A stretch of 55,906 nucleotides of DNA, from NCBI GenBank assembly GCA_020435415.1, contig JAGQZQ010000011.1, forward strand, positions 1 to 55,906, in the 5' to 3' direction. Source of the DNA: Flavobacteriales bacterium. GTDB taxonomy: Bacteria > Bacteroidota > Bacteroidia > JACJYZ01. Position 1 is the stretch's first letter; every line of letters begins with the position of its first letter. The notes beneath the pieces are model-generated. The model was not told the origin of the DNA and searched no databases. It saw only the letters and a program-made list of their open reading frames with translations. This document shows positions 1 to 55,906 of this stretch, piece after piece. Both the position numbers and the translations under genes were made by a program.

Positions 1-218
1 CCATGGTGGTGATGAAGCTCAATGACGAATTCCAGGTGCTGGCAGCACTTGGCCTGAGTGCAGAATCCCAGAACCTGATAGGTGGGTCGGTGGATCAGGT
101 CATTCTGGATACTTCCGTGCAGGAATCCAATGCGAATAGAAAAAAGATCAAGGAGCTTTATTTTAATGTGTCGAGGCCGATGACGGAACTGAGGGAGAAT
201 CTGCAGAAAAAGGGGTAA
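1..218 (+). CDS. 3' end of an unidentified gene (partial)
   Basis: The reading frame is open from the first base of the window to a TAA at 216-218, so this is probably the C-terminal ~72 residues of a gene that starts upstream; the ATG codons at 3 and 12 are then internal. The visible part is mostly polar and helical in character, with a run of Asn, Arg and Lys in the middle (SNANRKKIKELYF) and a charged lysine-rich tail. It has no membrane segment, no cysteine and no motif that I recognise. It is separated from bioB by about 86 bases that contain a possible promoter, so it need not belong to the biotin operon. It could also be a complete small protein starting at base 3 or 12. Function unknown. 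Confidence 0.5.
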   Translation, partial: MVVMKLNDEFQVLAALGLSAESQNLIGGSVDQVILDTSVQESNANRKKIKELYFNVSRPMTELRENLQKKG

Positions 219-275
219 TCCTGAATGGGTGAAATTTCCTGTCGGTTTACGCCCTTCAGGTTTCGTTGAAATAGC

Positions 276-283
276 TATCTTTA
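276..283 (+). promoter_or_regulatory. Possible -7 element (TATCTTTA) for the biotin operon
   Basis: TATCTTTA differs from the Bacteroidota -7 consensus TAxxTTTG only at the last base and lies 21 bases before the bioB start. No clean -33 element sits at the right distance, although TTTCGTTG lies just upstream. No BirA-type palindromic operator was recognised. Confidence 0.35.
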
Positions 284-304
284 CAGGCGAATCTGAAGCG
301 AGAT

Positions 305-1309
305 ATGCAAGAAATAAAACATAACTGGAGCCGCGAGGAAATCAAGGCCATCTACGAAAAACCTTTCATGGATCTGATCTATGAAGCGGCATCTGTCCAC
401 CGTCAATACCATGATCCTTCCGAGGTACAGGTGAGTTCCCTGTTAAGTGTTAAAACCGGAGGTTGTCCTGAGGATTGTGCTTATTGTCCCCAAGCCGCCC
501 GTTACAATACGGGACTGGAAGCACATAAATTACTCTCTGTAGATAGGGTAGTGGAATTCGCCGGCAATGCGAAATCCAATGGCGCATCACGTGTTTGTCT
601 GGGTGCTGCCTGGCGCGAGGTGAGGGATAACCGGGATTTTGACCATGTTTTGGAAATGGTTCGGCAAATCACCGATATGGAAATGGAAGTGTGCTGTACG
701 ATGGGTATGATCACCCAGGAGCAGGCCGACAGACTTGCTGATGCCGGCTTGTACGCATACAACCATAATGTTGATACTTCCGGTGAACACTATGAAAGTA
801 TAATCACCACCAGAAAATATGAAGACCGCCTGGAGACCTTGGGCAATGTTAGAAAAGCTAAGCTTTCCGTGTGCTCGGGTGGAATCATCGGCATGGGTGA
901 AAGCATTGATGACAGAGTGGGTATGATCCACACCCTGGCTTGTTTAGACCCTCATCCGGACTCTGTACCTATCAATGCATTGGTTCCTGTTGATGGTACA
1001 CCCATGGAAGGACGCCCCCTGGTTCCGATTTGGGATATGGTTCGCATGATCGCTACCGCCAGAATTGTGATGCCCGCTTCCGTGGTCAGGTTGTCCGCCG
1101 GTCGCACGCAAATGAGTCAGGAAGGTCAGGCGCTCTGTTTCATGGCAGGCGCCAATTCGATCTTTGCCGGAGATAAGTTGTTAACCACACCGAACCCCGC
1201 GTTCAATGAGGACATGCAATTGTTCAACGATCTGAACCTGAAGCCCCGTAAAGCTTTTACCCAACCAAAATCACCCGTTACGGCAGACCGGGATGAGGTG
1301 TCTGCCTGA
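305..1309 (+). CDS. bioB: Biotin synthase BioB
   Basis: Radical SAM enzyme that inserts sulfur into dethiobiotin, the last step of biotin synthesis. The 334-residue length is normal for BioB. The radical SAM cluster motif CxxxCxxC is visible as C54, C58 and C61 within [12 protein letters not shown], and the family signatures YNHNVDTS and SAGRTQMS follow, the latter in the region that binds the [2Fe-2S] cluster supplying sulfur. It is the first gene of bioB-bioF-bioD-bioA; bioF begins 24 bases after its stop. The ATG at 305 gives the usual N-terminus ahead of the conserved helix. The operon carries no bioC or bioH, so pimeloyl-ACP must come from genes elsewhere. Confidence 0.97.
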
Positions 1310-1333
1310 TCCAACAGGAACTTATAATTTGTT

Positions 1334-2470
1334 ATGTCCGCAGTACCGTCGTCGATCCTGAGAAAATTAAAGGAAAGGGAGGACGTGCATGCATACCGTA
1401 CATTACGGGCTCCCGTTCCCGGGTGCGCCGACTTCTCATCCAACGATTACCTGGGAATCAATCACCATCACCTTTTGAGAGCATCACCTGATCTGCCTTC
1501 CGGGTCTACAGGTTCACGCTTGCTAACCGGCCATTCCAGACTGGCAGAAGGGCTGGAAGAACAGATTGCTGCCTTTCATGGCAATGAGGCTGCGCTTCTG
1601 TTCAATGCCGGATACATGGCCAACCTGGCTTTGCTTTCAACCTGTCCGCAACGGAATGATACTGTAATCTATGACGAGAAATGCCATGCTTCGATCAGGG
1701 ATGGCATCCGGTTGGGTGTTGCAAAGGCTCATGCTTTCAGGCACCAGGATATGGATCACCTGGCCGATCGGTTAAGGAAGGCCACCGGTCAGGCATATGT
1801 TGTGGTCGAGTCCATTTATTCCATGGATGGAGATCTGGCGCCGTTGAAGGAATTGGTATCCATATGCGATTCATATCAGGCTTGTCTTATTGTAGATGAG
1901 GCGCACGCCTGTGGTCTGAAAGGGGAGAAAGGGGAGGGCAGGGTGCATGCTGAAGGGTTGTCCGGCCAGGTGTTTGCTGTGATATATACTTACGGCAAAG
2001 CATTTGGCTGTTCAGGTGCATCCATCGTTACATCAAAAGTGGTTCGTGAGTATCTGATTAACTTTGCCAGGCCCTTTATTTATACTACCGCTATGCCTCC
2101 GGTAAATCTGGACCTGATCCGCCAGTCATATGACCATGTGGCAGGCATGCGGGCAGAGCGATCGCATGTGGAAAAGCTGAGCAGAAATCTGTATCAAGCC
2201 TTGTCTGATTTGAATGCAGGTATGGTACTGGGTGGAGAAGGGCCACTGGTTTCACTGATTGTGGAGGGAACGTCATTGGTTCGTGCGTTGTCATCGGGAT
2301 TGATGGACAGGCAAATTGATGCCCGGGCCATGATGCATCCTACGGTTGCGAAGGGAGAGGAACGGATCAGGTTCTGTTTGCATGCATTTAATACAGAAGA
2401 GGAGTTAAGCGAATTGGTTTTGGCTGTAAAATCCGTCAGGGAATCGTTATTTTCGGAAACCAAAGCTTAG
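1334..2470 (+). CDS. bioF: 8-amino-7-oxononanoate synthase BioF
   Basis: PLP-dependent alpha-oxoamine synthase that condenses pimeloyl-ACP (or -CoA) with alanine to give 8-amino-7-oxononanoate. At 378 residues it is full length. The N-terminal FSSNDYLG motif, the glycine-rich GSTGSRLLTGH segment, the DEAH at 188-191 whose Asp contacts the PLP ring nitrogen, and the Schiff-base lysine K222 in YGKAFG are all present. A glycine-C-acetyltransferase role is possible in principle for this fold, but its place between bioB and bioD makes BioF the natural call. It lies 24 bases after bioB and 30 bases before bioD. Confidence 0.95.
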   Translation: MSAVPSSILRKLKEREDVHAYRTLRAPVPGCADFSSNDYLGINHHHLLRASPDLPSGSTGSRLLTGHSRLAEGLEEQIAAFHGNEAALLFNAGYMANLALLSTCPQRNDTVIYDEKCHASIRDGIRLGVAKAHAFRHQDMDHLADRLRKATGQAYVVVESIYSMDGDLAPLKELVSICDSYQACLIVDEAHACGLKGEKGEGRVHAEGLSGQVFAVIYTYGKAFGCSGASIVTSKVVREYLINFARPFIYTTAMPPVNLDLIRQSYDHVAGMRAERSHVEKLSRNLYQALSDLNAGMVLGGEGPLVSLIVEGTSLVRALSSGLMDRQIDARAMMHPTVAKGEERIRFCLHAFNTEEELSELVLAVKSVRESLFSETKA

Positions 2471-2500
2471 AACTCTCTTTTCCGATAAAATGAAGTAACA

Positions 2501-3139
2501 ATGAAAAAAGTTTTTTTGACAGGTATCGGTACGGACATCGGAAAGACCCTGGTGTCTGCTGTTTTGGTTGAAGCCTGGCAAGCAGATTACTGGAAGCCTG
2601 TCCAAACGGGAGATCTGGCAAATACCGACTCTAAAAAGGTAGGCGCCCTCATCAGTAATAACAGGAGTAAGATTCACCCGGAAGGGATTATGCTCAGGAA
2701 TGGTATCTCGCCTCATGCTGCTGCACCGATGGATGGTGTGGAGATTAGAATAAAGAATATCAAAATCCCCCGTACGGATAATCTCCTGGTGATTGAAAGC
2801 GCCGGGGGTGTTATGGTACCTCTGAACGAGGATGAATTAATGGTGGATCTGATCCAGAAGCTGGATTGTCCTGTGATCCTGGTGTCTATGAATTATCTGG
2901 GAAGCATCAATCACACGCTACTGACCGTAGAGTTTCTGAAAAGTAAAAAGATTCCAATTCTGGGCGTCATTTTCAATGATGATACCAACTACCCGGCCTG
3001 CGAGGAAATTATCCTGTCCTATACCGGTTTGCCATGTCTTGGACGCATTCCCGGCTTGAAGGTGATTAATCAACAGGCGGTGACCGAACAGGCGGCTCAG
3101 TTCACGGGGCTGCGGGATAAATTGTTCGAACACGTATGA
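2501..3139 (+). CDS. bioD: ATP-dependent dethiobiotin synthetase BioD
   Basis: Closes the ureido ring of dethiobiotin from 7,8-diaminopelargonate, CO2 and ATP. The N-terminus carries the BioD P-loop, TGIGTDIGKT at residues 7-16, followed by the conserved YWKPVQTG segment that contributes substrate contacts and by ESAGGVMVPL in the middle. The length, 212 residues, is usual for the family. Its last four bases, ATGA, are shared with the start of bioA (3136-3139), which implies translational coupling of the two consecutive steps of the pathway. Confidence 0.95.
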   Translation: MKKVFLTGIGTDIGKTLVSAVLVEAWQADYWKPVQTGDLANTDSKKVGALISNNRSKIHPEGIMLRNGISPHAAAPMDGVEIRIKNIKIPRTDNLLVIESAGGVMVPLNEDELMVDLIQKLDCPVILVSMNYLGSINHTLLTVEFLKSKKIPILGVIFNDDTNYPACEEIILSYTGLPCLGRIPGLKVINQQAVTEQAAQFTGLRDKLFEHV

Positions 3140-4431
3140 GTACAGACAGGGATGTAAAGTACATCTGGCACCCGTACACACAGGCGAAAAATGCCGCGCC
3201 GAATGTTCATATTGTAAAGGCGGAAGGCGCCTGGATTGAGGCTGCGGATGGTACCCGCTACCTGGATGCAGGGGCTTCTTGGTGGACCAACATTCACGGC
3301 CACAGCCATCCCTATATTGCTTCAAGGTTGGCAAAGCAAGCGGCAACGCTCGAGCATGTGATATTTGCCGGATTTACACATGATGGTGCCATGGAACTTT
3401 CCGAGCGCCTGCTCCAACGTTTGCCGGACAATCAGCAAAAGATATTTTTCTCCGATAACGGTTCTACGGCAGTGGAGGTTGCCTTGAAGATGTCTATACA
3501 ATACTGGCACAATCAGGGAAAGCACAAGAAAAAGTTCATTGCGCTGAGAGGAGCCTACCACGGTGATACCTTCGGTGCCATGGCCGTTAGCGCCAGAGGT
3601 GCCTTTACCCGACCCTTTGCAGATCTGTTTTTCGATACCATTTTCATAGATGTGCCACTTCCCGGAAAAGAGGAGGAGGTGCTGCAGAAACTCCGGCATC
3701 AGTGTGATATAAATGCGGATGATATCGCTGCATTTATTTTCGAGCCATTGATCATGGGCACCGCAGGTATGGTCATGTATGAATCTGGTGTGTTGGATGA
3801 AATGATCGCCATGTGCAGGGAGCATGATATTCTGACTATAGCGGATGAGGTGATGACCGGTTTTGGTCGCACCGGGACTTTCTTCGCCTGCGATCAACTT
3901 CTGGAAAAACCGAATATGGTATGCCTTTCCAAAGGCCTTACCGGAGGTGTGATGGCCATGGGCGTAACAAGCGCGACGCAGGAAATTTATGATGTGTTTT
4001 ATTCGGATGATCGGATGAAGACCTTCTTTCATGGTCACTCGTTTACCGCCAACCCGATGACGTGTGCTGCGGCATTGGCCAGTCTGGATATTTTCGAGAA
4101 TGAGAAAAGCATGGAGCATGTTGAGCGCATTTCGCTTAACCATGCGACCTTCAGAAGTAAGATACGTCACCATCCCCTGGTGAAAGATTGCAGGCACAAA
4201 GGAGTGATCCTGGTCATTGAGGTTGATACCGGTCTTGAATCCGGCTATTTTGATAATATCAGAGACCGGTTGTACGAATACTTTATGGGAGAAGGGATTC
4301 TTATGAGACCGCTCGGAAATATCCTGTACATCCTCCCGCCGTATTGTATTTCTGATTTTGAACTCGGTCTGATATATCAATCGGTCGAGGCATGCCTGGA
4401 CAAGATGTCGGTTCAGATTGCAAATACGTAG
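3136..4431 (+). CDS. bioA: Adenosylmethionine-8-amino-7-oxononanoate aminotransferase BioA
   Basis: Class III PLP aminotransferase that uses S-adenosylmethionine as amino donor to make 7,8-diaminopelargonate. The 431-residue protein has the BioA-typical WHPYTQ near the N-terminus (residues 11-16), SWWTNIHGHSHP for the substrate pocket, the PLP-contacting DEVMTGFGRTG around 237-247, and the Schiff-base lysine K266 in LSKGLTGG. It overlaps bioD by four bases. It ends the recognisable biotin genes; after its stop comes a short period-7 repeat (4435-4462) and then an SDR gene. Confidence 0.96.
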   Translation: MSTDRDVKYIWHPYTQAKNAAPNVHIVKAEGAWIEAADGTRYLDAGASWWTNIHGHSHPYIASRLAKQAATLEHVIFAGFTHDGAMELSERLLQRLPDNQQKIFFSDNGSTAVEVALKMSIQYWHNQGKHKKKFIALRGAYHGDTFGAMAVSARGAFTRPFADLFFDTIFIDVPLPGKEEEVLQKLRHQCDINADDIAAFIFEPLIMGTAGMVMYESGVLDEMIAMCREHDILTIADEVMTGFGRTGTFFACDQLLEKPNMVCLSKGLTGGVMAMGVTSATQEIYDVFYSDDRMKTFFHGHSFTANPMTCAAALASLDIFENEKSMEHVERISLNHATFRSKIRHHPLVKDCRHKGVILVIEVDTGLESGYFDNIRDRLYEYFMGEGILMRPLGNILYILPPYCISDFELGLIYQSVEACLDKMSVQIANT

Positions 4432-4434
4432 ACA

Positions 4435-4462
4435 GTCGTTAGTAGTAAGTAGATAGTAGTTA
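4435..4462. repeat. Period-7 satellite, four units of about GTAGTTA
   Basis: Four consecutive seven-base units read GTCGTTA, GTAGTAA, GTAGATA, GTAGTTA. Rotated, the unit is AGTTAGT, which fits the RGTTxxx pattern of the arrays at 20.7-22.2 kb. It fills almost the whole gap between bioA and the next gene and ends three bases before that gene's GTG start. Confidence 0.75.
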
Positions 4463-4465
4463 GAG

Positions 4466-5224
4466 GTGAATATAGATCTGAGTGGTAAAAATATTCTTCT
4501 TACCGGCGCGAGCAGGGGGATAGGGGAGGCCCTTGCCCGGAGCCTGGCCGGTGCCGGTGCACGGGTTTCCGTTCATTATTCAAAAAGTGCGGAGAAGGCG
4601 GAAAGACTTGCCGATGAGTTGGGCAATGGTGCCCGGGCATTCTCCGCAGAACTTTCCAATCCCATTGAGACCATCAAGTTGTTTGAAAATGTGGTAAAGG
4701 AATTTGGTTCCGTGGATGTCCTGATAAACAATGCCGGTGTTGCTATTCATTCTCCGGTGGACAACTCCGACGAAGATTGGCTCGCCGACTGGCACAGCAC
4801 CATGAATGTAAATCTCACGGCTATGGCGTTATTGTGCAGAAAAACGCTGGGTCATTTTGAAGAACGTGGTGGTGGCCGGATCATCAATATTGCATCCAGG
4901 GCTTCATTTCGGGGAGACACGCCGGAGTACCTGGCATATGCAGCTTCCAAGGGTGGAGTGATTCCCTTTACCCGGTCAATTGCCAGGTATTATGGTAAAA
5001 AAGGGGTGAAGGCATTTGTGGTTGCGCCGGGATTTGTCCGGACGGATATGGCGCAGGACTTTATGGATGAATATGGTGAGGATTTCGCTTTGAATGATAT
5101 CGCACTTCCCAATCTGACAACGCCCTCGGACATTGCTCCGTTGGTCACCTTTCTTGCCAGCGGTCTCGCGGATCATGCGACCGGAGGAACGTTTGATGTG
5201 AACGCCGGAAGCTACGTTCACTGA
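4466..5224 (+). CDS. Short-chain dehydrogenase/reductase (FabG-like)
   Basis: NAD(P)-dependent oxidoreductase of the classical SDR family, 252 residues. The cofactor-binding TGASRGIG lies at residues 14-21, NNAG follows in the middle, the catalytic serine is in NIASRAS, and the active-site YxxxK is YAASK. The sequence resembles FabG 3-oxoacyl-ACP reductases, but the substrate cannot be told from sequence. It starts with GTG directly after a period-7 repeat that supplies its whole leader, and lies 34 bases after bioA, so it may be the last gene of the biotin operon; a role in pimelate supply would be speculation. Its 3' end overlaps the convergent gene at 5218 by seven bases. Confidence 0.88.
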   Translation: MNIDLSGKNILLTGASRGIGEALARSLAGAGARVSVHYSKSAEKAERLADELGNGARAFSAELSNPIETIKLFENVVKEFGSVDVLINNAGVAIHSPVDNSDEDWLADWHSTMNVNLTAMALLCRKTLGHFEERGGGRIINIASRASFRGDTPEYLAYAASKGGVIPFTRSIARYYGKKGVKAFVVAPGFVRTDMAQDFMDEYGEDFALNDIALPNLTTPSDIAPLVTFLASGLADHATGGTFDVNAGSYVH

Positions 5225-6732
5225 TTGCCCGTCTCGGTTTTTGTTTTGATCCATTCCCGGATGCCACTGACTCTGACCATGATCTTATCTGAGCTGTTGC
5301 TGTAAGCGATATTCTCAATATCCATTGTGAACTCTGTCAAAAGCCGCTCGGGTATTTCAGGGAAATTCTTCCCTTTGAGCACCTTCTTAAAAAAACGCAA
5401 CGTCGCTTCCTCCAGTGGATAAAGTTTTCCTTTTTTGCGAAACATGGTCTCAGCAGAAGACAAGGTGGATGTTAATAAGGCGTGATCTCCTGACTCGTAG
5501 TGCAGTAATATGGTGAGGTACTTGATGTGAAGTGTTCCGTCAAAGCGGGTTCTCAGTACCTTATCGTTTAGAAAGAAATGGCAATACGCCTGGGCTTCGC
5601 GGTACTTTCCCATTGAAAAATATATAGCACTGATGTGTCTGTAGATAAGTGATTGAATGGAAGAAGGCAGGAATTTGCGGGCACCTTCTACCTGGCGCGC
5701 CATGCTTTCCACCTCTGCAAGTAATTGTTCATTCTTTTCCCTGAAATTCCAGGACAACCCTGTTAATACCATGATTCTGCCTTGTCTGATCCACTCCATG
5801 TTCTCACTTCGTGCTTCAATGGTCTGGATCTTTTCAAGTGTTTCATTGATCGTTTGATAGGCGTCAACCGCTGGAGCAACAAGTCCCATGTGGTATAGCG
5901 CCTTGATGTACAAGGCCTGGTTTTCGTAAATCCAGCCCGGGTGGGTATGTTCAAAAAGGGCGACGGTTTTTTGGATGTACGCTCTGGCTTTTGGTATATC
6001 AGGGTCTACATAGCCATGGATACCATACCATATGTAGTTGTAATATATAAGTGCTTCGGTAGACAAGGCATTGGACGGATCTGCCAGCAATGGATGTTGG
6101 GATACCGCTGTCGTTTCCCGTTCCGTACCTGCAAATATTCCCCAGTGAGATACAACATGGGCCAGTTTGAAATAGAGGCTTTTATACTGACTGAGGTTTT
6201 CCAGTACTTCGAAGCTACGAACCTTTAACTTTAACAATTCCTGAATGCGGGCTTCGCTTTCACCTTCCTCCACCTGGATATCAACCAGCGCCTCATCCCA
6301 CTTGGCGATGGCAATCAGAAATTCGTGTTTCTCATATTGCGACGCGAGCTTTTGGGATTTCTTCAGGATCTTTCCCGCTTCATCATACATGCCTTTCATG
6401 GCCAGTACCTCTACCTGGTCCAGCAGGTCCCTTATTTGTAAGCTGGCGGATGATTTCTTGTGAAAAGAGGCCAGGGACCTTAGTAACTGTTCGTACAGAG
6501 TGTGCCGTAATGTTGGCAGTTGCCGGAGAAAAACCTGGCTGGAAACATCCCTGGATAGAGGAGTTCTGCGATCTGTTCCACGCTTGTCTATGAGATCGAA
6601 AAGGAGAATGTAATTGCCCTTGCCTTTTTGATTGTGTTGTGCATTAAGCTTGAAGTACCGTTTTTCACTTTGTGTCATTGACTGTACCAGCCTTACGAGT
6701 GGGGAATGTTGTGACTTTCGGTGGATAGCCAT
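5218..6732 (-). CDS. Conserved TPR-like helical protein of unknown function
   Basis: A 504-residue soluble protein with no signal peptide or membrane segment. After a basic N-terminus (SQHSPLVRLVQSMTQSEKRYFKL) it is almost entirely alpha-helical, with degenerate tetratricopeptide-like helical pairs, for example around MYDEAGKILKKSQKLASQ, YIKALYHMGLVAPAVDAY and IYFSMGKYREAQAYC. Proteins of this type are widespread in Bacteroidota and are generally unassigned; a scaffold role is plausible but not shown. It is transcribed alone, convergent with the SDR gene, sharing seven bases with its 3' end. No obvious promoter element was seen upstream. Confidence 0.8.
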   Translation of the reverse strand: MAIHRKSQHSPLVRLVQSMTQSEKRYFKLNAQHNQKGKGNYILLFDLIDKRGTDRRTPLSRDVSSQVFLRQLPTLRHTLYEQLLRSLASFHKKSSASLQIRDLLDQVEVLAMKGMYDEAGKILKKSQKLASQYEKHEFLIAIAKWDEALVDIQVEEGESEARIQELLKLKVRSFEVLENLSQYKSLYFKLAHVVSHWGIFAGTERETTAVSQHPLLADPSNALSTEALIYYNYIWYGIHGYVDPDIPKARAYIQKTVALFEHTHPGWIYENQALYIKALYHMGLVAPAVDAYQTINETLEKIQTIEARSENMEWIRQGRIMVLTGLSWNFREKNEQLLAEVESMARQVEGARKFLPSSIQSLIYRHISAIYFSMGKYREAQAYCHFFLNDKVLRTRFDGTLHIKYLTILLHYESGDHALLTSTLSSAETMFRKKGKLYPLEEATLRFFKKVLKGKNFPEIPERLLTEFTMDIENIAYSNSSDKIMVRVSGIREWIKTKTETGNQ

Positions 6733-6944
6733 TTCATTTATGTGGTTGATAATTAATATTTTCTTTTGTAAGTTTGTACCGAGCGTAGAGTGTGATTCCT
6801 GCTTTGATGTGTGGATTGAGAACTGCAGCGATTGCTCAGGATGTATTCCGCAATGAACCTAAGTGGTATCGCTTTACCCTTGACGCTAAAATATTAATCA
6901 GGCACATCTCATTCCGGTTATTTACCTGTTTTAACCGGTTGGGG

Positions 6945-7125
6945 GACCATAACGGAAATGTTTTTGTTATCGTGGATGTTGATGGCACGCCACCATATGG
7001 ATTTCTCTGAAGCAACTCTACCACCGCACCTACCTCTTCAGGGCCATATGCCGGCAACCTACACTCTACCCATCACCGATGCACAGGGATGCCAAGCCCT
7101 GGCATCGGCCACGGTGACAAAATAA
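6945..7125 (+). pseudogene. Decayed SprB-type adhesin repeat (gene remnant)
   Basis: Translating 6945-7010 gives a start like that of a SprB repeat, with NGN, a run of valines and GTPPYGFL, then a TGA at 7008-7010 exactly where these repeats have Trp. The same frame continues as SNSTTAPTSSGPYAG (7011-7055). After one extra base at 7056 the repeat resumes as TYTLPITDAQGCQALASATV and ends in a TAA at 7123-7125. Together this is the full motif order of a SprB-family repeat (GTPPY, WSN-TT, AGTY, V/I-TDA-GC, ATVT) carrying one nonsense change and one frameshift. SprB repeats occur in large gliding adhesins. Nothing recognisable is left of the rest; 6780-6944 is open in one frame but has no known match. 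No other gene was seen in 6733-7223. Confidence 0.6.
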
Positions 7126-7223
7126 TTTGCCCGGAGTATCCCACATCTTTTGATGCCTGTTGTGCACTGTGTTCCTTTTTACCATGTTTGTATTATGATG
7201 GAGGAAACTCAGTCTGCACGCCT

Positions 7224-7808
7224 TTGAATAAGCACCACAAATCCAGGGAAGAAATTCTGAAGGAACACGCCGAGATCCAGGCTGCGCAAAAGGATCCCAA
7301 ACGGTTCGGTGTGCTGTATGATCGTTACTTCAAGGTGATCTTTGTGTTTGTTTTCAGAAGAATGGCCGATGCTGATGCCAGCGGAGATGTAACAGCCAAC
7401 GTTTTTATGAAGGCCATGATCGGTTTGAAAAAGTTCAAGGCAACCAGGGTTCCGTTTTCTGCCTGGTTGTTCAGGATTGCCATCAGTGAGATTGCGCAGT
7501 ACTACCGAAAGAGCAAAAAGGGCCAGCACGTTGTTTTGGATGAGACCATTGCCATGCAGATGCTGAATGAGGTGGATGAGAATGCCGACAATGAAGAAGT
7601 CCGGGTGGCCTTGCTAGATGCGTTGTCCCGCCTGGATAGAATGGATTCGGACATTGTTGAGATGCGTTTCTTTGAGGGTTTATCTTTTAAGGAAATCGGT
7701 GAAGTATTAGGAGTGAAAGAGGCCGCCGCTAAAATCAGAACTTACCGGATTCTCGAGAAAGTTAAAAAAACCATTACTTTGAAAAGGAATCATGGATCAG
7801 CCGGGTAA
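7224..7808 (+). CDS. ECF-type RNA polymerase sigma factor
   Basis: Alternative sigma factor of the extracytoplasmic-function class. Region 2 runs from about LYDRYFKVIFVFVFRRM through the WLFRIA segment, and region 4 contains LSRLDRMDSDIVEMRFFEG followed by the helix-turn-helix SFKEIGEVLGVKEAAAKIR. The frame is open back to an ATG at 7089, but those extra residues lie inside the SprB remnant and read as non-homologous. I therefore place the start at the TTG at 7224, which begins the first typical residues; it gives 194 residues, normal for the class. There is no in-frame ATG between 7089 and about 7362. The gene overlaps the next one by 17 bases. The TTG choice is an inference. Confidence 0.82.
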   Translation: MNKHHKSREEILKEHAEIQAAQKDPKRFGVLYDRYFKVIFVFVFRRMADADASGDVTANVFMKAMIGLKKFKATRVPFSAWLFRIAISEIAQYYRKSKKGQHVVLDETIAMQMLNEVDENADNEEVRVALLDALSRLDRMDSDIVEMRFFEGLSFKEIGEVLGVKEAAAKIRTYRILEKVKKTITLKRNHGSAG

Positions 7809-8076
7809 GAAATATACCATAGGGAAGGACCGGCAGGAAATGTCGGAGCAGGATATGCTGAAGTATAAGGACTTCGGGAAGCTGACGCATAATTACCAAC
7901 GCTTCCACCGGAACTTTCATCGTAAGCCTTTGTATAAGAATCCACGATACTTTATTCTACTGGTGATCGCCCTTCTTTTGCTATGGATCATGTCGGAATG
8001 GTCCGAAAAGACAAAGGAGCAGCCGGTGAAACCCGGGGTTGAAAGTCCGGAGGTGCCTGCAAACGCAAATGAATGA
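7792..8076 (+). CDS. Small single-pass membrane protein coupled to the sigma factor gene
   Basis: A 94-residue protein with a polar, basic N-terminal half (about 52 residues, rich in Lys, Arg, His and Tyr), one strongly hydrophobic segment (YFILLVIALLLLWIM, about 53-67) and a short polar, proline-containing tail. It overlaps the ECF sigma gene by 17 bases, so the two are almost certainly co-expressed. Position suggests a membrane-bound regulator such as an anti-sigma factor, but it lacks the HxxxCxxC zinc anti-sigma motif and is shorter than the FecR-type anti-sigma proteins common in this phylum. I do not recognise the family. Confidence 0.75.
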   Translation: MDQPGKKYTIGKDRQEMSEQDMLKYKDFGKLTHNYQRFHRNFHRKPLYKNPRYFILLVIALLLLWIMSEWSEKTKEQPVKPGVESPEVPANANE

Positions 8077-8106
8077 CGCCTGTATCCCAGATTCAAATAT
8101 TTCCAT

Positions 8107-8114
8107 TAGGTTTG
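8107..8114 (+). promoter_or_regulatory. -7 promoter element TAGGTTTG for fabI
   Basis: Exact match to TAxxTTTG, 22 bases before the fabI ATG at 8137. A -33 element is not clear. Confidence 0.55.
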
Positions 8115-8136
8115 TCCTTTCTAAAAATTGACACAA

Positions 8137-8949
8137 ATGGGACATTCATTGTTACAGGGAAAAAGAGGAATTATATTCGGCGCACTGGATGCCAATTCCA
8201 TCGCCTGGAAGGTGGCGGAGAAGGTTTATGACGAAGGTGGCCGGTTCACATTGACCAATGCGCCCGTTGCATTGCGTATGGGTGCGATCAGCGAGCTGTC
8301 GGAGAAATGCGAAGCCAAACTCATTCCCGCCGACGCCACCAATCTTGAAGACCTTGAGAAACTGTATACCGAATCCATGGATGCGTTGGGAGGTAAGATC
8401 GATTTTGTGTTGCACTCCATTGGCATGTCACCGAACGTGCGAAAAGGAAAGCCATACACCGATCTTAACTATGACTTCTTTCTGAAGACCCTTGATATTT
8501 CGGCTTTGTCATTTCACAAGGTTATGCAGGTGGCTCGCAAGCTGGATGCACTGAACGAAGAGGCATCTGTGCTGGCTTTGTCATACATTGCAGCACAACG
8601 GGTATTTCCGGATTACAATGACATGGCCGAAGCCAAAGCCGTGCTGGAGTCTATCGCACGTAGCTTCGGTTATCATTATGGCAAGGAGAAGAAGATCCGG
8701 GTGAATACGATTTCACAAAGTCCCACCATGACCACAGCCGGTTCAGGAATATCAGGATTCAATGCATTTTTCAATTATGCACAGAGCATGTCTCCGCTGG
8801 GCAATGCGTCAGCGGACGATTGCGCCAACCTTTGTGTAGTGATGTTCTCTGACCTGACCCGTATGGTGACCATGCAGAATATTTATCATGATGGCGGCTT
8901 CTCTAATGTGGGAGTGAGCAAGCAGGTCATGGATATTTTTGATAAGTAA
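8137..8949 (+). CDS. fabI: Enoyl-[acyl-carrier-protein] reductase FabI
   Basis: NADH-dependent enoyl-ACP reductase, the last step of each fatty-acid elongation cycle. The sequence opens with the FabI-type GKRGIIFGALDANSIAW rather than a classical SDR glycine motif, and has the divergent active-site pattern YxxxxxxK as YNDMAEAK. HSIGMSP and SQSPTMTTAGSGI are also typical of FabI. The frame extends three codons upstream to a TTG at 8128, but ATG at 8137 fits family N-termini and gives 270 residues. It stands alone between a -7 element and a strong shared terminator. As the target of triclosan and related inhibitors in other bacteria, it is probably essential. Confidence 0.95.
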   Translation: MGHSLLQGKRGIIFGALDANSIAWKVAEKVYDEGGRFTLTNAPVALRMGAISELSEKCEAKLIPADATNLEDLEKLYTESMDALGGKIDFVLHSIGMSPNVRKGKPYTDLNYDFFLKTLDISALSFHKVMQVARKLDALNEEASVLALSYIAAQRVFPDYNDMAEAKAVLESIARSFGYHYGKEKKIRVNTISQSPTMTTAGSGISGFNAFFNYAQSMSPLGNASADDCANLCVVMFSDLTRMVTMQNIYHDGGFSNVGVSKQVMDIFDK

Positions 8950-8998
8950 TATTGGTTGACAATTTCTGACGGCCTAATATCTGACCGTCTATATGTCT

Positions 8999-9034
8999 AT
9001 AAAAAAAAGGGAGCGAAATCGCTCCCTTTTTTTT
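8999..9034. terminator. Bidirectional intrinsic terminator between fabI and clpC
   Basis: A GC-rich helix GGGAGCG/CGCTCCC (9009-9026) is flanked by eight A on the left and eight T on the right, so it can end transcription from both sides. The T tract runs into the clpC stop codon at 9033-9035. Confidence 0.9.
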
Positions 9035-11615
9035 ACTTGGTGTTTTCACCTGATTCATTCTCGGCTTCCGGTTCTTCAGACTTGCCTTTTGTTTTCTTCT
9101 TGGCAGGTGCTTTTCCTTTCACGGCTTTCACCACGATCTCGTCTTTGTCCTTGTCGTATGAGATCTGGACCTTATCACCCTCTTCCAGTTTTGCCTGGAT
9201 GATTTCCTCTGCCAACGGATCTTCCAGGTACTTCTGGATGGCACGCTTCAGGGGACGGGCGCCGAACTGAAGATCAAAACCTTTCTCGGCAATGTAATCC
9301 TTGGCTTCCGGGGTCAGTTCAATCTGGTATCCGATCTTTTCAATACGGTCGAATACCTTTTGAAGTTCCACGTCAATGATCTTGTGTATATCCTCTCTGC
9401 TCAGACTGTTAAAGAGAACTATGTCATCAATCCGGTTCAGGAACTCAGGTGCGAATGTCTTTTTAAGCGCATTCTCAATCACACCTTTTTCGTGTTCGTT
9501 GGCACCTTTTTGTTTTGCGTCCGTGCTGAAGCCGACACCTTGTCCGAAATCCTTCAACTGACGTGATCCAATATTGGATGTCATGATGATGATGGTATTC
9601 TTAAAATCCACCTTACGTCCGAGGCTATCGGTCAGCTGACCATCATCAAGCACCTGCAGAAGAAGGTTGAATACATCCGGATGGGCTTTCTCGATCTCAT
9701 CAAGCAGCACAACACTGTAAGGTTTGCGTCTTACCTTTTCAGTAAGCTGTCCGCCTTCTTCATAACCCACATATCCGGGAGGGGCTCCTACGAGTCGGGA
9801 TACAGCAAACTTCTCCATGTATTCGCTCATGTCAATGCGGATGAGTGCATCATCACTGTCGAACAGGTTCTTGGAAAGTTCTTTGGCCAACTGTGTTTTA
9901 CCAACACCGGTAGGTCCCAGGAAAATAAAGGTACCGATCGGTTTGTTCGGATCTTTAAGTCCGGCGCGATTACGCTGTATGGCTTTCACCACCTTTTTGA
10001 TCGGGTCTTCCTGTCCGATGACTTTGCCTTCCAGGTCAGCGCCCAGGCTCAGCAGCTTGGTGCTTTCGTTTTGCGCGATCCGCTGAACGGGAACACCGGT
10101 CATCATTGCAACAACCTCAGCTACGTTCTCTTCTGCAACTGTTTCGCGATGAGAGCGCGTTTCCTCTTCCCACTTCTTCTTGGCGGTATCGAGTTGTTCG
10201 TGCAGTTGTCTCTCCGTGTCACGCAGCTTGGCTGCTTCCTCGTACTTCTGGCTGCGCACCACGCGGCTCTTTTCTTCCTTGATCTCTTCGATCTTCTTTT
10301 CGATCTCGATCACCGCCTTGGGTACGTTGATGTTGGTGATGTGAACACGTGAACCGGCTTCATCAAGTGCATCAATTGCCTTATCCGGCAGGTGACGGTC
10401 AGTGATGTAGCGGGCGGTTAGTTCCACACATGCTTTAATGGCATCATCCGTATAGGTCACATTATGATGATCCTCGTATTTTTCCTTGATGTTGTTCAGG
10501 ATCTCTACGGTCTCTTCCGGAGTGGTGGGATCAACCAGCACCTTTTGGAAGCGACGGTCCAGGGCGCCATCCTTTTCGATATACTGGCGGTACTCATCAA
10601 GGGTGGTGGCGCCGATGCACTGGATCTCTCCGCGCGCAAGTGCGGGCTTGAACATATTGGATGCATCCAGGGAGCCTGAAGCACCTCCGGCACCGATGAT
10701 GGTGTGAATTTCATCAATGAAGAGGATCACATCCGGAGATTTCTCCAGTTCATTCATGACGGCTTTCATGCGCTCCTCGAATTGTCCGCGGTATTTGGTG
10801 CCTGCCACAAGGGAGGCGAGATCAAGGGTCACGATCCTTTTATTGAAAAGTACCCGTGACACTTTACGTTGGATAATGCGAAGGGCCAGGCCTTCGGCGA
10901 TGGCTGATTTACCTACACCGGGTTCACCGATGAGGATCGGGTTGTTCTTTTTGCGACGGCTGAGGATCTGTGAAACACGTTCGATCTCTTTTTCACGACC
11001 TACGATCGGGTCCAGACGCCCTTCTTCCGCAGCAGCGGTAAGGTCACGTCCGAAGTTATCCAATACGGGGGTTCGTGATTTCGTGTCTCCTGATTTCTTG
11101 CCGCTTGGACCGGCATCGAAATCATTGTCCTGATCGTCATCATCGTCAGTGGGGTTGCCGGGAAACTCGGCGCGTGGGTCAGATAGTAACAATTCTAATT
11201 CGTCTTTAACGGTTTCATAATCCACATCAAACTGATGAAGGATCTGTGTGGCGACATTATCTGTATCCTTCAGTATGGAAAGCAGCAGGTGTTCGGTTCC
11301 GATCATGCTGCTTTTAAAAAGTTTCGCTTCGAGATAGGTGATCTTCAGGGCCCTTTCCGCCTGTTTGACCAGTGGGATGTTTCCGGAGGGAACCACTTTT
11401 TTGCTGCTTCCCTTGATGGTGTTTTCAATGGCCTTTCTTAATTCGATGGGATCTACATCCAGGGAGCGCAGGATCTTCATTGCCATACCCTCACCTTCGC
11501 GTATGATACCCAACAAAAGGTGCTCGGCACCGATGTAATCATGCCCTAACCGCAGGGCTTCTTCCCGGCTGTAGGTGATCACATCTTTGACCCTTGGTGA
11601 GAATTTGGCTTCCAT
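9033..11615 (-). CDS. clpC: Clp protease ATP-binding subunit ClpC
   Basis: AAA+ unfoldase that feeds substrates to ClpP. The 860-residue protein has the two N-terminal Clp repeats (residues ~5-145), an acidic linker with a run of aspartates, the first AAA+ domain with Walker A GEPGVGKS at 230-237, a middle region with a UVR-type motif ([10 protein letters not shown], about 460) that marks ClpC rather than ClpA or ClpB, and a second AAA+ domain with GPTGVGKT. The C-terminus has a charged Lys/Glu-rich extension typical of Bacteroidota ClpC. It is divergent from gyrA across 272 bases. No ClpS or McsAB gene is adjacent, so adaptor use cannot be judged. Confidence 0.95.
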
Positions 11616-11887
11616 GACGCTATATTTCGCTATTGGTTACAGTCTTTTTTTCTTTAACGCCCACCCGTAATAAACTGTTACAGGATGTGCGTGACCGATA
11701 CCGATTCGCTGGTATCCAAAAATAAGGCTGGCAGTGCGTTTTGCCCTGTTTTCCAGGCCTATAATTATCAACAAAAATTTGTTAGTAATTTGTTAGGATT
11801 TTTTACCTGCCCAGGCAGCTGCTTTTCCTTATCTTCACGCTAATTACAACAAATTTCGTGCTAAATAACAAATAATGTCAAAATAAC
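11616..11887. promoter_or_regulatory. Divergent control region of clpC and gyrA
   Basis: This 272-base AT-rich gap must hold both promoters. TATCTTCA at 11830-11837 is a weak -7 candidate for gyrA. A small inverted repeat GATACC/GGTATC lies at 11697-11716. No exact TAxxTTTG element was found for clpC, and no CtsR- or HrcA-like operator was recognised. Confidence 0.3.
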
Positions 11888-14443
11888 ATGGAAGGAGACG
11901 GAGAAAAAATTGTTCGGATCAATATAGAGGAGGAAATGAAGACCGCCTACATAGATTATTCTATGTCGGTCATTGTGGCACGTGCCCTCCCGGATGTCAG
12001 GGATGGATTGAAGCCCGTGCATCGGAGAATTCTTTTCGGAATGCAGGAACTGGGCGTGCTTTCCAATCGCCCTTATAAGAAGTCTGCCAGGATCGTCGGG
12101 GAAGTCCTCGGTAAGTATCACCCGCACGGGGATACTGCCGTGTATGACTCGATGGTGCGGATGGCTCAGACCTGGTCGTTGCGTTACCCGCTGGTTGACG
12201 GTCAGGGTAACTTCGGTTCCGTCGATGGCGACAGCCCGGCAGCCATGAGGTATACCGAGGCACGTCTTCGCAAGATCGCCGAAGAAATGCTGAGTGACCT
12301 GGATAAGAACACGGTTGATTTTCAACTGAACTTTGATGACTCGCTGGAAGAGCCGACCGTACTGCCCACCCGGATACCCAGCTTGCTGGTCAACGGTGCA
12401 TCCGGTATTGCCGTGGGTATGGCTACGAACATGCCGCCTCACAACCTCACAGAGGTGATCAATGCCACCGTAGCTTATATCGACAATCGTGAGATCACCG
12501 TGGAAGGGATGATGGAGCATATCAAGGCGCCTGACTTCCCGACGGGAGGGATCATCTACGGTTATGAAGGAGTGAAAGAAGCATTCGAGACCGGCCGCGG
12601 TCGTGTTGTAATGCGTGGAAAGACGGAGTTCGAATCCATGGATAACGGCAAGGAACGCATCATCGTGACAGAGATTCCTTACCAGGTGAATAAAGCGGAG
12701 ATGATACGCAAGACCGCCGAACTGGTCAACGAGAAGAAAATAGATGGTATTACCGATATAAGAGATGAATCCGACCGCAATGGTATGCGGGTGGTTTATG
12801 AACTGCGCAGGGATGTGATCCCCAACGTGGTTCTTAATAAACTCTTTAAGTATACAGCACTTCAAACCTCCTTCGGGGTGAACAATATCGCGCTGGTGAA
12901 AGGCCGTCCGGTGATGCTCAATCTGAAAGATATGATCGTGCATTTTGTGGATCACCGCCATGAGGTGGTGATTCGCAGAACACAATATGAACTGGATCAG
13001 GCGGAGAAAAGGGCACACATCCTCGAAGGATTGCTGATCGCCATTGATCACCTGGATGAGGTGATCGCGTTGATCCGTGGATCGCATACACCGGAAGAAG
13101 CCCGTGAAGGGTTGATGTCCAGGTTCCAGTTGTCAGAAATTCAGGCACGCGCGATCCTGGATATGCGTCTCCAAAAACTGACCGGTCTTGAAAGAGAGAA
13201 GGTGAAGGAAGAGCATGCGGAACTGATGAAGATGATCGCACACTATAAGGAAGTGCTGGCCAACGAAGATCTCCGGATGGGTATTATCAAGGAAGAACTG
13301 ATTGAAGTCAGGGATAAGTATGGCGACAAACGTCGGACACAGATCGAATACGCCGGCGGCGACATGCGCATTGAGGACATGATCGCTGATGAGGCGGTCG
13401 TGATCACCATCTCACACCTGGGTTATGTAAAACGTACTCCGCTCACCGAATACCGTGTACAAAACAGGGGAGGTGTCGGGTCGCGTGGAAGTAATACCCG
13501 CGATGAAGACTTTTTGGAGCATATGTTTGTGGCAACAAACCACAATTACCTGTTGTTCTTTACCGAACAGGGTAAATGTTACTGGTTGCGTGCCTACGAG
13601 ATACCTGAAGGCAACAAGGCTTCCAAAGGCCGGGCCATTCAGAATCTCATCAATATTGCACAGGACGATAAGGTGAAGGCATACATTAATGTGAAGGATC
13701 TGAAGGATGAAGAGTACATCGCGAATAATTATATCGTGATGTGTACCAAGCAGGGTGTGATCAAGAAAACCACCCTGGAAGCGTATTCCCGTCCGCGTCA
13801 GAATGGGATCAATGCCATTACTGTCCGGGATGGAGATCAGTTGCTGGAAGCCAGACTTACCAATGGTACCAGTGAAATTCTGATCGCCGTTCGCAGCGGA
13901 CGAGCCATTCGTTTCAACGAATCCACCGTTCGTCCTATGGGCAGAAATGCATCCGGTGTGAGAGGTATCAAGCTCGATGGAAAGAAAGACGAAGTGATCG
14001 GTATGGTATGTGTCGAAAATCCAACGGATACGATCCTCGTTGTTTCAGAAAAAGGCTATGGAAAACGTTCACCGATAGAAGACTACCGGATCACCAACCG
14101 GGGTGGTAAAGGTGTGAAAACCCTTAACATTACGGATAAGACCGGTGACCTTATCGCCATTAAGAACGTGACCGAGGAGCACGACCTAATGGTAATCACC
14201 AAAAAAGGTATCGTGATCCGCTCCAGTGTAACTTCACTTCGTGTGATGGGCCGGGCCACCCAGGGCGTGCGTATCATAACCCTTCGGGATGATGAAATCG
14301 CAGCCGTAGCCCGTGTTGAAGCGCTTGAAGAAGAGGACATGCTTGAAGATGGTGTTACAGAAACAACGGTGGAAGGGTCTGCGGAAGATCAACAATCTCC
14401 AGATGCGCCGGAGCCGGACAATAATGAAGAAGAAAATGAATAG
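11888..14443 (+). CDS. gyrA: DNA gyrase subunit A
   Basis: Breakage-reunion subunit of gyrase, 851 residues. The catalytic tyrosine is Y122 in [10 protein letters not shown]. The quinolone-resistance region reads [10 protein letters not shown] with numbering equal to E. coli, so position 83 is Thr and position 87 is Asp; Thr83 is a natural variant and does not by itself show resistance. The GyrA box that lets gyrase wrap DNA is present as QNRGGVG, which separates it from ParC, and six C-terminal beta-pinwheel blades follow. The last ~40 residues are an acidic tail with many Glu and Asp, common in this phylum. It is transcribed alone and ends at an intrinsic terminator. Confidence 0.96.
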
Positions 14444-14447
14444 TGAC

Positions 14448-14480
14448 AAAGGGGAGGGGTAGCCCTCCTCTTTGCTTTAA
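14448..14480 (+). terminator. Intrinsic terminator after gyrA
   Basis: GGAGGG (14453-14458) pairs with CCCTCC (14463-14468) around a GTAG loop, extended by A-T pairs, and is followed by a T-rich run. It begins four bases after the gyrA stop. Confidence 0.7.
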
Positions 14481-14498
14481 TCCCCCAAACTCCAAACT

Positions 14499-15632
14499 AT
14501 GAAGTACATTTTGATGTTCACACTGGCTATGGTGGTAACATTGTCAGGTAATGCTCAGATGGGCAAGGTTTATACGGCATACGGCCACTTGCAGGAACAA
14601 CAACTGGATAAAGCCAAAGCGGCCATCGATGAAGCAACAACCCATGAAAAAAGCAAGGATCATCCGAAGACCTGGCTCTACCGCGGACAAATATATGCCC
14701 TGATACAAGCGCATCGCTCAACCGAAGGTCAGTTTAAAGATTTGGATGACCAGGCACTGGAGAAGGCCTATGCATCCTTCTTACGTTGCAAGGAGCTGGA
14801 CCAAAAAGGCTCCTTTGAAAAAGACATTGCCAAAGGGCTGGATGATTGCAGACGTGGTTATTTCACCGAAGCGGCAGCAGCACTGAATGGCGGTGATTAC
14901 CCCAAAGCGCATGAGCTTTTCAAGAAAACAGTAGAAGTATCCGATCTGATTGAGTTCAGTGATACCAACTCATATTTTTACGGCGGCCAGTCTGCATATC
15001 TGGCAGAAGATTATAAGGGTGCCATTGCACTGCTTACCCGTGCCTGTGATCTGAAGATGAAACAGGGTGAGTGCTGGAACCTGCTGGCTTCAGCTCACTG
15101 GTTTAACGGAGATACCCTGGGCTGGAAGAATACGGTGGAAAAGGGAGCGGAGCTTTATCCCGAATATGGTGGACTCATCACTCAGCTGGCCAGTTACTAC
15201 GTGATCAATCAGAAGTATCCTGAAGCCAAGGAAGTTTTACATAAGGCCATTGAAAAATTCCCTGACAATGAGGAGCTATGCTACAATCTGGGTGTGGTTT
15301 ACGATAACCTGGAAGAAGTGGATAATGCCAAGACCTACTATGAAAAGGCGATCGCGATGAAACCGGATTACTTCGATGCGATCTATAACCTGGGCGCCAT
15401 GTATTATAATTATGGTGTACGTATTCAGAATGGCGCCAACGATATCAAGGATGTGAAGGCATACAACAAGGAAAAGGCAAAAGCGGATGAGACTTTCAAG
15501 AGTGCGCTGGTGTATTTTGAACAAGCTTATGCACTTGACCCGAACGACCGGAATGTGCTTGTGTCGCTACAGCAAATCTATACCCGGCTTGGGAAGAAAG
15601 ATAAACTGGCGGAGATTGAACAACGCCTGTGA
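14499..15632 (+). CDS. Secreted tetratricopeptide-repeat protein
   Basis: A 377-residue protein with a cleavable signal peptide (MKYILMFTLAMVVTLSGNAQ) and then TPR-type helical pairs throughout, clearest at residues ~210-290 (YPEAKEVLHKAIEKFPDN, NAKTYYEKAIAMKPDYFDA) and near the C-terminus. It is a paralogue of the convergent gene at 15710: both open with a signal ending in AQM, then KAKAAIDEA or AKKAIDDA, then a W-Y-R motif. Such proteins are usually periplasmic scaffolds in Bacteroidota; no partner is known. It lies between two terminators and is probably its own transcript. Confidence 0.85.
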   Translation: MKYILMFTLAMVVTLSGNAQMGKVYTAYGHLQEQQLDKAKAAIDEATTHEKSKDHPKTWLYRGQIYALIQAHRSTEGQFKDLDDQALEKAYASFLRCKELDQKGSFEKDIAKGLDDCRRGYFTEAAAALNGGDYPKAHELFKKTVEVSDLIEFSDTNSYFYGGQSAYLAEDYKGAIALLTRACDLKMKQGECWNLLASAHWFNGDTLGWKNTVEKGAELYPEYGGLITQLASYYVINQKYPEAKEVLHKAIEKFPDNEELCYNLGVVYDNLEEVDNAKTYYEKAIAMKPDYFDAIYNLGAMYYNYGVRIQNGANDIKDVKAYNKEKAKADETFKSALVYFEQAYALDPNDRNVLVSLQQIYTRLGKKDKLAEIEQRL

Positions 15633-15655
15633 TTTTAACAGGAAGGTCATGAAGC

Positions 15656-15689
15656 AAAAAAAGACGTGCAGCACTTGCACGTCTTTTTT
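15656..15689. terminator. Bidirectional terminator between convergent TPR genes
   Basis: A perfect 8-bp helix GACGTGCA/TGCACGTC (15663-15670 and 15676-15683) with a 5-base loop, preceded by seven A and followed by six T, serves both converging transcripts. Confidence 0.9.
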
Positions 15690-15709
15690 GTTTTGTAGGA
15701 AGTCTGTTG

Positions 15710-16876
15710 TTATTTGTTCTGTAGTTCTTCCAGTTTTGCTTTGACCGCGTTGTATTTGTCATCCTCTTTGGTGCGGATATAAACCTTCTTCAGCAGGTCA
15801 AGTACTTCGGTGTTTTCCGGCTGCATGCCCTGAACCCTTTCAAAGCTACCGGCGGCTTCCTTGAATTTTGCATCGGCCTTGGCTTTGGCAGCTTCATACT
15901 TTTTCAAGTCTTTGATTGCATTCGCTGTTTCAATCAATGTGCCGGCTGCGTTATACTGTGCAATACCAAGATCAATCCAGTAGTCGGCGTTGCCGGGATC
16001 CAGTTCGGCGGCTTTCTTCAGATCCGCTTCCGCTTCCGCTGCTTTGTCGTCTTTCTTTTCCAGTAACTTTCCTCTCAGGTAAAGCAGATTGGCGGCTTCA
16101 GGATCGTTGGCGAGTTCTTCATTGAGCTTGGAAATGAGATCATCGGTCCGGTCCATTTTTACATACAGATGCACCTGTTGTGTAATGAGATTCTTGTCTG
16201 ACTCGAAAAGCGCACGACCTTTTTCTACGTACTTCAATGCTTCCTCCAGGTTATTTTCCTTGTAGAACAGGTTGCTCATGTCAAGGTAAATGGATGGATC
16301 GTTGTAATTCATATCCATCAATTTCTGAAGATACTCCTTGGCCTTGGCGTTGTTATCTGCACGCATGGCGGCGCTATAGCAGTTGACATAAATGTTCTTG
16401 TCGGAAAGATTTGATCTGGCCAGCGACTTCTGATTGTCATAAGGAACGATCTTCAGAATGGATAGCCAGAGGGCCTCTGCTTCATCGCTCTTGCCTTCAT
16501 TCAATTTGTCGATGGCTTTGTTGTTGATCAGGCCGGCGGAGGAGATCAGCATTTGTCTCATTTCCTTGGTGTATAGTTCCTTATCGTCCACATCAATGCA
16601 ATGCATCGTGGCTTCGGCAGCTTTCTCAATGGCATTTGGATCCAGGTCACTTTTCTTCTGATGGATATCATAATAGACCTTGGCGCGGTAATACCACATC
16701 TTGACATGGTTTGATGTGCTTTCATTGGCAGCCGCGTCATCAATGGCCTTCTTCGCCTCGGCATAACGTTCGCTCCGTAGCATATTGTTGGCGGTTTGCA
16801 CGTTGTTCATCTGTGCAAATCCACTTCCCGTAATAGCCGTGGTTAATACGATTGATAGGAGATTCTTTCTAAGCAT
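15710..16876 (-). CDS. Secreted tetratricopeptide-repeat protein, paralogue of the gene at 14499
   Basis: A 388-residue protein with a signal peptide (about 21 residues, ending GFAQ) and TPR-type repeats over the rest, with clear pairs such as DNNAKAKEYLQKLMDMNYND, YKENNLEEALKYVEKG and a final block near YESFERVQGM-like helices. The first ~80 residues match the convergent paralogue in pattern (SERYAEAKKAIDDAAANE, WYYRAKVYY). It starts 11 bases after the stop of the upstream M16 protease gene, so the two form an operon and may act together in the periplasm, for example the TPR protein as a scaffold for the protease; that link is inference. Confidence 0.85.
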   Translation of the reverse strand: MLRKNLLSIVLTTAITGSGFAQMNNVQTANNMLRSERYAEAKKAIDDAAANESTSNHVKMWYYRAKVYYDIHQKKSDLDPNAIEKAAEATMHCIDVDDKELYTKEMRQMLISSAGLINNKAIDKLNEGKSDEAEALWLSILKIVPYDNQKSLARSNLSDKNIYVNCYSAAMRADNNAKAKEYLQKLMDMNYNDPSIYLDMSNLFYKENNLEEALKYVEKGRALFESDKNLITQQVHLYVKMDRTDDLISKLNEELANDPEAANLLYLRGKLLEKKDDKAAEAEADLKKAAELDPGNADYWIDLGIAQYNAAGTLIETANAIKDLKKYEAAKAKADAKFKEAAGSFERVQGMQPENTEVLDLLKKVYIRTKEDDKYNAVKAKLEELQNK

Positions 16877-16887
16877 TACTTGATAAT

Positions 16888-19740
16888 TTAAAGTTTGATT
16901 TCCTTGACCTTTCCGTAGCCCAGCGCTTCCAGGTCCTTCTTGATGCGATTTTTGTTTCCAACAATTACGATGACCATGTGATCAACCGGCAGGTGTTCTT
17001 TTGCCAGCTTGTTTATCTCATCTTTGGTCATTCCCTTCAAAATCTGTGCCTGTTGTGATGTGTAGTCCGCCGGAAGTTTGTATTCCAGGATGTTGGAAAG
17101 AAACCTGGCTTTCTGGTAAAGCGTCTCGTAGCGTCGTGCATCGCTTTGCAGCAGGGAGTTCTTGGTGAACTCCAGCTCCTCATCCGTGATGCCACTTTCA
17201 CGGTATTTCTTGAACTCTTTCATGAATTCAACCACGGATTCATCGGTCACATCTGTTTTTACACTTGCACCAGCCATAAATACACCTGGTTCCTTTCCGG
17301 CCTGGAAGTTTGAGCGGGCTCCGTAGGTGTACCCTTTGTCTTCGCGGAGATTCAGGTTTACCCTGGAGTTGAATGCGCCGCCCAGTGCAAAGTTCATGAT
17401 GGTCTTTTTGTAGTGTTCGCCCAGGGCATCGTAAGGGTCGATCGGGTAGCCAATGGAAATCTGTGAGGCAGTGGCGTAATCTTTATGCAACACATATATT
17501 TCCGTGCCTTCCGGCAGCTGGGGTTTCTGAACTTGCGGGATCTGCACCTCTTTTCTTTCCCATTTCTTCAGGAATTCCAGTTTGGGGAGTACATCTTTCT
17601 GGGGGAGATCGCTAACCACCACAAGACGTGCAACCGATGGCGAGTAGTACAGATTATAGTATTCTCTGACATCGTCCAGGGAAATCTTGTCCACGTCATC
17701 ATAGGTGCCGGTAAAGAAACGTCCCAGCGGCGAATCATCGCCATACAGCACTTTCATAAATGCTTTTTGGCTCAGGGTTGACATATTCGACTTCTGGTTT
17801 CTGATTGATTCCAGGGCCTGTTTTTTGGAGCGTTTGAAGTCATCTTCCTTGAAGCCGGGTTGGAATAACTTTTCATCCAGTAATTTCAGGGTTGCATCCA
17901 GGTTTTTGGTTGGTGTTTCCACGAAAATGCTTGTGCCGTCCTCGCTGCTGCTGAAGTTGATGGATGCGCCGAGCTTATCCAGTTCTGCGCTGATCTGCTC
18001 TGTGGTATGTACAGCGGTGCCTTCGTTCAGGATACTGGCGGTAAGCATGGCTGTTCCATCGCGGAATTTTTTTCCGTCCTCCAGCAGGTGACCGCCATCC
18101 ATATTAATAAGGATGGCCGTTTTTGGCATTTCGGTAAACTGTGTGCCGATCACGCGGAGGCCATTGATGAGATCCTCGTTATAAAATGAAGGAACGGTGA
18201 CCGGTTTGGCCGCGCCAGAGGCCGGACGTTTGCTCCGGTCGAAGTTGTCTTTTGGTGGATTGTAGCTCAGGTCCTTGTATTGGTCTTCTTCCTTGTGTTC
18301 AACGTTGGCGTAAGGGTTTACGCTTTTGCTTTTGGTTTCATCCTTTTCAACAGCGGGTGGGGCAGGAGCCACATTCACGAAAGTTGCCTGACGGCCCTTG
18401 ATGTATTTGTTGAACACGCGGATGAGGTCTTCGCGGGTGACCTTTTCGTAGCGCTCAATCTCTTTATTAAGATTAAAAGGACGGTCGCCGAGCAACATTT
18501 GCCATTGGGTCAGGTTTGATGCTTTGGAGGAAACCGATCCCATCACGTCAACCAGTCCGGACACGGTGTTTGCCTTTACACGGGACAGGGCATCGTCTGT
18601 GATCTCCGCTTCAAACTCATTGATACATTCGCGGATCAGACTTTCAATTTCGTTGAAGGTCAGGTTGGGGTAGGCCACGACCTGGATGGCAAACTCACTG
18701 GCCAGCTCACCGCTGAAGTTACCAACGACAGCCTGAATGGCTTTCTCGCTCTTTACGAATTTACGGTAAACGATAGAGTTGTTGCCGCCTCCCATGATCT
18801 GGGAGAGGAGATCCATCGCAGGTTCATCCTTATGATAGTTCTTGGGGCCGGGAAACGCCATGATGGTGAAGGGCAGGTAGACATCGTCCTGGATATTGGC
18901 GTATTTGTCCACCGGCAGGATCACCGGATCGGTCTTCATGGGGTAAACGTCCGGACCTTTGGGAATAGGGCCGAAATATTTGGCCACCATGGTCTTGACT
19001 TCTTCCGGGTCGACGTCCCCTGCCACGGTGAGGATGGCATTGTTGGGGCCGTACCAGCGCATGAAGAAATTCCTGAGGTCGTTGACATCCGCACGGTCCA
19101 GGTCATCCACATAGCCGATGGTAGGCCAGGAGTAAGGGTGTGCGTAAGGGTAGAGGTTCTGACACAATACCTCGTACACCATGCCATAAGGTTGGTTTTC
19201 CTGGTTTTGTGATTTTTCGTTTTTAACGGTAGCCCGTTGGTTCTCGAATTTTTTCTGGGTTACGGAATCCAGCAGAAAGCCCATCCGGTCTGCCTCCAGC
19301 CATAACATGGTTTCGAGTTGATTGGAAGGTACGGTCTCGAAATAGTTGGTGCGGTCGCGGTTAGTGGTGCCGTTCATGGTGCCGCCGCTTTCGGAAACGA
19401 TCTTGAAATGTTGCTCATCGCCTACATTTCGGGAACCCTGGAACATCATGTGCTCAAAGAAGTGTGCGAATCCTGATTTACCAAGGCTTTCGCGATTTGA
19501 ACCGACGTGGTAGGTGACCTCGACGTGCACCAAAGGGTCGGAGTGGTCTTCATGGATGATCAGGGTGAGTCCGTTCGGGTAACGCCATTTCTCATAGCCA
19601 ATGACGAATGAAGATGGATTGGCTGCGGCCTTTTCGATCAGTTGCGGACCTGAAGCGGCATCCTGCGCTTGTATGTGGATGGGGGCAATGATGGCTGTTA
19701 GCAACAGCAGCGCCGGCATCCATTTGTTAGGGTGTAGCAT
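16888..19740 (-). CDS. M16-family zinc metallopeptidase (pitrilysin-like)
   Basis: A 950-residue protein with a signal peptide (cleavage near IHIQAQ) holding two M16 halves in one chain. The N-terminal half has the inverted zinc motif HxxEH as H93-F-F-E96-H97 and the third ligand E175 in the conserved NEKSQNQENQPYG, so it should be active. The C-terminal half has the R/Y substrate-binding pair region near GYTYGARSNF and lacks the zinc motif, as usual. It is probably a periplasmic oligopeptidase. A TAxxTTTG element lies 63 bases upstream, and the TPR gene follows 11 bases downstream in the same operon. Confidence 0.92.
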   Translation of the reverse strand: MLHPNKWMPALLLLTAIIAPIHIQAQDAASGPQLIEKAAANPSSFVIGYEKWRYPNGLTLIIHEDHSDPLVHVEVTYHVGSNRESLGKSGFAHFFEHMMFQGSRNVGDEQHFKIVSESGGTMNGTTNRDRTNYFETVPSNQLETMLWLEADRMGFLLDSVTQKKFENQRATVKNEKSQNQENQPYGMVYEVLCQNLYPYAHPYSWPTIGYVDDLDRADVNDLRNFFMRWYGPNNAILTVAGDVDPEEVKTMVAKYFGPIPKGPDVYPMKTDPVILPVDKYANIQDDVYLPFTIMAFPGPKNYHKDEPAMDLLSQIMGGGNNSIVYRKFVKSEKAIQAVVGNFSGELASEFAIQVVAYPNLTFNEIESLIRECINEFEAEITDDALSRVKANTVSGLVDVMGSVSSKASNLTQWQMLLGDRPFNLNKEIERYEKVTREDLIRVFNKYIKGRQATFVNVAPAPPAVEKDETKSKSVNPYANVEHKEEDQYKDLSYNPPKDNFDRSKRPASGAAKPVTVPSFYNEDLINGLRVIGTQFTEMPKTAILINMDGGHLLEDGKKFRDGTAMLTASILNEGTAVHTTEQISAELDKLGASINFSSSEDGTSIFVETPTKNLDATLKLLDEKLFQPGFKEDDFKRSKKQALESIRNQKSNMSTLSQKAFMKVLYGDDSPLGRFFTGTYDDVDKISLDDVREYYNLYYSPSVARLVVVSDLPQKDVLPKLEFLKKWERKEVQIPQVQKPQLPEGTEIYVLHKDYATASQISIGYPIDPYDALGEHYKKTIMNFALGGAFNSRVNLNLREDKGYTYGARSNFQAGKEPGVFMAGASVKTDVTDESVVEFMKEFKKYRESGITDEELEFTKNSLLQSDARRYETLYQKARFLSNILEYKLPADYTSQQAQILKGMTKDEINKLAKEHLPVDHMVIVIVGNKNRIKKDLEALGYGKVKEIKL

Positions 19741-19802
19741 AATAATGAAAGGTGTTGCGGGTGATTATGTTGTGTACATCAACGGTTGAGTACTGCCGGC
19801 TG

Positions 19803-19810
19803 CAAATATA
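19803..19810 (-). promoter_or_regulatory. -7 promoter element TATATTTG for the M16/TPR operon
   Basis: On the minus strand these bases read TATATTTG, an exact TAxxTTTG match, 62 bases upstream of the M16 start codon. No convincing -33 element was seen. Confidence 0.5.
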
Positions 19811-19906
19811 GGAATCCTGTATTATTAAGGAAGATTTTCACAATTATTAACAGCAGTGTGGGCTTGCATGTGGTAGGGATGCGCTCGGAAATTCCATTCA
19901 AAACAT

Positions 19907-19914
19907 TAGCTTTG
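19907..19914 (+). promoter_or_regulatory. -7 promoter element TAGCTTTG for the FKBP gene
   Basis: Exact TAxxTTTG match 27 bases before the ATG at 19942. The leader also holds AAAGGAG seven bases before the start, an unusually good Shine-Dalgarno sequence for this phylum. Confidence 0.55.
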
Positions 19915-19941
19915 CCGTCTACCTAAAAAAACAAAAGGAGA

Positions 19942-20664
19942 ATGAAAAATCTATTATATGTTGGCGGATTGGCTGTGATGGCGCTGTCGGCATGCAACAA
20001 TGGCAAAGAAGCGGAAGTTGCGATTGACCTGAACCAGGAAGCGGATAAAGTCAGTTACAGCATTGGTGTAAACATCGGAAAGAGTTTGCAAATGCAGAAA
20101 GCTGATGAATTGAAACCTGAGATCATTGCAGCAGCGATGAAGGATGTCTTTGCCGAGGCGGAACTGAAAGTTTCAGAGGATGATGCCAAGCAGGCACTGC
20201 AGACTTATTTCGGAGCCAAGGAACAAGCGATGAGGGCTGAGCAGGAAAAGGAAATGCAGGTTGCCGGCCAACCGGCGCTGGAGAAAGGACGTGAGTTCCT
20301 TGAAGCAAACAAACAGGAAGAAGGTGTTGTGGTTACCGAAAGCGGACTGCAATATAAGGTCCTGAAAAAAGGCAGTGGTGCAAAGCCAACCGCCAGTGAT
20401 ATGGTAAAGGTGCATTACACCGGCACGTTGCTTAACGGCAATGTGTTCGATAGCTCCGTAGAGCGTGGTGAACCAGCTATCTTTGCGGTAAACCAGGTGA
20501 TTCCCGGGTGGACTGAGGCGTTGCAACTGATGCCCGTTGGTTCAAAATGGAAGGTGTTCATTCCCGGTGACCTGGCTTATGGTCTGCATTCACCAACCCC
20601 TAAGATCGGTCCCAATGAAACACTGATCTTTGAGGTTGAGCTGATCGAGATCATGAGTAAGTAA
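19942..20664 (+). CDS. FKBP-type peptidyl-prolyl isomerase lipoprotein
   Basis: A 240-residue folding factor. The N-terminus is a lipoprotein signal with lipobox LSAC, lipidated at C18, so the protein is membrane-anchored in the periplasm. Residues ~30-110 form the helical dimerisation domain found in FkpA/Mip-type isomerases, and residues ~125-238 the FKBP domain, with VHYTGTLLNGNVFDSS, the active-site V-I-P-G-W as QVIPGWTEAL, and the closing LIFEVELIEI. It resembles E. coli FkpA/FklB. It stands alone, with a -7 element and a Shine-Dalgarno upstream and a terminator downstream. Confidence 0.93.
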   Translation: MKNLLYVGGLAVMALSACNNGKEAEVAIDLNQEADKVSYSIGVNIGKSLQMQKADELKPEIIAAAMKDVFAEAELKVSEDDAKQALQTYFGAKEQAMRAEQEKEMQVAGQPALEKGREFLEANKQEEGVVVTESGLQYKVLKKGSGAKPTASDMVKVHYTGTLLNGNVFDSSVERGEPAIFAVNQVIPGWTEALQLMPVGSKWKVFIPGDLAYGLHSPTPKIGPNETLIFEVELIEIMSK

Positions 20665-20678
20665 AAACTGAAATATAT

Positions 20679-20740
20679 AGGTAGACTTGATAACGTCTAC
20701 CTGAGATTTAAACCAGCGTTCGAAAGGGCGCTGGTTTTGT
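20679..20740 (+). terminator. Terminator region after the FKBP gene (two hairpins)
   Basis: A first helix AGGTAGAC/GTCTACCT (20679-20702) is followed by AACCAGCG/CGCTGGTT (20711-20718 and 20729-20736) and then TTGTTTT. The second hairpin is the likely intrinsic terminator. Confidence 0.75.
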
Positions 20741-20746
20741 TTTAAC

Positions 20747-20798
20747 GGTTTACGGTTTACGGTTTTAGGTTTAAAGTTTAAGGTTGACGTACCGTATG
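20747..20798. repeat. Period-7 satellite (GGTTTAC/GGTTTAA) ending in a shared 20-bp sequence
   Basis: Successive seven-base units read GGTTTAC, GGTTTAC, GGTTTTA, GGTTTAA, AGTTTAA, GGTTGAC without a break from 20747 to 20788. The array runs into TAAGGTTGACGTACCGTATG (20779-20798), which occurs again, exactly, at 22144-22163 at the end of another array of the same kind. Confidence 0.85.
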
Positions 20799-20820
20799 GT
20801 ATTTGTTGTCCTGGGGTTGC

Positions 20821-20862
20821 AGTTTCTAGTTTCTGGTTTCTAGTTTCTGGTTTCTGGTTGGC
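20821..20862. repeat. Period-7 satellite (AGTTTCT/GGTTTCT)
   Basis: Six seven-base units in register: AGTTTCT, AGTTTCT, GGTTTCT, AGTTTCT, GGTTTCT, GGTTGGC. The last unit followed by GT echoes the GGTTGACGT that ends the arrays at 20747 and 22126. Confidence 0.85.
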
Positions 20863-20869
20863 GTCACAT

Positions 20870-20944
20870 ATCACCAAGTCATACATCACCAAGTCACACA
20901 TCACCAAGTCACACATCACCAAGTCACACATCACCAAATCGTAC
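20870..20944. repeat. Tandem array of five 15-bp units (ATCACCAAGTCACAC)
   Basis: Five consecutive 15-base units starting at 20870, 20885, 20900, 20915 and 20930; the middle three are identical and the outer two differ at one to three bases. Fifteen is a multiple of three, so the array is open on both strands, giving a false impression of coding sequence (a repeated S/Y-HITK on the plus strand). There are no spacers, so it is not a CRISPR. The rest of 20945-21203 holds no gene I can support. Confidence 0.9.
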
Positions 20945-21203
20945 ATAAAAAACTGTGAATCTGGTTTATATGATTTCTGTAGCAATAAACACTTTAACAA
21001 CAATCGGGCATTGGAAAGCCGGATTTATGCCCTTGGTCAGTGGGGAAAAGGCGAATGCTTACGAGAAATGGAGGAAGGGAGATGTATTGAGATTATGTGT
21101 AGCTACGGAGAATCAGGAGATGACTGTAAACACTGGGGAGTTTGGTTAAAATTAAAACTTAACATAATATTAATTATGGGACATTTATGTAGTGAGGCTA
21201 ATG

Positions 21204-21866
21204 CTACCTGCCAAAGTTACCCCAAGATCTGGTGGTCCACTTCTTTCTCTTTCGGCTTTGAACGACATGGCCCTTTTTGTCGTATCGGTTAATGGTAATC
21301 ATCCTGCAATATTTAATAGGGTAATTCTCCTTTAGTAGCGCAATGTTGTAAATCTTTTCTTTTTTCAATCGATTTTGAGAATCATAGTGCCTCCAAGTTC
21401 CGTCTTTCATTACGCTATCACTAAAACTCCAATTCTTTAAAGTATCCTTTCCATTGTTAACAACAACTGTAAAGTCAAAAGCGCTATAGTTGCCAACAGT
21501 TTTAAGCCGGCCGTTGCGTTTATAGAATTTCACATCTCCACAGAATCCGGAATAGTAGCCTTTGAAACCCTCATATCTTAAATGTCCTTGCTTGTTATAT
21601 ATCACTAAATAACGGTATTGATGATCCATAATTTGTCTTTCCATACCATTATTTGATCCCCAATAACTATACCCTTTGTTAAATAATATGCGTTTGCATT
21701 TCCTCCAGGATATTCTTAATTGGCTGGCTTTAACAATTGTGGTGTCTGGGATTTGCTCTTGACTTCCGCAATACACATTTTTCTCAATTAACTGCGCGCA
21801 AGCAGGTTTGGATAAGAGAAGTAATATTGCGATTGGCCTGATCCACATGGTTGTTTTATAACGCAT
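21204..21866 (-). CDS. Secreted protein of unknown function with MORN-like repeats
   Basis: A 220-residue protein with a signal peptide (residues ~1-23, ending KPACAQ). The body contains tyrosine- and glycine-rich strands such as YNKQGHLRYEGF, KFYKRNGRLKTVGNY and RHYDSQNRLKKEKIYN, which resemble the MORN-like toxin-antitoxin YwqK type of repeat. Three cysteines (mature part) could form disulfides. The frame extends upstream to 22049, but those residues read through repeats and a remnant and are unlikely to be coding; ATG 21866 sits right before the signal. The gene is visibly more AT-rich than its surroundings and is bracketed by period-7 arrays, which suggests separate origin. Confidence 0.7.
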   Translation of the reverse strand: MRYKTTMWIRPIAILLLLSKPACAQLIEKNVYCGSQEQIPDTTIVKASQLRISWRKCKRILFNKGYSYWGSNNGMERQIMDHQYRYLVIYNKQGHLRYEGFKGYYSGFCGDVKFYKRNGRLKTVGNYSAFDFTVVVNNGKDTLKNWSFSDSVMKDGTWRHYDSQNRLKKEKIYNIALLKENYPIKYCRMITINRYDKKGHVVQSRKRKKWTTRSWGNFGR

Positions 21867-21938
21867 TTTGAAAAATAAGATACAGATATAGTTTGAGGGT
21901 TGTGTCTTGTGGCTCCTCCCTGTATAGAACACACTTGT

Positions 21939-22018
21939 TACTTTTGCAATTTCACAACCCCATCCCCATGATCCTCGAACTCTCCATACTCCAGGTAAAA
22001 GACGACCAGGAAGAATAA
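21939..22018 (+). pseudogene. Decapitated antibiotic-biosynthesis-monooxygenase-type gene (promoter and first codons only)
   Basis: TACTTTTG at 21939-21946 matches the -7 consensus. It is followed at 21969 by an ATG that opens MILELSILQVKDDQEE and then a TAA. This 16-residue start is very like the N-termini of small ABM-domain proteins (YgiN-like), which begin with MILE, a short strand ending in VK, and an acidic turn. After the stop the sequence passes straight into a period-7 array (22021-22048), so the rest of the gene has apparently been lost or replaced. The identification rests on a short stretch and is tentative. Confidence 0.4.
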
Positions 22019-22020
22019 CT

Positions 22021-22048
22021 GGTTGGTAGTTTGTGGTTTGTAGTTGCA
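22021..22048. repeat. Period-7 satellite (AGTTTGT/GGTTTGT)
   Basis: Four units in register: GGTTGGT, AGTTTGT, GGTTTGT, AGTTGCA. It begins where the ABM-like remnant stops. Following bases (22050-22075) contain CCGCC...GGAGG, a weak REP-like palindrome. Confidence 0.75.
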
Positions 22049-22125
22049 TTGCCCGCCATAGCTTTAACGAAGGAGGGGGAGCCTTTCTTGAAATCTTATG
22101 AATCTGAAGTTTTCAGGGACAGGGT

Positions 22126-22163
22126 GGTTTAAGGTTTAAGGTCTAAGGTTGACGTACCGTATG
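22126..22163. repeat. Period-7 satellite (GGTTTAA) ending in the shared 20-bp sequence
   Basis: Units GGTTTAA, GGTTTAA, GGTCTAA, GGTTGAC from 22126 to 22153, running into the second exact copy of TAAGGTTGACGTACCGTATG at 22144-22163 (first copy at 20779-20798). Confidence 0.85.
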
Positions 22164-22182
22164 CTGATCGCTAGGACGGAGA

Positions 22183-22224
22183 ACCACAAACAAGAAACTA
22201 TAAACCACAAACTACAAACTACAA
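22183..22224. repeat. Period-7 satellite in the opposite orientation (ACTACAA/ACCACAA)
   Basis: Six units in register: ACCACAA, ACAAGAA, ACTATAA, ACCACAA, ACTACAA, ACTACAA. The complement is the AGTTTGT/GGTTTGT unit of the array at 22021, so the two arrays are inverted relative to each other across about 135 bases. Between here and 22447 I see no gene, only a hairpin CTCTCC/GGAGAG at 22408-22427 in the leader of the next gene. Confidence 0.85.
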
Positions 22225-22447
22225 ACCCGTTTGACCGTCCGCAAAACTACCTAACCCTTGCCCTTAAACGCTTTGCGGGTTACAATGTGTTAATTTTCAT
22301 ACATTTACGTGTAGATATGCAACCTTTTCGTTATATTGGTCGTCTATATAGTGTAGTTTGCCGATAAAATAAAGCGGTACAGAATACAAACAGGTGCCTC
22401 CGATTAACTCTCCAATTGGCAGGAGAGGTCCGTGAAATTACTTACTT

Positions 22448-22879
22448 ATGGCTAAACGTTTGACGGCGGTCCGTGAGGAAACCGCAACACTGATACGTAC
22501 AGACATCCATCAGATGGAACTCACTGAGGAAGGTATCCTATATATAACCGCCAGCAATCCCGAACTGGACCACATTGATGTGTCCAGACAGCTCGTGGAT
22601 GAAATGGCTTGGGGGTTCGCGAAGCTTGCCAACGGTATACCACGCCCAATGCTCTTTGATCTGGACTCAAGATATGTGTCTATTAACAAGGATGTAAGGG
22701 AGTACATCGCATCCCATCCATTGATCAACAGGGTGAAAAAGGCGGAGGCGATTGTCACCTCTTCACTTGCATCACGACTCATCGTGAATACCTACCTCAC
22801 CATCAATACCCCACCACGTCCCGCCCGCATGTTCAAGGATGTGGAGTCTGCCAAAAAATGGCTGAGAAAATTCCTTTGA
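22448..22879 (+). CDS. STAS/SpoIIAA-like protein of unknown function
   Basis: A 143-residue soluble protein. The strand-helix pattern is that of the STAS-like fold: an N-terminal strand pair with LTEEGILYITAS, a long helix, a central strand PMLFDLDS, a helix (KDVREYIASHP), a further strand with AEAIVTSSLASRLIVNTYLT and a last helix with FKDVESAKKWLRKFL. Similar small proteins in Bacteroidota are unassigned; the C-terminal K-W-L helix is typical of them. There is no partner gene nearby. Its leader holds a 6-bp hairpin at 22408-22427. The last codons and downstream bases are partly duplicated about 170 bases further on (see the repeats at 22877 and 23045). Confidence 0.75.
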   Translation: MAKRLTAVREETATLIRTDIHQMELTEEGILYITASNPELDHIDVSRQLVDEMAWGFAKLANGIPRPMLFDLDSRYVSINKDVREYIASHPLINRVKKAEAIVTSSLASRLIVNTYLTINTPPRPARMFKDVESAKKWLRKFL

Positions 22880-22914
22880 TCATTCCCTTCCCGTAGTTTC
22901 CCATCTTCATTCTT
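22877..22914. repeat. 38-bp direct repeat, left copy
   Basis: A 38-base sequence beginning TGATCATTCCC and ending TTCATTCTT occurs here and, exactly, at 23045-23082. The left copy starts in the stop codon of the STAS-like gene. The bases before each copy are also similar (AAATTCCTT against AAATTTCTC). Confidence 0.9.
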
Positions 22915-22924
22915 CATTCTTAAT
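22904..22924. repeat. Period-7 satellite (TCTTCAT), left
   Basis: Units TCTTCAT, TCTTCAT, TCTTAAT at the end of the left 38-bp repeat. A longer form follows the right copy. Confidence 0.7.
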
Positions 22925-22928
22925 TTTT

Positions 22929-23022
22929 CTCTGTGTAACTCTGCAAGGTCTCTGCGGTTCTCTGTGATAAGCAAAAAATATTAACACAGAGTATACGCAA
23001 AGAAGGCACAAAGAATACAGAG
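22929..23022. repeat. Imperfect inverted-repeat element with ~42-base arms (CTCTGTGTAA...)
   Basis: The left arm (22929-22970) is a string of CTCTG-type words, and the right arm (22981-23022) is its imperfect reverse complement, starting TTAACACAGAG and ending ATACAGAG. The arms are separated by the 10-base GCAAAAAATA. There is no coding sequence. Together with the flanking 38-bp direct repeats it has the outline of a small non-autonomous element. Confidence 0.75.
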
Positions 23023-23044
23023 CAATCCACAAAAGAAATTTCTC

Positions 23045-23112
23045 TGATCATTCCCTTCCCGTAGTTTCCCATCTTCATTCTTAATTCTTCATTCTTAATT
23101 TTAATTCTTAAA
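23045..23112. repeat. 38-bp direct repeat, right copy, with TCTTCAT/TCTTAAT heptamers
   Basis: The right copy of the 38-bp repeat covers 23045-23082. It flows into period-7 units TCTTCAT, TCTTAAT, TCTTCAT, TCTTAAT, then TTTAAT and TCTTAAA (23072-23112), one more alternation than on the left. Confidence 0.85.
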
Positions 23113-23162
23113 GATGCATCGAAGATGCAACCCGATCATGCTTCATTCGTCTTTTGCATGAT

Positions 23163-23170
23163 TAACTTTG
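23163..23170 (+). promoter_or_regulatory. -7 promoter element TAACTTTG for the DUF2911 gene
   Basis: Exact TAxxTTTG match 33 bases before the ATG at 23204; no clear -33 element. Confidence 0.5.
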
Positions 23171-23203
23171 CATCACTTAATTCACTAACATCAACCCAAC
23201 CCC

Positions 23204-24244
23204 ATGAAAAACTCAGTAGCTTTATGGCTATGTGGAGCGGCATTGTGTTTCTCATCCGCTTTACATGCCCAACAAAATCTAACCCAGCCGCGCGCCAGTC
23301 AGGCAGCATCTGTGAGTCAACGCATAGGTCTGCTGGACGTAACGGTAAACTATAGCAGTCCCGGTGTAAACAAGCGCACCATCTGGGGCAGTCTTGTCCC
23401 GTACGATCAGGTATGGCGTTGTGGTGCCAATGAGAACACCACCGTTACTTTCAGTCGTGATGCCATGGTGGAAGGAAAATTCATTGCAGCCGGGACCTAC
23501 GGCTTGCACATGATCCCCGGCAAGGAACAATGGATGGTGATCTTCTCTACCGACAAAGATGCGTGGGGAAGCTTTGCTTACAACAAGAACAATGATCTGT
23601 TCAGGGTATCCGTAACGCCGGTAGAAACCACCTTTCACGAGTGGCTAACCTATGAATTTCCGGATCGCCAGGCGGACCATGCGACCCTTTCATTGAAATG
23701 GGAAAAACTGGAAGTGCCCATCCGGATCTCGATCAACCTGAAAGAGCAGGTACTGGAAAACATGAAGACAGAGTTGACCGGGCTTGCCCAGTTCTCATGG
23801 CAGGGCTGGAATCAGATTGCCAACTACTGTGCGGCCAACAATATTCATCTCCATGAGGCACTTGGCTGGGTGGATCGTTCGATCAACCAGAACAAAAATT
23901 ATAATAACCTGATGACAAAGTCATTGGTGTTAAGACAAATGGGCAGAATAGATGAAGCCAAACAGCTGGCCAAGGAAGCCATGCCACTGGGAACCGAGCA
24001 GCAGGTGAACACTTACGGTTATCAATTGATGGGATTGGGACAGGTGGATGAGGCGCTTAGCGTTTTTCAGGACAACGTGAAGAAGAACCCAAAGTCATGG
24101 AATGTGTATGATAGTCTGGCAGAGGCCTATGGTAACAAGGGCGACAAAGCCAACGCAATCAAGAACTACAAAAAAGCATTGGAGATGGCACCGGAGAATC
24201 AGAAGGCGCGGATACAGGGGATTCTGGATGATCTGCAGAAATAG
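23204..24244 (+). CDS. Secreted DUF2911 domain protein with C-terminal TPR repeats
   Basis: A 346-residue protein with a signal peptide (about 22 residues, ending LHAQ). Residues ~25-175 match DUF2911: PRASQAASVSQRIG, VNYSSPGVNKRTIWG, VPYDQVWRCGANENTT, GTYGLHMIPG and the DHATLSLKWE strand are its usual landmarks. Residues ~235-346 hold TPR-type helices (GRIDEAKQLAKEAM, GQVDEALSVFQDNVKKNP, NAIKNYKKALEMAPENQ). This two-domain layout is common in Bacteroidota; the domain's biochemical role is not established. It is probably periplasmic. A terminator follows. Confidence 0.9.
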   Translation: MKNSVALWLCGAALCFSSALHAQQNLTQPRASQAASVSQRIGLLDVTVNYSSPGVNKRTIWGSLVPYDQVWRCGANENTTVTFSRDAMVEGKFIAAGTYGLHMIPGKEQWMVIFSTDKDAWGSFAYNKNNDLFRVSVTPVETTFHEWLTYEFPDRQADHATLSLKWEKLEVPIRISINLKEQVLENMKTELTGLAQFSWQGWNQIANYCAANNIHLHEALGWVDRSINQNKNYNNLMTKSLVLRQMGRIDEAKQLAKEAMPLGTEQQVNTYGYQLMGLGQVDEALSVFQDNVKKNPKSWNVYDSLAEAYGNKGDKANAIKNYKKALEMAPENQKARIQGILDDLQK

Positions 24245-24263
24245 TTAACACTAGTCGTGTTGA

Positions 24264-24293
24264 GAAAAGGGAATCCATTGGGGTTCCCTTTTT
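24264..24293. terminator. Terminator between the DUF2911 gene and the TIGR01777 gene
   Basis: AAAAGGGAA (24264-24272) pairs with TTCCCTTTT (from 24283), with a 10-base loop and a T tract. It lies between converging genes and could serve both. Confidence 0.75.
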
Positions 24294-24317
24294 TCTTTTT
24301 GTAACGATGCGATGGTA

Positions 24318-25229
24318 TTATTTGAGCAGGTCCCTGCAAGCATTTTGAATATTGGAATACTCGAATTGAAAACCAAGTTCCGTGATCCGCCGGGGAATCA
24401 CCCATCTGCTTTTTACGATCAGTTCCATCTCGGTTCTGGCCAACCATGTGCCTATGGCCAGCATCCACGTGTAGGCAGGAAGTCCAAATGGGACGCTGCA
24501 GACAGCGCGCAGATGCCGCATGAAATCTTCGTTGTTGATGGGTCCGGGAGATGAAGTGTTGAATATCCCCTGGGCTTCCGGATTGTTGTGAAGAAAACGG
24601 ATTATACGGCAAAGGTCTCGTTCATGGATCCAGCTGCACATTTGGTTACCTTTCCCCATCGTACCTCCGAGTCCGAAACGTGCCAGTTTCACGAAAGCCT
24701 GCAGTGCCCCTCCCTGCTTCCCCAGTACAAAGGCAGTGCGTAAAATAATCTTCCGGGTTTGTGGAAGATGGATGTCGGAAAAGGTCTTTTCCCAGGCCTG
24801 GCATACGTCCACTGAAAATCCATCACCGATCTCTCCCGATATTTCATCCATTGGTTTGTCTTCCGCATGGCGATATATGGTGGCTGAGGTCATCTGTACC
24901 CATACGGCCGGCGGGTGGCTACATGCTGCCACTGCCTCCCCCAGTAGTCGTGTGGGGATCAGGCGGGACTGGAAAATTTCCTTTTTGTTTTTCTCATTAT
25001 ACCGGCAGTCCACAGAACGTCCGCAAAGATTGATGAGCATGTCGGCGCCTTCAAGTGCCTTTTCCCAGTTCCCCCTGGTATGCGCGTTCCATGTTACCCC
25101 ATTGATGTGTGCTGACGGTGGGGTGCCGCGGCGTGAGAGTATGGTTACCTGTATGCCGTCATTGGCAAATTGTCTGGCCAGGGATTGGCCTATGAAGCCT
25201 GATCCTCCGGCAATCACTACCCGTTTCAT
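24318..25229 (-). CDS. TIGR01777-family NAD(P)-dependent epimerase-like protein
   Basis: A 303-residue extended SDR. The Rossmann motif GGSGFIG lies at residues 8-14, and the landmarks of the TIGR01777/YfcH group follow: TWNAHTRGNWEKALEGADMLINLCG, SRLIPTRLLGEA, QMTSATIYRH and the C-terminal KSRWVIPRRITELGFQFEY. The catalytic YxxxK of classical SDRs is replaced by YRHAE, as usual in the group. The substrate is unknown. It is the last gene of a three-gene minus-strand operon; its start overlaps the stop of the upstream gene by four bases (ATGA). Confidence 0.92.
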   Translation of the reverse strand: MKRVVIAGGSGFIGQSLARQFANDGIQVTILSRRGTPPSAHINGVTWNAHTRGNWEKALEGADMLINLCGRSVDCRYNEKNKKEIFQSRLIPTRLLGEAVAACSHPPAVWVQMTSATIYRHAEDKPMDEISGEIGDGFSVDVCQAWEKTFSDIHLPQTRKIILRTAFVLGKQGGALQAFVKLARFGLGGTMGKGNQMCSWIHERDLCRIIRFLHNNPEAQGIFNTSSPGPINNEDFMRHLRAVCSVPFGLPAYTWMLAIGTWLARTEMELIVKSRWVIPRRITELGFQFEYSNIQNACRDLLK

Positions 25230-25654
25230 GATTTTGCTGTTTCAGTGTTTTTGCTTTCTGTCAGGAAGCCCATTTGGGCAGCGCGGATGCGGTTGTCTTT
25301 GGCTTTTTTCTTGCCGCGGAAAAACAGGAAGAGATTAAAGAACAACATCAGTCCGAGGTAAATGGAGAACCCGCCGATCTTTGAACTGAGTGCTTCCATG
25401 ACCTCCTGTTTTGAGATATCAGGGTTGCCGTAATCATAGATTTCCATGATCAGAAGGGCGAAGCCAAGGTTTAATAAATAAAATCCGACTTCCAGCAGGC
25501 GGTTGGTCGACTGGGCGATTTCTTCGCGTCCGTTGAATATGTCCATCAGAAATATCTTTCCATTCTTAAAAAGGGTTTTGGATACCACCAATGTGAGCAG
25601 CAATACAATGGGCAAGTAGATCATGTAGCCGTAGAAGATGAGTTCGTTTTTCAT
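25226..25654 (-). CDS. Small polytopic membrane protein, paralogue of its upstream neighbour
   Basis: A 142-residue protein with three clear hydrophobic segments (around residues 7-27, 60-77 and 97-117) and a basic cytoplasmic tail with GKKKAKD. It aligns by eye with the protein at 25651: YLP near the N-terminus, FF/LF-K-N-G, then D-x-F, then N-R/K-LL-x-x-G-F/Y-YLLNLG-A and a final hydrophobic helix. I do not recognise the family. It sits in an operon between its paralogue and the TIGR01777 gene, with four-base overlaps on both sides. Confidence 0.8.
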   Translation of the reverse strand: MKNELIFYGYMIYLPIVLLLTLVVSKTLFKNGKIFLMDIFNGREEIAQSTNRLLEVGFYLLNLGFALLIMEIYDYGNPDISKQEVMEALSSKIGGFSIYLGLMLFFNLFLFFRGKKKAKDNRIRAAQMGFLTESKNTETAKS

Positions 25655-26037
25655 GACGTTTGATTTTTGGTTTGTGTATGGTTTGAGAAGCCTGATTTCT
25701 TATTCCGTCTTGCACTGATCCAGGCAATGACCAGCAGGTTTTGATAATGTAGCAGGGATAATATCATTAGGATGGTGCCGAGTTTGTGCGCGATGACTTC
25801 CACCAGGTTTTGCCAGGAGGTCACTTCTTCCCATCCGGTCAGTGTGATTGTTGCATAGCCCAGATTCAAAAGGTAGTAGCCGGTCAGAAGTAGTTTGTTG
25901 ACGGCCTGTGCGGTACCAGGATCGTCAGGGAACATGTCTGTAATATAGGTCGCTCCGTTCCGGAAGAACAGCCACCCTACCCTTACGGTAATGAGATAGG
26001 TAAAGGGTAAATAGATGATATAAGCGATCATATTCAT
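25651..26037 (-). CDS. Small polytopic membrane protein, first of a tandem pair
   Basis: A 128-residue protein with three hydrophobic segments and the same FFRNG...NKLLLTGYYLLNLGYA core as the next gene, so the pair arose by tandem duplication. Overlap of the two is four bases. The start codon follows the -7 element TATATTTG (minus strand, 26042-26049) after only four bases, so the transcript is likely leaderless or nearly so. No function is known; the pair may form a heteromeric membrane complex. Confidence 0.8.
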   Translation of the reverse strand: MNMIAYIIYLPFTYLITVRVGWLFFRNGATYITDMFPDDPGTAQAVNKLLLTGYYLLNLGYATITLTGWEEVTSWQNLVEVIAHKLGTILMILSLLHYQNLLVIAWISARRNKKSGFSNHTQTKNQTS

Positions 26038-26041
26038 GGAT

Positions 26042-26049
26042 CAAATATA
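26042..26049 (-). promoter_or_regulatory. -7 promoter element TATATTTG for the membrane-pair operon
   Basis: Exact TAxxTTTG on the minus strand, ending four bases before the ATG at 26037, which predicts a leaderless or near-leaderless mRNA. Confidence 0.6.
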
Positions 26050-26093
26050 TAAAAGTTTCAATAAATATTGAAAAATAAATAAATTTAGTTCTG

Positions 26094-26125
26094 TTGAAAA
26101 GGCATGGATCAATTTCCTACATTTG
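26094..26125 (+). promoter_or_regulatory. Promoter of the MFS leader: TTG and TACATTTG
   Basis: TTG at 26094-26096 and TACATTTG at 26118-26125 are separated by 21 bases, close to the Bacteroidota -33/-7 arrangement. It predicts a transcript starting near 26130-26133, about 160 bases upstream of the MFS gene. Confidence 0.65.
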
Positions 26126-26129
26126 CACC

Positions 26130-26290
26130 ATGCAATACAATCCGGTACATAACAGGACTGAAATTTCACAGCTATGGGCGACCAAGCAATGTGTGAAGTA
26201 TGTCCTGAATCCGGGTGAACCATTATGAAACTGATAACTGAATTTCGATCATAGATAAGCCCGGACCATTTGGATCCGGGCTTTTTTTTG
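26130..26290 (+). ncRNA. Structured leader with intrinsic terminator ahead of the MFS gene (candidate attenuator or riboswitch)
   Basis: Nested helices can be drawn by eye: P1 ATCCGG/CCGGGT (26140-26145 with 26211-26216), P2 CAGGAC/GTCCTG (26153-26158 with 26202-26207), P3 ATTTCACA/TGTGAAGT (26163-26170 with 26192-26199) and a tip GCT-A-TGG-GCGA-CCA-AGC (26171-26187) with a GNRA loop. Downstream lies an intrinsic terminator GCCCGGA/TCCGGGC (26259-26265 with 26275-26281) followed by eight T. The 3' strand of P1 (TCCGGG, 26210-26215) can also pair with the terminator's 5' arm (CCCGGA), so P1 and the anti-terminator exclude each other. The leader also encodes two tiny overlapping ORFs (26130-26228 and 26225-26254). 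It matches no riboswitch or small RNA class that I can recognise. Confidence 0.5.
26259..26289 (+). terminator. Intrinsic terminator immediately before the MFS start codon
   Basis: A 7-bp GC-rich helix GCCCGGA/TCCGGGC, with inner CC/GG pairs possible, followed by T8 at 26282-26289. It ends three bases before the ATG at 26293, so the MFS gene can be expressed from the upstream promoter only by read-through. Confidence 0.9.
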
Positions 26291-26292
26291 TC

Positions 26293-27501
26293 ATGGTAGC
26301 AAAAGCTTATCATATGTATATTTCCTCCTTCCGCGGCCTTCGCCGGGAGGTGTGGTTCCTTGCGCTGGTGACCCTTATCAATCGTGCGGGTACCATGGTT
26401 GTGCCATTCTTGTCCCTATATCTGACGGAGGACCTGGGTTACTCCCTGGATGCTGCCGGATGGGTGCTGACTGCCTTTGGCTGTGGCTCCACCCTGGGTG
26501 CATGGATCGGAGGCAAACTTACAGACCGCTGGGGCTTCTACCCGGTGATCCTGTGGAGCTTTTTGTTGTCGGGGGTATTGTTTATCCTCTTGCAGTTCAT
26601 GGATAGCATCGCACTGCTTTCCGCAGGCGTGTTTGTGCTCATGAGTGTAGCAGACACCTCCCGCCCTGCCCTCTTCGTGGCATTGAATGCATACAGTAAA
26701 CCGGAAAACAAAACGCGGAACGTGACGCTGATCCGTTTGGCGATCAACCTGGGTTTTTCTATGGGGCCCGCCATGGGTGGATTGATCATTACAACCATCG
26801 GTTATTCCGGACTTTTCTGGATTGACGGATTGACATGTCTTGGCGCCGGCTTGCTCTTTCTTGCCGTTCTGGATAAACGTAAGACAAAATCCGTGAGCCA
26901 CGTGACGGAGATGACCGAAATTTCACCGTATCGCGACCGGACGTTCCTGTTGTTCATAGGTGCATCGTTCCTGGTCAGCTTTGCCTTCCTTCAGTATTTC
27001 TCGACCATCCCGCTGTACTACCGGGAAGCACATCATATGTCTGAAGATAACATCGGTTTGCTGCTTGCCATGAACGGGATAGTAATCTTTCTTCTGGAAA
27101 TGCCGCTGGTGAAATTTTTCGATAGCCCTGGATTTTCCTCTATTCGGATTCTGGTGGTAAGCACCCTGATGATTGGTGCCAGCTTTTTTGTTCTGAATAT
27201 GAGCAGCGCATCTCACGTGCTGATCACCGGCATGATGTTGATGACTTTCGGTGAAATGCTCAATTTCCCGTTTATGAACCGCTGGGCTATGGACCGTGCT
27301 GCCCGCGGACGTTCCGGGGAATACATGGCCTTGTTCACCATGACCTTCGGTCTGGGGCATATCTTCTGCCATAATGCAGGTATGCATCTGATTGATAGGT
27401 ACGGATTTGATGTGACATGGTATATCATGACCGGTGCGTTGATCTTCGCTGCCTTTTTGTTTGTGGTTTTGAAATGGAGGCTGAAGAATGAAGAAGAGTG
27501 A
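26293..27501 (+). CDS. MFS transporter behind a terminator-containing leader
   Basis: A 402-residue major facilitator protein with about twelve membrane segments. The MFS motif A loop is visible as GGKLTDRWG after the second segment. A second family mark is the NLGFSMGPAMGG of segment 5. It resembles drug- or metabolite-exporting MFS proteins, but the substrate cannot be told. The ATG at 26293 follows the T tract of a terminator by three bases; ATG 26314 is an alternative start that would leave room for a ribosome. Its last codons and downstream bases form a TGAAGAA-type period-7 repeat (27482-27510), so the acidic C-terminus NEEE comes from repeat sequence. Confidence 0.9.
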   Translation: MVAKAYHMYISSFRGLRREVWFLALVTLINRAGTMVVPFLSLYLTEDLGYSLDAAGWVLTAFGCGSTLGAWIGGKLTDRWGFYPVILWSFLLSGVLFILLQFMDSIALLSAGVFVLMSVADTSRPALFVALNAYSKPENKTRNVTLIRLAINLGFSMGPAMGGLIITTIGYSGLFWIDGLTCLGAGLLFLAVLDKRKTKSVSHVTEMTEISPYRDRTFLLFIGASFLVSFAFLQYFSTIPLYYREAHHMSEDNIGLLLAMNGIVIFLLEMPLVKFFDSPGFSSIRILVVSTLMIGASFFVLNMSSASHVLITGMMLMTFGEMLNFPFMNRWAMDRAARGRSGEYMALFTMTFGLGHIFCHNAGMHLIDRYGFDVTWYIMTGALIFAAFLFVVLKWRLKNEEE

Positions 27502-27511
27502 AGAATGAAGG
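27482..27511. repeat. Period-7 repeat (TGAAGAA) over the MFS stop codon
   Basis: TGAAGAA, TGAAGAA, GAG, TGAAGAA, TGAAGGT. The unit is the complement of the TTCTTCA arrays near 22.9 and 23.1 kb. It supplies the last codons and the stop of the MFS gene. Confidence 0.6.
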
Positions 27512-27540
27512 TCTGACGGGTTATCGGTAAACAGAAGAAA

Positions 27541-27570
27541 GCCCCGTAGGGGTGACATCTTCGTAGAATG
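27541..27570. repeat. REP-like sequence (GCCCCGTAGGGGTGACATC)
   Basis: A CCCC/GGGG hairpin with a GTA loop followed by GTGACATCTTCGTAG. I recall this type of sequence as dispersed in Bacteroidota genomes; only one copy is in the window, so the call rests on resemblance. Confidence 0.35.
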
Positions 27571-27644
27571 AATGACAGGCAAAGTTTCATGCCTTTAAAT
27601 CCCCTGCGATTTTATATCTTGTTGTAAACCTCAAACGCCGGTTT

Positions 27645-29288
27645 ATGAATAAGAAATTATTGCTCCCGATCTCCTTCGTTGCCGTTTGTTTTGGATTTTC
27701 TTGTGAAGCCCTGGCGACCACTTACCATGTTGGTCCCGGGCAGACCTACACCAATATTTCCGACGTGCCGCTGGAATCGCTGGCGGCAGGGGATTCAGTG
27801 CTCATCCACTACCGCGCGCAACCTTATGCCGAGAAATTTGTGATCGGCGCAACAGGAACTTCTGCTAACCCCGTCGTGATCATGGGCATCCCTTCCGGAA
27901 ATCTGAAACCGGTGATCACAGGTGAAAATGCCACCACGCGCTTACAGCTTGATTACTGGTCGGAAGGGCGCGGGGTGATCAAGGTGGGCGGAACAAGCAC
28001 GCCTAATGACAACGCGGCTTATGTTGAGATCCGTGACCTGGAGATCAGAACGGCGAGGACCGGCTTTTCCTTTACGGATGATGGAGGAAACAGCGCATCC
28101 TATTCAAGCAATGCCGCAGCCGTCTTTATTGAAAACGGTGACCACATCACCATTAGTCATTGCGATGTGCACGACTGCGGCAATGGGATTTTCGCCGCCT
28201 GGCAATCTTCTGATGTGTTGATTGAGTATTGCTATATCTACGACAATGGCATTGAGAACAGCATTTATGAACACAATACCTACACGGAATCACAACACAT
28301 CACCTATCAATTTAACCGTTTCGGAAGATTACGTACCAATTGTCCGGGCAATAATCTGAAGGACCGGTCTGCCGGAACCGTTATCCGATACAACTGGATC
28401 GAAGGTGGCAACCGTCAACTCGACCTGGTGGAATCCGATCATGACGATCTGATTAACATGCCGGAATATCATGAGACCTTTGTCTATAACAATGTCCTGC
28501 TGGAGTATGACGGTGAGGGCAATAGTCAGATCCTCCATTATGGCGGAGACAACGGAACAACTTCGCAGTACCGCAAGGGCATGCTCTACTTCTATCATAA
28601 CACAATCGTCTCTACGCGCAATGGAAATACGACCCTGATGCGTTTATCTACCGATGAAGAGAAAGCTGATGTCCGGAACAACGTTATCTATGCCGACAAC
28701 GGTGGCTCATCCCTGGCAATGGTGGATGATGACGGGTATATGGAGTTACGTAACAACTGGATCAATACGGGATGGAAAGTGAGCCATTCGAACGTATCGG
28801 CTTTCGTGACGGATGTTTCAGGAAACCTCACCGGTTCTGATCCGATGTTTGTGAATATGGGGGCGGATGATTACACCCCGGCACCCGGCTCGCCTCTGAT
28901 AAATAATGCAGGACCTCTTGCGGCAGCCGTTTCTTCCTACCCTCCCCTGTTTGCATTTGAAACGTCGGTCCCCACGTACATCAGTCGCTCAGGTGACCTG
29001 ACCGAGATCGGGGCCTATCTTTTTGAACCGGCGGTTGGACTGCCTCCTGAGATGACGAACAAATCATTACTCTACCCTAACCCTGCAACTATGGCCATTA
29101 TGTTGGTTCCGGCATCACCGGGTAGTACGGTCTGGAAACTGTTTGATGTATATGGTCAAGAGGTCAGGGAGATCAGCGTGAATGGTCCCGCCCGGATTGA
29201 ACGCGGCAACCTGCCTGCCGGTATGTACATGCTCGTTCCGGTCGATTCCCGGAGCTCATCTTTATGTATTGTGTTTGTTGATCCTTAA
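27645..29288 (+). CDS. T9SS-exported right-handed parallel beta-helix protein
   Basis: A 547-residue secreted protein. A signal peptide (about 24 residues, ending EALA) is followed by YHVGPGQTYTNISDVPLESL, the usual opening of pectate-lyase-like beta-helix proteins. Residues ~110-380 contain the repeated short strands of a right-handed parallel beta-helix, such as YVEIRDLEI, HITISHCDVHDCGNGIFAA and DVLIEYCYIYDNG. The last ~75 residues, opening with SLLYPNP, resemble a T9SS type A sorting domain, though shortened. It may be a polysaccharide lyase or a structural surface protein; the catalytic residues cannot be assigned. Confidence 0.88.
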   Translation: MNKKLLLPISFVAVCFGFSCEALATTYHVGPGQTYTNISDVPLESLAAGDSVLIHYRAQPYAEKFVIGATGTSANPVVIMGIPSGNLKPVITGENATTRLQLDYWSEGRGVIKVGGTSTPNDNAAYVEIRDLEIRTARTGFSFTDDGGNSASYSSNAAAVFIENGDHITISHCDVHDCGNGIFAAWQSSDVLIEYCYIYDNGIENSIYEHNTYTESQHITYQFNRFGRLRTNCPGNNLKDRSAGTVIRYNWIEGGNRQLDLVESDHDDLINMPEYHETFVYNNVLLEYDGEGNSQILHYGGDNGTTSQYRKGMLYFYHNTIVSTRNGNTTLMRLSTDEEKADVRNNVIYADNGGSSLAMVDDDGYMELRNNWINTGWKVSHSNVSAFVTDVSGNLTGSDPMFVNMGADDYTPAPGSPLINNAGPLAAAVSSYPPLFAFETSVPTYISRSGDLTEIGAYLFEPAVGLPPEMTNKSLLYPNPATMAIMLVPASPGSTVWKLFDVYGQEVREISVNGPARIERGNLPAGMYMLVPVDSRSSSLCIVFVDP

Positions 29289-29312
29289 CTTCGGCAGCTC
29301 ATTCATTTACCC

Positions 29313-29882
29313 ATGGGCTTGACCGAAGATCAGGTATTCGACAGGAAAGATTTTTCCGATGAAGCATTGCCAAAGGGCGATTACGAGTTGTGCAGGTTTG
29401 AGCAATGCACGTTCGGGAATGCCGACCTTTCCGATTACCGCTTTATTGAATGCACCTTCACCGACTGTGACCTGAGTGGTGTCATTCTTAAGGGTACTGC
29501 ATTGCAGGATGTGACCTTTCAGAAGTGTAAGCTGATGGGAGTGCATTTTGAAGACGCCAAGCCTTTTCTCCTGCAACTCTCTTTCTCGGATTGCATACTT
29601 GATCTGTCTTCTTTTTTCCGGCTCAAGCTGAAGGGAACGCGGTTTTCTTCATGCAGACTACACGAGGTAGATTTCGTGGAGACCGAACTTTCAGGTGCCG
29701 TTTTCGAGGCATGTGACCTGTCGGGAGCCGTATTCGAAAACACTTTACTGGAGAAGGCCGACTTCCGCACAGCCATTAACTATTCCATTGATCCGGAACA
29801 GAACTACATCAGTCAGGCTCGTTTCGCATTGCCGGAGGTGGTCGGATTGCTGGGCAGGTATGACATTGATATTACCCAATAA
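29313..29882 (+). CDS. Pentapeptide-repeat protein
   Basis: A 189-residue protein made of tandem A(D/N)LSX-like pentapeptides with a central Phe or Leu, for example CRFEQ-CTFGN-ADLSD-YRFIE-CTFTD-CDLSG and, after a short break at residues ~92-98, a second run with CRLHE-VDFVE-TELSG-AVFEA-CDLSG-AVFEN. Two runs separated by a bend are the layout of McbG/Qnr-type proteins, which form a right-handed quadrilateral helix and can protect gyrase by mimicking DNA. Length and layout fit Qnr, but chromosomal relatives of this kind usually have no known resistance role. It lies 24 bases after the beta-helix gene. Confidence 0.88.
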   Translation: MGLTEDQVFDRKDFSDEALPKGDYELCRFEQCTFGNADLSDYRFIECTFTDCDLSGVILKGTALQDVTFQKCKLMGVHFEDAKPFLLQLSFSDCILDLSSFFRLKLKGTRFSSCRLHEVDFVETELSGAVFEACDLSGAVFENTLLEKADFRTAINYSIDPEQNYISQARFALPEVVGLLGRYDIDITQ

Positions 29883-30027
29883 CTTTAAGAGGTCATCGCG
29901 TTTCAGCAGGGTCTTGCCATGATCAGGTGCGTTGGATGTAAAAGCCAGGAAAAATCTTTTTCCCTTTCGGTTCACGGATCGTTTTTTCTTCTCAATTTTA
30001 CGGAAGTATCTTATTTCTTGTGTTTCT

Positions 30028-30981
30028 ATGTGGTCAGATATCCTTCTCCTCATTGTAGGGTTGGTTGCCCTGGTTAAAAGTGCCGATATGTTGGTGGCAG
30101 GTGCATCGGCCATCGCCAAGAATAATAATGTATCGGATATTACCGTCGGACTGACCATTGTAGCCTTCGGAACGTCTGCACCGGAACTGGTAGTGAATGT
30201 ACTGGCAGCTTATCAAGATCATCAGGGGATAGTTTTCGGGAATGTCATAGGCAGTAACAACTTCAATCTCTTTGTTATTTTAGGTGTTACGGCGCTTATC
30301 GCACCGGTAGCCGTGAAATCAAGAACGGTATGGCTGGAAATACCGATATCATTTGCAGCGACGGTGTTACTGCTAATACTTGTCAACGGTTTCCTTGGGG
30401 CAGGTATATTGACATTGAGTAAACTTGACGGTTTTGTGCTAATGACAGGCTTTGCAGGGTTCATGATTTATGTCAGCCGACAGCTTAAGGCTGATACCGT
30501 TTCAACGGAAGACTCCCAAAGAAAATCGTCGTCGCTCAAATCCTGGAGATTCGTTGTTCTCGGTTTGTTCGGTCTTGTTCTTGGAGGTAAGCTTCTGGTG
30601 GATCATGCAGTGGCAATTGCCCGGGATATGGGGGTAAGTGAGCAAATGATCGGATTGACCATTGTTGCCGCCGGCACCTCTCTTCCTGAGCTTGCTACTT
30701 CCGTCATGGCGGCGGTTAGGGGAAAGAATGATATTGCGATTGGGAATGTAATCGGATCAAATATCTTCAATATACTGTTTGTGTTGGCCGTCAGCGCAAT
30801 CATAAGGTCATTGGATTACAATGCGCAATTGAACCGGGATCTGGTGTTATTATTGATAGGGACAGTCATTTTATTCGCAGCCATGTTCATTGGAAGGAAA
30901 ATGAGGTTGGATCGTTGGCAAGGGATGATATTGTTAATGATATATTCGGGTTACCTGTATTTCAGTATTAGAAATGCATGA
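30028..30981 (+). CDS. CaCA-family sodium/calcium antiporter (YrbG-like)
   Basis: A 317-residue inner-membrane cation exchanger with about ten membrane segments. The two inverted halves each carry the family's ion-binding repeat: VAFGTSAPELVVN with GNVIGSNNFN in the first half and VAAGTSLPELATS with GNVIGSNIFN in the second. The frame is open upstream to 29932, but those residues are basic and unrelated to the family, so the ATG at 30028, just before the first membrane segment, is the better start. It appears to be transcribed alone. Confidence 0.92.
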   Translation: MWSDILLLIVGLVALVKSADMLVAGASAIAKNNNVSDITVGLTIVAFGTSAPELVVNVLAAYQDHQGIVFGNVIGSNNFNLFVILGVTALIAPVAVKSRTVWLEIPISFAATVLLLILVNGFLGAGILTLSKLDGFVLMTGFAGFMIYVSRQLKADTVSTEDSQRKSSSLKSWRFVVLGLFGLVLGGKLLVDHAVAIARDMGVSEQMIGLTIVAAGTSLPELATSVMAAVRGKNDIAIGNVIGSNIFNILFVLAVSAIIRSLDYNAQLNRDLVLLLIGTVILFAAMFIGRKMRLDRWQGMILLMIYSGYLYFSIRNA

Positions 30982-31101
30982 GCTTCAATCCTTGATTCCT
31001 TCAATAATCACCATTGTCTTATTATGTCTTAATTGATCCTGTGATTTTTTCGCTGGCTATCCGTGTGTTTATGGCTAAGTTTGTGATGCGTACGGAGCGT
31101 G

Positions 31102-32118
31102 ATGAATACTTACAGGATGAATATGCTTAATGCGGCACTGATATGGGTGTCACTGCTGATGGCTTATGTCATTCCATTTCATCTTTTCCTATACGCGTTT
31201 GCCATTCTCGGACCGCTTCATTATGTAACGGAGCTGAACTGGTTGGAGCAAAAGCAATTCTTTGTCAAAGGGAACACCTGGAAATGGGCCTTTGGTGCTC
31301 TGGCTTTCGGATTTTCTCTGCCATATATGCTGCAGATCCCTCTTTGGAATGATGTTGTGGTGGCGATGGGTTGGCCGGTTCAACAGATGTATGGCTGGAT
31401 CAACGGATGTGTGTGGATGGCCCTGATCCTTGCTGCGACGCTGGTCTTCCTGAAAGATGCGATTGCACGAATTCTGGTATTGCTTGCAGGTATAAGCAGT
31501 GCATTCCTTTTGCGTGATGTGTTCGCCTATAATCTCTGGATAGGTTTATTTCTGCCCACGATCATTCATGTGTATTTGTTTACCTATATATTTATGATCT
31601 ACGGCCATCTGAAAGAACCCACCTCCACCGGAATTGCATGCCTGGTGAGCATGCTCCTGGTGCCATTGTTCATTGTGGCTTTGCCTGTCTTTCCTGAGAT
31701 GACCCCCCTGAGTGAATACGTGAAGGCGACCTTCACCGGCAACGATTTTCACGTGCTTAATGTCATGCTGGGCAGGTCCATCGGAAGTTCGGACGGAAAA
31801 GGTTTTTACTTCTATGCGCCCAACGATTATAAGATGCAGGTGTTTGTGGCATTCGCCTACATTTACCATTACCTGAACTGGTTCTCAAAGACCACCGTGA
31901 TCGGCTGGCACAAGAACCTCACCACAAAAAGAACCATTGCGATCATCCTGCTTTGGGTGGTATCCGCCGGATTGTTTATGTATGATTACAGGACGGGAAT
32001 GCTTTGTGTTCTTTTACTCACCACGCTTCACGTGTTTTTTGAATTCCCGTTGAATCTTATTTCGATCAAGGAGGTGGTCCGGCTTACCCTGATCAAACCA
32101 AAACCAAAAGCAGGTTAA
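31102..32118 (+). CDS. Polytopic membrane protein of unknown function, first of a three-gene operon
   Basis: A 338-residue protein with eight to ten hydrophobic segments. The motif GPLHYVTELNWLEQKQFF after the second segment is striking, with a His and two acidic residues next to the membrane, and KTTVIGWHKNL lies in a later loop. I recognise it only as a type conserved in Bacteroidota without an assigned function. The frame also allows GTG at 31099; the ATG at 31102 is chosen. The next gene begins at the very next base after its stop, so the two are translationally coupled and probably share a pathway with the TMTC-like gene that follows. Confidence 0.8.
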   Translation: MNTYRMNMLNAALIWVSLLMAYVIPFHLFLYAFAILGPLHYVTELNWLEQKQFFVKGNTWKWAFGALAFGFSLPYMLQIPLWNDVVVAMGWPVQQMYGWINGCVWMALILAATLVFLKDAIARILVLLAGISSAFLLRDVFAYNLWIGLFLPTIIHVYLFTYIFMIYGHLKEPTSTGIACLVSMLLVPLFIVALPVFPEMTPLSEYVKATFTGNDFHVLNVMLGRSIGSSDGKGFYFYAPNDYKMQVFVAFAYIYHYLNWFSKTTVIGWHKNLTTKRTIAIILLWVVSAGLFMYDYRTGMLCVLLLTTLHVFFEFPLNLISIKEVVRLTLIKPKPKAG

Positions 32119-34038
32119 ATGAATAAGCATCAATGGATGGGATTGGTGGCATGCCTGGTTCTTTATGTCATCGGGATCTTCTTTCCGCAACAGGCCTGGG
32201 GAATTCACTTCCTGTCGTTTACCGGCACATTGCCCGTTTTTGTAACCGGCATTTATATCCTCCTGGTTTGGTTGATGCCGGTAAAGACCCTTTCCTGGCG
32301 TGAACCTGGGGTTAAATCGTGGGTTGTTCCGGCAACGGTAAGTCTCGTTATGATGGCATTGATCATGGCATTTCCCATTGTGGAGGATTTTTACGGTGAT
32401 GCATATAAATTCAAGAGCTATGTGGGGGTGCGGATCACGGAGATCCCGGATATGGCCAAAGATGCCATGTTTCGCCTCAATGCTTCACCGTGGGATGGCG
32501 AGAAAACCATTTTGTCAGGCACCACCTACCTGGCCTATGCCACCGGGTGGACATACGGTCGGGTATTTCTGATGCTTGATGTCCTGTGTGCCGTGATCTG
32601 TGTCCTGATATTTGGCATGTTCGTTTTGCATTTTCTCAAAGGTCATCCTTTGAAATGGCCGGTGTTCATTGCCGTGATGACCCTGCCGATGTGGTGGATA
32701 TTTTTTGGTCATATGGAGATTTATGCACCGGTGATGCTTGTGCACACCGCCTTCCTGCTTTTGTTGGTTGTGGCATTTACAAAATGCAGCCGCCGGTATT
32801 GGGGGGTATCCGTGGTATTTTATGTCCTGGCGGTAAAAATGCATGGCACAGCTCTACTGTATGCTCCGGCCTTGCTGGTCACCGGTCTCTATGTGTTCGG
32901 CAAGATCCGTGCGCAGCAATTGTCATGGAAGATGCTGGGGCGCTGGGTGGTGGTTCCGCAAATCCTGGGCGGACTGATCCTGTACTTTTTCGTATTCGGT
33001 GATCACCGTGATGAACGCCGGATACAACATGTGTCGGAAGCCTTCGAACGCCTATTCCTGCCATTGTTCTCCCCTCCTCCTCCGCTTGATCACTACAACC
33101 TTTTCAGTGGTTATCACATACTGGATTTTATGAATGCTGCATTTCTATGGTCGCCGTTTGCATGGGTGCTGATGGCTTCGCTTTGGAAATGCCGGGTGAG
33201 GGTAAGGAATCTTAAAGGCATTGTTCCGCTTATGGCTGTGACATTCCTGGTGACCGCCGGATTTTATTTTATGATCAACCCGTTGCTGTCGATGCCGATG
33301 GATGCGGATTTGTTTTCACTCCCGTCCTCAGTTCTGGTCGTGCTGATGATTTGTGTGATTAAAGAATGCCCTGTGCCGGGAAGCGTCGTGTTCTGGAAAA
33401 GAGTATCCCTCTCCCTGGTTCCGCTGATGTTCGGGGTGATCTGGGTGAATTCAAACAGGCAAATGCTTTCGGCCAGACTGGAAGTGCTGGCTCGCTATAA
33501 TTTTGTCAGCTACTATGAATGGACGGCAAAGATACTCGGACATGCCTTTGCACTGGAGCCGGATTACGAACGGAAAAAGGAGCGTTGGGTGAATGCCATT
33601 GATTCTTTCCGGCCTCAGGTAGATTCCGGCTACAGCAATGAGTACGCACGACTGCTTACCCTGTATGCACGTTACCTGATCAGGGATAAGAAAATGTATG
33701 ATGAAGGTATTGCCTACCTGCAGGAGGCGTGGACCCATGACCATGAAGACCTGGATAACCTCATGTATACCATGGAGGCATGGTTTCTGAAAAACCGCTT
33801 TGACAAGGCCTATGAATATGCGTTGTTGCTAAAAGAATACGGTCATCCAAACAAACCAAAAAGTTACAAGATCGCATTACACTGCGCGATTGGTGCGGGT
33901 ATGTATGCCGAGGCACAGGCGCTGAGTAAAGAATACATCGAGCAATGGGATGACAGTGAACAGGTGCGTGAGGTATACCGGCGACTCAAGGAAAATGATT
34001 CCCCCGAAACATTGATGGCGCTATTTGCCGGTTCCTGA
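32119..34038 (+). CDS. Polytopic membrane protein with C-terminal helical repeats (GT-C-like)
   Basis: A 639-residue protein: about ten to twelve membrane segments in the first ~440 residues and a soluble helical tail of ~190 residues with TPR-like pairs (YDEGIAYLQEAWTHDHEDLDN, FDKAYEYALLLKEYG, YAEAQALSKEYIEQ). The periplasmic loop after the third segment, with DFYGDAYKFKSYV, carries acidic residues in the place where GT-C glycosyltransferases have their catalytic acidic motif, but I cannot identify a family. It abuts the upstream gene without a gap and overlaps the downstream gene by one base. Confidence 0.8.
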   Translation: MNKHQWMGLVACLVLYVIGIFFPQQAWGIHFLSFTGTLPVFVTGIYILLVWLMPVKTLSWREPGVKSWVVPATVSLVMMALIMAFPIVEDFYGDAYKFKSYVGVRITEIPDMAKDAMFRLNASPWDGEKTILSGTTYLAYATGWTYGRVFLMLDVLCAVICVLIFGMFVLHFLKGHPLKWPVFIAVMTLPMWWIFFGHMEIYAPVMLVHTAFLLLLVVAFTKCSRRYWGVSVVFYVLAVKMHGTALLYAPALLVTGLYVFGKIRAQQLSWKMLGRWVVVPQILGGLILYFFVFGDHRDERRIQHVSEAFERLFLPLFSPPPPLDHYNLFSGYHILDFMNAAFLWSPFAWVLMASLWKCRVRVRNLKGIVPLMAVTFLVTAGFYFMINPLLSMPMDADLFSLPSSVLVVLMICVIKECPVPGSVVFWKRVSLSLVPLMFGVIWVNSNRQMLSARLEVLARYNFVSYYEWTAKILGHAFALEPDYERKKERWVNAIDSFRPQVDSGYSNEYARLLTLYARYLIRDKKMYDEGIAYLQEAWTHDHEDLDNLMYTMEAWFLKNRFDKAYEYALLLKEYGHPNKPKSYKIALHCAIGAGMYAEAQALSKEYIEQWDDSEQVREVYRRLKENDSPETLMALFAGS

Positions 34039-36218
34039 TGGAGGTGAAGTTTGATATCTCGCCATGGAAGTGGCTTGGGGCCGTCCTGGTTATTACCGTT
34101 GTTGTTACTTTGCCAACGCTGCTCAACGGATGGGTAAACTGGGATGACCATATTTACATCGAGCACAATGCCATCATCACCGCACTGGACTGGGCACATG
34201 TGAAGGCGATGTTCTCAACCCTTCAGGTGAACGGGTCTTATAATCCGCTGGTCATGCTTAGCTGGGCCGCAGACTATGCTTTTTGTGGTCTTGATCCGAC
34301 AGGATATCATCTCACGAACCTTTTCATTCACCTGATCAATACCGCACTGGTGTTTTTCTTTGCATGCCGGGTGTTGCCTTCGGTGTCAATGGCGGCCCTG
34401 GTAGCTCTTCTCTTCGGCATTCATCCGATGAACATGGAGGCGGTGGCCTGGGTTTCCGCCCGCAAAGAATTGCTTTATGCCACTTTCTTTATCGCTTCCT
34501 TGATCACTTATAAAAAACACCTGGAAGACAAGTCCACGAAAACCTATCTACTGACTCTGCTGTTTTTCGTGTTGTCCTTGCTTTCAAAAGGAACAGCCAT
34601 CACCCTCCTTCCTGTTCTGATCATCATGGATTTGGTTTGGGGAAATTCAATGACTGGTAAGGTCTGGTTGAAGAAGCTCCCATTTCTCTTCCTGGCCATA
34701 GCGTTTATATACCTTTCGGTGATTGCGCAACAGGAAGCCCGAGCGTTGAAGGGATTGGGGAAATACCCTTATGAACATACTGTGTTTCTCTCGGCCTTCA
34801 GTTACTTGATCTACCTTTTCAAAGTGTTGATTCCGGTGCATTTATCCGCCTATCATCCACCCCCCTTCAAGATTGGTTTGGAAACACCTCCCTGGCATGT
34901 GTATGCGGCCTTGCCACTTCTAATAGGTTTTTGCTTTGTTGTTTATCACTGGGGTAGAAAAAACAGGTTGTTGCTTTTCGGTGCGATGTTTTTTGCGGTC
35001 ACATTCTTTCCCGTCTCACAGATCGTCCCCTTCGGCATGAGTTATTTGGCTGAGCGTTTTGCGTACGTACCCTATGTTGGTTTGTTTATTGTGATGGCCG
35101 TATTGTTAGCACCGTATCTTTCACTGAAAGCGGTTCGGTTAGGTGTTGGTGTGATACTTCTGGTATTTGCCGTGTGTTCATTTGCCCGAACCACAGTCTG
35201 GCATGATGGCGAAACTATGTGGACGGACGTGACAAAGAAGTATCCTGACGATCATTACGGTTTTGGGAATTTGGGTAGCTACCGGTTTGAGAATGGCCAA
35301 CTGAAACAGGCCATCGATGCATTTACGGAATGTCTGGAAAGAGACTCGCTATTTGTGGAAGCACGGAATAACCGGGGTATGGTGTACCAGGAGTTAAGGG
35401 ATGTTGATATGGCCATGAGGGATTATGAAGCCTGTATTCGTATGGCCCCTGAATTCTCAAATGCATATACCAACCGGGCCATTTTGTTTATCAAGACCGG
35501 CCATCTTCAAAAGGCACTGGATGATCTTACGGCCTCGATCAAACTTGACCCGTTATCTGATATCACGTTTTACAATCGTGCATTGACCTACGAAAAAATG
35601 AAGAATGATTCTGCGGCCCTGGCGGACTATTCATCGGCCATAAAGTTGAACCCGGAGCGCCCTGAGTACCTTGAAAAGCGTGGTTTGCTGTATGTAAGGC
35701 ATGGAAATAACAATGCTGCGCTTGCAGATCTGAGCCACTGTCTCTCGCTGGCACCTGGCCGGCTGGAAGCGTTGTATGGCAGAGGGTCTGTCTATTTTGA
35801 GATGAAACAATACGACCTGGCCATTGATGATTACGATGCGATCCTGTTGCGGGATTCTTCTTATGTAAAAGCTTATGTCAATCGCGGACTGGTTTTTCTG
35901 AACACCGGTGAGTATTCTTCAGCATTACGGGATTTCGATAAAGCCATTCAGCTGGACTCAATGTTTCATGTCAGTTACTATGACCGGGCGGTTACGTATA
36001 TCCAGATAGGGAATGATGAGAAGGCCTTGCAGGATCTGACCAAAACACTTGAACTGTACCCTGATTATTTCCCGGCATACCACGACCGGGCGAAGTTGTA
36101 CATGCGCAAGGGAAGAAGGAAGGATGCACTCTCCGATATTGACAGGGCCCTTCAACTTATGCCGCAGGAAAGTTCCCTTCTGGAAATGCGTGCCACGCTT
36201 TCGGGCACTCCCGGATAA
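34038..36218 (+). CDS. TMTC-like membrane protein with C-terminal TPR repeats
   Basis: A 726-residue protein. The first ~400 residues hold about ten membrane segments, with the GT-C type acidic motif WDD at 35-37 in the first periplasmic loop and HLTNLFIHLINT and HPMNMEAVAWVSARKELL downstream, the landmarks of the TMTC group. Residues ~405-720 are about nine TPR repeats (for example FENGQLKQAIDAFTECLERD, AALADYSSAIKLNPERPEY). Eukaryotic TMTC proteins are O-mannosyltransferases; bacterial relatives are common and mostly unassigned. Here it is the last gene of a packed three-gene operon of membrane proteins, which fits a role in transfer of sugars from lipid carriers. That role is inference. 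Confidence 0.87.
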   Translation: MEVKFDISPWKWLGAVLVITVVVTLPTLLNGWVNWDDHIYIEHNAIITALDWAHVKAMFSTLQVNGSYNPLVMLSWAADYAFCGLDPTGYHLTNLFIHLINTALVFFFACRVLPSVSMAALVALLFGIHPMNMEAVAWVSARKELLYATFFIASLITYKKHLEDKSTKTYLLTLLFFVLSLLSKGTAITLLPVLIIMDLVWGNSMTGKVWLKKLPFLFLAIAFIYLSVIAQQEARALKGLGKYPYEHTVFLSAFSYLIYLFKVLIPVHLSAYHPPPFKIGLETPPWHVYAALPLLIGFCFVVYHWGRKNRLLLFGAMFFAVTFFPVSQIVPFGMSYLAERFAYVPYVGLFIVMAVLLAPYLSLKAVRLGVGVILLVFAVCSFARTTVWHDGETMWTDVTKKYPDDHYGFGNLGSYRFENGQLKQAIDAFTECLERDSLFVEARNNRGMVYQELRDVDMAMRDYEACIRMAPEFSNAYTNRAILFIKTGHLQKALDDLTASIKLDPLSDITFYNRALTYEKMKNDSAALADYSSAIKLNPERPEYLEKRGLLYVRHGNNNAALADLSHCLSLAPGRLEALYGRGSVYFEMKQYDLAIDDYDAILLRDSSYVKAYVNRGLVFLNTGEYSSALRDFDKAIQLDSMFHVSYYDRAVTYIQIGNDEKALQDLTKTLELYPDYFPAYHDRAKLYMRKGRRKDALSDIDRALQLMPQESSLLEMRATLSGTPG

Positions 36219-36233
36219 CCTTACACCGCTAAA

Positions 36234-36270
36234 AAAAGAAGCCCGCAACAATATGCTGCGGGCTTCTTTT
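36234..36270. terminator. Bidirectional terminator between the TMTC-like gene and the adhesin
   Basis: A 14-bp perfect helix AAAAGAAGCCCGCA (36234-36247) with TGCGGGCTTCTTTT (36257-36270) and a 9-base loop. A- and T-rich ends let it act on both converging transcripts. Confidence 0.92.
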
Positions 36271-36288
36271 GGAAAGACCTTGATGATG

Positions 36289-38634
36289 TTACCTGGTAAG
36301 TACCATCTTCTTGGTGTCTATTTGTTTTCCATCAATGAACATGGTGTAGTAATATGTTCCCGGTGCGAATGATTTCTCGTCCAGGGTCACGGAACCATGT
36401 CCGCGTGAGGTCACTGCAATTCGCTTCACAAGAGAACCGTTGGTGGCATAAATCTCGAGGTAAGCATCCTTGACATCCTGTTTCAGGTAGTAAGTGATCT
36501 GAGTGGATTTGGACCATGGGTTTGGCAGATTCTGCATCATGTTTCCGCCGTCGCTATTGATATTCCCGTTGTCGATCGGGTCGATGGCCGTTGGTCCGCA
36601 GCAATCGGTAACGCGTGCTTCCAGCGTATCGATCCGGTCTTCAAGATCACTGATCTTTTGGTAAAGATCCGTAAGCAGCGAAGCCAGGTCGACGGAAGCG
36701 GATGATCCGCCTTCGATATCAATTTGAAGGGTGGTGCCACTTAATGAAGCTCCCGTTAAATTCTGATCATCGGTGCCTGTGCCATCCTGAAGGGAGGATA
36801 CGTCAATGGTATTTCCACCTTCAATCGTGAGGCTGGTGCCTGACAAAATAAGGGTCTGGTCGTCCGTTCCCGTTCCATCCTGCAATACCGAAAGATCTAC
36901 GCTGTTTCCATCTTCAATGGAGAGACTGGTGCCGCTTAGTGAGATGGTCTGGTCGTCTGAACCGGTACCGTCTGCCAGGGTCGAAAGGTCAACGGTGTTA
37001 CCATTGTCGATGGATAGGTTATTACCGGATAAGGTCAGGTTCTGGTTGTCGGTGTTATCCAGGTAGCCCGAAAGATCAATGGTGTTGCCATCTTCAATGC
37101 TCAGCATATTGGACGACAATGTCAGGTTTTGATCATCGGTGCCTGTTCCATCTTGCAGAGAAGAAAGATCAACAGAGTTTCCATCTTCAATAGACAGTGT
37201 AGTGCCACTCAAAGAAAGATCCTGGTCGTCAGTGCCGGTTCCATCTTGTAAGCCAGCCAGGTCAACTGAAGCAGACGTGCCACCTTCGATGTCGATCTGG
37301 AGCGTTGTTCCGGAGAGTGACGCACCGGTGAGGTTTTGATCATCGGTGCCTGTTCCGTCCTGTAGTGGAGAAAGGTCAACGGAATTCCCATCTTCAATGG
37401 AGAGCGTGGTACCGCTCAATGACAGGTCCTGATCGTCGGTACCTGTTCCATCCTGTAATGCAGAGAGGTCTACAGTGTTGCCGTCTTCGATGGATAGGTT
37501 TGTTCCGGAAAGCGATAAACTCTGATCATCCGTATTGTCGAGGTAAGGTGTGAGGTCCAGTGAGTCACCGCTGACAGATAATACAAGCGTATCATTGCTA
37601 AGGGTCAGATTTTGTTGCCCACCTGCGATCCACTTGCTGCCTTCCCATCCATAGATCGTGTTATCATCTTTGTCATAAACGATCATACCTTGTTCTGTGG
37701 AAGAAAGGCCGCTTCCGAACGTGGTACGTTGTGAGGTGGTCATGCGTGAAAGCATGAAACCTTTGTTGGATTCGGCGAGGTCCAGGGATGCATTGAGATT
37801 CGGAGAAAGTGTACCGATTCCCACGCTCATTCTTCTTGCGGATGACGTATCTCCAATCACAAAGGAGTTGGACTGTGCAACTACGGCATTGGCGCCGAAC
37901 GCTGCGGCATAGCTGATCGTATCCGGTATCAGACTACCATCACCAATGGCAATACAGTGCGGAGATCCTACGTCGATGTTATCGCCTATTGCGATGGAGT
38001 AATCGCCATTTGGTTTGATGTATCCCGAGTAGCCGATGCCAATGGCATTGGTTCCTCTGACGTCCGTGGTGCTTCCGATGGCGATGCCATAGTTTGCATT
38101 TACGTATGTGCTATAGCCAAGCAAAATACAGTCGTTGCCATTGATTTCCGAATAGGCTCCGATGAAAGTGTTACGTGAGCGTGTGTTGTTCAGAAAATCA
38201 GCAAAGGCGCCCATACCAACGTTGTCTTCTCCCTCCCTGTTGGCATATCCCGCGTAAAAACCCACGTAGGTATTTCTATTTGCGTTGGAATTGGAATTGG
38301 TGCGGTTGTTATCCCACCCGGCGTAGGAACCGATGAATGTATTGTAACTGGCATATTCTGTGGCGGCTCCGGATGCGGCGCCTACCATCGTGTTTCCGAT
38401 GCCGACACTGTTATCGATGCCGGCGGAGTCACCAATGCATGTGTTGTGGTGACCTGTGGTGTTATCCCAGCCCGCTTCATTTCCGAAGAAAGCATTTCTG
38501 TAACCGGTAGTATTGCTGCGACCGGCCTGGTTTCCCACAAAAGTATTGTCATTGGCGGTTGTGTTGTTGTACCCGGCATCTTCTCCGATGAATACATTGT
38601 CACCGCCCGAGGTATTATAATAACCTGAGGTTTC
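36289..38634 (-). pseudogene. T9SS adhesin with YadA-like head repeats, C-terminal part (gene cut by an in-frame TGA)
   Basis: This is the larger part of one gene that runs from 39024 to 36289 in a single frame. Up to ~38000 it encodes head repeats of the type NTFIG-x-x-AG-x-x-TTG-x-DN, as in YadA-like heads. A segment like those that open Bacteroidota tail-fibre or chaperone-like proteins follows (GFMLSRMTTSQR, GMIVYDKDDNTIYGWEGSKW). Then come about nine stalk repeats of ~30 residues with DDQ-L-LSG-LSIEDGN-VDLS-LQDGTGT, a coiled-coil stretch (YQKISDLEDRIDTLEARV) and a T9SS sorting domain opening with LPNPWSKSTQITYYL. The first possible ATG of this part is at 38538, but the repeats continue unbroken to 38634, so an independent start there is unlikely to be natural. 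Confidence 0.8.
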
Positions 38635-39024
38635 TCAGATGAATGTGTTGTCGGCACCGGTTGTGACCCTGTATCCCGCTTCACTCCCTACGAATGTATT
38701 ATCTGTTCCGGTAGCGGCATATCCCGCGAATTTTCCAATATATACATTGTCTGTGCCTGTTGTGTTGCTGAACCCAGCTCTGTATCCAAGTGTACTGTTG
38801 TCAGAACCACTGGTGTTGCTGTATCCGGCCCCGAAGCCCACGTGGGTATTGTAAGAGCCAGATGTGACGGAATATCCGGCGCTATCCCCGATAAAGGTGT
38901 CGTAGTCGCCGGATGTAATATTGACGCCGGCGCCGTCACCCAGCTGCGTGTTGCCGGTCTGGGCATGCACCAGGCCAATGGCCAGCATGGCCGGTAGAAT
39001 TAGTAAGAGTCGTTTTTTTCTCAT
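38635..39024 (-). pseudogene. T9SS adhesin, N-terminal part up to the in-frame TGA
   Basis: Signal peptide (about 21 residues, ending VHAQ) and the first five head repeats of the YadA-like type, each with a T/V-x-x-G-x-x-AGY core. Translation ends at the TGA at 38635-38637, codon 130, in the middle of a repeat: NTFI-stop-ETSGY. The neighbouring repeats have Gly at this place (NTFIG, VFIGE), so GGA has become TGA by one base change. Both flanks stay in frame and in repeat register. As it stands the product would be a 129-residue secreted fragment without the sorting domain. Confidence 0.8.
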
Positions 39025-39289
39025 CGCTTACCGATTTTAGTGAAATGTTATGCCATGGAAGTCCACAGCGTTTGATTCTAAAAAAACCGGAGGATTTTGA
39101 AAGAAGTGGAGGTATGGTGATGATGGTTACGACCATAAAGATAATTTCTCAATTGGGTTTACCAAGCAGATATTTGATGATCTTTGTGTGAAAAATTTAT
39201 CGATAACGCTGAAAGCAGGTTGTAGCATGGATTTGCATGTAAATGGCTGGTGTTGAGGCTGTCGGTGTTTTTACTTAATGTGTTAGTCA

Positions 39290-40528
39290 GTGCGGAATTC
39301 AGATAAGTCCTCAGCCGTATTCTCCAGGTATGAAGTTTTTGTTATAGCTATCCTGGCTTTTCTTCAATTCACCGTTGTGTTGGATTTTATGGTCCTGGCG
39401 CCTTTGGGTTATATTCTTCTTGAAGAAATGAATATTACCGCAACCCAGTTTGCCTGGGTTGTGTCTGCATATGCTTTGAGTGCAGGGGTGTCCGGATTCT
39501 TATCTGCCGGTTTTGCGGATAAATTTGACAGGAAGAAGATGCTCCTTTTCTTTTATGTGGGATTTATTGTGGGTACACTCTTCTGCGGGATTGCAACATC
39601 CTACATTTACCTGTTGCTGGCCAGGATTGTAACCGGCATTTTTGGAGGTGTACTGGCTTCTATTTCTTTCGCGATCATTACGGATTTATTTGAATTGCGG
39701 GTGCGTGGCAGGGTCATGGGTTTCGTTCAGATGGCCTTTGCTGCAAGCCAGGTGTTTGGTTTACCCATTGGTCTGGAATTGGCACGAAGGTTTAATTGGC
39801 ATATGCCGTTTCTGATGATTGCCGGGTTAGCCGTACCGGTGTGGGTTCTGGTGTTTGTTCGGATGAAACCCGTGGATGCACATTTGAAACTCAGGGACAG
39901 GAAAACCGGATTGGCGAATATTCTATCCATCATCAAGGTCCGTGCACATCTCAGGGCATTCCTCACCACCACATTGCTTGCAGTGGGAGGATATATGTTG
40001 ATGCCATTCAGCACCCCTTTCCTTGTAAAAAATGTTCATATTGAGGATAAGGATTTGTTTTGGCTATACACTGTAACGGGTATCGCATCCATGATTGCGG
40101 GTCCATTGATTGGCCGGTTGAGTGACCGTGCAGGTAAGTTCAAGGTGTTTGTGGTGGGTTCTGTGCTTACCATGATATTGGTCGGCATTTATACCAACCT
40201 ACCCGTAACACCATTGCGCTGGGTGATGTTGGTGAATGCTATTCTGTTCATGGGCATCACGGCAAGGATTATTTCAGCTTCAGCTTTGTTAACCGCAGTT
40301 CCTGAACCGGCCAGTCGCGGAGGCTTCATGGCGGTGAATTCTTCGGTACAACAAATATCCGGTGGTATTGCTTCGATCATATCCGGAATGATCGTTTATC
40401 AGGCGGATGCAGGCCGGATAATGAATTACAATGTTGTAGGGCTGGTTGTGATTGGCACAATGATCATTTGTGTGTTTCTTATGTGGAATATCAACCGGTA
40501 CGTTTTTTCAAAAAAGGAGAATGCCTAA
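39290..40528 (+). CDS. MFS transporter (drug-efflux-like)
   Basis: A 412-residue major facilitator protein with twelve predicted membrane segments. Motif A appears as GFADKFDRKK after segment 2, and the first segment has the acidic residue in VVLDFMVLAPLG that is typical of multidrug and arabinose-efflux type members. A second A-like motif, GRLSDRAGKFK, lies between segments 8 and 9. The start is GTG at 39290; no ATG lies in frame before the first segment. Its product could export small molecules; the substrate is unknown. The 265 bases between it and the divergent adhesin hold no other feature that I can support. Confidence 0.88.
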   Translation: MRNSDKSSAVFSRYEVFVIAILAFLQFTVVLDFMVLAPLGYILLEEMNITATQFAWVVSAYALSAGVSGFLSAGFADKFDRKKMLLFFYVGFIVGTLFCGIATSYIYLLLARIVTGIFGGVLASISFAIITDLFELRVRGRVMGFVQMAFAASQVFGLPIGLELARRFNWHMPFLMIAGLAVPVWVLVFVRMKPVDAHLKLRDRKTGLANILSIIKVRAHLRAFLTTTLLAVGGYMLMPFSTPFLVKNVHIEDKDLFWLYTVTGIASMIAGPLIGRLSDRAGKFKVFVVGSVLTMILVGIYTNLPVTPLRWVMLVNAILFMGITARIISASALLTAVPEPASRGGFMAVNSSVQQISGGIASIISGMIVYQADAGRIMNYNVVGLVVIGTMIICVFLMWNINRYVFSKKENA

Positions 40529-40556
40529 GCGGTTGAATGATCCTGGTGAGTCAGTC

Positions 40557-41069
40557 TTACATTTTCTTGTACAATCCATCGAAGACCGTGGTCCAGGTAA
40601 CTCCACCATCTTCGGTCTTTTGCCAGTGCTGGCGCACGCTGCCATCGGAATTGGGTGTCCAGGTGATGCGGTTGTAGTTTTCTTCATTGCCGGTTGCTTC
40701 CTTGTCGTCCAGCGTCATACTTCCGTCTTTCCATTCACCTGACAGGAGCAGATTTCCACCCTGGTTGTCCACCCAGGTTTGGCGCCACCTTTTCGTTTCC
40801 GTATCATAAAAATTGTAGCTGGTTCCGGTGAAAGTACCTTTGGCGCTGACCCAATGTTCAACCCTGACACAGCTGTCCTGGACTACCTCTATGCGGTTTG
40901 TTCCCACCAGTTGTCCCTGTGGATTGTATACATTCCACTCTCCTACCCAGAAATCGAACTGTGAATGCGCTTCCGTGCAGCAAACGCATGGTGGCGTTGA
41001 TTGTGCCGCGGAATTAGTCACGATCGTAATAAGAAAAAAGAACATCAGGAATTGTTGCGGTTTGTTCAT
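40557..41069 (-). CDS. Secreted DUF1579-like (lipocalin-like) protein
   Basis: A 170-residue protein with a signal peptide (about 22 residues, ending SAAQ) and then PPCVCCTEA. The mature part is built of beta strands with the landmark FDFWVGEWNVYNPQG and later WVDNQGGNLLLSGEW, typical of DUF1579-like barrels that end in a W-rich last strand. It is likely periplasmic or lipid-anchored through one of the N-terminal cysteines, though no lipobox is clear. The frame is open upstream to 41195, but those residues overlap the preceding gene; ATG 41069 opens the signal peptide. It starts seven bases after the stop of the radical SAM gene, so they are probably co-transcribed. Confidence 0.8.
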   Translation of the reverse strand: MNKPQQFLMFFFLITIVTNSAAQSTPPCVCCTEAHSQFDFWVGEWNVYNPQGQLVGTNRIEVVQDSCVRVEHWVSAKGTFTGTSYNFYDTETKRWRQTWVDNQGGNLLLSGEWKDGSMTLDDKEATGNEENYNRITWTPNSDGSVRQHWQKTEDGGVTWTTVFDGLYKKM

Positions 41070-41076
41070 CGGGCGA

Positions 41077-42021
41077 CTATGAAGTTTGAAGAATGTTTTG
41101 ATGCAGGCGCCCTTGGCACGTGTCGCGTTCCTCCAGCTTCTTTTCAATGATGGATACCATTTCGTAGTTCCGGACACCTCCCCACTGCGGCGCAATGAGC
41201 AGGTCCGGTGGTGCCTGAGCGATAAAACGCTCTACGATGATGTCGGGTCTCAGTCTTTCCAGAAAGGAAACGACCATGTCTGCATAGGACTCAGGCGTGA
41301 AGTGAATAATGAAGTCAGGATTGTCCGCAAATTGCTTGGCCATAATGGTTCGCCTGATGATCTGCAGATGATGTAGCTTGACGCTTTGGATGGGGAGTTC
41401 ATTCAGTCTGTCGGCATGAGCGATAAGATCTTCAATACTTTCTCCAGGCAACCCCAGGATCATATGCGCACCCAGATGTATACCCCGGTTTGCGGCGCGT
41501 GCATATGCCTGGCGTGTTTCATCAAAAGTGTGACAGCGGTTGATGATTTCCAACGTTCGGTCCAGCGTGCTTTCTACACCAAATTCAAGGGAGGTGAAAC
41601 GATGCCTGGCACTTTCCTCAAGAAAATCCAGAACGCGATCTGATACACAGTCAGGACGTGTGCCTACGACCAGGCCCACGATATCAGGGTGGTCGATGGC
41701 CTGCTGGTAGTAATTGATCACCGTTTCATCATCGGAATATGAATTGGTATACGCCTGGAAATAGGCCAGGTATTTCATCTTGCTGTACTTCCTTGCAAAA
41801 AATGCAATGCCCTCGTGCAGCTGTGTGCTTATCGATTTGTCAGGTCCGCAATAAGATGGATTGAAGGAATCATTGTTGCAATAGGTGCAACCGCCATAGC
41901 CCTTGGTTCCATCCCGGTTTGGGCATGTAAATCCGGTATCGAGGGAGACCTTTTGGACTTTGAATGGAAATGTCTTTGCCCAAAAAGCGGAAGGTTGCTG
42001 ATATCGGATGGTGCGAGCCAT
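41077..42021 (-). CDS. TIGR01212-family radical SAM protein (YhcC-like)
   Basis: A 314-residue radical SAM enzyme. The cluster cysteines are C33, C45 and C48 in FTCPNRDGTKGYGGCTYC, the spaced form C-x11-C-x2-C that defines the YhcC/TIGR01212 group. Later landmarks are VVGTRPDCVSD, LEFGVESTLDRTLEIINRCH and LPGESIEDL. The group is widespread; its substrate is not firmly known. It lies 48 bases after the subtilase gene and seven before the DUF1579-like gene, all on the minus strand. Confidence 0.94.
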   Translation of the reverse strand: MARTIRYQQPSAFWAKTFPFKVQKVSLDTGFTCPNRDGTKGYGGCTYCNNDSFNPSYCGPDKSISTQLHEGIAFFARKYSKMKYLAYFQAYTNSYSDDETVINYYQQAIDHPDIVGLVVGTRPDCVSDRVLDFLEESARHRFTSLEFGVESTLDRTLEIINRCHTFDETRQAYARAANRGIHLGAHMILGLPGESIEDLIAHADRLNELPIQSVKLHHLQIIRRTIMAKQFADNPDFIIHFTPESYADMVVSFLERLRPDIIVERFIAQAPPDLLIAPQWGGVRNYEMVSIIEKKLEERDTCQGRLHQNILQTS

Positions 42022-42069
42022 GCCGCAAGTTCCGATTATTATTTCAAAGCTGCAATGAAACCGGCGGGA

Positions 42070-42903
42070 TCAGGCACTCACAGCGAAGGAGTCAAGCCGG
42101 TCGTGTTTGAAGCAGCTATAAGTAAAACGGTTCAGCGTATACTTTTCACTCTGGCTCTTCAGGTATTGACGGAAGCCTTTGTAATTGCCTTCCGGATACG
42201 CGGATTTGTACATGACTGCAAGACCTGCAATCATAGCACTTCCAATTCCAGGACCGGAACGAACCCCTACCCTGCCCTTTTTCTCCGGGAGACAGCCTTT
42301 CATTTCTATGGACGGAACACAAATGTCGATGGCGGGACTCAATACTGAATCAGAAGTGATCACATTCTGATCATCAACGGTGCCTACCGCAATCACCTCC
42401 GGGTAAAGGGCAGGGAAGCAACCATCCGGATGCCATTCGTCTGTTCTTCCCAGAGATGATACGATGATGACGCCCTTTTGGGCAATTTTTTGGGTAAGAA
42501 GCCGGATGTCTTCATCTTCCAGCCGGGAGCCGAAAGGCAGACAAATTACGTCAGAGCGTTCTGCTGCCCAGGACAGAGCTGTTGTCAGTAGTTCGGGGAG
42601 AGGCTCAAATGTTGAAAGTTGGGTAATCTTGCCGATATGCACTTTGATTTCCGGAGAAACACCCTTGCATTGCAGGATTCCGCTGCCGGCAATAACACCA
42701 GCACAAAAAGTACCATGCCCGTCCAGGTCCTCTGCAGGTTCGCCGGGATCATAGAAATTTTTGATGTCACCAACGGACGCTTCAATGTCGGGGTGGTGGG
42801 CATCAATACCTGTATCCAGTAGGGTCACCGATATGGAAGGTGCGGTTGCTTTTTTGGTCCAACGGCTAAGGCCATGGATGTCTATCCATTGTTCAAGTTG
42901 CAT
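42070..42903 (-). CDS. Subtilisin-like S8 protein with altered active-site surroundings
   Basis: A 277-residue protein with no signal peptide. The triad can be placed as D30 in LLDTGIDAHHPD, H63 in DGHGTFCAGV and S222 in GIGSAMIAG. Two conserved features are changed. The oxyanion-hole Asn, normally in AAGN, is replaced, with SSLGR and Arg153 in that place, and the serine loop reads GIGSAMIAG instead of GTSMAxPxV, so the Thr and Pro are missing. The fold signature FPALYPEVIAVG is intact. The protein may be a cytosolic protease of altered activity or an inactive relative. It sits upstream of the radical SAM gene and after a terminator that closes the PDZ gene. Confidence 0.85.
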   Translation of the reverse strand: MQLEQWIDIHGLSRWTKKATAPSISVTLLDTGIDAHHPDIEASVGDIKNFYDPGEPAEDLDGHGTFCAGVIAGSGILQCKGVSPEIKVHIGKITQLSTFEPLPELLTTALSWAAERSDVICLPFGSRLEDEDIRLLTQKIAQKGVIIVSSLGRTDEWHPDGCFPALYPEVIAVGTVDDQNVITSDSVLSPAIDICVPSIEMKGCLPEKKGRVGVRSGPGIGSAMIAGLAVMYKSAYPEGNYKGFRQYLKSQSEKYTLNRFTYSCFKHDRLDSFAVSA

Positions 42904-42993
42904 GATCTGTCGTTTGTGGAAAAGATCCGCAGACTTGCGGTCCTCGCCTCCGTTTTATGAACGCTAAATTACAAAATTCATCAAGGCGGGAAA

Positions 42994-43027
42994 ATAAAAA
43001 AGGCAGACCCGGGAGTCTGCCTTTTTT
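42994..43027. terminator. Intrinsic terminator closing the PDZ-protein gene
   Basis: AGGCAGAC/GTCTGCCT (43001-43008 with 43015-43022) with a 6-base loop, A-rich on the left and T-rich on the right. On the minus strand it follows the PDZ gene and separates it from the subtilase. Confidence 0.88.
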
Positions 43028-43043
43028 GATGCGGATCTGAGGC

Positions 43044-44618
43044 TTACTGCTTCACGATCTTTTTGGTAAATGCTTTGCCGTTCTGCTCAATTGACAGGAA
43101 ATAAAATCCGTTGGGTTCACCACTGATGTCGATGACCTGTGAATAATCTCCTTTGAAGTTATTCAGGGTTTCATCATAAACCCTCCGTCCGTTGGCGTCA
43201 AAAACACGAACGGTGGTTGTGCCGGATTTGGCCAATGCGAACCGGAGCTCAAATCTTCCGTTTGCCGGATTTGGGTTCAGGGCAACGGATTCCAGTTTAA
43301 GTTCACTTTTCTCACCAAGATCGAGGACACCTTCAAGTTTATCTTCATCTGCCTTTGAAACATCTTCAATTCGGATGGTAATGCGGGTGCCCTGATTTTG
43401 ATGATGTTCTTTCATTTCATCGGAATCGAAATTCCAACGCATGTTGCCCATTCGTTTTTTAAGGCTTTCCCTTTTTGCCAGGCTCCCCTGGGCACTCTTC
43501 TGTTTTCCGTCCCGGTTATAGGTGATGTTTACTTTATCGCCTGCTTTCATGGGCTTGAATAACTCAAGCAGGTCTCCTATATCCTGTATGGTTGTGCCAT
43601 TTACTTTTGTGATGACATCGCCGGTTTTAAGTCCCATGTTGTCTGCAGGTGACCCTTCCGATACGTGTTGGATTCGCAAGCCTTTCTGACCATCTTCAGG
43701 AAACGGGCTTCCGGAAACACCAAGGAAAGGTAGATCTTCATCAAGATGGTATTCCAGGGTTGTTCCCAGTCCTTGCATGTTCTTTTCGAGCATATGACCG
43801 AACTCTTCCCAGTCTTTGCCATTGAAGAACGCCTCCATCTGGTGGCCGAAGCTATCCCAGTCCATGGTATTGATCTTTTCTTCCATGTTTTTTTCAAAGG
43901 CATCCCAGTCGACAGATTCGAGGTGTTTCCCCATGGCTTCCAGGTGTGGAAAGGAAAAGTTGAATGAATTCTCAGCTTTACCAAGTTGTACGGTCTTCTC
44001 AAGTAATTCACCATTTCGTTTCAGCTGTAATTGAACTGAGGTTTCCGGTTTTTTACTTCCGATCATTTCCATGACTTCCGCCGGTGTGTTTACGGGGCCC
44101 TTATCAATGGATAACAGAATATCGCCATCTTTCAGGCCTGCTTTATCGGCCGGTGATCCTTCTATAATATGACTTAGCTCAACTCCTTCCTTGCCGCTCT
44201 CTCCCTGTAACATGGCGCCCAGATAGGCTCTGGAGGCGGCCAGACTGTCATGGCAACCGATCCAGCGCCCCATTCCTTTGGGGAAGCAAAACTGGAAATC
44301 ATGGTCTTCGCTCCAGTCGTCTTCGTCCTGGGACCTGATACGTATGTCCATGAAACCTTTGCCATCCTTCATCTTCAGGTCATCAAATATGCCCATTTCT
44401 TTGAGGACATCTTCAGCATGCTCCCCTTCTTTCAGGGTGACCTCCTTCACAGTCTCGTGGGTTTTACCGTTTTCTGTAGTGGTGATGGTGATTTTTACTT
44501 TTCTGTCACCTCCGTCGTCGGTGGTGATGGATTGTGCTATCGTATACCATCCGGCTACCGATAAAGTCAGAACCACGATGGGCAGCACTACATATTTAAT
44601 GATTGAATTACGTTGCAT
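43044..44618 (-). CDS. T9SS-sorted protein with two PDZ domains
   Basis: A 524-residue envelope protein. An N-terminal hydrophobic segment (residues 8-28) is a signal or anchor. PDZ domain 1 covers about 130-215 (YLGAMLQGESGKEGVELSHI, GSPADKAGLKDGDILLSID), PDZ domain 2 about 295-375 (FLGVSGSPFPEDGQKGLRIQ, GSPADNMGLKTGDVITKVNG), and the C-terminus from about 440 is a T9SS sorting domain (ALNPNPANGRFELRF, then an FYFLSIEQNGK strand). There is no protease domain, so this is not an HtrA enzyme; the PDZ pair probably binds protein C-termini outside the cell. Between the domains is an unusual stretch rich in Trp, Glu and Met. It is its own transcript. Confidence 0.88.
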   Translation of the reverse strand: MQRNSIIKYVVLPIVVLTLSVAGWYTIAQSITTDDGGDRKVKITITTTENGKTHETVKEVTLKEGEHAEDVLKEMGIFDDLKMKDGKGFMDIRIRSQDEDDWSEDHDFQFCFPKGMGRWIGCHDSLAASRAYLGAMLQGESGKEGVELSHIIEGSPADKAGLKDGDILLSIDKGPVNTPAEVMEMIGSKKPETSVQLQLKRNGELLEKTVQLGKAENSFNFSFPHLEAMGKHLESVDWDAFEKNMEEKINTMDWDSFGHQMEAFFNGKDWEEFGHMLEKNMQGLGTTLEYHLDEDLPFLGVSGSPFPEDGQKGLRIQHVSEGSPADNMGLKTGDVITKVNGTTIQDIGDLLELFKPMKAGDKVNITYNRDGKQKSAQGSLAKRESLKKRMGNMRWNFDSDEMKEHHQNQGTRITIRIEDVSKADEDKLEGVLDLGEKSELKLESVALNPNPANGRFELRFALAKSGTTTVRVFDANGRRVYDETLNNFKGDYSQVIDISGEPNGFYFLSIEQNGKAFTKKIVKQ

Positions 44619-44692
44619 AACACTCCTGATTTATTACGAGATAAAATTAGCAAGCGAAAGCGACAGAAAAGTCCAAAAAGTGTTAACAGATG

Positions 44693-45448
44693 TTAAGGTG
44701 CAGACTCCCATTGGTAGGTGATCATAGCGCCGAATTGAAGAAGGAAGGCGTGCACATTCATTTCACGTCGTTCCTGAACAATCGGCTCCGAAGAATATAT
44801 GTTTGAATGGAATAATGGTGTGAGTGGTGAGGAGAACTCAAAAAGGGGCATCAATTGAACCTGTTCAGAAAGTTGGAACCGAAAACCGGTTGAGAATACA
44901 ATGTTGATCTGTTGTGAGAATTCATCGGTGGCAACAGAGGAATTGCTGCCAAACGCCCTTTTGATCTCACCGTTTGCAGGATTGGTGATTACCAGATCTG
45001 CCTTGTAGGCATAACCGAACGAGGCATCGAGTCCTATCCCGAAATGATAGTATGATCGTTCTACCTGAATTCTGAGTGCTAATCCGGTAAATGTAAGGAG
45101 ACCATATTCCTGATTTTCCAAAAAGGATGTGGGGCTTATGGTGTCCAGTGTGAAGGCATTGAATCGTGTGTGCCATCTTTGAAAAGAACAACGCAGGATA
45201 ACTTCCGGACTGAGATATCGCGCCATGCCCAGACCCCATTTCAGGCCGTGTCCTTCTCCGTGACTGGATATGTAATGATGGAGCCCGGCGGGAGATGACA
45301 AGGAGGTTTTAACATAGGTGATGGGAAGCTCAGCTCTCCAGGTGCGCGGGAATGTTTCCGCTCCATTTTGCGCATGGGCAGAAAAACAGGTTAGGAATAA
45401 AAATGAAACGAGTACAAAAAAAAACTTTCCTCTGAACATGGCGTGCAT
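44693..45448 (-). CDS. Outer-membrane beta-barrel protein of unknown function
   Basis: A 251-residue protein with a signal peptide that ends near SAHAQ. The mature part has alternating hydrophobic and polar residues and many aromatic residues, as in small outer-membrane barrels (GLALRIQVERSYYHFGIGLD, NIVFSTGFRFQL, QFGAMITYQW at the end). The start may be ATG 45448 or, in the same frame, ATG 45439, which gives a more usual signal. Both starts lie in the loop between the arms of a perfect 12-bp inverted repeat. The gene follows the TonB-dependent receptor gene at 45496 by 47 bases and may be co-transcribed with it. Confidence 0.75.
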   Translation of the reverse strand: MHAMFRGKFFFVLVSFLFLTCFSAHAQNGAETFPRTWRAELPITYVKTSLSSPAGLHHYISSHGEGHGLKWGLGMARYLSPEVILRCSFQRWHTRFNAFTLDTISPTSFLENQEYGLLTFTGLALRIQVERSYYHFGIGLDASFGYAYKADLVITNPANGEIKRAFGSNSSVATDEFSQQINIVFSTGFRFQLSEQVQLMPLFEFSSPLTPLFHSNIYSSEPIVQERREMNVHAFLLQFGAMITYQWESAP

Positions 45449-45463
45449 AGATTCAGAGGAAAG
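45425..45463 (-). promoter_or_regulatory. Perfect 12-bp inverted repeat around the start codons of the barrel gene
   Basis: CTTTCCTCTGAA (45425-45436) and TTCAGAGGAAAG (45452-45463) are exact reverse complements separated by 15 bases that hold both candidate ATGs of the minus-strand gene. A -7-like TATCTTTC (45460-45467, minus strand) overlaps one arm. It could be a DNA operator or, if transcription starts further upstream, an mRNA hairpin that controls the start codon. Confidence 0.6.
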
Positions 45464-45495
45464 ATAATATTTTGATGTTATATGTTAATGTTCGC

Positions 45496-47940
45496 TTAGT
45501 TCATGTCAGGTGCAGAGAAATCATCACTGGCATCCTTGACTCTTGATTTTCTTCTTCCCTTTGCATTCGTCTTTCCGAAATTGTAAGAGAAGGAAAGCCA
45601 GGCTTGTCTGGATTCCCAGCGACGATCTACCGAGAAATCATAGTTGGTGAGGTTTTTTGATTCAAAGGCGAACAGTCCTGTTTTGAAAATATCGCTCACC
45701 CTGAAGGACAAGGTGCCTTTTTTCTTTAAGATGGATTTGCGAACCGAAAGATCCACCGTGTATCTGGGAAGAAGAATGCCTTGTATAACAACCATACGGC
45801 TGCGGTAGTTTCCGTTGACCTGTGCCATCCAGCCTTTTGGCAGGGTCATGTTGGAAGACAATTGTGCACTCCATCCCCTGTTGGTCGTTTCCAGGTTGTC
45901 AGTCAAAGCCGGGTCTTCCAACTGGTTCTGCCATCTGTTTAAGGTCAGGGTATTTCTCATCCATTTTTTGGGAGAGTAGGTCAGGATAAGTTCACCGCCA
46001 TATAGCTGACCATGGGCCAGGTTGTCAAAGCTCACAACGGAGACTCCTTCATCGGATAAGCTTAACACCCGTCGTTTCATGTCGTTGATGAAGCGGTAGT
46101 AGGCTGTGGCATTTATGTTGAATTTGTCCCAGAATCTGAGGTAATTGAGTTCGGTCACATGAATAAACTCAGGCTTTAGAAATGGATTTCCAAGCATGGT
46201 GGTGTAGGGATCGGACGAACTCGGGAATGGATTGACCTCATGTACCTCAGGCCTGTTGATGCGGCGGCTGTAGCTCAGTGTGAGTTCGTTCATTTCCTTG
46301 ATCTTGTATGATACATGAGCTGACGGGAACAATGAGGTGTAGTCAAGACTGAAAACATCATCGGTGGTGATGAGATGTGCATCAAGAATGGTCTTTTCTG
46401 CGCGAAGTCCCACCTGGTATCCCAACTTCTTTCTTTGAATACCAATAATTCCGTATGCTGCGTAAACCTGCTGCAGGTAGGTAAACTGGTTGTTTAAGCC
46501 TGAATCAGCTGTATATTCTGTTGAATTTCCCACGTGGGTCTCGGAGTAGAATGTCTGGTCCACATTTGTTCCTGTGTAGTGTATACCGGTTTCCAGTTTT
46601 ACAGAATCAGTGAGTGGGTAAACAAAATCATTCCGGATGTAAAGCAGGCTGTTGTTTTTGTAATTGTTCACCCGTTGGTAGAGGTCTTCCAGCGAGCTGT
46701 TGACGTCTTCCGGAGTAAATATCTCACGGTTGTACTCTTTGGTTGGGTTGTCACTTTGGCTGAAGTCAATGTCCAGGTCAAACGTTTCTCCTTCTTTCTT
46801 AAACTTCTTTTGCCACCCGGTATTGATCTTGTAGTTGTTGCCCATGGTGCTGTTGTCTGCCAACCGGTTTGATGAGAAAGACGGTTGTCCACCTTCATAA
46901 AATTGGTTGTTGAAGTCACGATTTCCACTTTGGTCACTGAGTTGTGTATTGGCGGAAATGTAAAGGGTGTTGAAGTCGTTGGCGAAGAAATCTATGCCGC
47001 CCTGAACCCAGTGGTTGTTCCAGGCATGGCCGCCCTGATCGTAACTTTCTTGTCTGTAAAGGGTATCTTCCAGAACAAAACTCCTCAGGATATTTCCGCC
47101 ATACCAGGCCTTGCCCCGCGAGTAGTTGTAGTTTAAGGAGTAGTTGAATTTATCTTTTCGATAGTTGATGCCGAATCCACTACCCACCTTGTATTTTTTA
47201 CCATATCCTGCATTCAGGCTTACATTTCCATTCATCCCTGATGAACCTTTCTTTTTCAGAATAACATTCAGAATGCCGGACATGCCTTCAGGGTCATACT
47301 TGGCGGATGGATTGGTAACAATTTCCACCCGTTCGATGGCATTGGCCGGAAGTTGTTTTAGAAATTGGGAAGCAGGAATGGTGATGGGCCTTCCGTCAAC
47401 AAGAATTCTTACATTGTTGTCTCCTCGTAAGGAGATGTTTTCATCGGCATCCACATCTACTGATGGAACTTCCTTCATGAGGTCCAGACCGGTACCGCCC
47501 TGGCTGGCCATGCTTTGTTCGGCATTGAATACTTTTTTGTCGATTTTGTTTTCAACCAGGGACCTTTGCGCGGATACTTCCACTTCCTGCAGATCCGTGC
47601 TGCTGGTTTTTAGTGAGATAACAGGGACGCTCACCTGCCAGGCTCCGGGGCCTGGCTTGATCGATGGTATGTCCTGTTGGTCGTAACCTATAAAGCCAAC
47701 CCTCAGAAAATAGGATCCTTCGGTTACCTTAGATAAACTATATTCTCCTTTGCTATCGGTTACCGTTCCGGTAACCAATGTTGAATCGGATTTCTGGTGA
47801 AGGGACACCGTAGCAAATTCAATCGGTTGATGACTTTGTGCGTCCTCTACTTTTCCTGTGATTGTTCCTTTTCCCGCTTCTTCATAATTGGAGGCCAGCG
47901 ACATCAGGGGAGAAAAAAATACAGCGAAAATGGCTTTCAT
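45496..47940 (-). CDS. TonB-dependent outer-membrane receptor (outer membrane beta-barrel family)
   Basis: An 814-residue receptor. After a signal peptide of about 17 residues comes a carboxypeptidase-regulatory-like domain (GTITGKVEDAQSHQPIEFATVSL, residues ~24-105), a plug domain with VSAQRSLVENKIDKKVF, SVDVDADENISLRGDNNVRILVDGRP and the NAIERVEIVTNPSAKYDPEGMSGILNVILKK segment, and a C-terminal barrel of ~580 residues of the type also found in proteins called OMP_b-brl. No SusD partner is adjacent, so uptake of glycans by a SusCD pair is not indicated. An exact -7 element lies 23 bases upstream. The barrel protein at 44693 follows. Confidence 0.9.
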   Translation of the reverse strand: MKAIFAVFFSPLMSLASNYEEAGKGTITGKVEDAQSHQPIEFATVSLHQKSDSTLVTGTVTDSKGEYSLSKVTEGSYFLRVGFIGYDQQDIPSIKPGPGAWQVSVPVISLKTSSTDLQEVEVSAQRSLVENKIDKKVFNAEQSMASQGGTGLDLMKEVPSVDVDADENISLRGDNNVRILVDGRPITIPASQFLKQLPANAIERVEIVTNPSAKYDPEGMSGILNVILKKKGSSGMNGNVSLNAGYGKKYKVGSGFGINYRKDKFNYSLNYNYSRGKAWYGGNILRSFVLEDTLYRQESYDQGGHAWNNHWVQGGIDFFANDFNTLYISANTQLSDQSGNRDFNNQFYEGGQPSFSSNRLADNSTMGNNYKINTGWQKKFKKEGETFDLDIDFSQSDNPTKEYNREIFTPEDVNSSLEDLYQRVNNYKNNSLLYIRNDFVYPLTDSVKLETGIHYTGTNVDQTFYSETHVGNSTEYTADSGLNNQFTYLQQVYAAYGIIGIQRKKLGYQVGLRAEKTILDAHLITTDDVFSLDYTSLFPSAHVSYKIKEMNELTLSYSRRINRPEVHEVNPFPSSSDPYTTMLGNPFLKPEFIHVTELNYLRFWDKFNINATAYYRFINDMKRRVLSLSDEGVSVVSFDNLAHGQLYGGELILTYSPKKWMRNTLTLNRWQNQLEDPALTDNLETTNRGWSAQLSSNMTLPKGWMAQVNGNYRSRMVVIQGILLPRYTVDLSVRKSILKKKGTLSFRVSDIFKTGLFAFESKNLTNYDFSVDRRWESRQAWLSFSYNFGKTNAKGRRKSRVKDASDDFSAPDMN

Positions 47941-47963
47941 GGATGATGGTTTTTATATATCGG

Positions 47964-47971
47964 CAAAGTTA
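47964..47971 (-). promoter_or_regulatory. -7 promoter element TAACTTTG for the TonB-dependent receptor
   Basis: Exact TAxxTTTG on the minus strand, 23 bases upstream of the receptor's start codon. Confidence 0.55.
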
Positions 47972-48102
47972 GATCAGGGTGGTGTGAAATTTTGTTAACC
48001 GCTGTTAATGTTTCGTTTTGGTGAATGGGTTGTCTAGGAGACGACAAACAAAATGGATCGTTGCACTGGGATTTGTTAATTAACCGCTTCTTGCTTTATA
48101 AT

Positions 48103-48146
48103 AAAAACGCCGGAGTCTCTTCGTGTGAAGATTCTCCGGCGTTTTT
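48103..48146. terminator. Terminator downstream of the metzincin gene
   Basis: A 13-bp perfect helix AAAAACGCCGGAG (48103-48115) with CTCCGGCGTTTTT (48134-48146); the loop region can extend the stem further. It lies just past the end of the minus-strand gene at 48198 and is A/T-flanked on both sides. Confidence 0.92.
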
Positions 48147-48197
48147 GATGTGCCCGGTTATGGCAAATCCCTCCGGATTCACCAGGTATTATTTGTT

Positions 48198-49931
48198 TCA
48201 GTGCAGTACCACCAGTTTTTGGGTGGAGATATACTGATTGTCAAAATCGATCTGTAAAGAATACACGCCCTTGCTCAATTGGCTCAGGTCGATTGAACCT
48301 TTTGCGTTATCAATAGAAAACGTTTTGATCAACTGGCCTGTTCCTGTTGAATATACTTTCAGGGTGACGTGTTTGGCGCTTTGATTCTTGTTCTCAAAGT
48401 AAAGGACATTGTTTGCAGGATTCGGATAGATCAGGAATTCCCCTTCTCTTACCAGGTTTGTGACGCCAACAGTGTTGCATGTATCTACATCTACTTTGGT
48501 CCTTGGGCCGGTACAACCCGGTTCCTGAACTTCCCAATCGTAAAAGAAATAGTAATAACCCTGATCGGTATAGTTGTTTCCGGTCAGAGAGATCAGACCA
48601 CCTATGTCATATGGGTAGCTTGCACCTGCAGTGTTCCGGTACAGGTCAACCAAAGTGCCGGTTATCTTCATATAGTATCCGGTTCCGGCTGCTACCGGAA
48701 AGTCTAATGTTACCCTTTGGGTGCCATTGGTCAGATTGACATCTTTTGTCTGCAGTACATTTCCTCCATCTCCATCCAGTAATTCAAAGGTGCGGGTTCC
48801 GGCTCCGTTGGCATCCACATATACCGATTTGATTACAACATCCTTGGTTGCGTCAAAGAAAATACCACGGATGTCATTGTCCGGGAAATAGCCACCGGTA
48901 CCAACGGCAGCTGGGTTTAATGGTCCGCCGGAGACAACAGCGCCTGCCGATGATTCTTCCACATAATAAGTGGTAGGGCCGGTAATGGTTGGCGAGTATG
49001 TGTTTCCGGTATGCAAAAGACTTCCTCCTGTTGCAGCGTCGTACCAGTTAAAGGTTCCCGAGCCACCTGATGCTGTCAGGACGAGGCTTCCTGAGCCACA
49101 ATCGTCGGCAACCGTTGGTGGGGCCAGAACAGTTACTGTAATGGTCTCAGTTGAAGTATCCGATCCGTTCTGATTGGTCACGGTGAGCTTAACGGTATAC
49201 TGTCCTGACTGTGTATAGGTATGAATTGCGGTAGCGTTTGTGGAAGTGCCACCATCACCAAATTCCCATAACACATTATCCACCGTATTCTTTACATTCG
49301 CTTCAAACGTAACGGTGTTGCAATCCGGTGTGGAGGTTACGGAAAGAATTTCCGGCGGATTGTTGTTGTTTCCAGGAGGGAAAGATCCGGACATTTCATA
49401 GTAACCCAGCGAACCATAATCGGAATATCCATTTGTGCTGGGGCTCCCTGCTCCTACGCCATCAATTTCGATGTAATAGGTTCCAGCCTGGACGGAGGTC
49501 GATATGCTGGCATTGAGACCACTTGGGTCTGATTTGGTCACTTCCGTGCCGTTCTCATCCAATAGTCTGGCCTGAATGTCAAGGTTGGGAGCACTGTAGT
49601 GCACGCCGGTCATTCCACTTTGGAAACTGATGTTGACATTACCACCTGCTGTGGTGAACTCAAAATAGTCTTTATCGGTGGGTTGTTCGATGATGCCGTT
49701 GTATTTTGTGGGGTCTATGGTTCCGGTGGCCTCGTCGATAAGTGTTGCACTTGAAGTTGCATTGCCATGGTCATCCGTACGGTATCCGACATCATTCTGA
49801 CTGTTGGTGACGATGCCCAGGTCATTTTCAAAATTGTTGGCGCCGCTGTATTCACCTTTACTGAAATGAACGATGGCATTGTAGTAACCGTTGCCCATAA
49901 TAACAGAGTAGCTGCCGTGACCTTCCCAATA
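48198..49931 (-). pseudogene. T9SS metzincin, C-terminal part (gene cut by an in-frame TAA)
   Basis: Larger part of one gene that runs from 50861 to 48198 in a single frame. After the stop at 49932-49934 the frame continues as YWEGHGSYSVIMGNGYYN, which contains the Met-turn (VIMG) of a metzincin active site, then KGEYSGANNFENDL. A bacterial pre-peptidase-type beta domain follows (TDKDYFEFTTAGGNVNISF). Then come a PKD domain (NVLWEFGDGGTSTNATAIHTY), an Ig-like segment with YYVEESSAGA, a region with the FDATKDVVIKSVYVDANG type of sugar- or surface-binding module, and a T9SS type A sorting domain (LIYPNPANNVLYFEN). The first ATG of this part is at 49898, after the Met-turn, so a product from it would lack the protease. 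Confidence 0.8.
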
Positions 49932-50861
49932 TTAGCCATCACCGCCGCCGCCATCATGACGCAGGTTAAATGAGTGTCCACATTCGTGTGAACCTACTTC
50001 GGCGCCAGACTTTTGTCCGGTAAGGAATGCAAGTGCAGGTGTATTGTTATCACCATCATTGAAGGCATTGTAAAAACATGTGCCGCCACCTCCTGAACCG
50101 GCAGGTTGTGTAGATGTCCACACGCACATGATTCGTCTGTAGCGGTTAGCTGCGTCATATACTGCCCTGTCTGTGGTGACATTAATATTGAATGGTCTGT
50201 AGTCTTCAGCGATAAGCGTCCAGATTTCTTTGATCTGGGCATCAGATATGCCAAGAGATTGAGCATTCCAGGCCTGCCCGTTGGCGAACTGTCCTCCTGA
50301 GCCAATGGATTCACCATCAAAGTCAAGATAGATCACGCCTCTTGCGCCGGGGTTACTGCTATACTTTGGTTGTACGGCAGATACCGGTGAGCCTTTATAT
50401 TTTATGGCTGCAGCTGCTAATTCCTCAGGAGTCGGCTCGACATAAGGTGCGTCAATGCACATGAAGTCGCGGATGTTAGCCTTCTTTATAAAGACCTCAC
50501 CTATTTCACTGCTGTATATTTTATATGCTTCCCGTGCATCATAAAAAATGATATGCCCTTCCAGTTTTGCATTGGTACCCGCATAAAAAAATGTTCCTGA
50601 TTTATTTCCTTCCAGAATCTCTCCTACAACGCGGTATTTGTTTGGTGCGTTGCTGTCGAAGTTAATCTTTAACGTATACGCCTTTTCACCTATCTGAATC
50701 GAACTTACAGTATTTTTCTTGCCAGCGGTGGAATAGGTGCTGGTGAATTCCCCTATGCTTCCCATCTTAATTTCTGTTTCCTGCTGTGCATAAGTTGAGT
50801 GAAACAGAATACTGAAAAGCAATAAAAGCCCTGCCTGTCTTAATTGTCGAACTGCTACCAT
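49932..50861 (-). pseudogene. T9SS metzincin, N-terminal part up to the in-frame TAA
   Basis: Signal peptide (about 25 residues, ending TYAQ), a propeptide-like beta region (~30-150), then the catalytic domain with a zinc motif HExxHxxxxxH as HECGHSFNLRH. Twenty bases' worth of glycine-rich codons later the frame ends with TAA at codon 310 (49932-49934). Relatives have an aromatic residue there, and TAT to TAA needs one base change. The stop separates the zinc-binding helix from the Met-turn, so the truncated 309-residue product should be inactive as well as lacking its sorting signal. Confidence 0.8.
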
Positions 50862-51161
50862 CGTCTTTAATTGTTAGGGTGCGTCATTTAATGCCTTGAA
50901 ATGCCTTATCGGATAGGCGTTTCAGGCAAAATAACATGATGAAAAAATAATACTAAGGATAATTAATGATGATGGCTCGATACTAATATGAGCAATCTAT
51001 GGGAATGTAGACAAACAAGCTTAACATCTAATTGGGTGAAATATTAACCTTATTAAAATGTTAAATCACTTGTTGTTAGCTGTTTAGTCAGATATTTGAA
51101 GGGTTAATTTTATGACCCCAACTGTGCGACAACACGGAATTCGTCTCACCAACTCATATTG
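50862..51161. other. Intergenic region without recognised genes
   Basis: An AT-rich 300-base stretch between the metzincin gene and the tRNA. I see no ORF with family features, no terminator with a clear T tract, and no repeat. Confidence 0.5.
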
Positions 51162-51234
51162 TCGGGGTGACTGGACTCGAACCAGCGACCCCCACGTCCC
51201 GAACGTGGTGCGCTACCAACTGCGCTACACCCCG
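51162..51234 (-). tRNA. tRNA-Pro (anticodon CGG)
   Basis: Reading the minus strand from 51234, a complete cloverleaf of 73 bases can be drawn: acceptor stem CGGGGTG with CACCCCG, D-arm GCGC/GCGC, anticodon stem CCACG/CGTGG around the loop TTCGGGA with anticodon CGG, and T-arm GCTGG/CCAGT with the loop TTCGAGT. The first base is C and the discriminator is A, as in bacterial tRNA-Pro. The CCA end is not encoded. Confidence 0.95.
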
Positions 51235-51318
51235 AATACTTTGTGCTAACCGTATAGCTTGATACGGATTGGCTGCCAAAATTAATTAAAAATTGAAGTG
51301 AAATTAAGTATGCTTTGG

Positions 51319-51651
51319 TCAGGCATTGCCAATTTGACCTGCCTTAATGACCTGTCTCGGATCGTCTTCGGAGATCAGGTCCCTGATATGGCAGTCCAGT
51401 AAGGCAGCCAGTATGAACAGGTCCACCAAATGAGGCTGGCATTTATTGGCACACCATCCATTCAGGGTGTTGCAGGTTTTGCTCATGCGCCTGGCAACCC
51501 AGGCCTGACTTACGCCTTTTTGGTCAAGTACCTCTTTAATCCTGTTAATCTGAAACTGCTTCAAATGTGATCTGACGTGATCAAGATTTACGCTATCCAT
51601 AGTGCTGTTGTTGATGCGGTACAACATGTTGGGCATGTCATGTGTTATCAT
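51319..51651 (-). CDS. XRE-type helix-turn-helix transcriptional regulator
   Basis: A 110-residue DNA-binding protein. The helix-turn-helix covers about residues 37-90: INRIKEVLDQKGVSQAWVARRM, SKTCNTLNGWCAN, then PHLVDLFILAALLDCHIRDLI, the usual five-helix XRE domain. It has an N-terminal extension of ~35 residues; a shorter product from Met18 is possible, but the -7 element TATCTTTG lies 16 bases before the ATG at 51651, which supports this start. Four cysteines are present, one of them in the recognition-helix region. It is divergent from rpoD with about 98 bases between, so it may regulate itself and perhaps rpoD. Confidence 0.85.
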   Translation of the reverse strand: MITHDMPNMLYRINNSTMDSVNLDHVRSHLKQFQINRIKEVLDQKGVSQAWVARRMSKTCNTLNGWCANKCQPHLVDLFILAALLDCHIRDLISEDDPRQVIKAGQIGNA

Positions 51652-51667
51652 TCCGATGCCCTTGTTT

Positions 51668-51675
51668 CAAAGATA
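51668..51675 (-). promoter_or_regulatory. -7 promoter element TATCTTTG for the XRE regulator
   Basis: Exact TAxxTTTG on the minus strand, 16 bases upstream of the regulator's ATG; a TTTG lies 15 bases further upstream. Confidence 0.55.
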
Positions 51676-51698
51676 ACAATAAAACTTGTACAAATATG

Positions 51699-51733
51699 TT
51701 TTGTATATGGTATGGTTATTGCAATATAATTTG
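51699..51733 (+). promoter_or_regulatory. Promoter of rpoD: TTTTG and TATAATTTG
   Basis: TTTTG at 51699-51703 and TAATTTG within TATAATTTG at 51725-51733, about 23 bases apart. GAGGAGAG at 51733-51740 may act as a Shine-Dalgarno sequence for the ATG at 51750. Confidence 0.45.
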
Positions 51734-51749
51734 AGGAGAGTCAAAAATT

Positions 51750-52616
51750 ATGAGACAGTTAAAAATCACCAAACAGATCACCGATCGAAGTAGTACGTCG
51801 GTTGATCGTTACTTGCAGGATATTAGCAAGTATAACCTGATCACTTCCGAGGAAGAAACCGATCTCGCCAAACGAATCAGGCAGGGCGATCATGTGGCAC
51901 TGGAACATCTTGTTCAGGCCAACCTTCGCTTTGTGGTTTCCGTGGCGAAACAGTATCAGCATATGGGAATGACCCTGGCCGATCTGATCAATCAAGGCAA
52001 CATCGGGTTGGTAAAAGCAGCCGAACGCTTTGATGAGACAAAAGGCTTCAAGTTTATTTCCTACGCAGTGTGGTGGATCAGACAATCCATTCTTCAGGCA
52101 TTGGCCGAACAATCACGAATCATACGGTTGCCTTTAAACCAGATCGGCTCGTTAAACAGGATCAATAAAGAGTTTTCTAACCTGGAGCAGGAATTCGAGC
52201 GGGAACCTACCAGCTTCGAACTGGCTGAGCGTCTTGAGATCGAGGGAAGTAAGGTGGAGGAGACGCTAAGGGCAGCGCAGAATCATTCATCCATCGATGC
52301 CCCGATTAATGACGAGGAGAACAGCACATTGGCCAGTTTGCTGGAAAACAAAGATGCGCCTTACGCTGATGATCATCTGATGAGTGAATCGCTGAACAGT
52401 GAGATAGATCGGGCTTTGAGCACGCTTTCTCCTACAGAGAAAGAAGTGATCAAGTTATTCTTCGGAATCGGATTGAACCATGGCCTTACCCTTGAGGAGA
52501 TAGGTAACCGGCTTGAATTGACGCGTGAACGAATTCGTCAGATCAAGGAACGGGCGCTGAAACGACTTAGGGAAAAAAGTCGGAGCCGCATACTGAGGAA
52601 CTTTCTGGGAGAATAA
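51750..52616 (+). CDS. rpoD: Primary RNA polymerase sigma factor (RpoD/SigA)
   Basis: Housekeeping sigma factor of 288 residues, the short form usual in Bacteroidota, lacking region 1.1. Region 1.2 begins with SVDRYLQDISKYNLITSEEETDLAKRI, region 2 has NLRFVVSVAKQY, DLINQGNIGLVKAAERFD and FISYAVWWIRQSI (-7 recognition and melting), region 3 follows with PTSFELAERL, and region 4.2 has LTLEEIGNRLELTRERIRQIKERAL for -33 recognition. The TAxxTTTG elements in this window are the expected targets of this factor. It is divergent from an XRE-type regulator and followed by a gene with its own near-leaderless promoter. Confidence 0.96.
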   Translation: MRQLKITKQITDRSSTSVDRYLQDISKYNLITSEEETDLAKRIRQGDHVALEHLVQANLRFVVSVAKQYQHMGMTLADLINQGNIGLVKAAERFDETKGFKFISYAVWWIRQSILQALAEQSRIIRLPLNQIGSLNRINKEFSNLEQEFEREPTSFELAERLEIEGSKVEETLRAAQNHSSIDAPINDEENSTLASLLENKDAPYADDHLMSESLNSEIDRALSTLSPTEKEVIKLFFGIGLNHGLTLEEIGNRLELTRERIRQIKERALKRLREKSRSRILRNFLGE

Positions 52617-52637
52617 TCTTCACTTAAAGGTAATCCT

Positions 52638-52645
52638 TACTTTTG
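52638..52645 (+). promoter_or_regulatory. -7 promoter element TACTTTTG for the phosphatase gene
   Basis: Exact TAxxTTTG ending four bases before the ATG at 52650, so transcription should start at or next to the start codon. Confidence 0.6.
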
Positions 52646-52649
52646 CACC

Positions 52650-53114
52650 ATGTCGAGTACAAGGATTTTAATGGTGTGTCTCGGAAATATTTGCCGGTCG
52701 CCATTGGCAGAAGGTATTCTGAAACATAAAGTAGCTTCGGTGAATCTTGATGTTCTGGTGGATTCTGCCGGAACTTCCGGATGGCATGAAGGTGAACATC
52801 CTGACCAAAGAGCCGTTCAGGTGGCACGACTAAATGGGGTGGATATCTCTGGGCTACGTGCTAGGCCATTCTCCACATCTGATTTTGATCGTTTCGATCA
52901 TATTTTTGTGATGGATGCTCAAAACTATCGGGACGTTCTGCTTCAGGCAACCGATGACTCCCAGAAAAGGAAGGTTGCCATGATCCTTAATAAATCATAT
53001 CCCGGAGAAGATATGTCAGTTCCGGACCCTTATTATGGTGGGGACGATGGATTTAAACATGTCTTTAACCTCCTTGATGATGCCTGTGAAAAAATCATTG
53101 AATCACTCCGCTGA
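52650..53114 (+). CDS. Low-molecular-weight protein-tyrosine phosphatase
   Basis: A 154-residue cytosolic phosphatase. The phosphate-binding loop CxxxxxRS is C10-L-G-N-I-C-R16-S17, and the general acid is D126 in DPYYGG, both in the right places, so it should be active. Length is normal. In bacteria such enzymes often pair with a tyrosine kinase that controls polysaccharide export, but none is adjacent. Its 3' end overlaps the following methyltransferase gene. The promoter lies immediately upstream and predicts a leaderless mRNA. Confidence 0.94.
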   Translation: MSSTRILMVCLGNICRSPLAEGILKHKVASVNLDVLVDSAGTSGWHEGEHPDQRAVQVARLNGVDISGLRARPFSTSDFDRFDHIFVMDAQNYRDVLLQATDDSQKRKVAMILNKSYPGEDMSVPDPYYGGDDGFKHVFNLLDDACEKIIESLR

Positions 53115-53814
53115 CCCCTGTTTGTTTCTTATCCCCTCTTCTCTTTCTGAACAGCCACGATATGATTGGATGGCACCCGGGATTATTGAGGCTATATCCT
53201 TTTGTCATCTATACTTTGTTGAACACATTAAGACGGCCCGGCGATTGTTGGCAAAGTCAGGATATGCATCTAAAATAGATCAGTCGGTTTTTATTGAGAT
53301 GCACAGAGGCGTCGATACCTCCCAGGCAATTGAGGCATTGCAATCGTTATCCGCCGGGCAATGTGCCGGAATCATTTCCGATGCCGGACTGCCTTGCGTA
53401 GCTGATCCGGGATCCGTTGTTGTTGAGTTGGCGCAACAAATGGGAATCCGGGTGGTGCCTCTTCCCGGCCCTTCTTCTATCATGATGGCTTTGATGGCCT
53501 CCGGAATGAATGGTCAACAGTTTGCCTTCCACGGCTATTTGTCCAGAGAAACACATGACAGACGTAAGTCGTTACAGAAGTTACAGATGGAGGTCGCTAA
53601 AACTGGGATTACCCAAATCTTCATGGAAACCCCTTACCGGAATGAGGCTATGTTGAAAGACATATTGTCCGTTTGTCAGTCTGAGATCAGATTGTGTATT
53701 GCGATGGATATTTCCGGACCTTATGAGTATATCCGTTCCCAATCTATTGCGGAATGGAAAAAGCATCTCCCCAAATTTTATAAGAACCCGGCCATATTTG
53801 TAATGGGCAGGTAG
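53080..53814 (+). CDS. RsmI-family SAM-dependent methyltransferase (tetrapyrrole methylase fold)
   Basis: A protein of about 244 residues with the tetrapyrrole-methylase fold. Landmarks are LFLIPSSLSE at the N-terminus, FVEHIKTARRLLAKSGY, the glycine-rich ISDAGLPCVADPGS with the SAM-binding loop, PLPGPSSIMMALMASGMNGQQFAFHGYL and FMETPYRNEAML. These match the RsmI group, which 2'-O-methylates C1402 of 16S rRNA, and in particular the shorter Bacteroidota members. The ATG at 53080 is used, overlapping the phosphatase gene by 35 bases; TTG 53098 is an alternative closer to family starts. The pair is clearly one operon. Confidence 0.88.
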   Translation: MPVKKSLNHSADPCLFLIPSSLSEQPRYDWMAPGIIEAISFCHLYFVEHIKTARRLLAKSGYASKIDQSVFIEMHRGVDTSQAIEALQSLSAGQCAGIISDAGLPCVADPGSVVVELAQQMGIRVVPLPGPSSIMMALMASGMNGQQFAFHGYLSRETHDRRKSLQKLQMEVAKTGITQIFMETPYRNEAMLKDILSVCQSEIRLCIAMDISGPYEYIRSQSIAEWKKHLPKFYKNPAIFVMGR

Positions 53815-53845
53815 TCTGATTTCAGCACGTAAACAGGGAATGCAC

Positions 53846-53853
53846 TATCTTCG
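53846..53853 (+). promoter_or_regulatory. Possible -7 element TATCTTCG for the PBP gene
   Basis: One mismatch from TAxxTTTG, ending six bases before the GTG start at 53860. Confidence 0.4.
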
Positions 53854-53859
53854 CTAACC

Positions 53860-55906
53860 GTGAAACAGTTGAATGTAAAAGCTCTGAAGAAGGTTGTAAT
53901 GCGTGTTGTTCACGTTCGTTCGTGGCCCCGTAGGGTAAAATGGCTGGCTATCGCAACGGCAGGTTTTATTGTGCTTGGTGCCTTAGTCTTCATGCTCTTT
54001 ATCGCCGCCTTACTGAATGGTCGGTTTGGTCCGTTGCCTGATGCGGAAGAGTTAGCTGATATCCGGAATTATGTGGGATCGGAAGTTTACTCCAGGGACA
54101 GTGTGTTACTGGGAACCTACTTTGTTGAAAACCGCACAAACGTAAAACGGTCGGAGATTCCCGATGTCGTGATCAATGCCCTCGTCTCAACAGAAGATGC
54201 ACGATTCTTCGAGCACCACGGAGTTGATAAAAGAAGTATGCTCCGGGTGCTGTTCAAGTCTTTATTAGGTGGGGATCAACGCTCCGGCGGAGGGAGTACG
54301 ATAAGTCAGCAACTGGCTAAAAATCTCTATCCCCGGAAGTCCTTTGGCAAATTGTCCATGCCTGTGAACAAAGCTCGTGAGGCTATCATAGCCATGCGCC
54401 TGGAGGATACCTACTCAAAGGATGAGATACTTGTCCTCTATCTGAACACGGTCCCTTTTGGTGAAGATGTTTATGGTATAGAAGCCGCTGCCCGGCGATT
54501 CTTTAACAAGAAGCCCATGGAATTGCAGGTTGAAGAAGCGGCGGTTCTGATTGGGTTGTTGAAGGCACCCACACAGTACAACCCGAGAGTGAATCCAAAA
54601 AACAGTTTGTTCAGACGCAATGTTGTTTTAGGTCAAATGAACAAATACGGATATCTGGATCGCGAGAGCGCAGACTCCATCACATCCCTTCCCCTTACCT
54701 TGAATTATGGCTTTGCCAGTCATAGCGACGGTCCTGCCCCTTACTTTCGCGAGTACCTGCGCCTTTGGATGCTGGAATGGTGTAAGGAACACAAAAAACC
54801 GAATGGTGAAAACTACAACCTCTATACGGACGGTCTGAAGATATATACCACCATTCATTCAGATATTCAGCGGTACGCAGAAAAGGCAGTTGCAAAACAT
54901 ATGCGTTCACTCCAAAATACGTTTTACAAGCACTGGGGTAAGACCCCACCCTGGCGTGGTAAGCCACACGTTATGGAGATGGCGATGAAGCGATCACAAC
55001 GTTATCAGAGATTGAAAAAGCAGGATAAATCAAAAACTGAGATCAAGGCATCATTTAATGATACCGTTCACAGCGACTTCTTCTCCTGGGATGGGGATAC
55101 GCTACTTGCCATGACGGCATGGGACTCATTGGCTTACTACCAGAAAATTCTTCAGGCCGGTTTTATCGCCTCTGATGTAAATAATGGGGAGCTACTTGCA
55201 TGGGTAGGTGGTATAAGGCATCGGTATTTTAAATATGATCACGTTACGGCCAAGAGACAGGCAGGCTCAACCTTTAAGCCCCTGGTGTATGCCGCTGCCC
55301 TGGAAAAAGGATTCGCGCCCTGTGACTATGTTTCCAACAGACAAAAAACGTATAAGGAGTACGAAGACTGGCAACCGGAGAATGCGGAAGAAGAGTATGG
55401 CGGCAAATATTCATTGTACGGTGGACTGGCTCATTCTGTCAATACGGTTTCCGTGCAACTCCTCATGGAGACGGGTATTCCGGCGGTGATCAGTCTGGCC
55501 AGAAAAATGGGCGTTTCATCCGAATTGAAAGAGGTTCCATCGCTTGCGCTTGGCATTTCAGATGTTTCTTTGTTGGAGATGGTACAAGCCTATTCGGTTT
55601 TTGCAAACGGTGGACTCTATCGACCATCGTCTTTCCTGCTCGCGGTGACCAAAGAAGACGGTACTTTGATACAGGACTTTACCAAAGAAAGAAAGAAAGC
55701 AAAGAGGGTCGTTTCCACGGCAACCGCTAATACGATGAACTTTATGCTGCAAAAAGTGGTGGAAGAAGGAACGGCACACCGGCTTCGCACCACCTATGGA
55801 CTTCGTGGAGATATGGCCGGGAAAACGGGGACCACACAATCCCATGCAGATGGATGGTATATTGGTCTTATGCCAGGTATTGCAGCCGGGGCATGGGTAG
55901 GCGCTG
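53860..55906 (+). CDS. Class A penicillin-binding protein (PBP1A-like), 3' end outside the window
   Basis: Bifunctional peptidoglycan synthase, 682 residues visible and still open at the window's end. A short basic cytoplasmic N-terminus is followed by one membrane anchor (about residues 29-51). The glycosyltransferase domain (GT51) has the catalytic E112 in STEDARFFEHHGVD and GGSTISQQLAKNLYPR. The transpeptidase domain has the three penicillin-binding motifs: S470-T-F-K473, S526-V-N and K655-T-G-T. The start is GTG at 53860, preceded by a -7-like element; no upstream ATG is in frame. The frame has no stop from 53860 to 55906. Confidence 0.95.
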   Translation, partial: MKQLNVKALKKVVMRVVHVRSWPRRVKWLAIATAGFIVLGALVFMLFIAALLNGRFGPLPDAEELADIRNYVGSEVYSRDSVLLGTYFVENRTNVKRSEIPDVVINALVSTEDARFFEHHGVDKRSMLRVLFKSLLGGDQRSGGGSTISQQLAKNLYPRKSFGKLSMPVNKAREAIIAMRLEDTYSKDEILVLYLNTVPFGEDVYGIEAAARRFFNKKPMELQVEEAAVLIGLLKAPTQYNPRVNPKNSLFRRNVVLGQMNKYGYLDRESADSITSLPLTLNYGFASHSDGPAPYFREYLRLWMLEWCKEHKKPNGENYNLYTDGLKIYTTIHSDIQRYAEKAVAKHMRSLQNTFYKHWGKTPPWRGKPHVMEMAMKRSQRYQRLKKQDKSKTEIKASFNDTVHSDFFSWDGDTLLAMTAWDSLAYYQKILQAGFIASDVNNGELLAWVGGIRHRYFKYDHVTAKRQAGSTFKPLVYAAALEKGFAPCDYVSNRQKTYKEYEDWQPENAEEEYGGKYSLYGGLAHSVNTVSVQLLMETGIPAVISLARKMGVSSELKEVPSLALGISDVSLLEMVQAYSVFANGGLYRPSSFLLAVTKEDGTLIQDFTKERKKAKRVVSTATANTMNFMLQKVVEEGTAHRLRTTYGLRGDMAGKTGTTQSHADGWYIGLMPGIAAGAWVGA

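Follow-up and report, generated by a model that had tools for sequence, protein, structure and literature searches.

A putative leader-peptide attenuator in front of an MFS exporter gene of a Flavobacteriales bacterium and the shared layout of orthologous loci in Bacteroidota

Introduction

The best-known cases of drug pumps under ribosome-mediated attenuation come from Gram-positive bacteria. The MFS macrolide efflux genes mefA/mefE of Streptococcus are preceded by a short ORF and an intrinsic terminator; the ORF encodes a leader peptide of 8 residues, MefAL, that carries a +x+ arrest motif, and termination is set by the position of the ribosome (PMC10314930). The ABC multidrug exporter bmrCD of Bacillus subtilis answers several ribosome-targeting drugs and is governed by a longer leader ORF, bmrB, of 53 codons, which contains the terminator and allows three alternative stem-loops; a block of bmrB translation lowers expression (PMC4191407). 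Both mefA and bmrCD are attenuated exporters that respond to ribosome-targeting antibiotics (PMC10314930, PMC4191407). The toiL uORF of E. coli senses several classes of such antibiotics via RNA structure, acting on translation and Rho-dependent termination (PMC12121999). The literature that we searched contained no matching description for an MFS pump of Bacteroidota.

Here, we analyse the leader of an MFS gene in a stretch of 55,906 nucleotides from a Flavobacteriales bacterium, termed the window throughout. The original prediction had proposed a new riboswitch or attenuator at this place. Our preferred reading, to which we give a probability of about 0.78, is transcription attenuation by ribosomes on a leader-peptide ORF, which would hold an MFS exporter off during normal translation. 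Like mefA/mefE, the locus combines a short ORF and an intrinsic terminator with an MFS exporter gene downstream, but the window peptide has 32 residues and lacks +x+, and no sequence relation to MefAL is known. It shares with bmrCD the longer leader ORF and the three alternative stem-loops, whereas its terminator lies past the stop codon and not within the ORF, the exporter is not of the ABC type, and the folding model predicts read-through, rather than lowered expression, for untranslated RNA. It resembles toiL in having an upstream ORF with RNA structure, but would act on an intrinsic terminator.

Results

The leader is preceded by a promoter on the forward strand (26094-26125) that is composed of a TTG at the -33 position (26094-26096) and a Bacteroidota -7 box, TACATTTG, at 26118-26125. 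The box of Flavobacterium psychrophilum, TAnnTTTG, extends from -12 to -5 (PMC9723704), which places the predicted +1 of the window promoter at 26130. This base is the A of the ATG of a 32-codon ORF on the forward strand (26130-26228, ATG to TGA, encoding MQYNPVHNRTEISQLWATKQCVKYVLNPGEPL) that is open from the predicted +1 and hence predicted to be leaderless. The ORF surrounds the hairpin described below and had been missed in the original prediction. Between 26126 and the start of the MFS gene, no further exact TANNTTTG was found on the forward strand.

Leaderless starts appear to be over-represented in the genome of this organism at box-to-ATG spacings of 4-6 nt, with 14 cases against about 2 per spacing elsewhere (456 kb of the genome, ORFs of at least 100 codons). 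The string TTTGCACCATG is repeated in the genome, including before smpB and other genes, and at smpB (L002, contig C44) it forms the same fusion of promoter and start as at the window leader. The lone in-genome BLASTN match of the leader, on contig C44, was considered as a second leader copy and rejected, as it consists of the smpB promoter and start codon. A second near-leaderless start is found in the window on the minus strand (26037-26049), where the box TATATTTG (26042-26049) lies 4 bases before an ATG; the divergent ORF of 128 aa behind this box (25651-26037, minus strand) had no Pfam or NCBIfam match.

For the RNA we distinguish region 1 (the head of the ORF), region 2 (its tail with the stop codon), region 3 (the end of the spacer and the 5' arm of the terminator) and region 4 (the 3' arm of the terminator), which can form three mutually exclusive helices. 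The protective hairpin 1:2 (26140-26216) is built from P1 (26140-26145/26211-26216), P2 (26153-26158/26202-26207) and P3 (26163-26170/26192-26199) and is capped by a GCGA tetraloop (26178-26181). P1-P3 is exactly the MFE and centroid structure of 26130-26228 in RNAfold (-29.5 kcal/mol, z -2.3, with 5 of 200 shuffles as stable), while the fold of the whole leader has a z of -3.8 and was matched by none of 200 shuffles. Both strands of the hairpin lie within the ORF, whose ATG sits on the predicted +1, and therefore the element is most likely a leader-peptide attenuator and not a riboswitch.

The intrinsic terminator (26259-26289) has a stem at 26259-26281 with the 5' arm GCCCGGACC, a loop and the 3' arm GGATCCGGGC with one bulged A, followed by T8 at 26282-26289. 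The bulge is the reason why a generic terminator scan missed it; folded alone, it has a z of -4.6, and none of 200 shuffles was as stable. The gap from the stop codon to the terminator is 24 nt, compared to about 28 nt in the leaders generally. The alternative partner of region 3 is region 2 (26210-26228): UCCGGGU (26210-26216) can pair with GCCCGGA (26259-26265), and UUAUGA (26223-26228) with UCAUAG (26249-26254), so that region 3 (26249-26265) belongs either to this anti-terminator or to the terminator. The window 2:3 duplex reaches -16.9 kcal/mol, which by itself is only modestly unusual (shuffle fraction 0.038). The elements named in the original prediction, from the -7 element and P1-P3 with the GNRA-type tip to the terminator and the MFS ATG, are all present within one base, and so is the identity of TCCGGG with the 3' arm of the terminator, although this string, at 26210-26215, is shifted by one base towards the 5' end relative to the paired strand of P1.

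The gene behind the terminator (26293-27501, forward strand) encodes an MFS_1 transporter of 402 aa (PF07690, 4.8e-44); L041 and L121 align with it over their full length, which supports the start at 26293. The protein contains GPxxGG (FSMGPAMGGLI), a motif that it shares with 60 of 87 homologues. This antiporter motif C is typical of exporters. A search by sequence for a solved structure matching the protein returned none.

We propose that the RNA would begin at 26130, on the AUG of the leader ORF, which is presumably translated. A ribosome that finishes the ORF would occupy the tail at 26210-26228, the arms of the terminator could then pair and transcription would end before the MFS gene. 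If the ribosome stalls or slows down within the first two thirds of the ORF, or is absent, the tail would be free to pair with 26249-26265 (UCCGGGU/GCCCGGA and UUAUGA/UCAUAG), and this anti-terminator would let RNA polymerase proceed into the MFS gene and would leave the start of this gene exposed as well.

The genome contigs searched contain 80 relatives of the MFS protein, and in about 38 of them the MFS start is preceded at 14-47 nt by a strong terminator, typically of the form AAAACGTCCCGG-loop-CCGGGACGTTTT. A short ORF lies between the -7 box and the terminator in the 36 leaders analysed, or 40, the window included, when L043 (with a TTG start), L121, L125 and L173 (the Aureibacter tunicatorum plasmid locus) are added. 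These ORFs usually have 22-25 codons, with exactly 24 codons in 24 of the 40 leaders, and in flavobacteria they start about 19 nt past the -7 box. Of the two remaining sense frames in this region, one is interrupted by stops in 35 and the other in 28 of 36 leaders, and an open frame of such length is therefore non-trivial. Thus, about 40 orthologous MFS genes, mostly from Flavobacteriaceae, share a common layout with differing sequences, and in the order of box, short ORF, tail:terminator pairing, terminator and MFS orthologue the window matches the flavobacterial set. Its ORF of 32 codons is longer than the others (17-27), and its peptide is unlike theirs. Beyond Aequorivita-like species the peptides are barely conserved, and on this comparison the presence of the ORF seems to count for more than the peptide sequence.

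Several individual loci deserve mention. At L085 (5790-6001), the ORF, with a stop within few codons, and the terminator both look decayed, as if lost together. On the A. tunicatorum plasmid pAT3 (L173, about 520-680), a 27-codon ORF (MTMNCKHIRRSFYVYQKIVHHDTAMFM) and a terminator precede the Cytophagales MFS gene WP_309942688.1; its tail:terminator match is weak, with a longest run of 3 bases. L044 and L099, relatives that lack the leader, have a TACCTTCG box 4 bases before the MFS ATG, which suggests direct leaderless transcription of the MFS gene in place of attenuation. A role of the +x+ macrolide-arrest motif found no support, since the motif is absent from the window peptide and occurs in 23 of 40 peptides against 21 in shuffles, hence without enrichment.

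Tail and terminator change together between leaders: UCCGGGU/GCCCGGA in the window corresponds to GUCGGACUU/AAGUCCGAC in L084, GUCAGAC/GUCUGAC in L043 and CGGACUU/AAGUCCG in L042, and in L064 CGG.GAUGU.UGUAUUGA pairs with UCAAUAUA...ACGUCCCG in the same order as in the window. Covariation by MAFFT columns was weak within the close flavobacterial set because divergent leaders misalign, and therefore a test of cognate against swapped duplexes was used in its place. Cognate tail:terminator duplexes had a mean of -14.6 kcal/mol compared to -12.1 kcal/mol when swapped, and none of 20,000 permutations was as good, in a test that removes additive effects of composition and, not wholly, those of shared ancestry. 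With 19 clade representatives the values were -13.5 and -10.6 kcal/mol, again with 0 of 20,000 permutations as good. Cognate pairs also came out ahead in a simpler test of the longest perfect run, where 21 of 20,000 permutations did equally well, and the 1:2 pairing likewise passed the cognate-against-swapped comparison. The window tail pairs better with its own terminator side (-16.9) than with that of every other leader.

When the ribosome was set at codon 4 or 8, the RNA still free adopted the 2:3 state for nearly all leaders under equilibrium folding, which can only approximate a kinetic outcome, and untranslated nascent RNA preferred 2:3 in most leaders, including the window. Placing the ribosome on the stop codon hides region 2 and leaves just the terminator, a result that follows from removing the tail in this equilibrium model. 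The comparison of these states speaks for a model with termination after completed translation and read-through when translation fails. The original prediction is supported in that the MFS gene would be attenuated and that the TCCGGG element would underlie the choice between terminator and anti-terminator. Its proposal that P1 formation frees the terminator does not agree with the folding model, where a ribosome at the stop codon has this role.

The genome of the organism contains a further leader of this geometry at pheA (L171, contig C27, reverse strand), where a classic Phe leader, MRKTNYFFFYFYNRSHRGI, is followed by an intrinsic terminator after a stop-to-terminator gap of 31 nt. As in the MFS leader, the tail of the ORF (ACCGGGG) matches the 3' arm of the terminator, and the spacing is similar; the difference is the clear FFFYFY run of the pheA peptide, for which the MFS leader has no counterpart. 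Similar pheA leaders are present elsewhere in the class (L126 and L127), and a 5' element of pheA has been noted before (PMC9723704). From the geometry at L171, the organism appears to use leader-peptide attenuation at pheA, where the purpose of such a mechanism is clear.

A scan of the window leader with Rfam 15 gave no match at the gathering threshold and generic terminators only at relaxed thresholds, in line with the earlier failure to assign a known RNA class; the L064 leader also had no family at gathering score. With BLASTN, 60 relatives gave just short chance or terminator matches to the leader. A covariance model, R1, was built from 26 flavobacterial leaders; its match to the window was end-to-end and ranked first within the 4.5 kb searched, but was not significant (9.1 bits, E 2.4). 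A scan of 395 genomes of the class with R1 turned up pheA leaders and two further MFS leaders in the midst of many matches to AT-rich terminators, and hence R1 is no clean family model. L041 and L098, the nearest MFS relatives of the window on the tree, both lack such a leader; the tree requires seven gains or losses of the leader, and the distribution is patchy. Since the R1 match was not significant and L041 and L098 lack the leader, common descent of the window leader with the flavobacterial leaders is unproven, and it could be retained or independently evolved.

Discussion

The locus has a short ORF between promoter and terminator, mutually exclusive terminator and anti-terminator, and a layout that is conserved before orthologues, as is characteristic of ribosome-mediated attenuators. 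What the MFS leader lacks is the codon run for a regulating amino acid that is found in attenuators of amino acid biosynthesis of the trp and pheA type. An attenuator in which amino acid starvation stalls the ribosome and switches on an amino acid transporter would have the geometry of the pheA leader in this and other Bacteroidota, and the middle part of the peptides is somewhat rich in Thr, Gln, Val and Ser. However, none of the MFS leader peptides contains an amino acid run, any 10 positions of the window peptide include the same residue at most twice (in the pheA leader, Phe/Tyr fill 7 of 10), and the MFS protein bears an exporter motif, so we consider this reading unlikely. The stable three-helix hairpin with its GNRA tip and the overlap of terminator and anti-terminator would also suit a riboswitch, with P1-P3 as an aptamer for the substrate of the transporter. 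Besides the negative Rfam search, it speaks against this that orthologues differ in the sequence, loops and internal bulges of the hairpin, where an aptamer core would be conserved, while the ORF length is near-constant, and that a ribosome would melt the hairpin. A ligand-binding aptamer is thus quite improbable, and of the two options in the original prediction the attenuator is favoured, with the ribosome on the short ORF as the most likely sensor.

It had also been suggested that the leader is a separate small RNA, and 26130-26289 would indeed make a stable RNA of 160 nt with its own promoter, terminator and ORF. Such an RNA, or a small-protein gene, unrelated to the MFS gene would not explain why leader, terminator and MFS gene co-occur with near-constant spacing in about 40 genomes, the peptide is not conserved, the tail:terminator co-variation would have no role in a free RNA, and the MFS gene has no other exact -7 box. 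We therefore regard it as highly improbable, and the conservation of the layout with changed sequence before about 40 orthologues argues for a leader-peptide attenuator of the MFS gene.

The MFS leader peptides have no amino acid runs and the protein has the exporter motif, and hence ribosome-blocking drugs or translation stress are likely signals. By analogy with mefA and bmrCD, ribosome-targeting antibiotics, or general translation stress, would be the most likely signal for the window MFS gene.

While the kind of mechanism is already known, this set of Bacteroidota exporter genes is uncatalogued. The layout occurs in about 40 genomes, including those of cultured Aequorivita, Winogradskyella and Aureibacter strains, and a hidden inducible exporter would therefore be directly testable in laboratory strains, with the covarying tail/terminator pairs as ready predictions for compensatory mutants. 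Tentatively, and with somewhat less than even confidence, these leaders may constitute a widespread, unrecorded attenuator family of Bacteroidota in which the peptide sequence is nearly irrelevant, and where a short 5'-proximal ORF, leaderless in the genome studied here, would serve as a general sensor of ribosome function that switches on a DHA1-like exporter when elongation or initiation fails.
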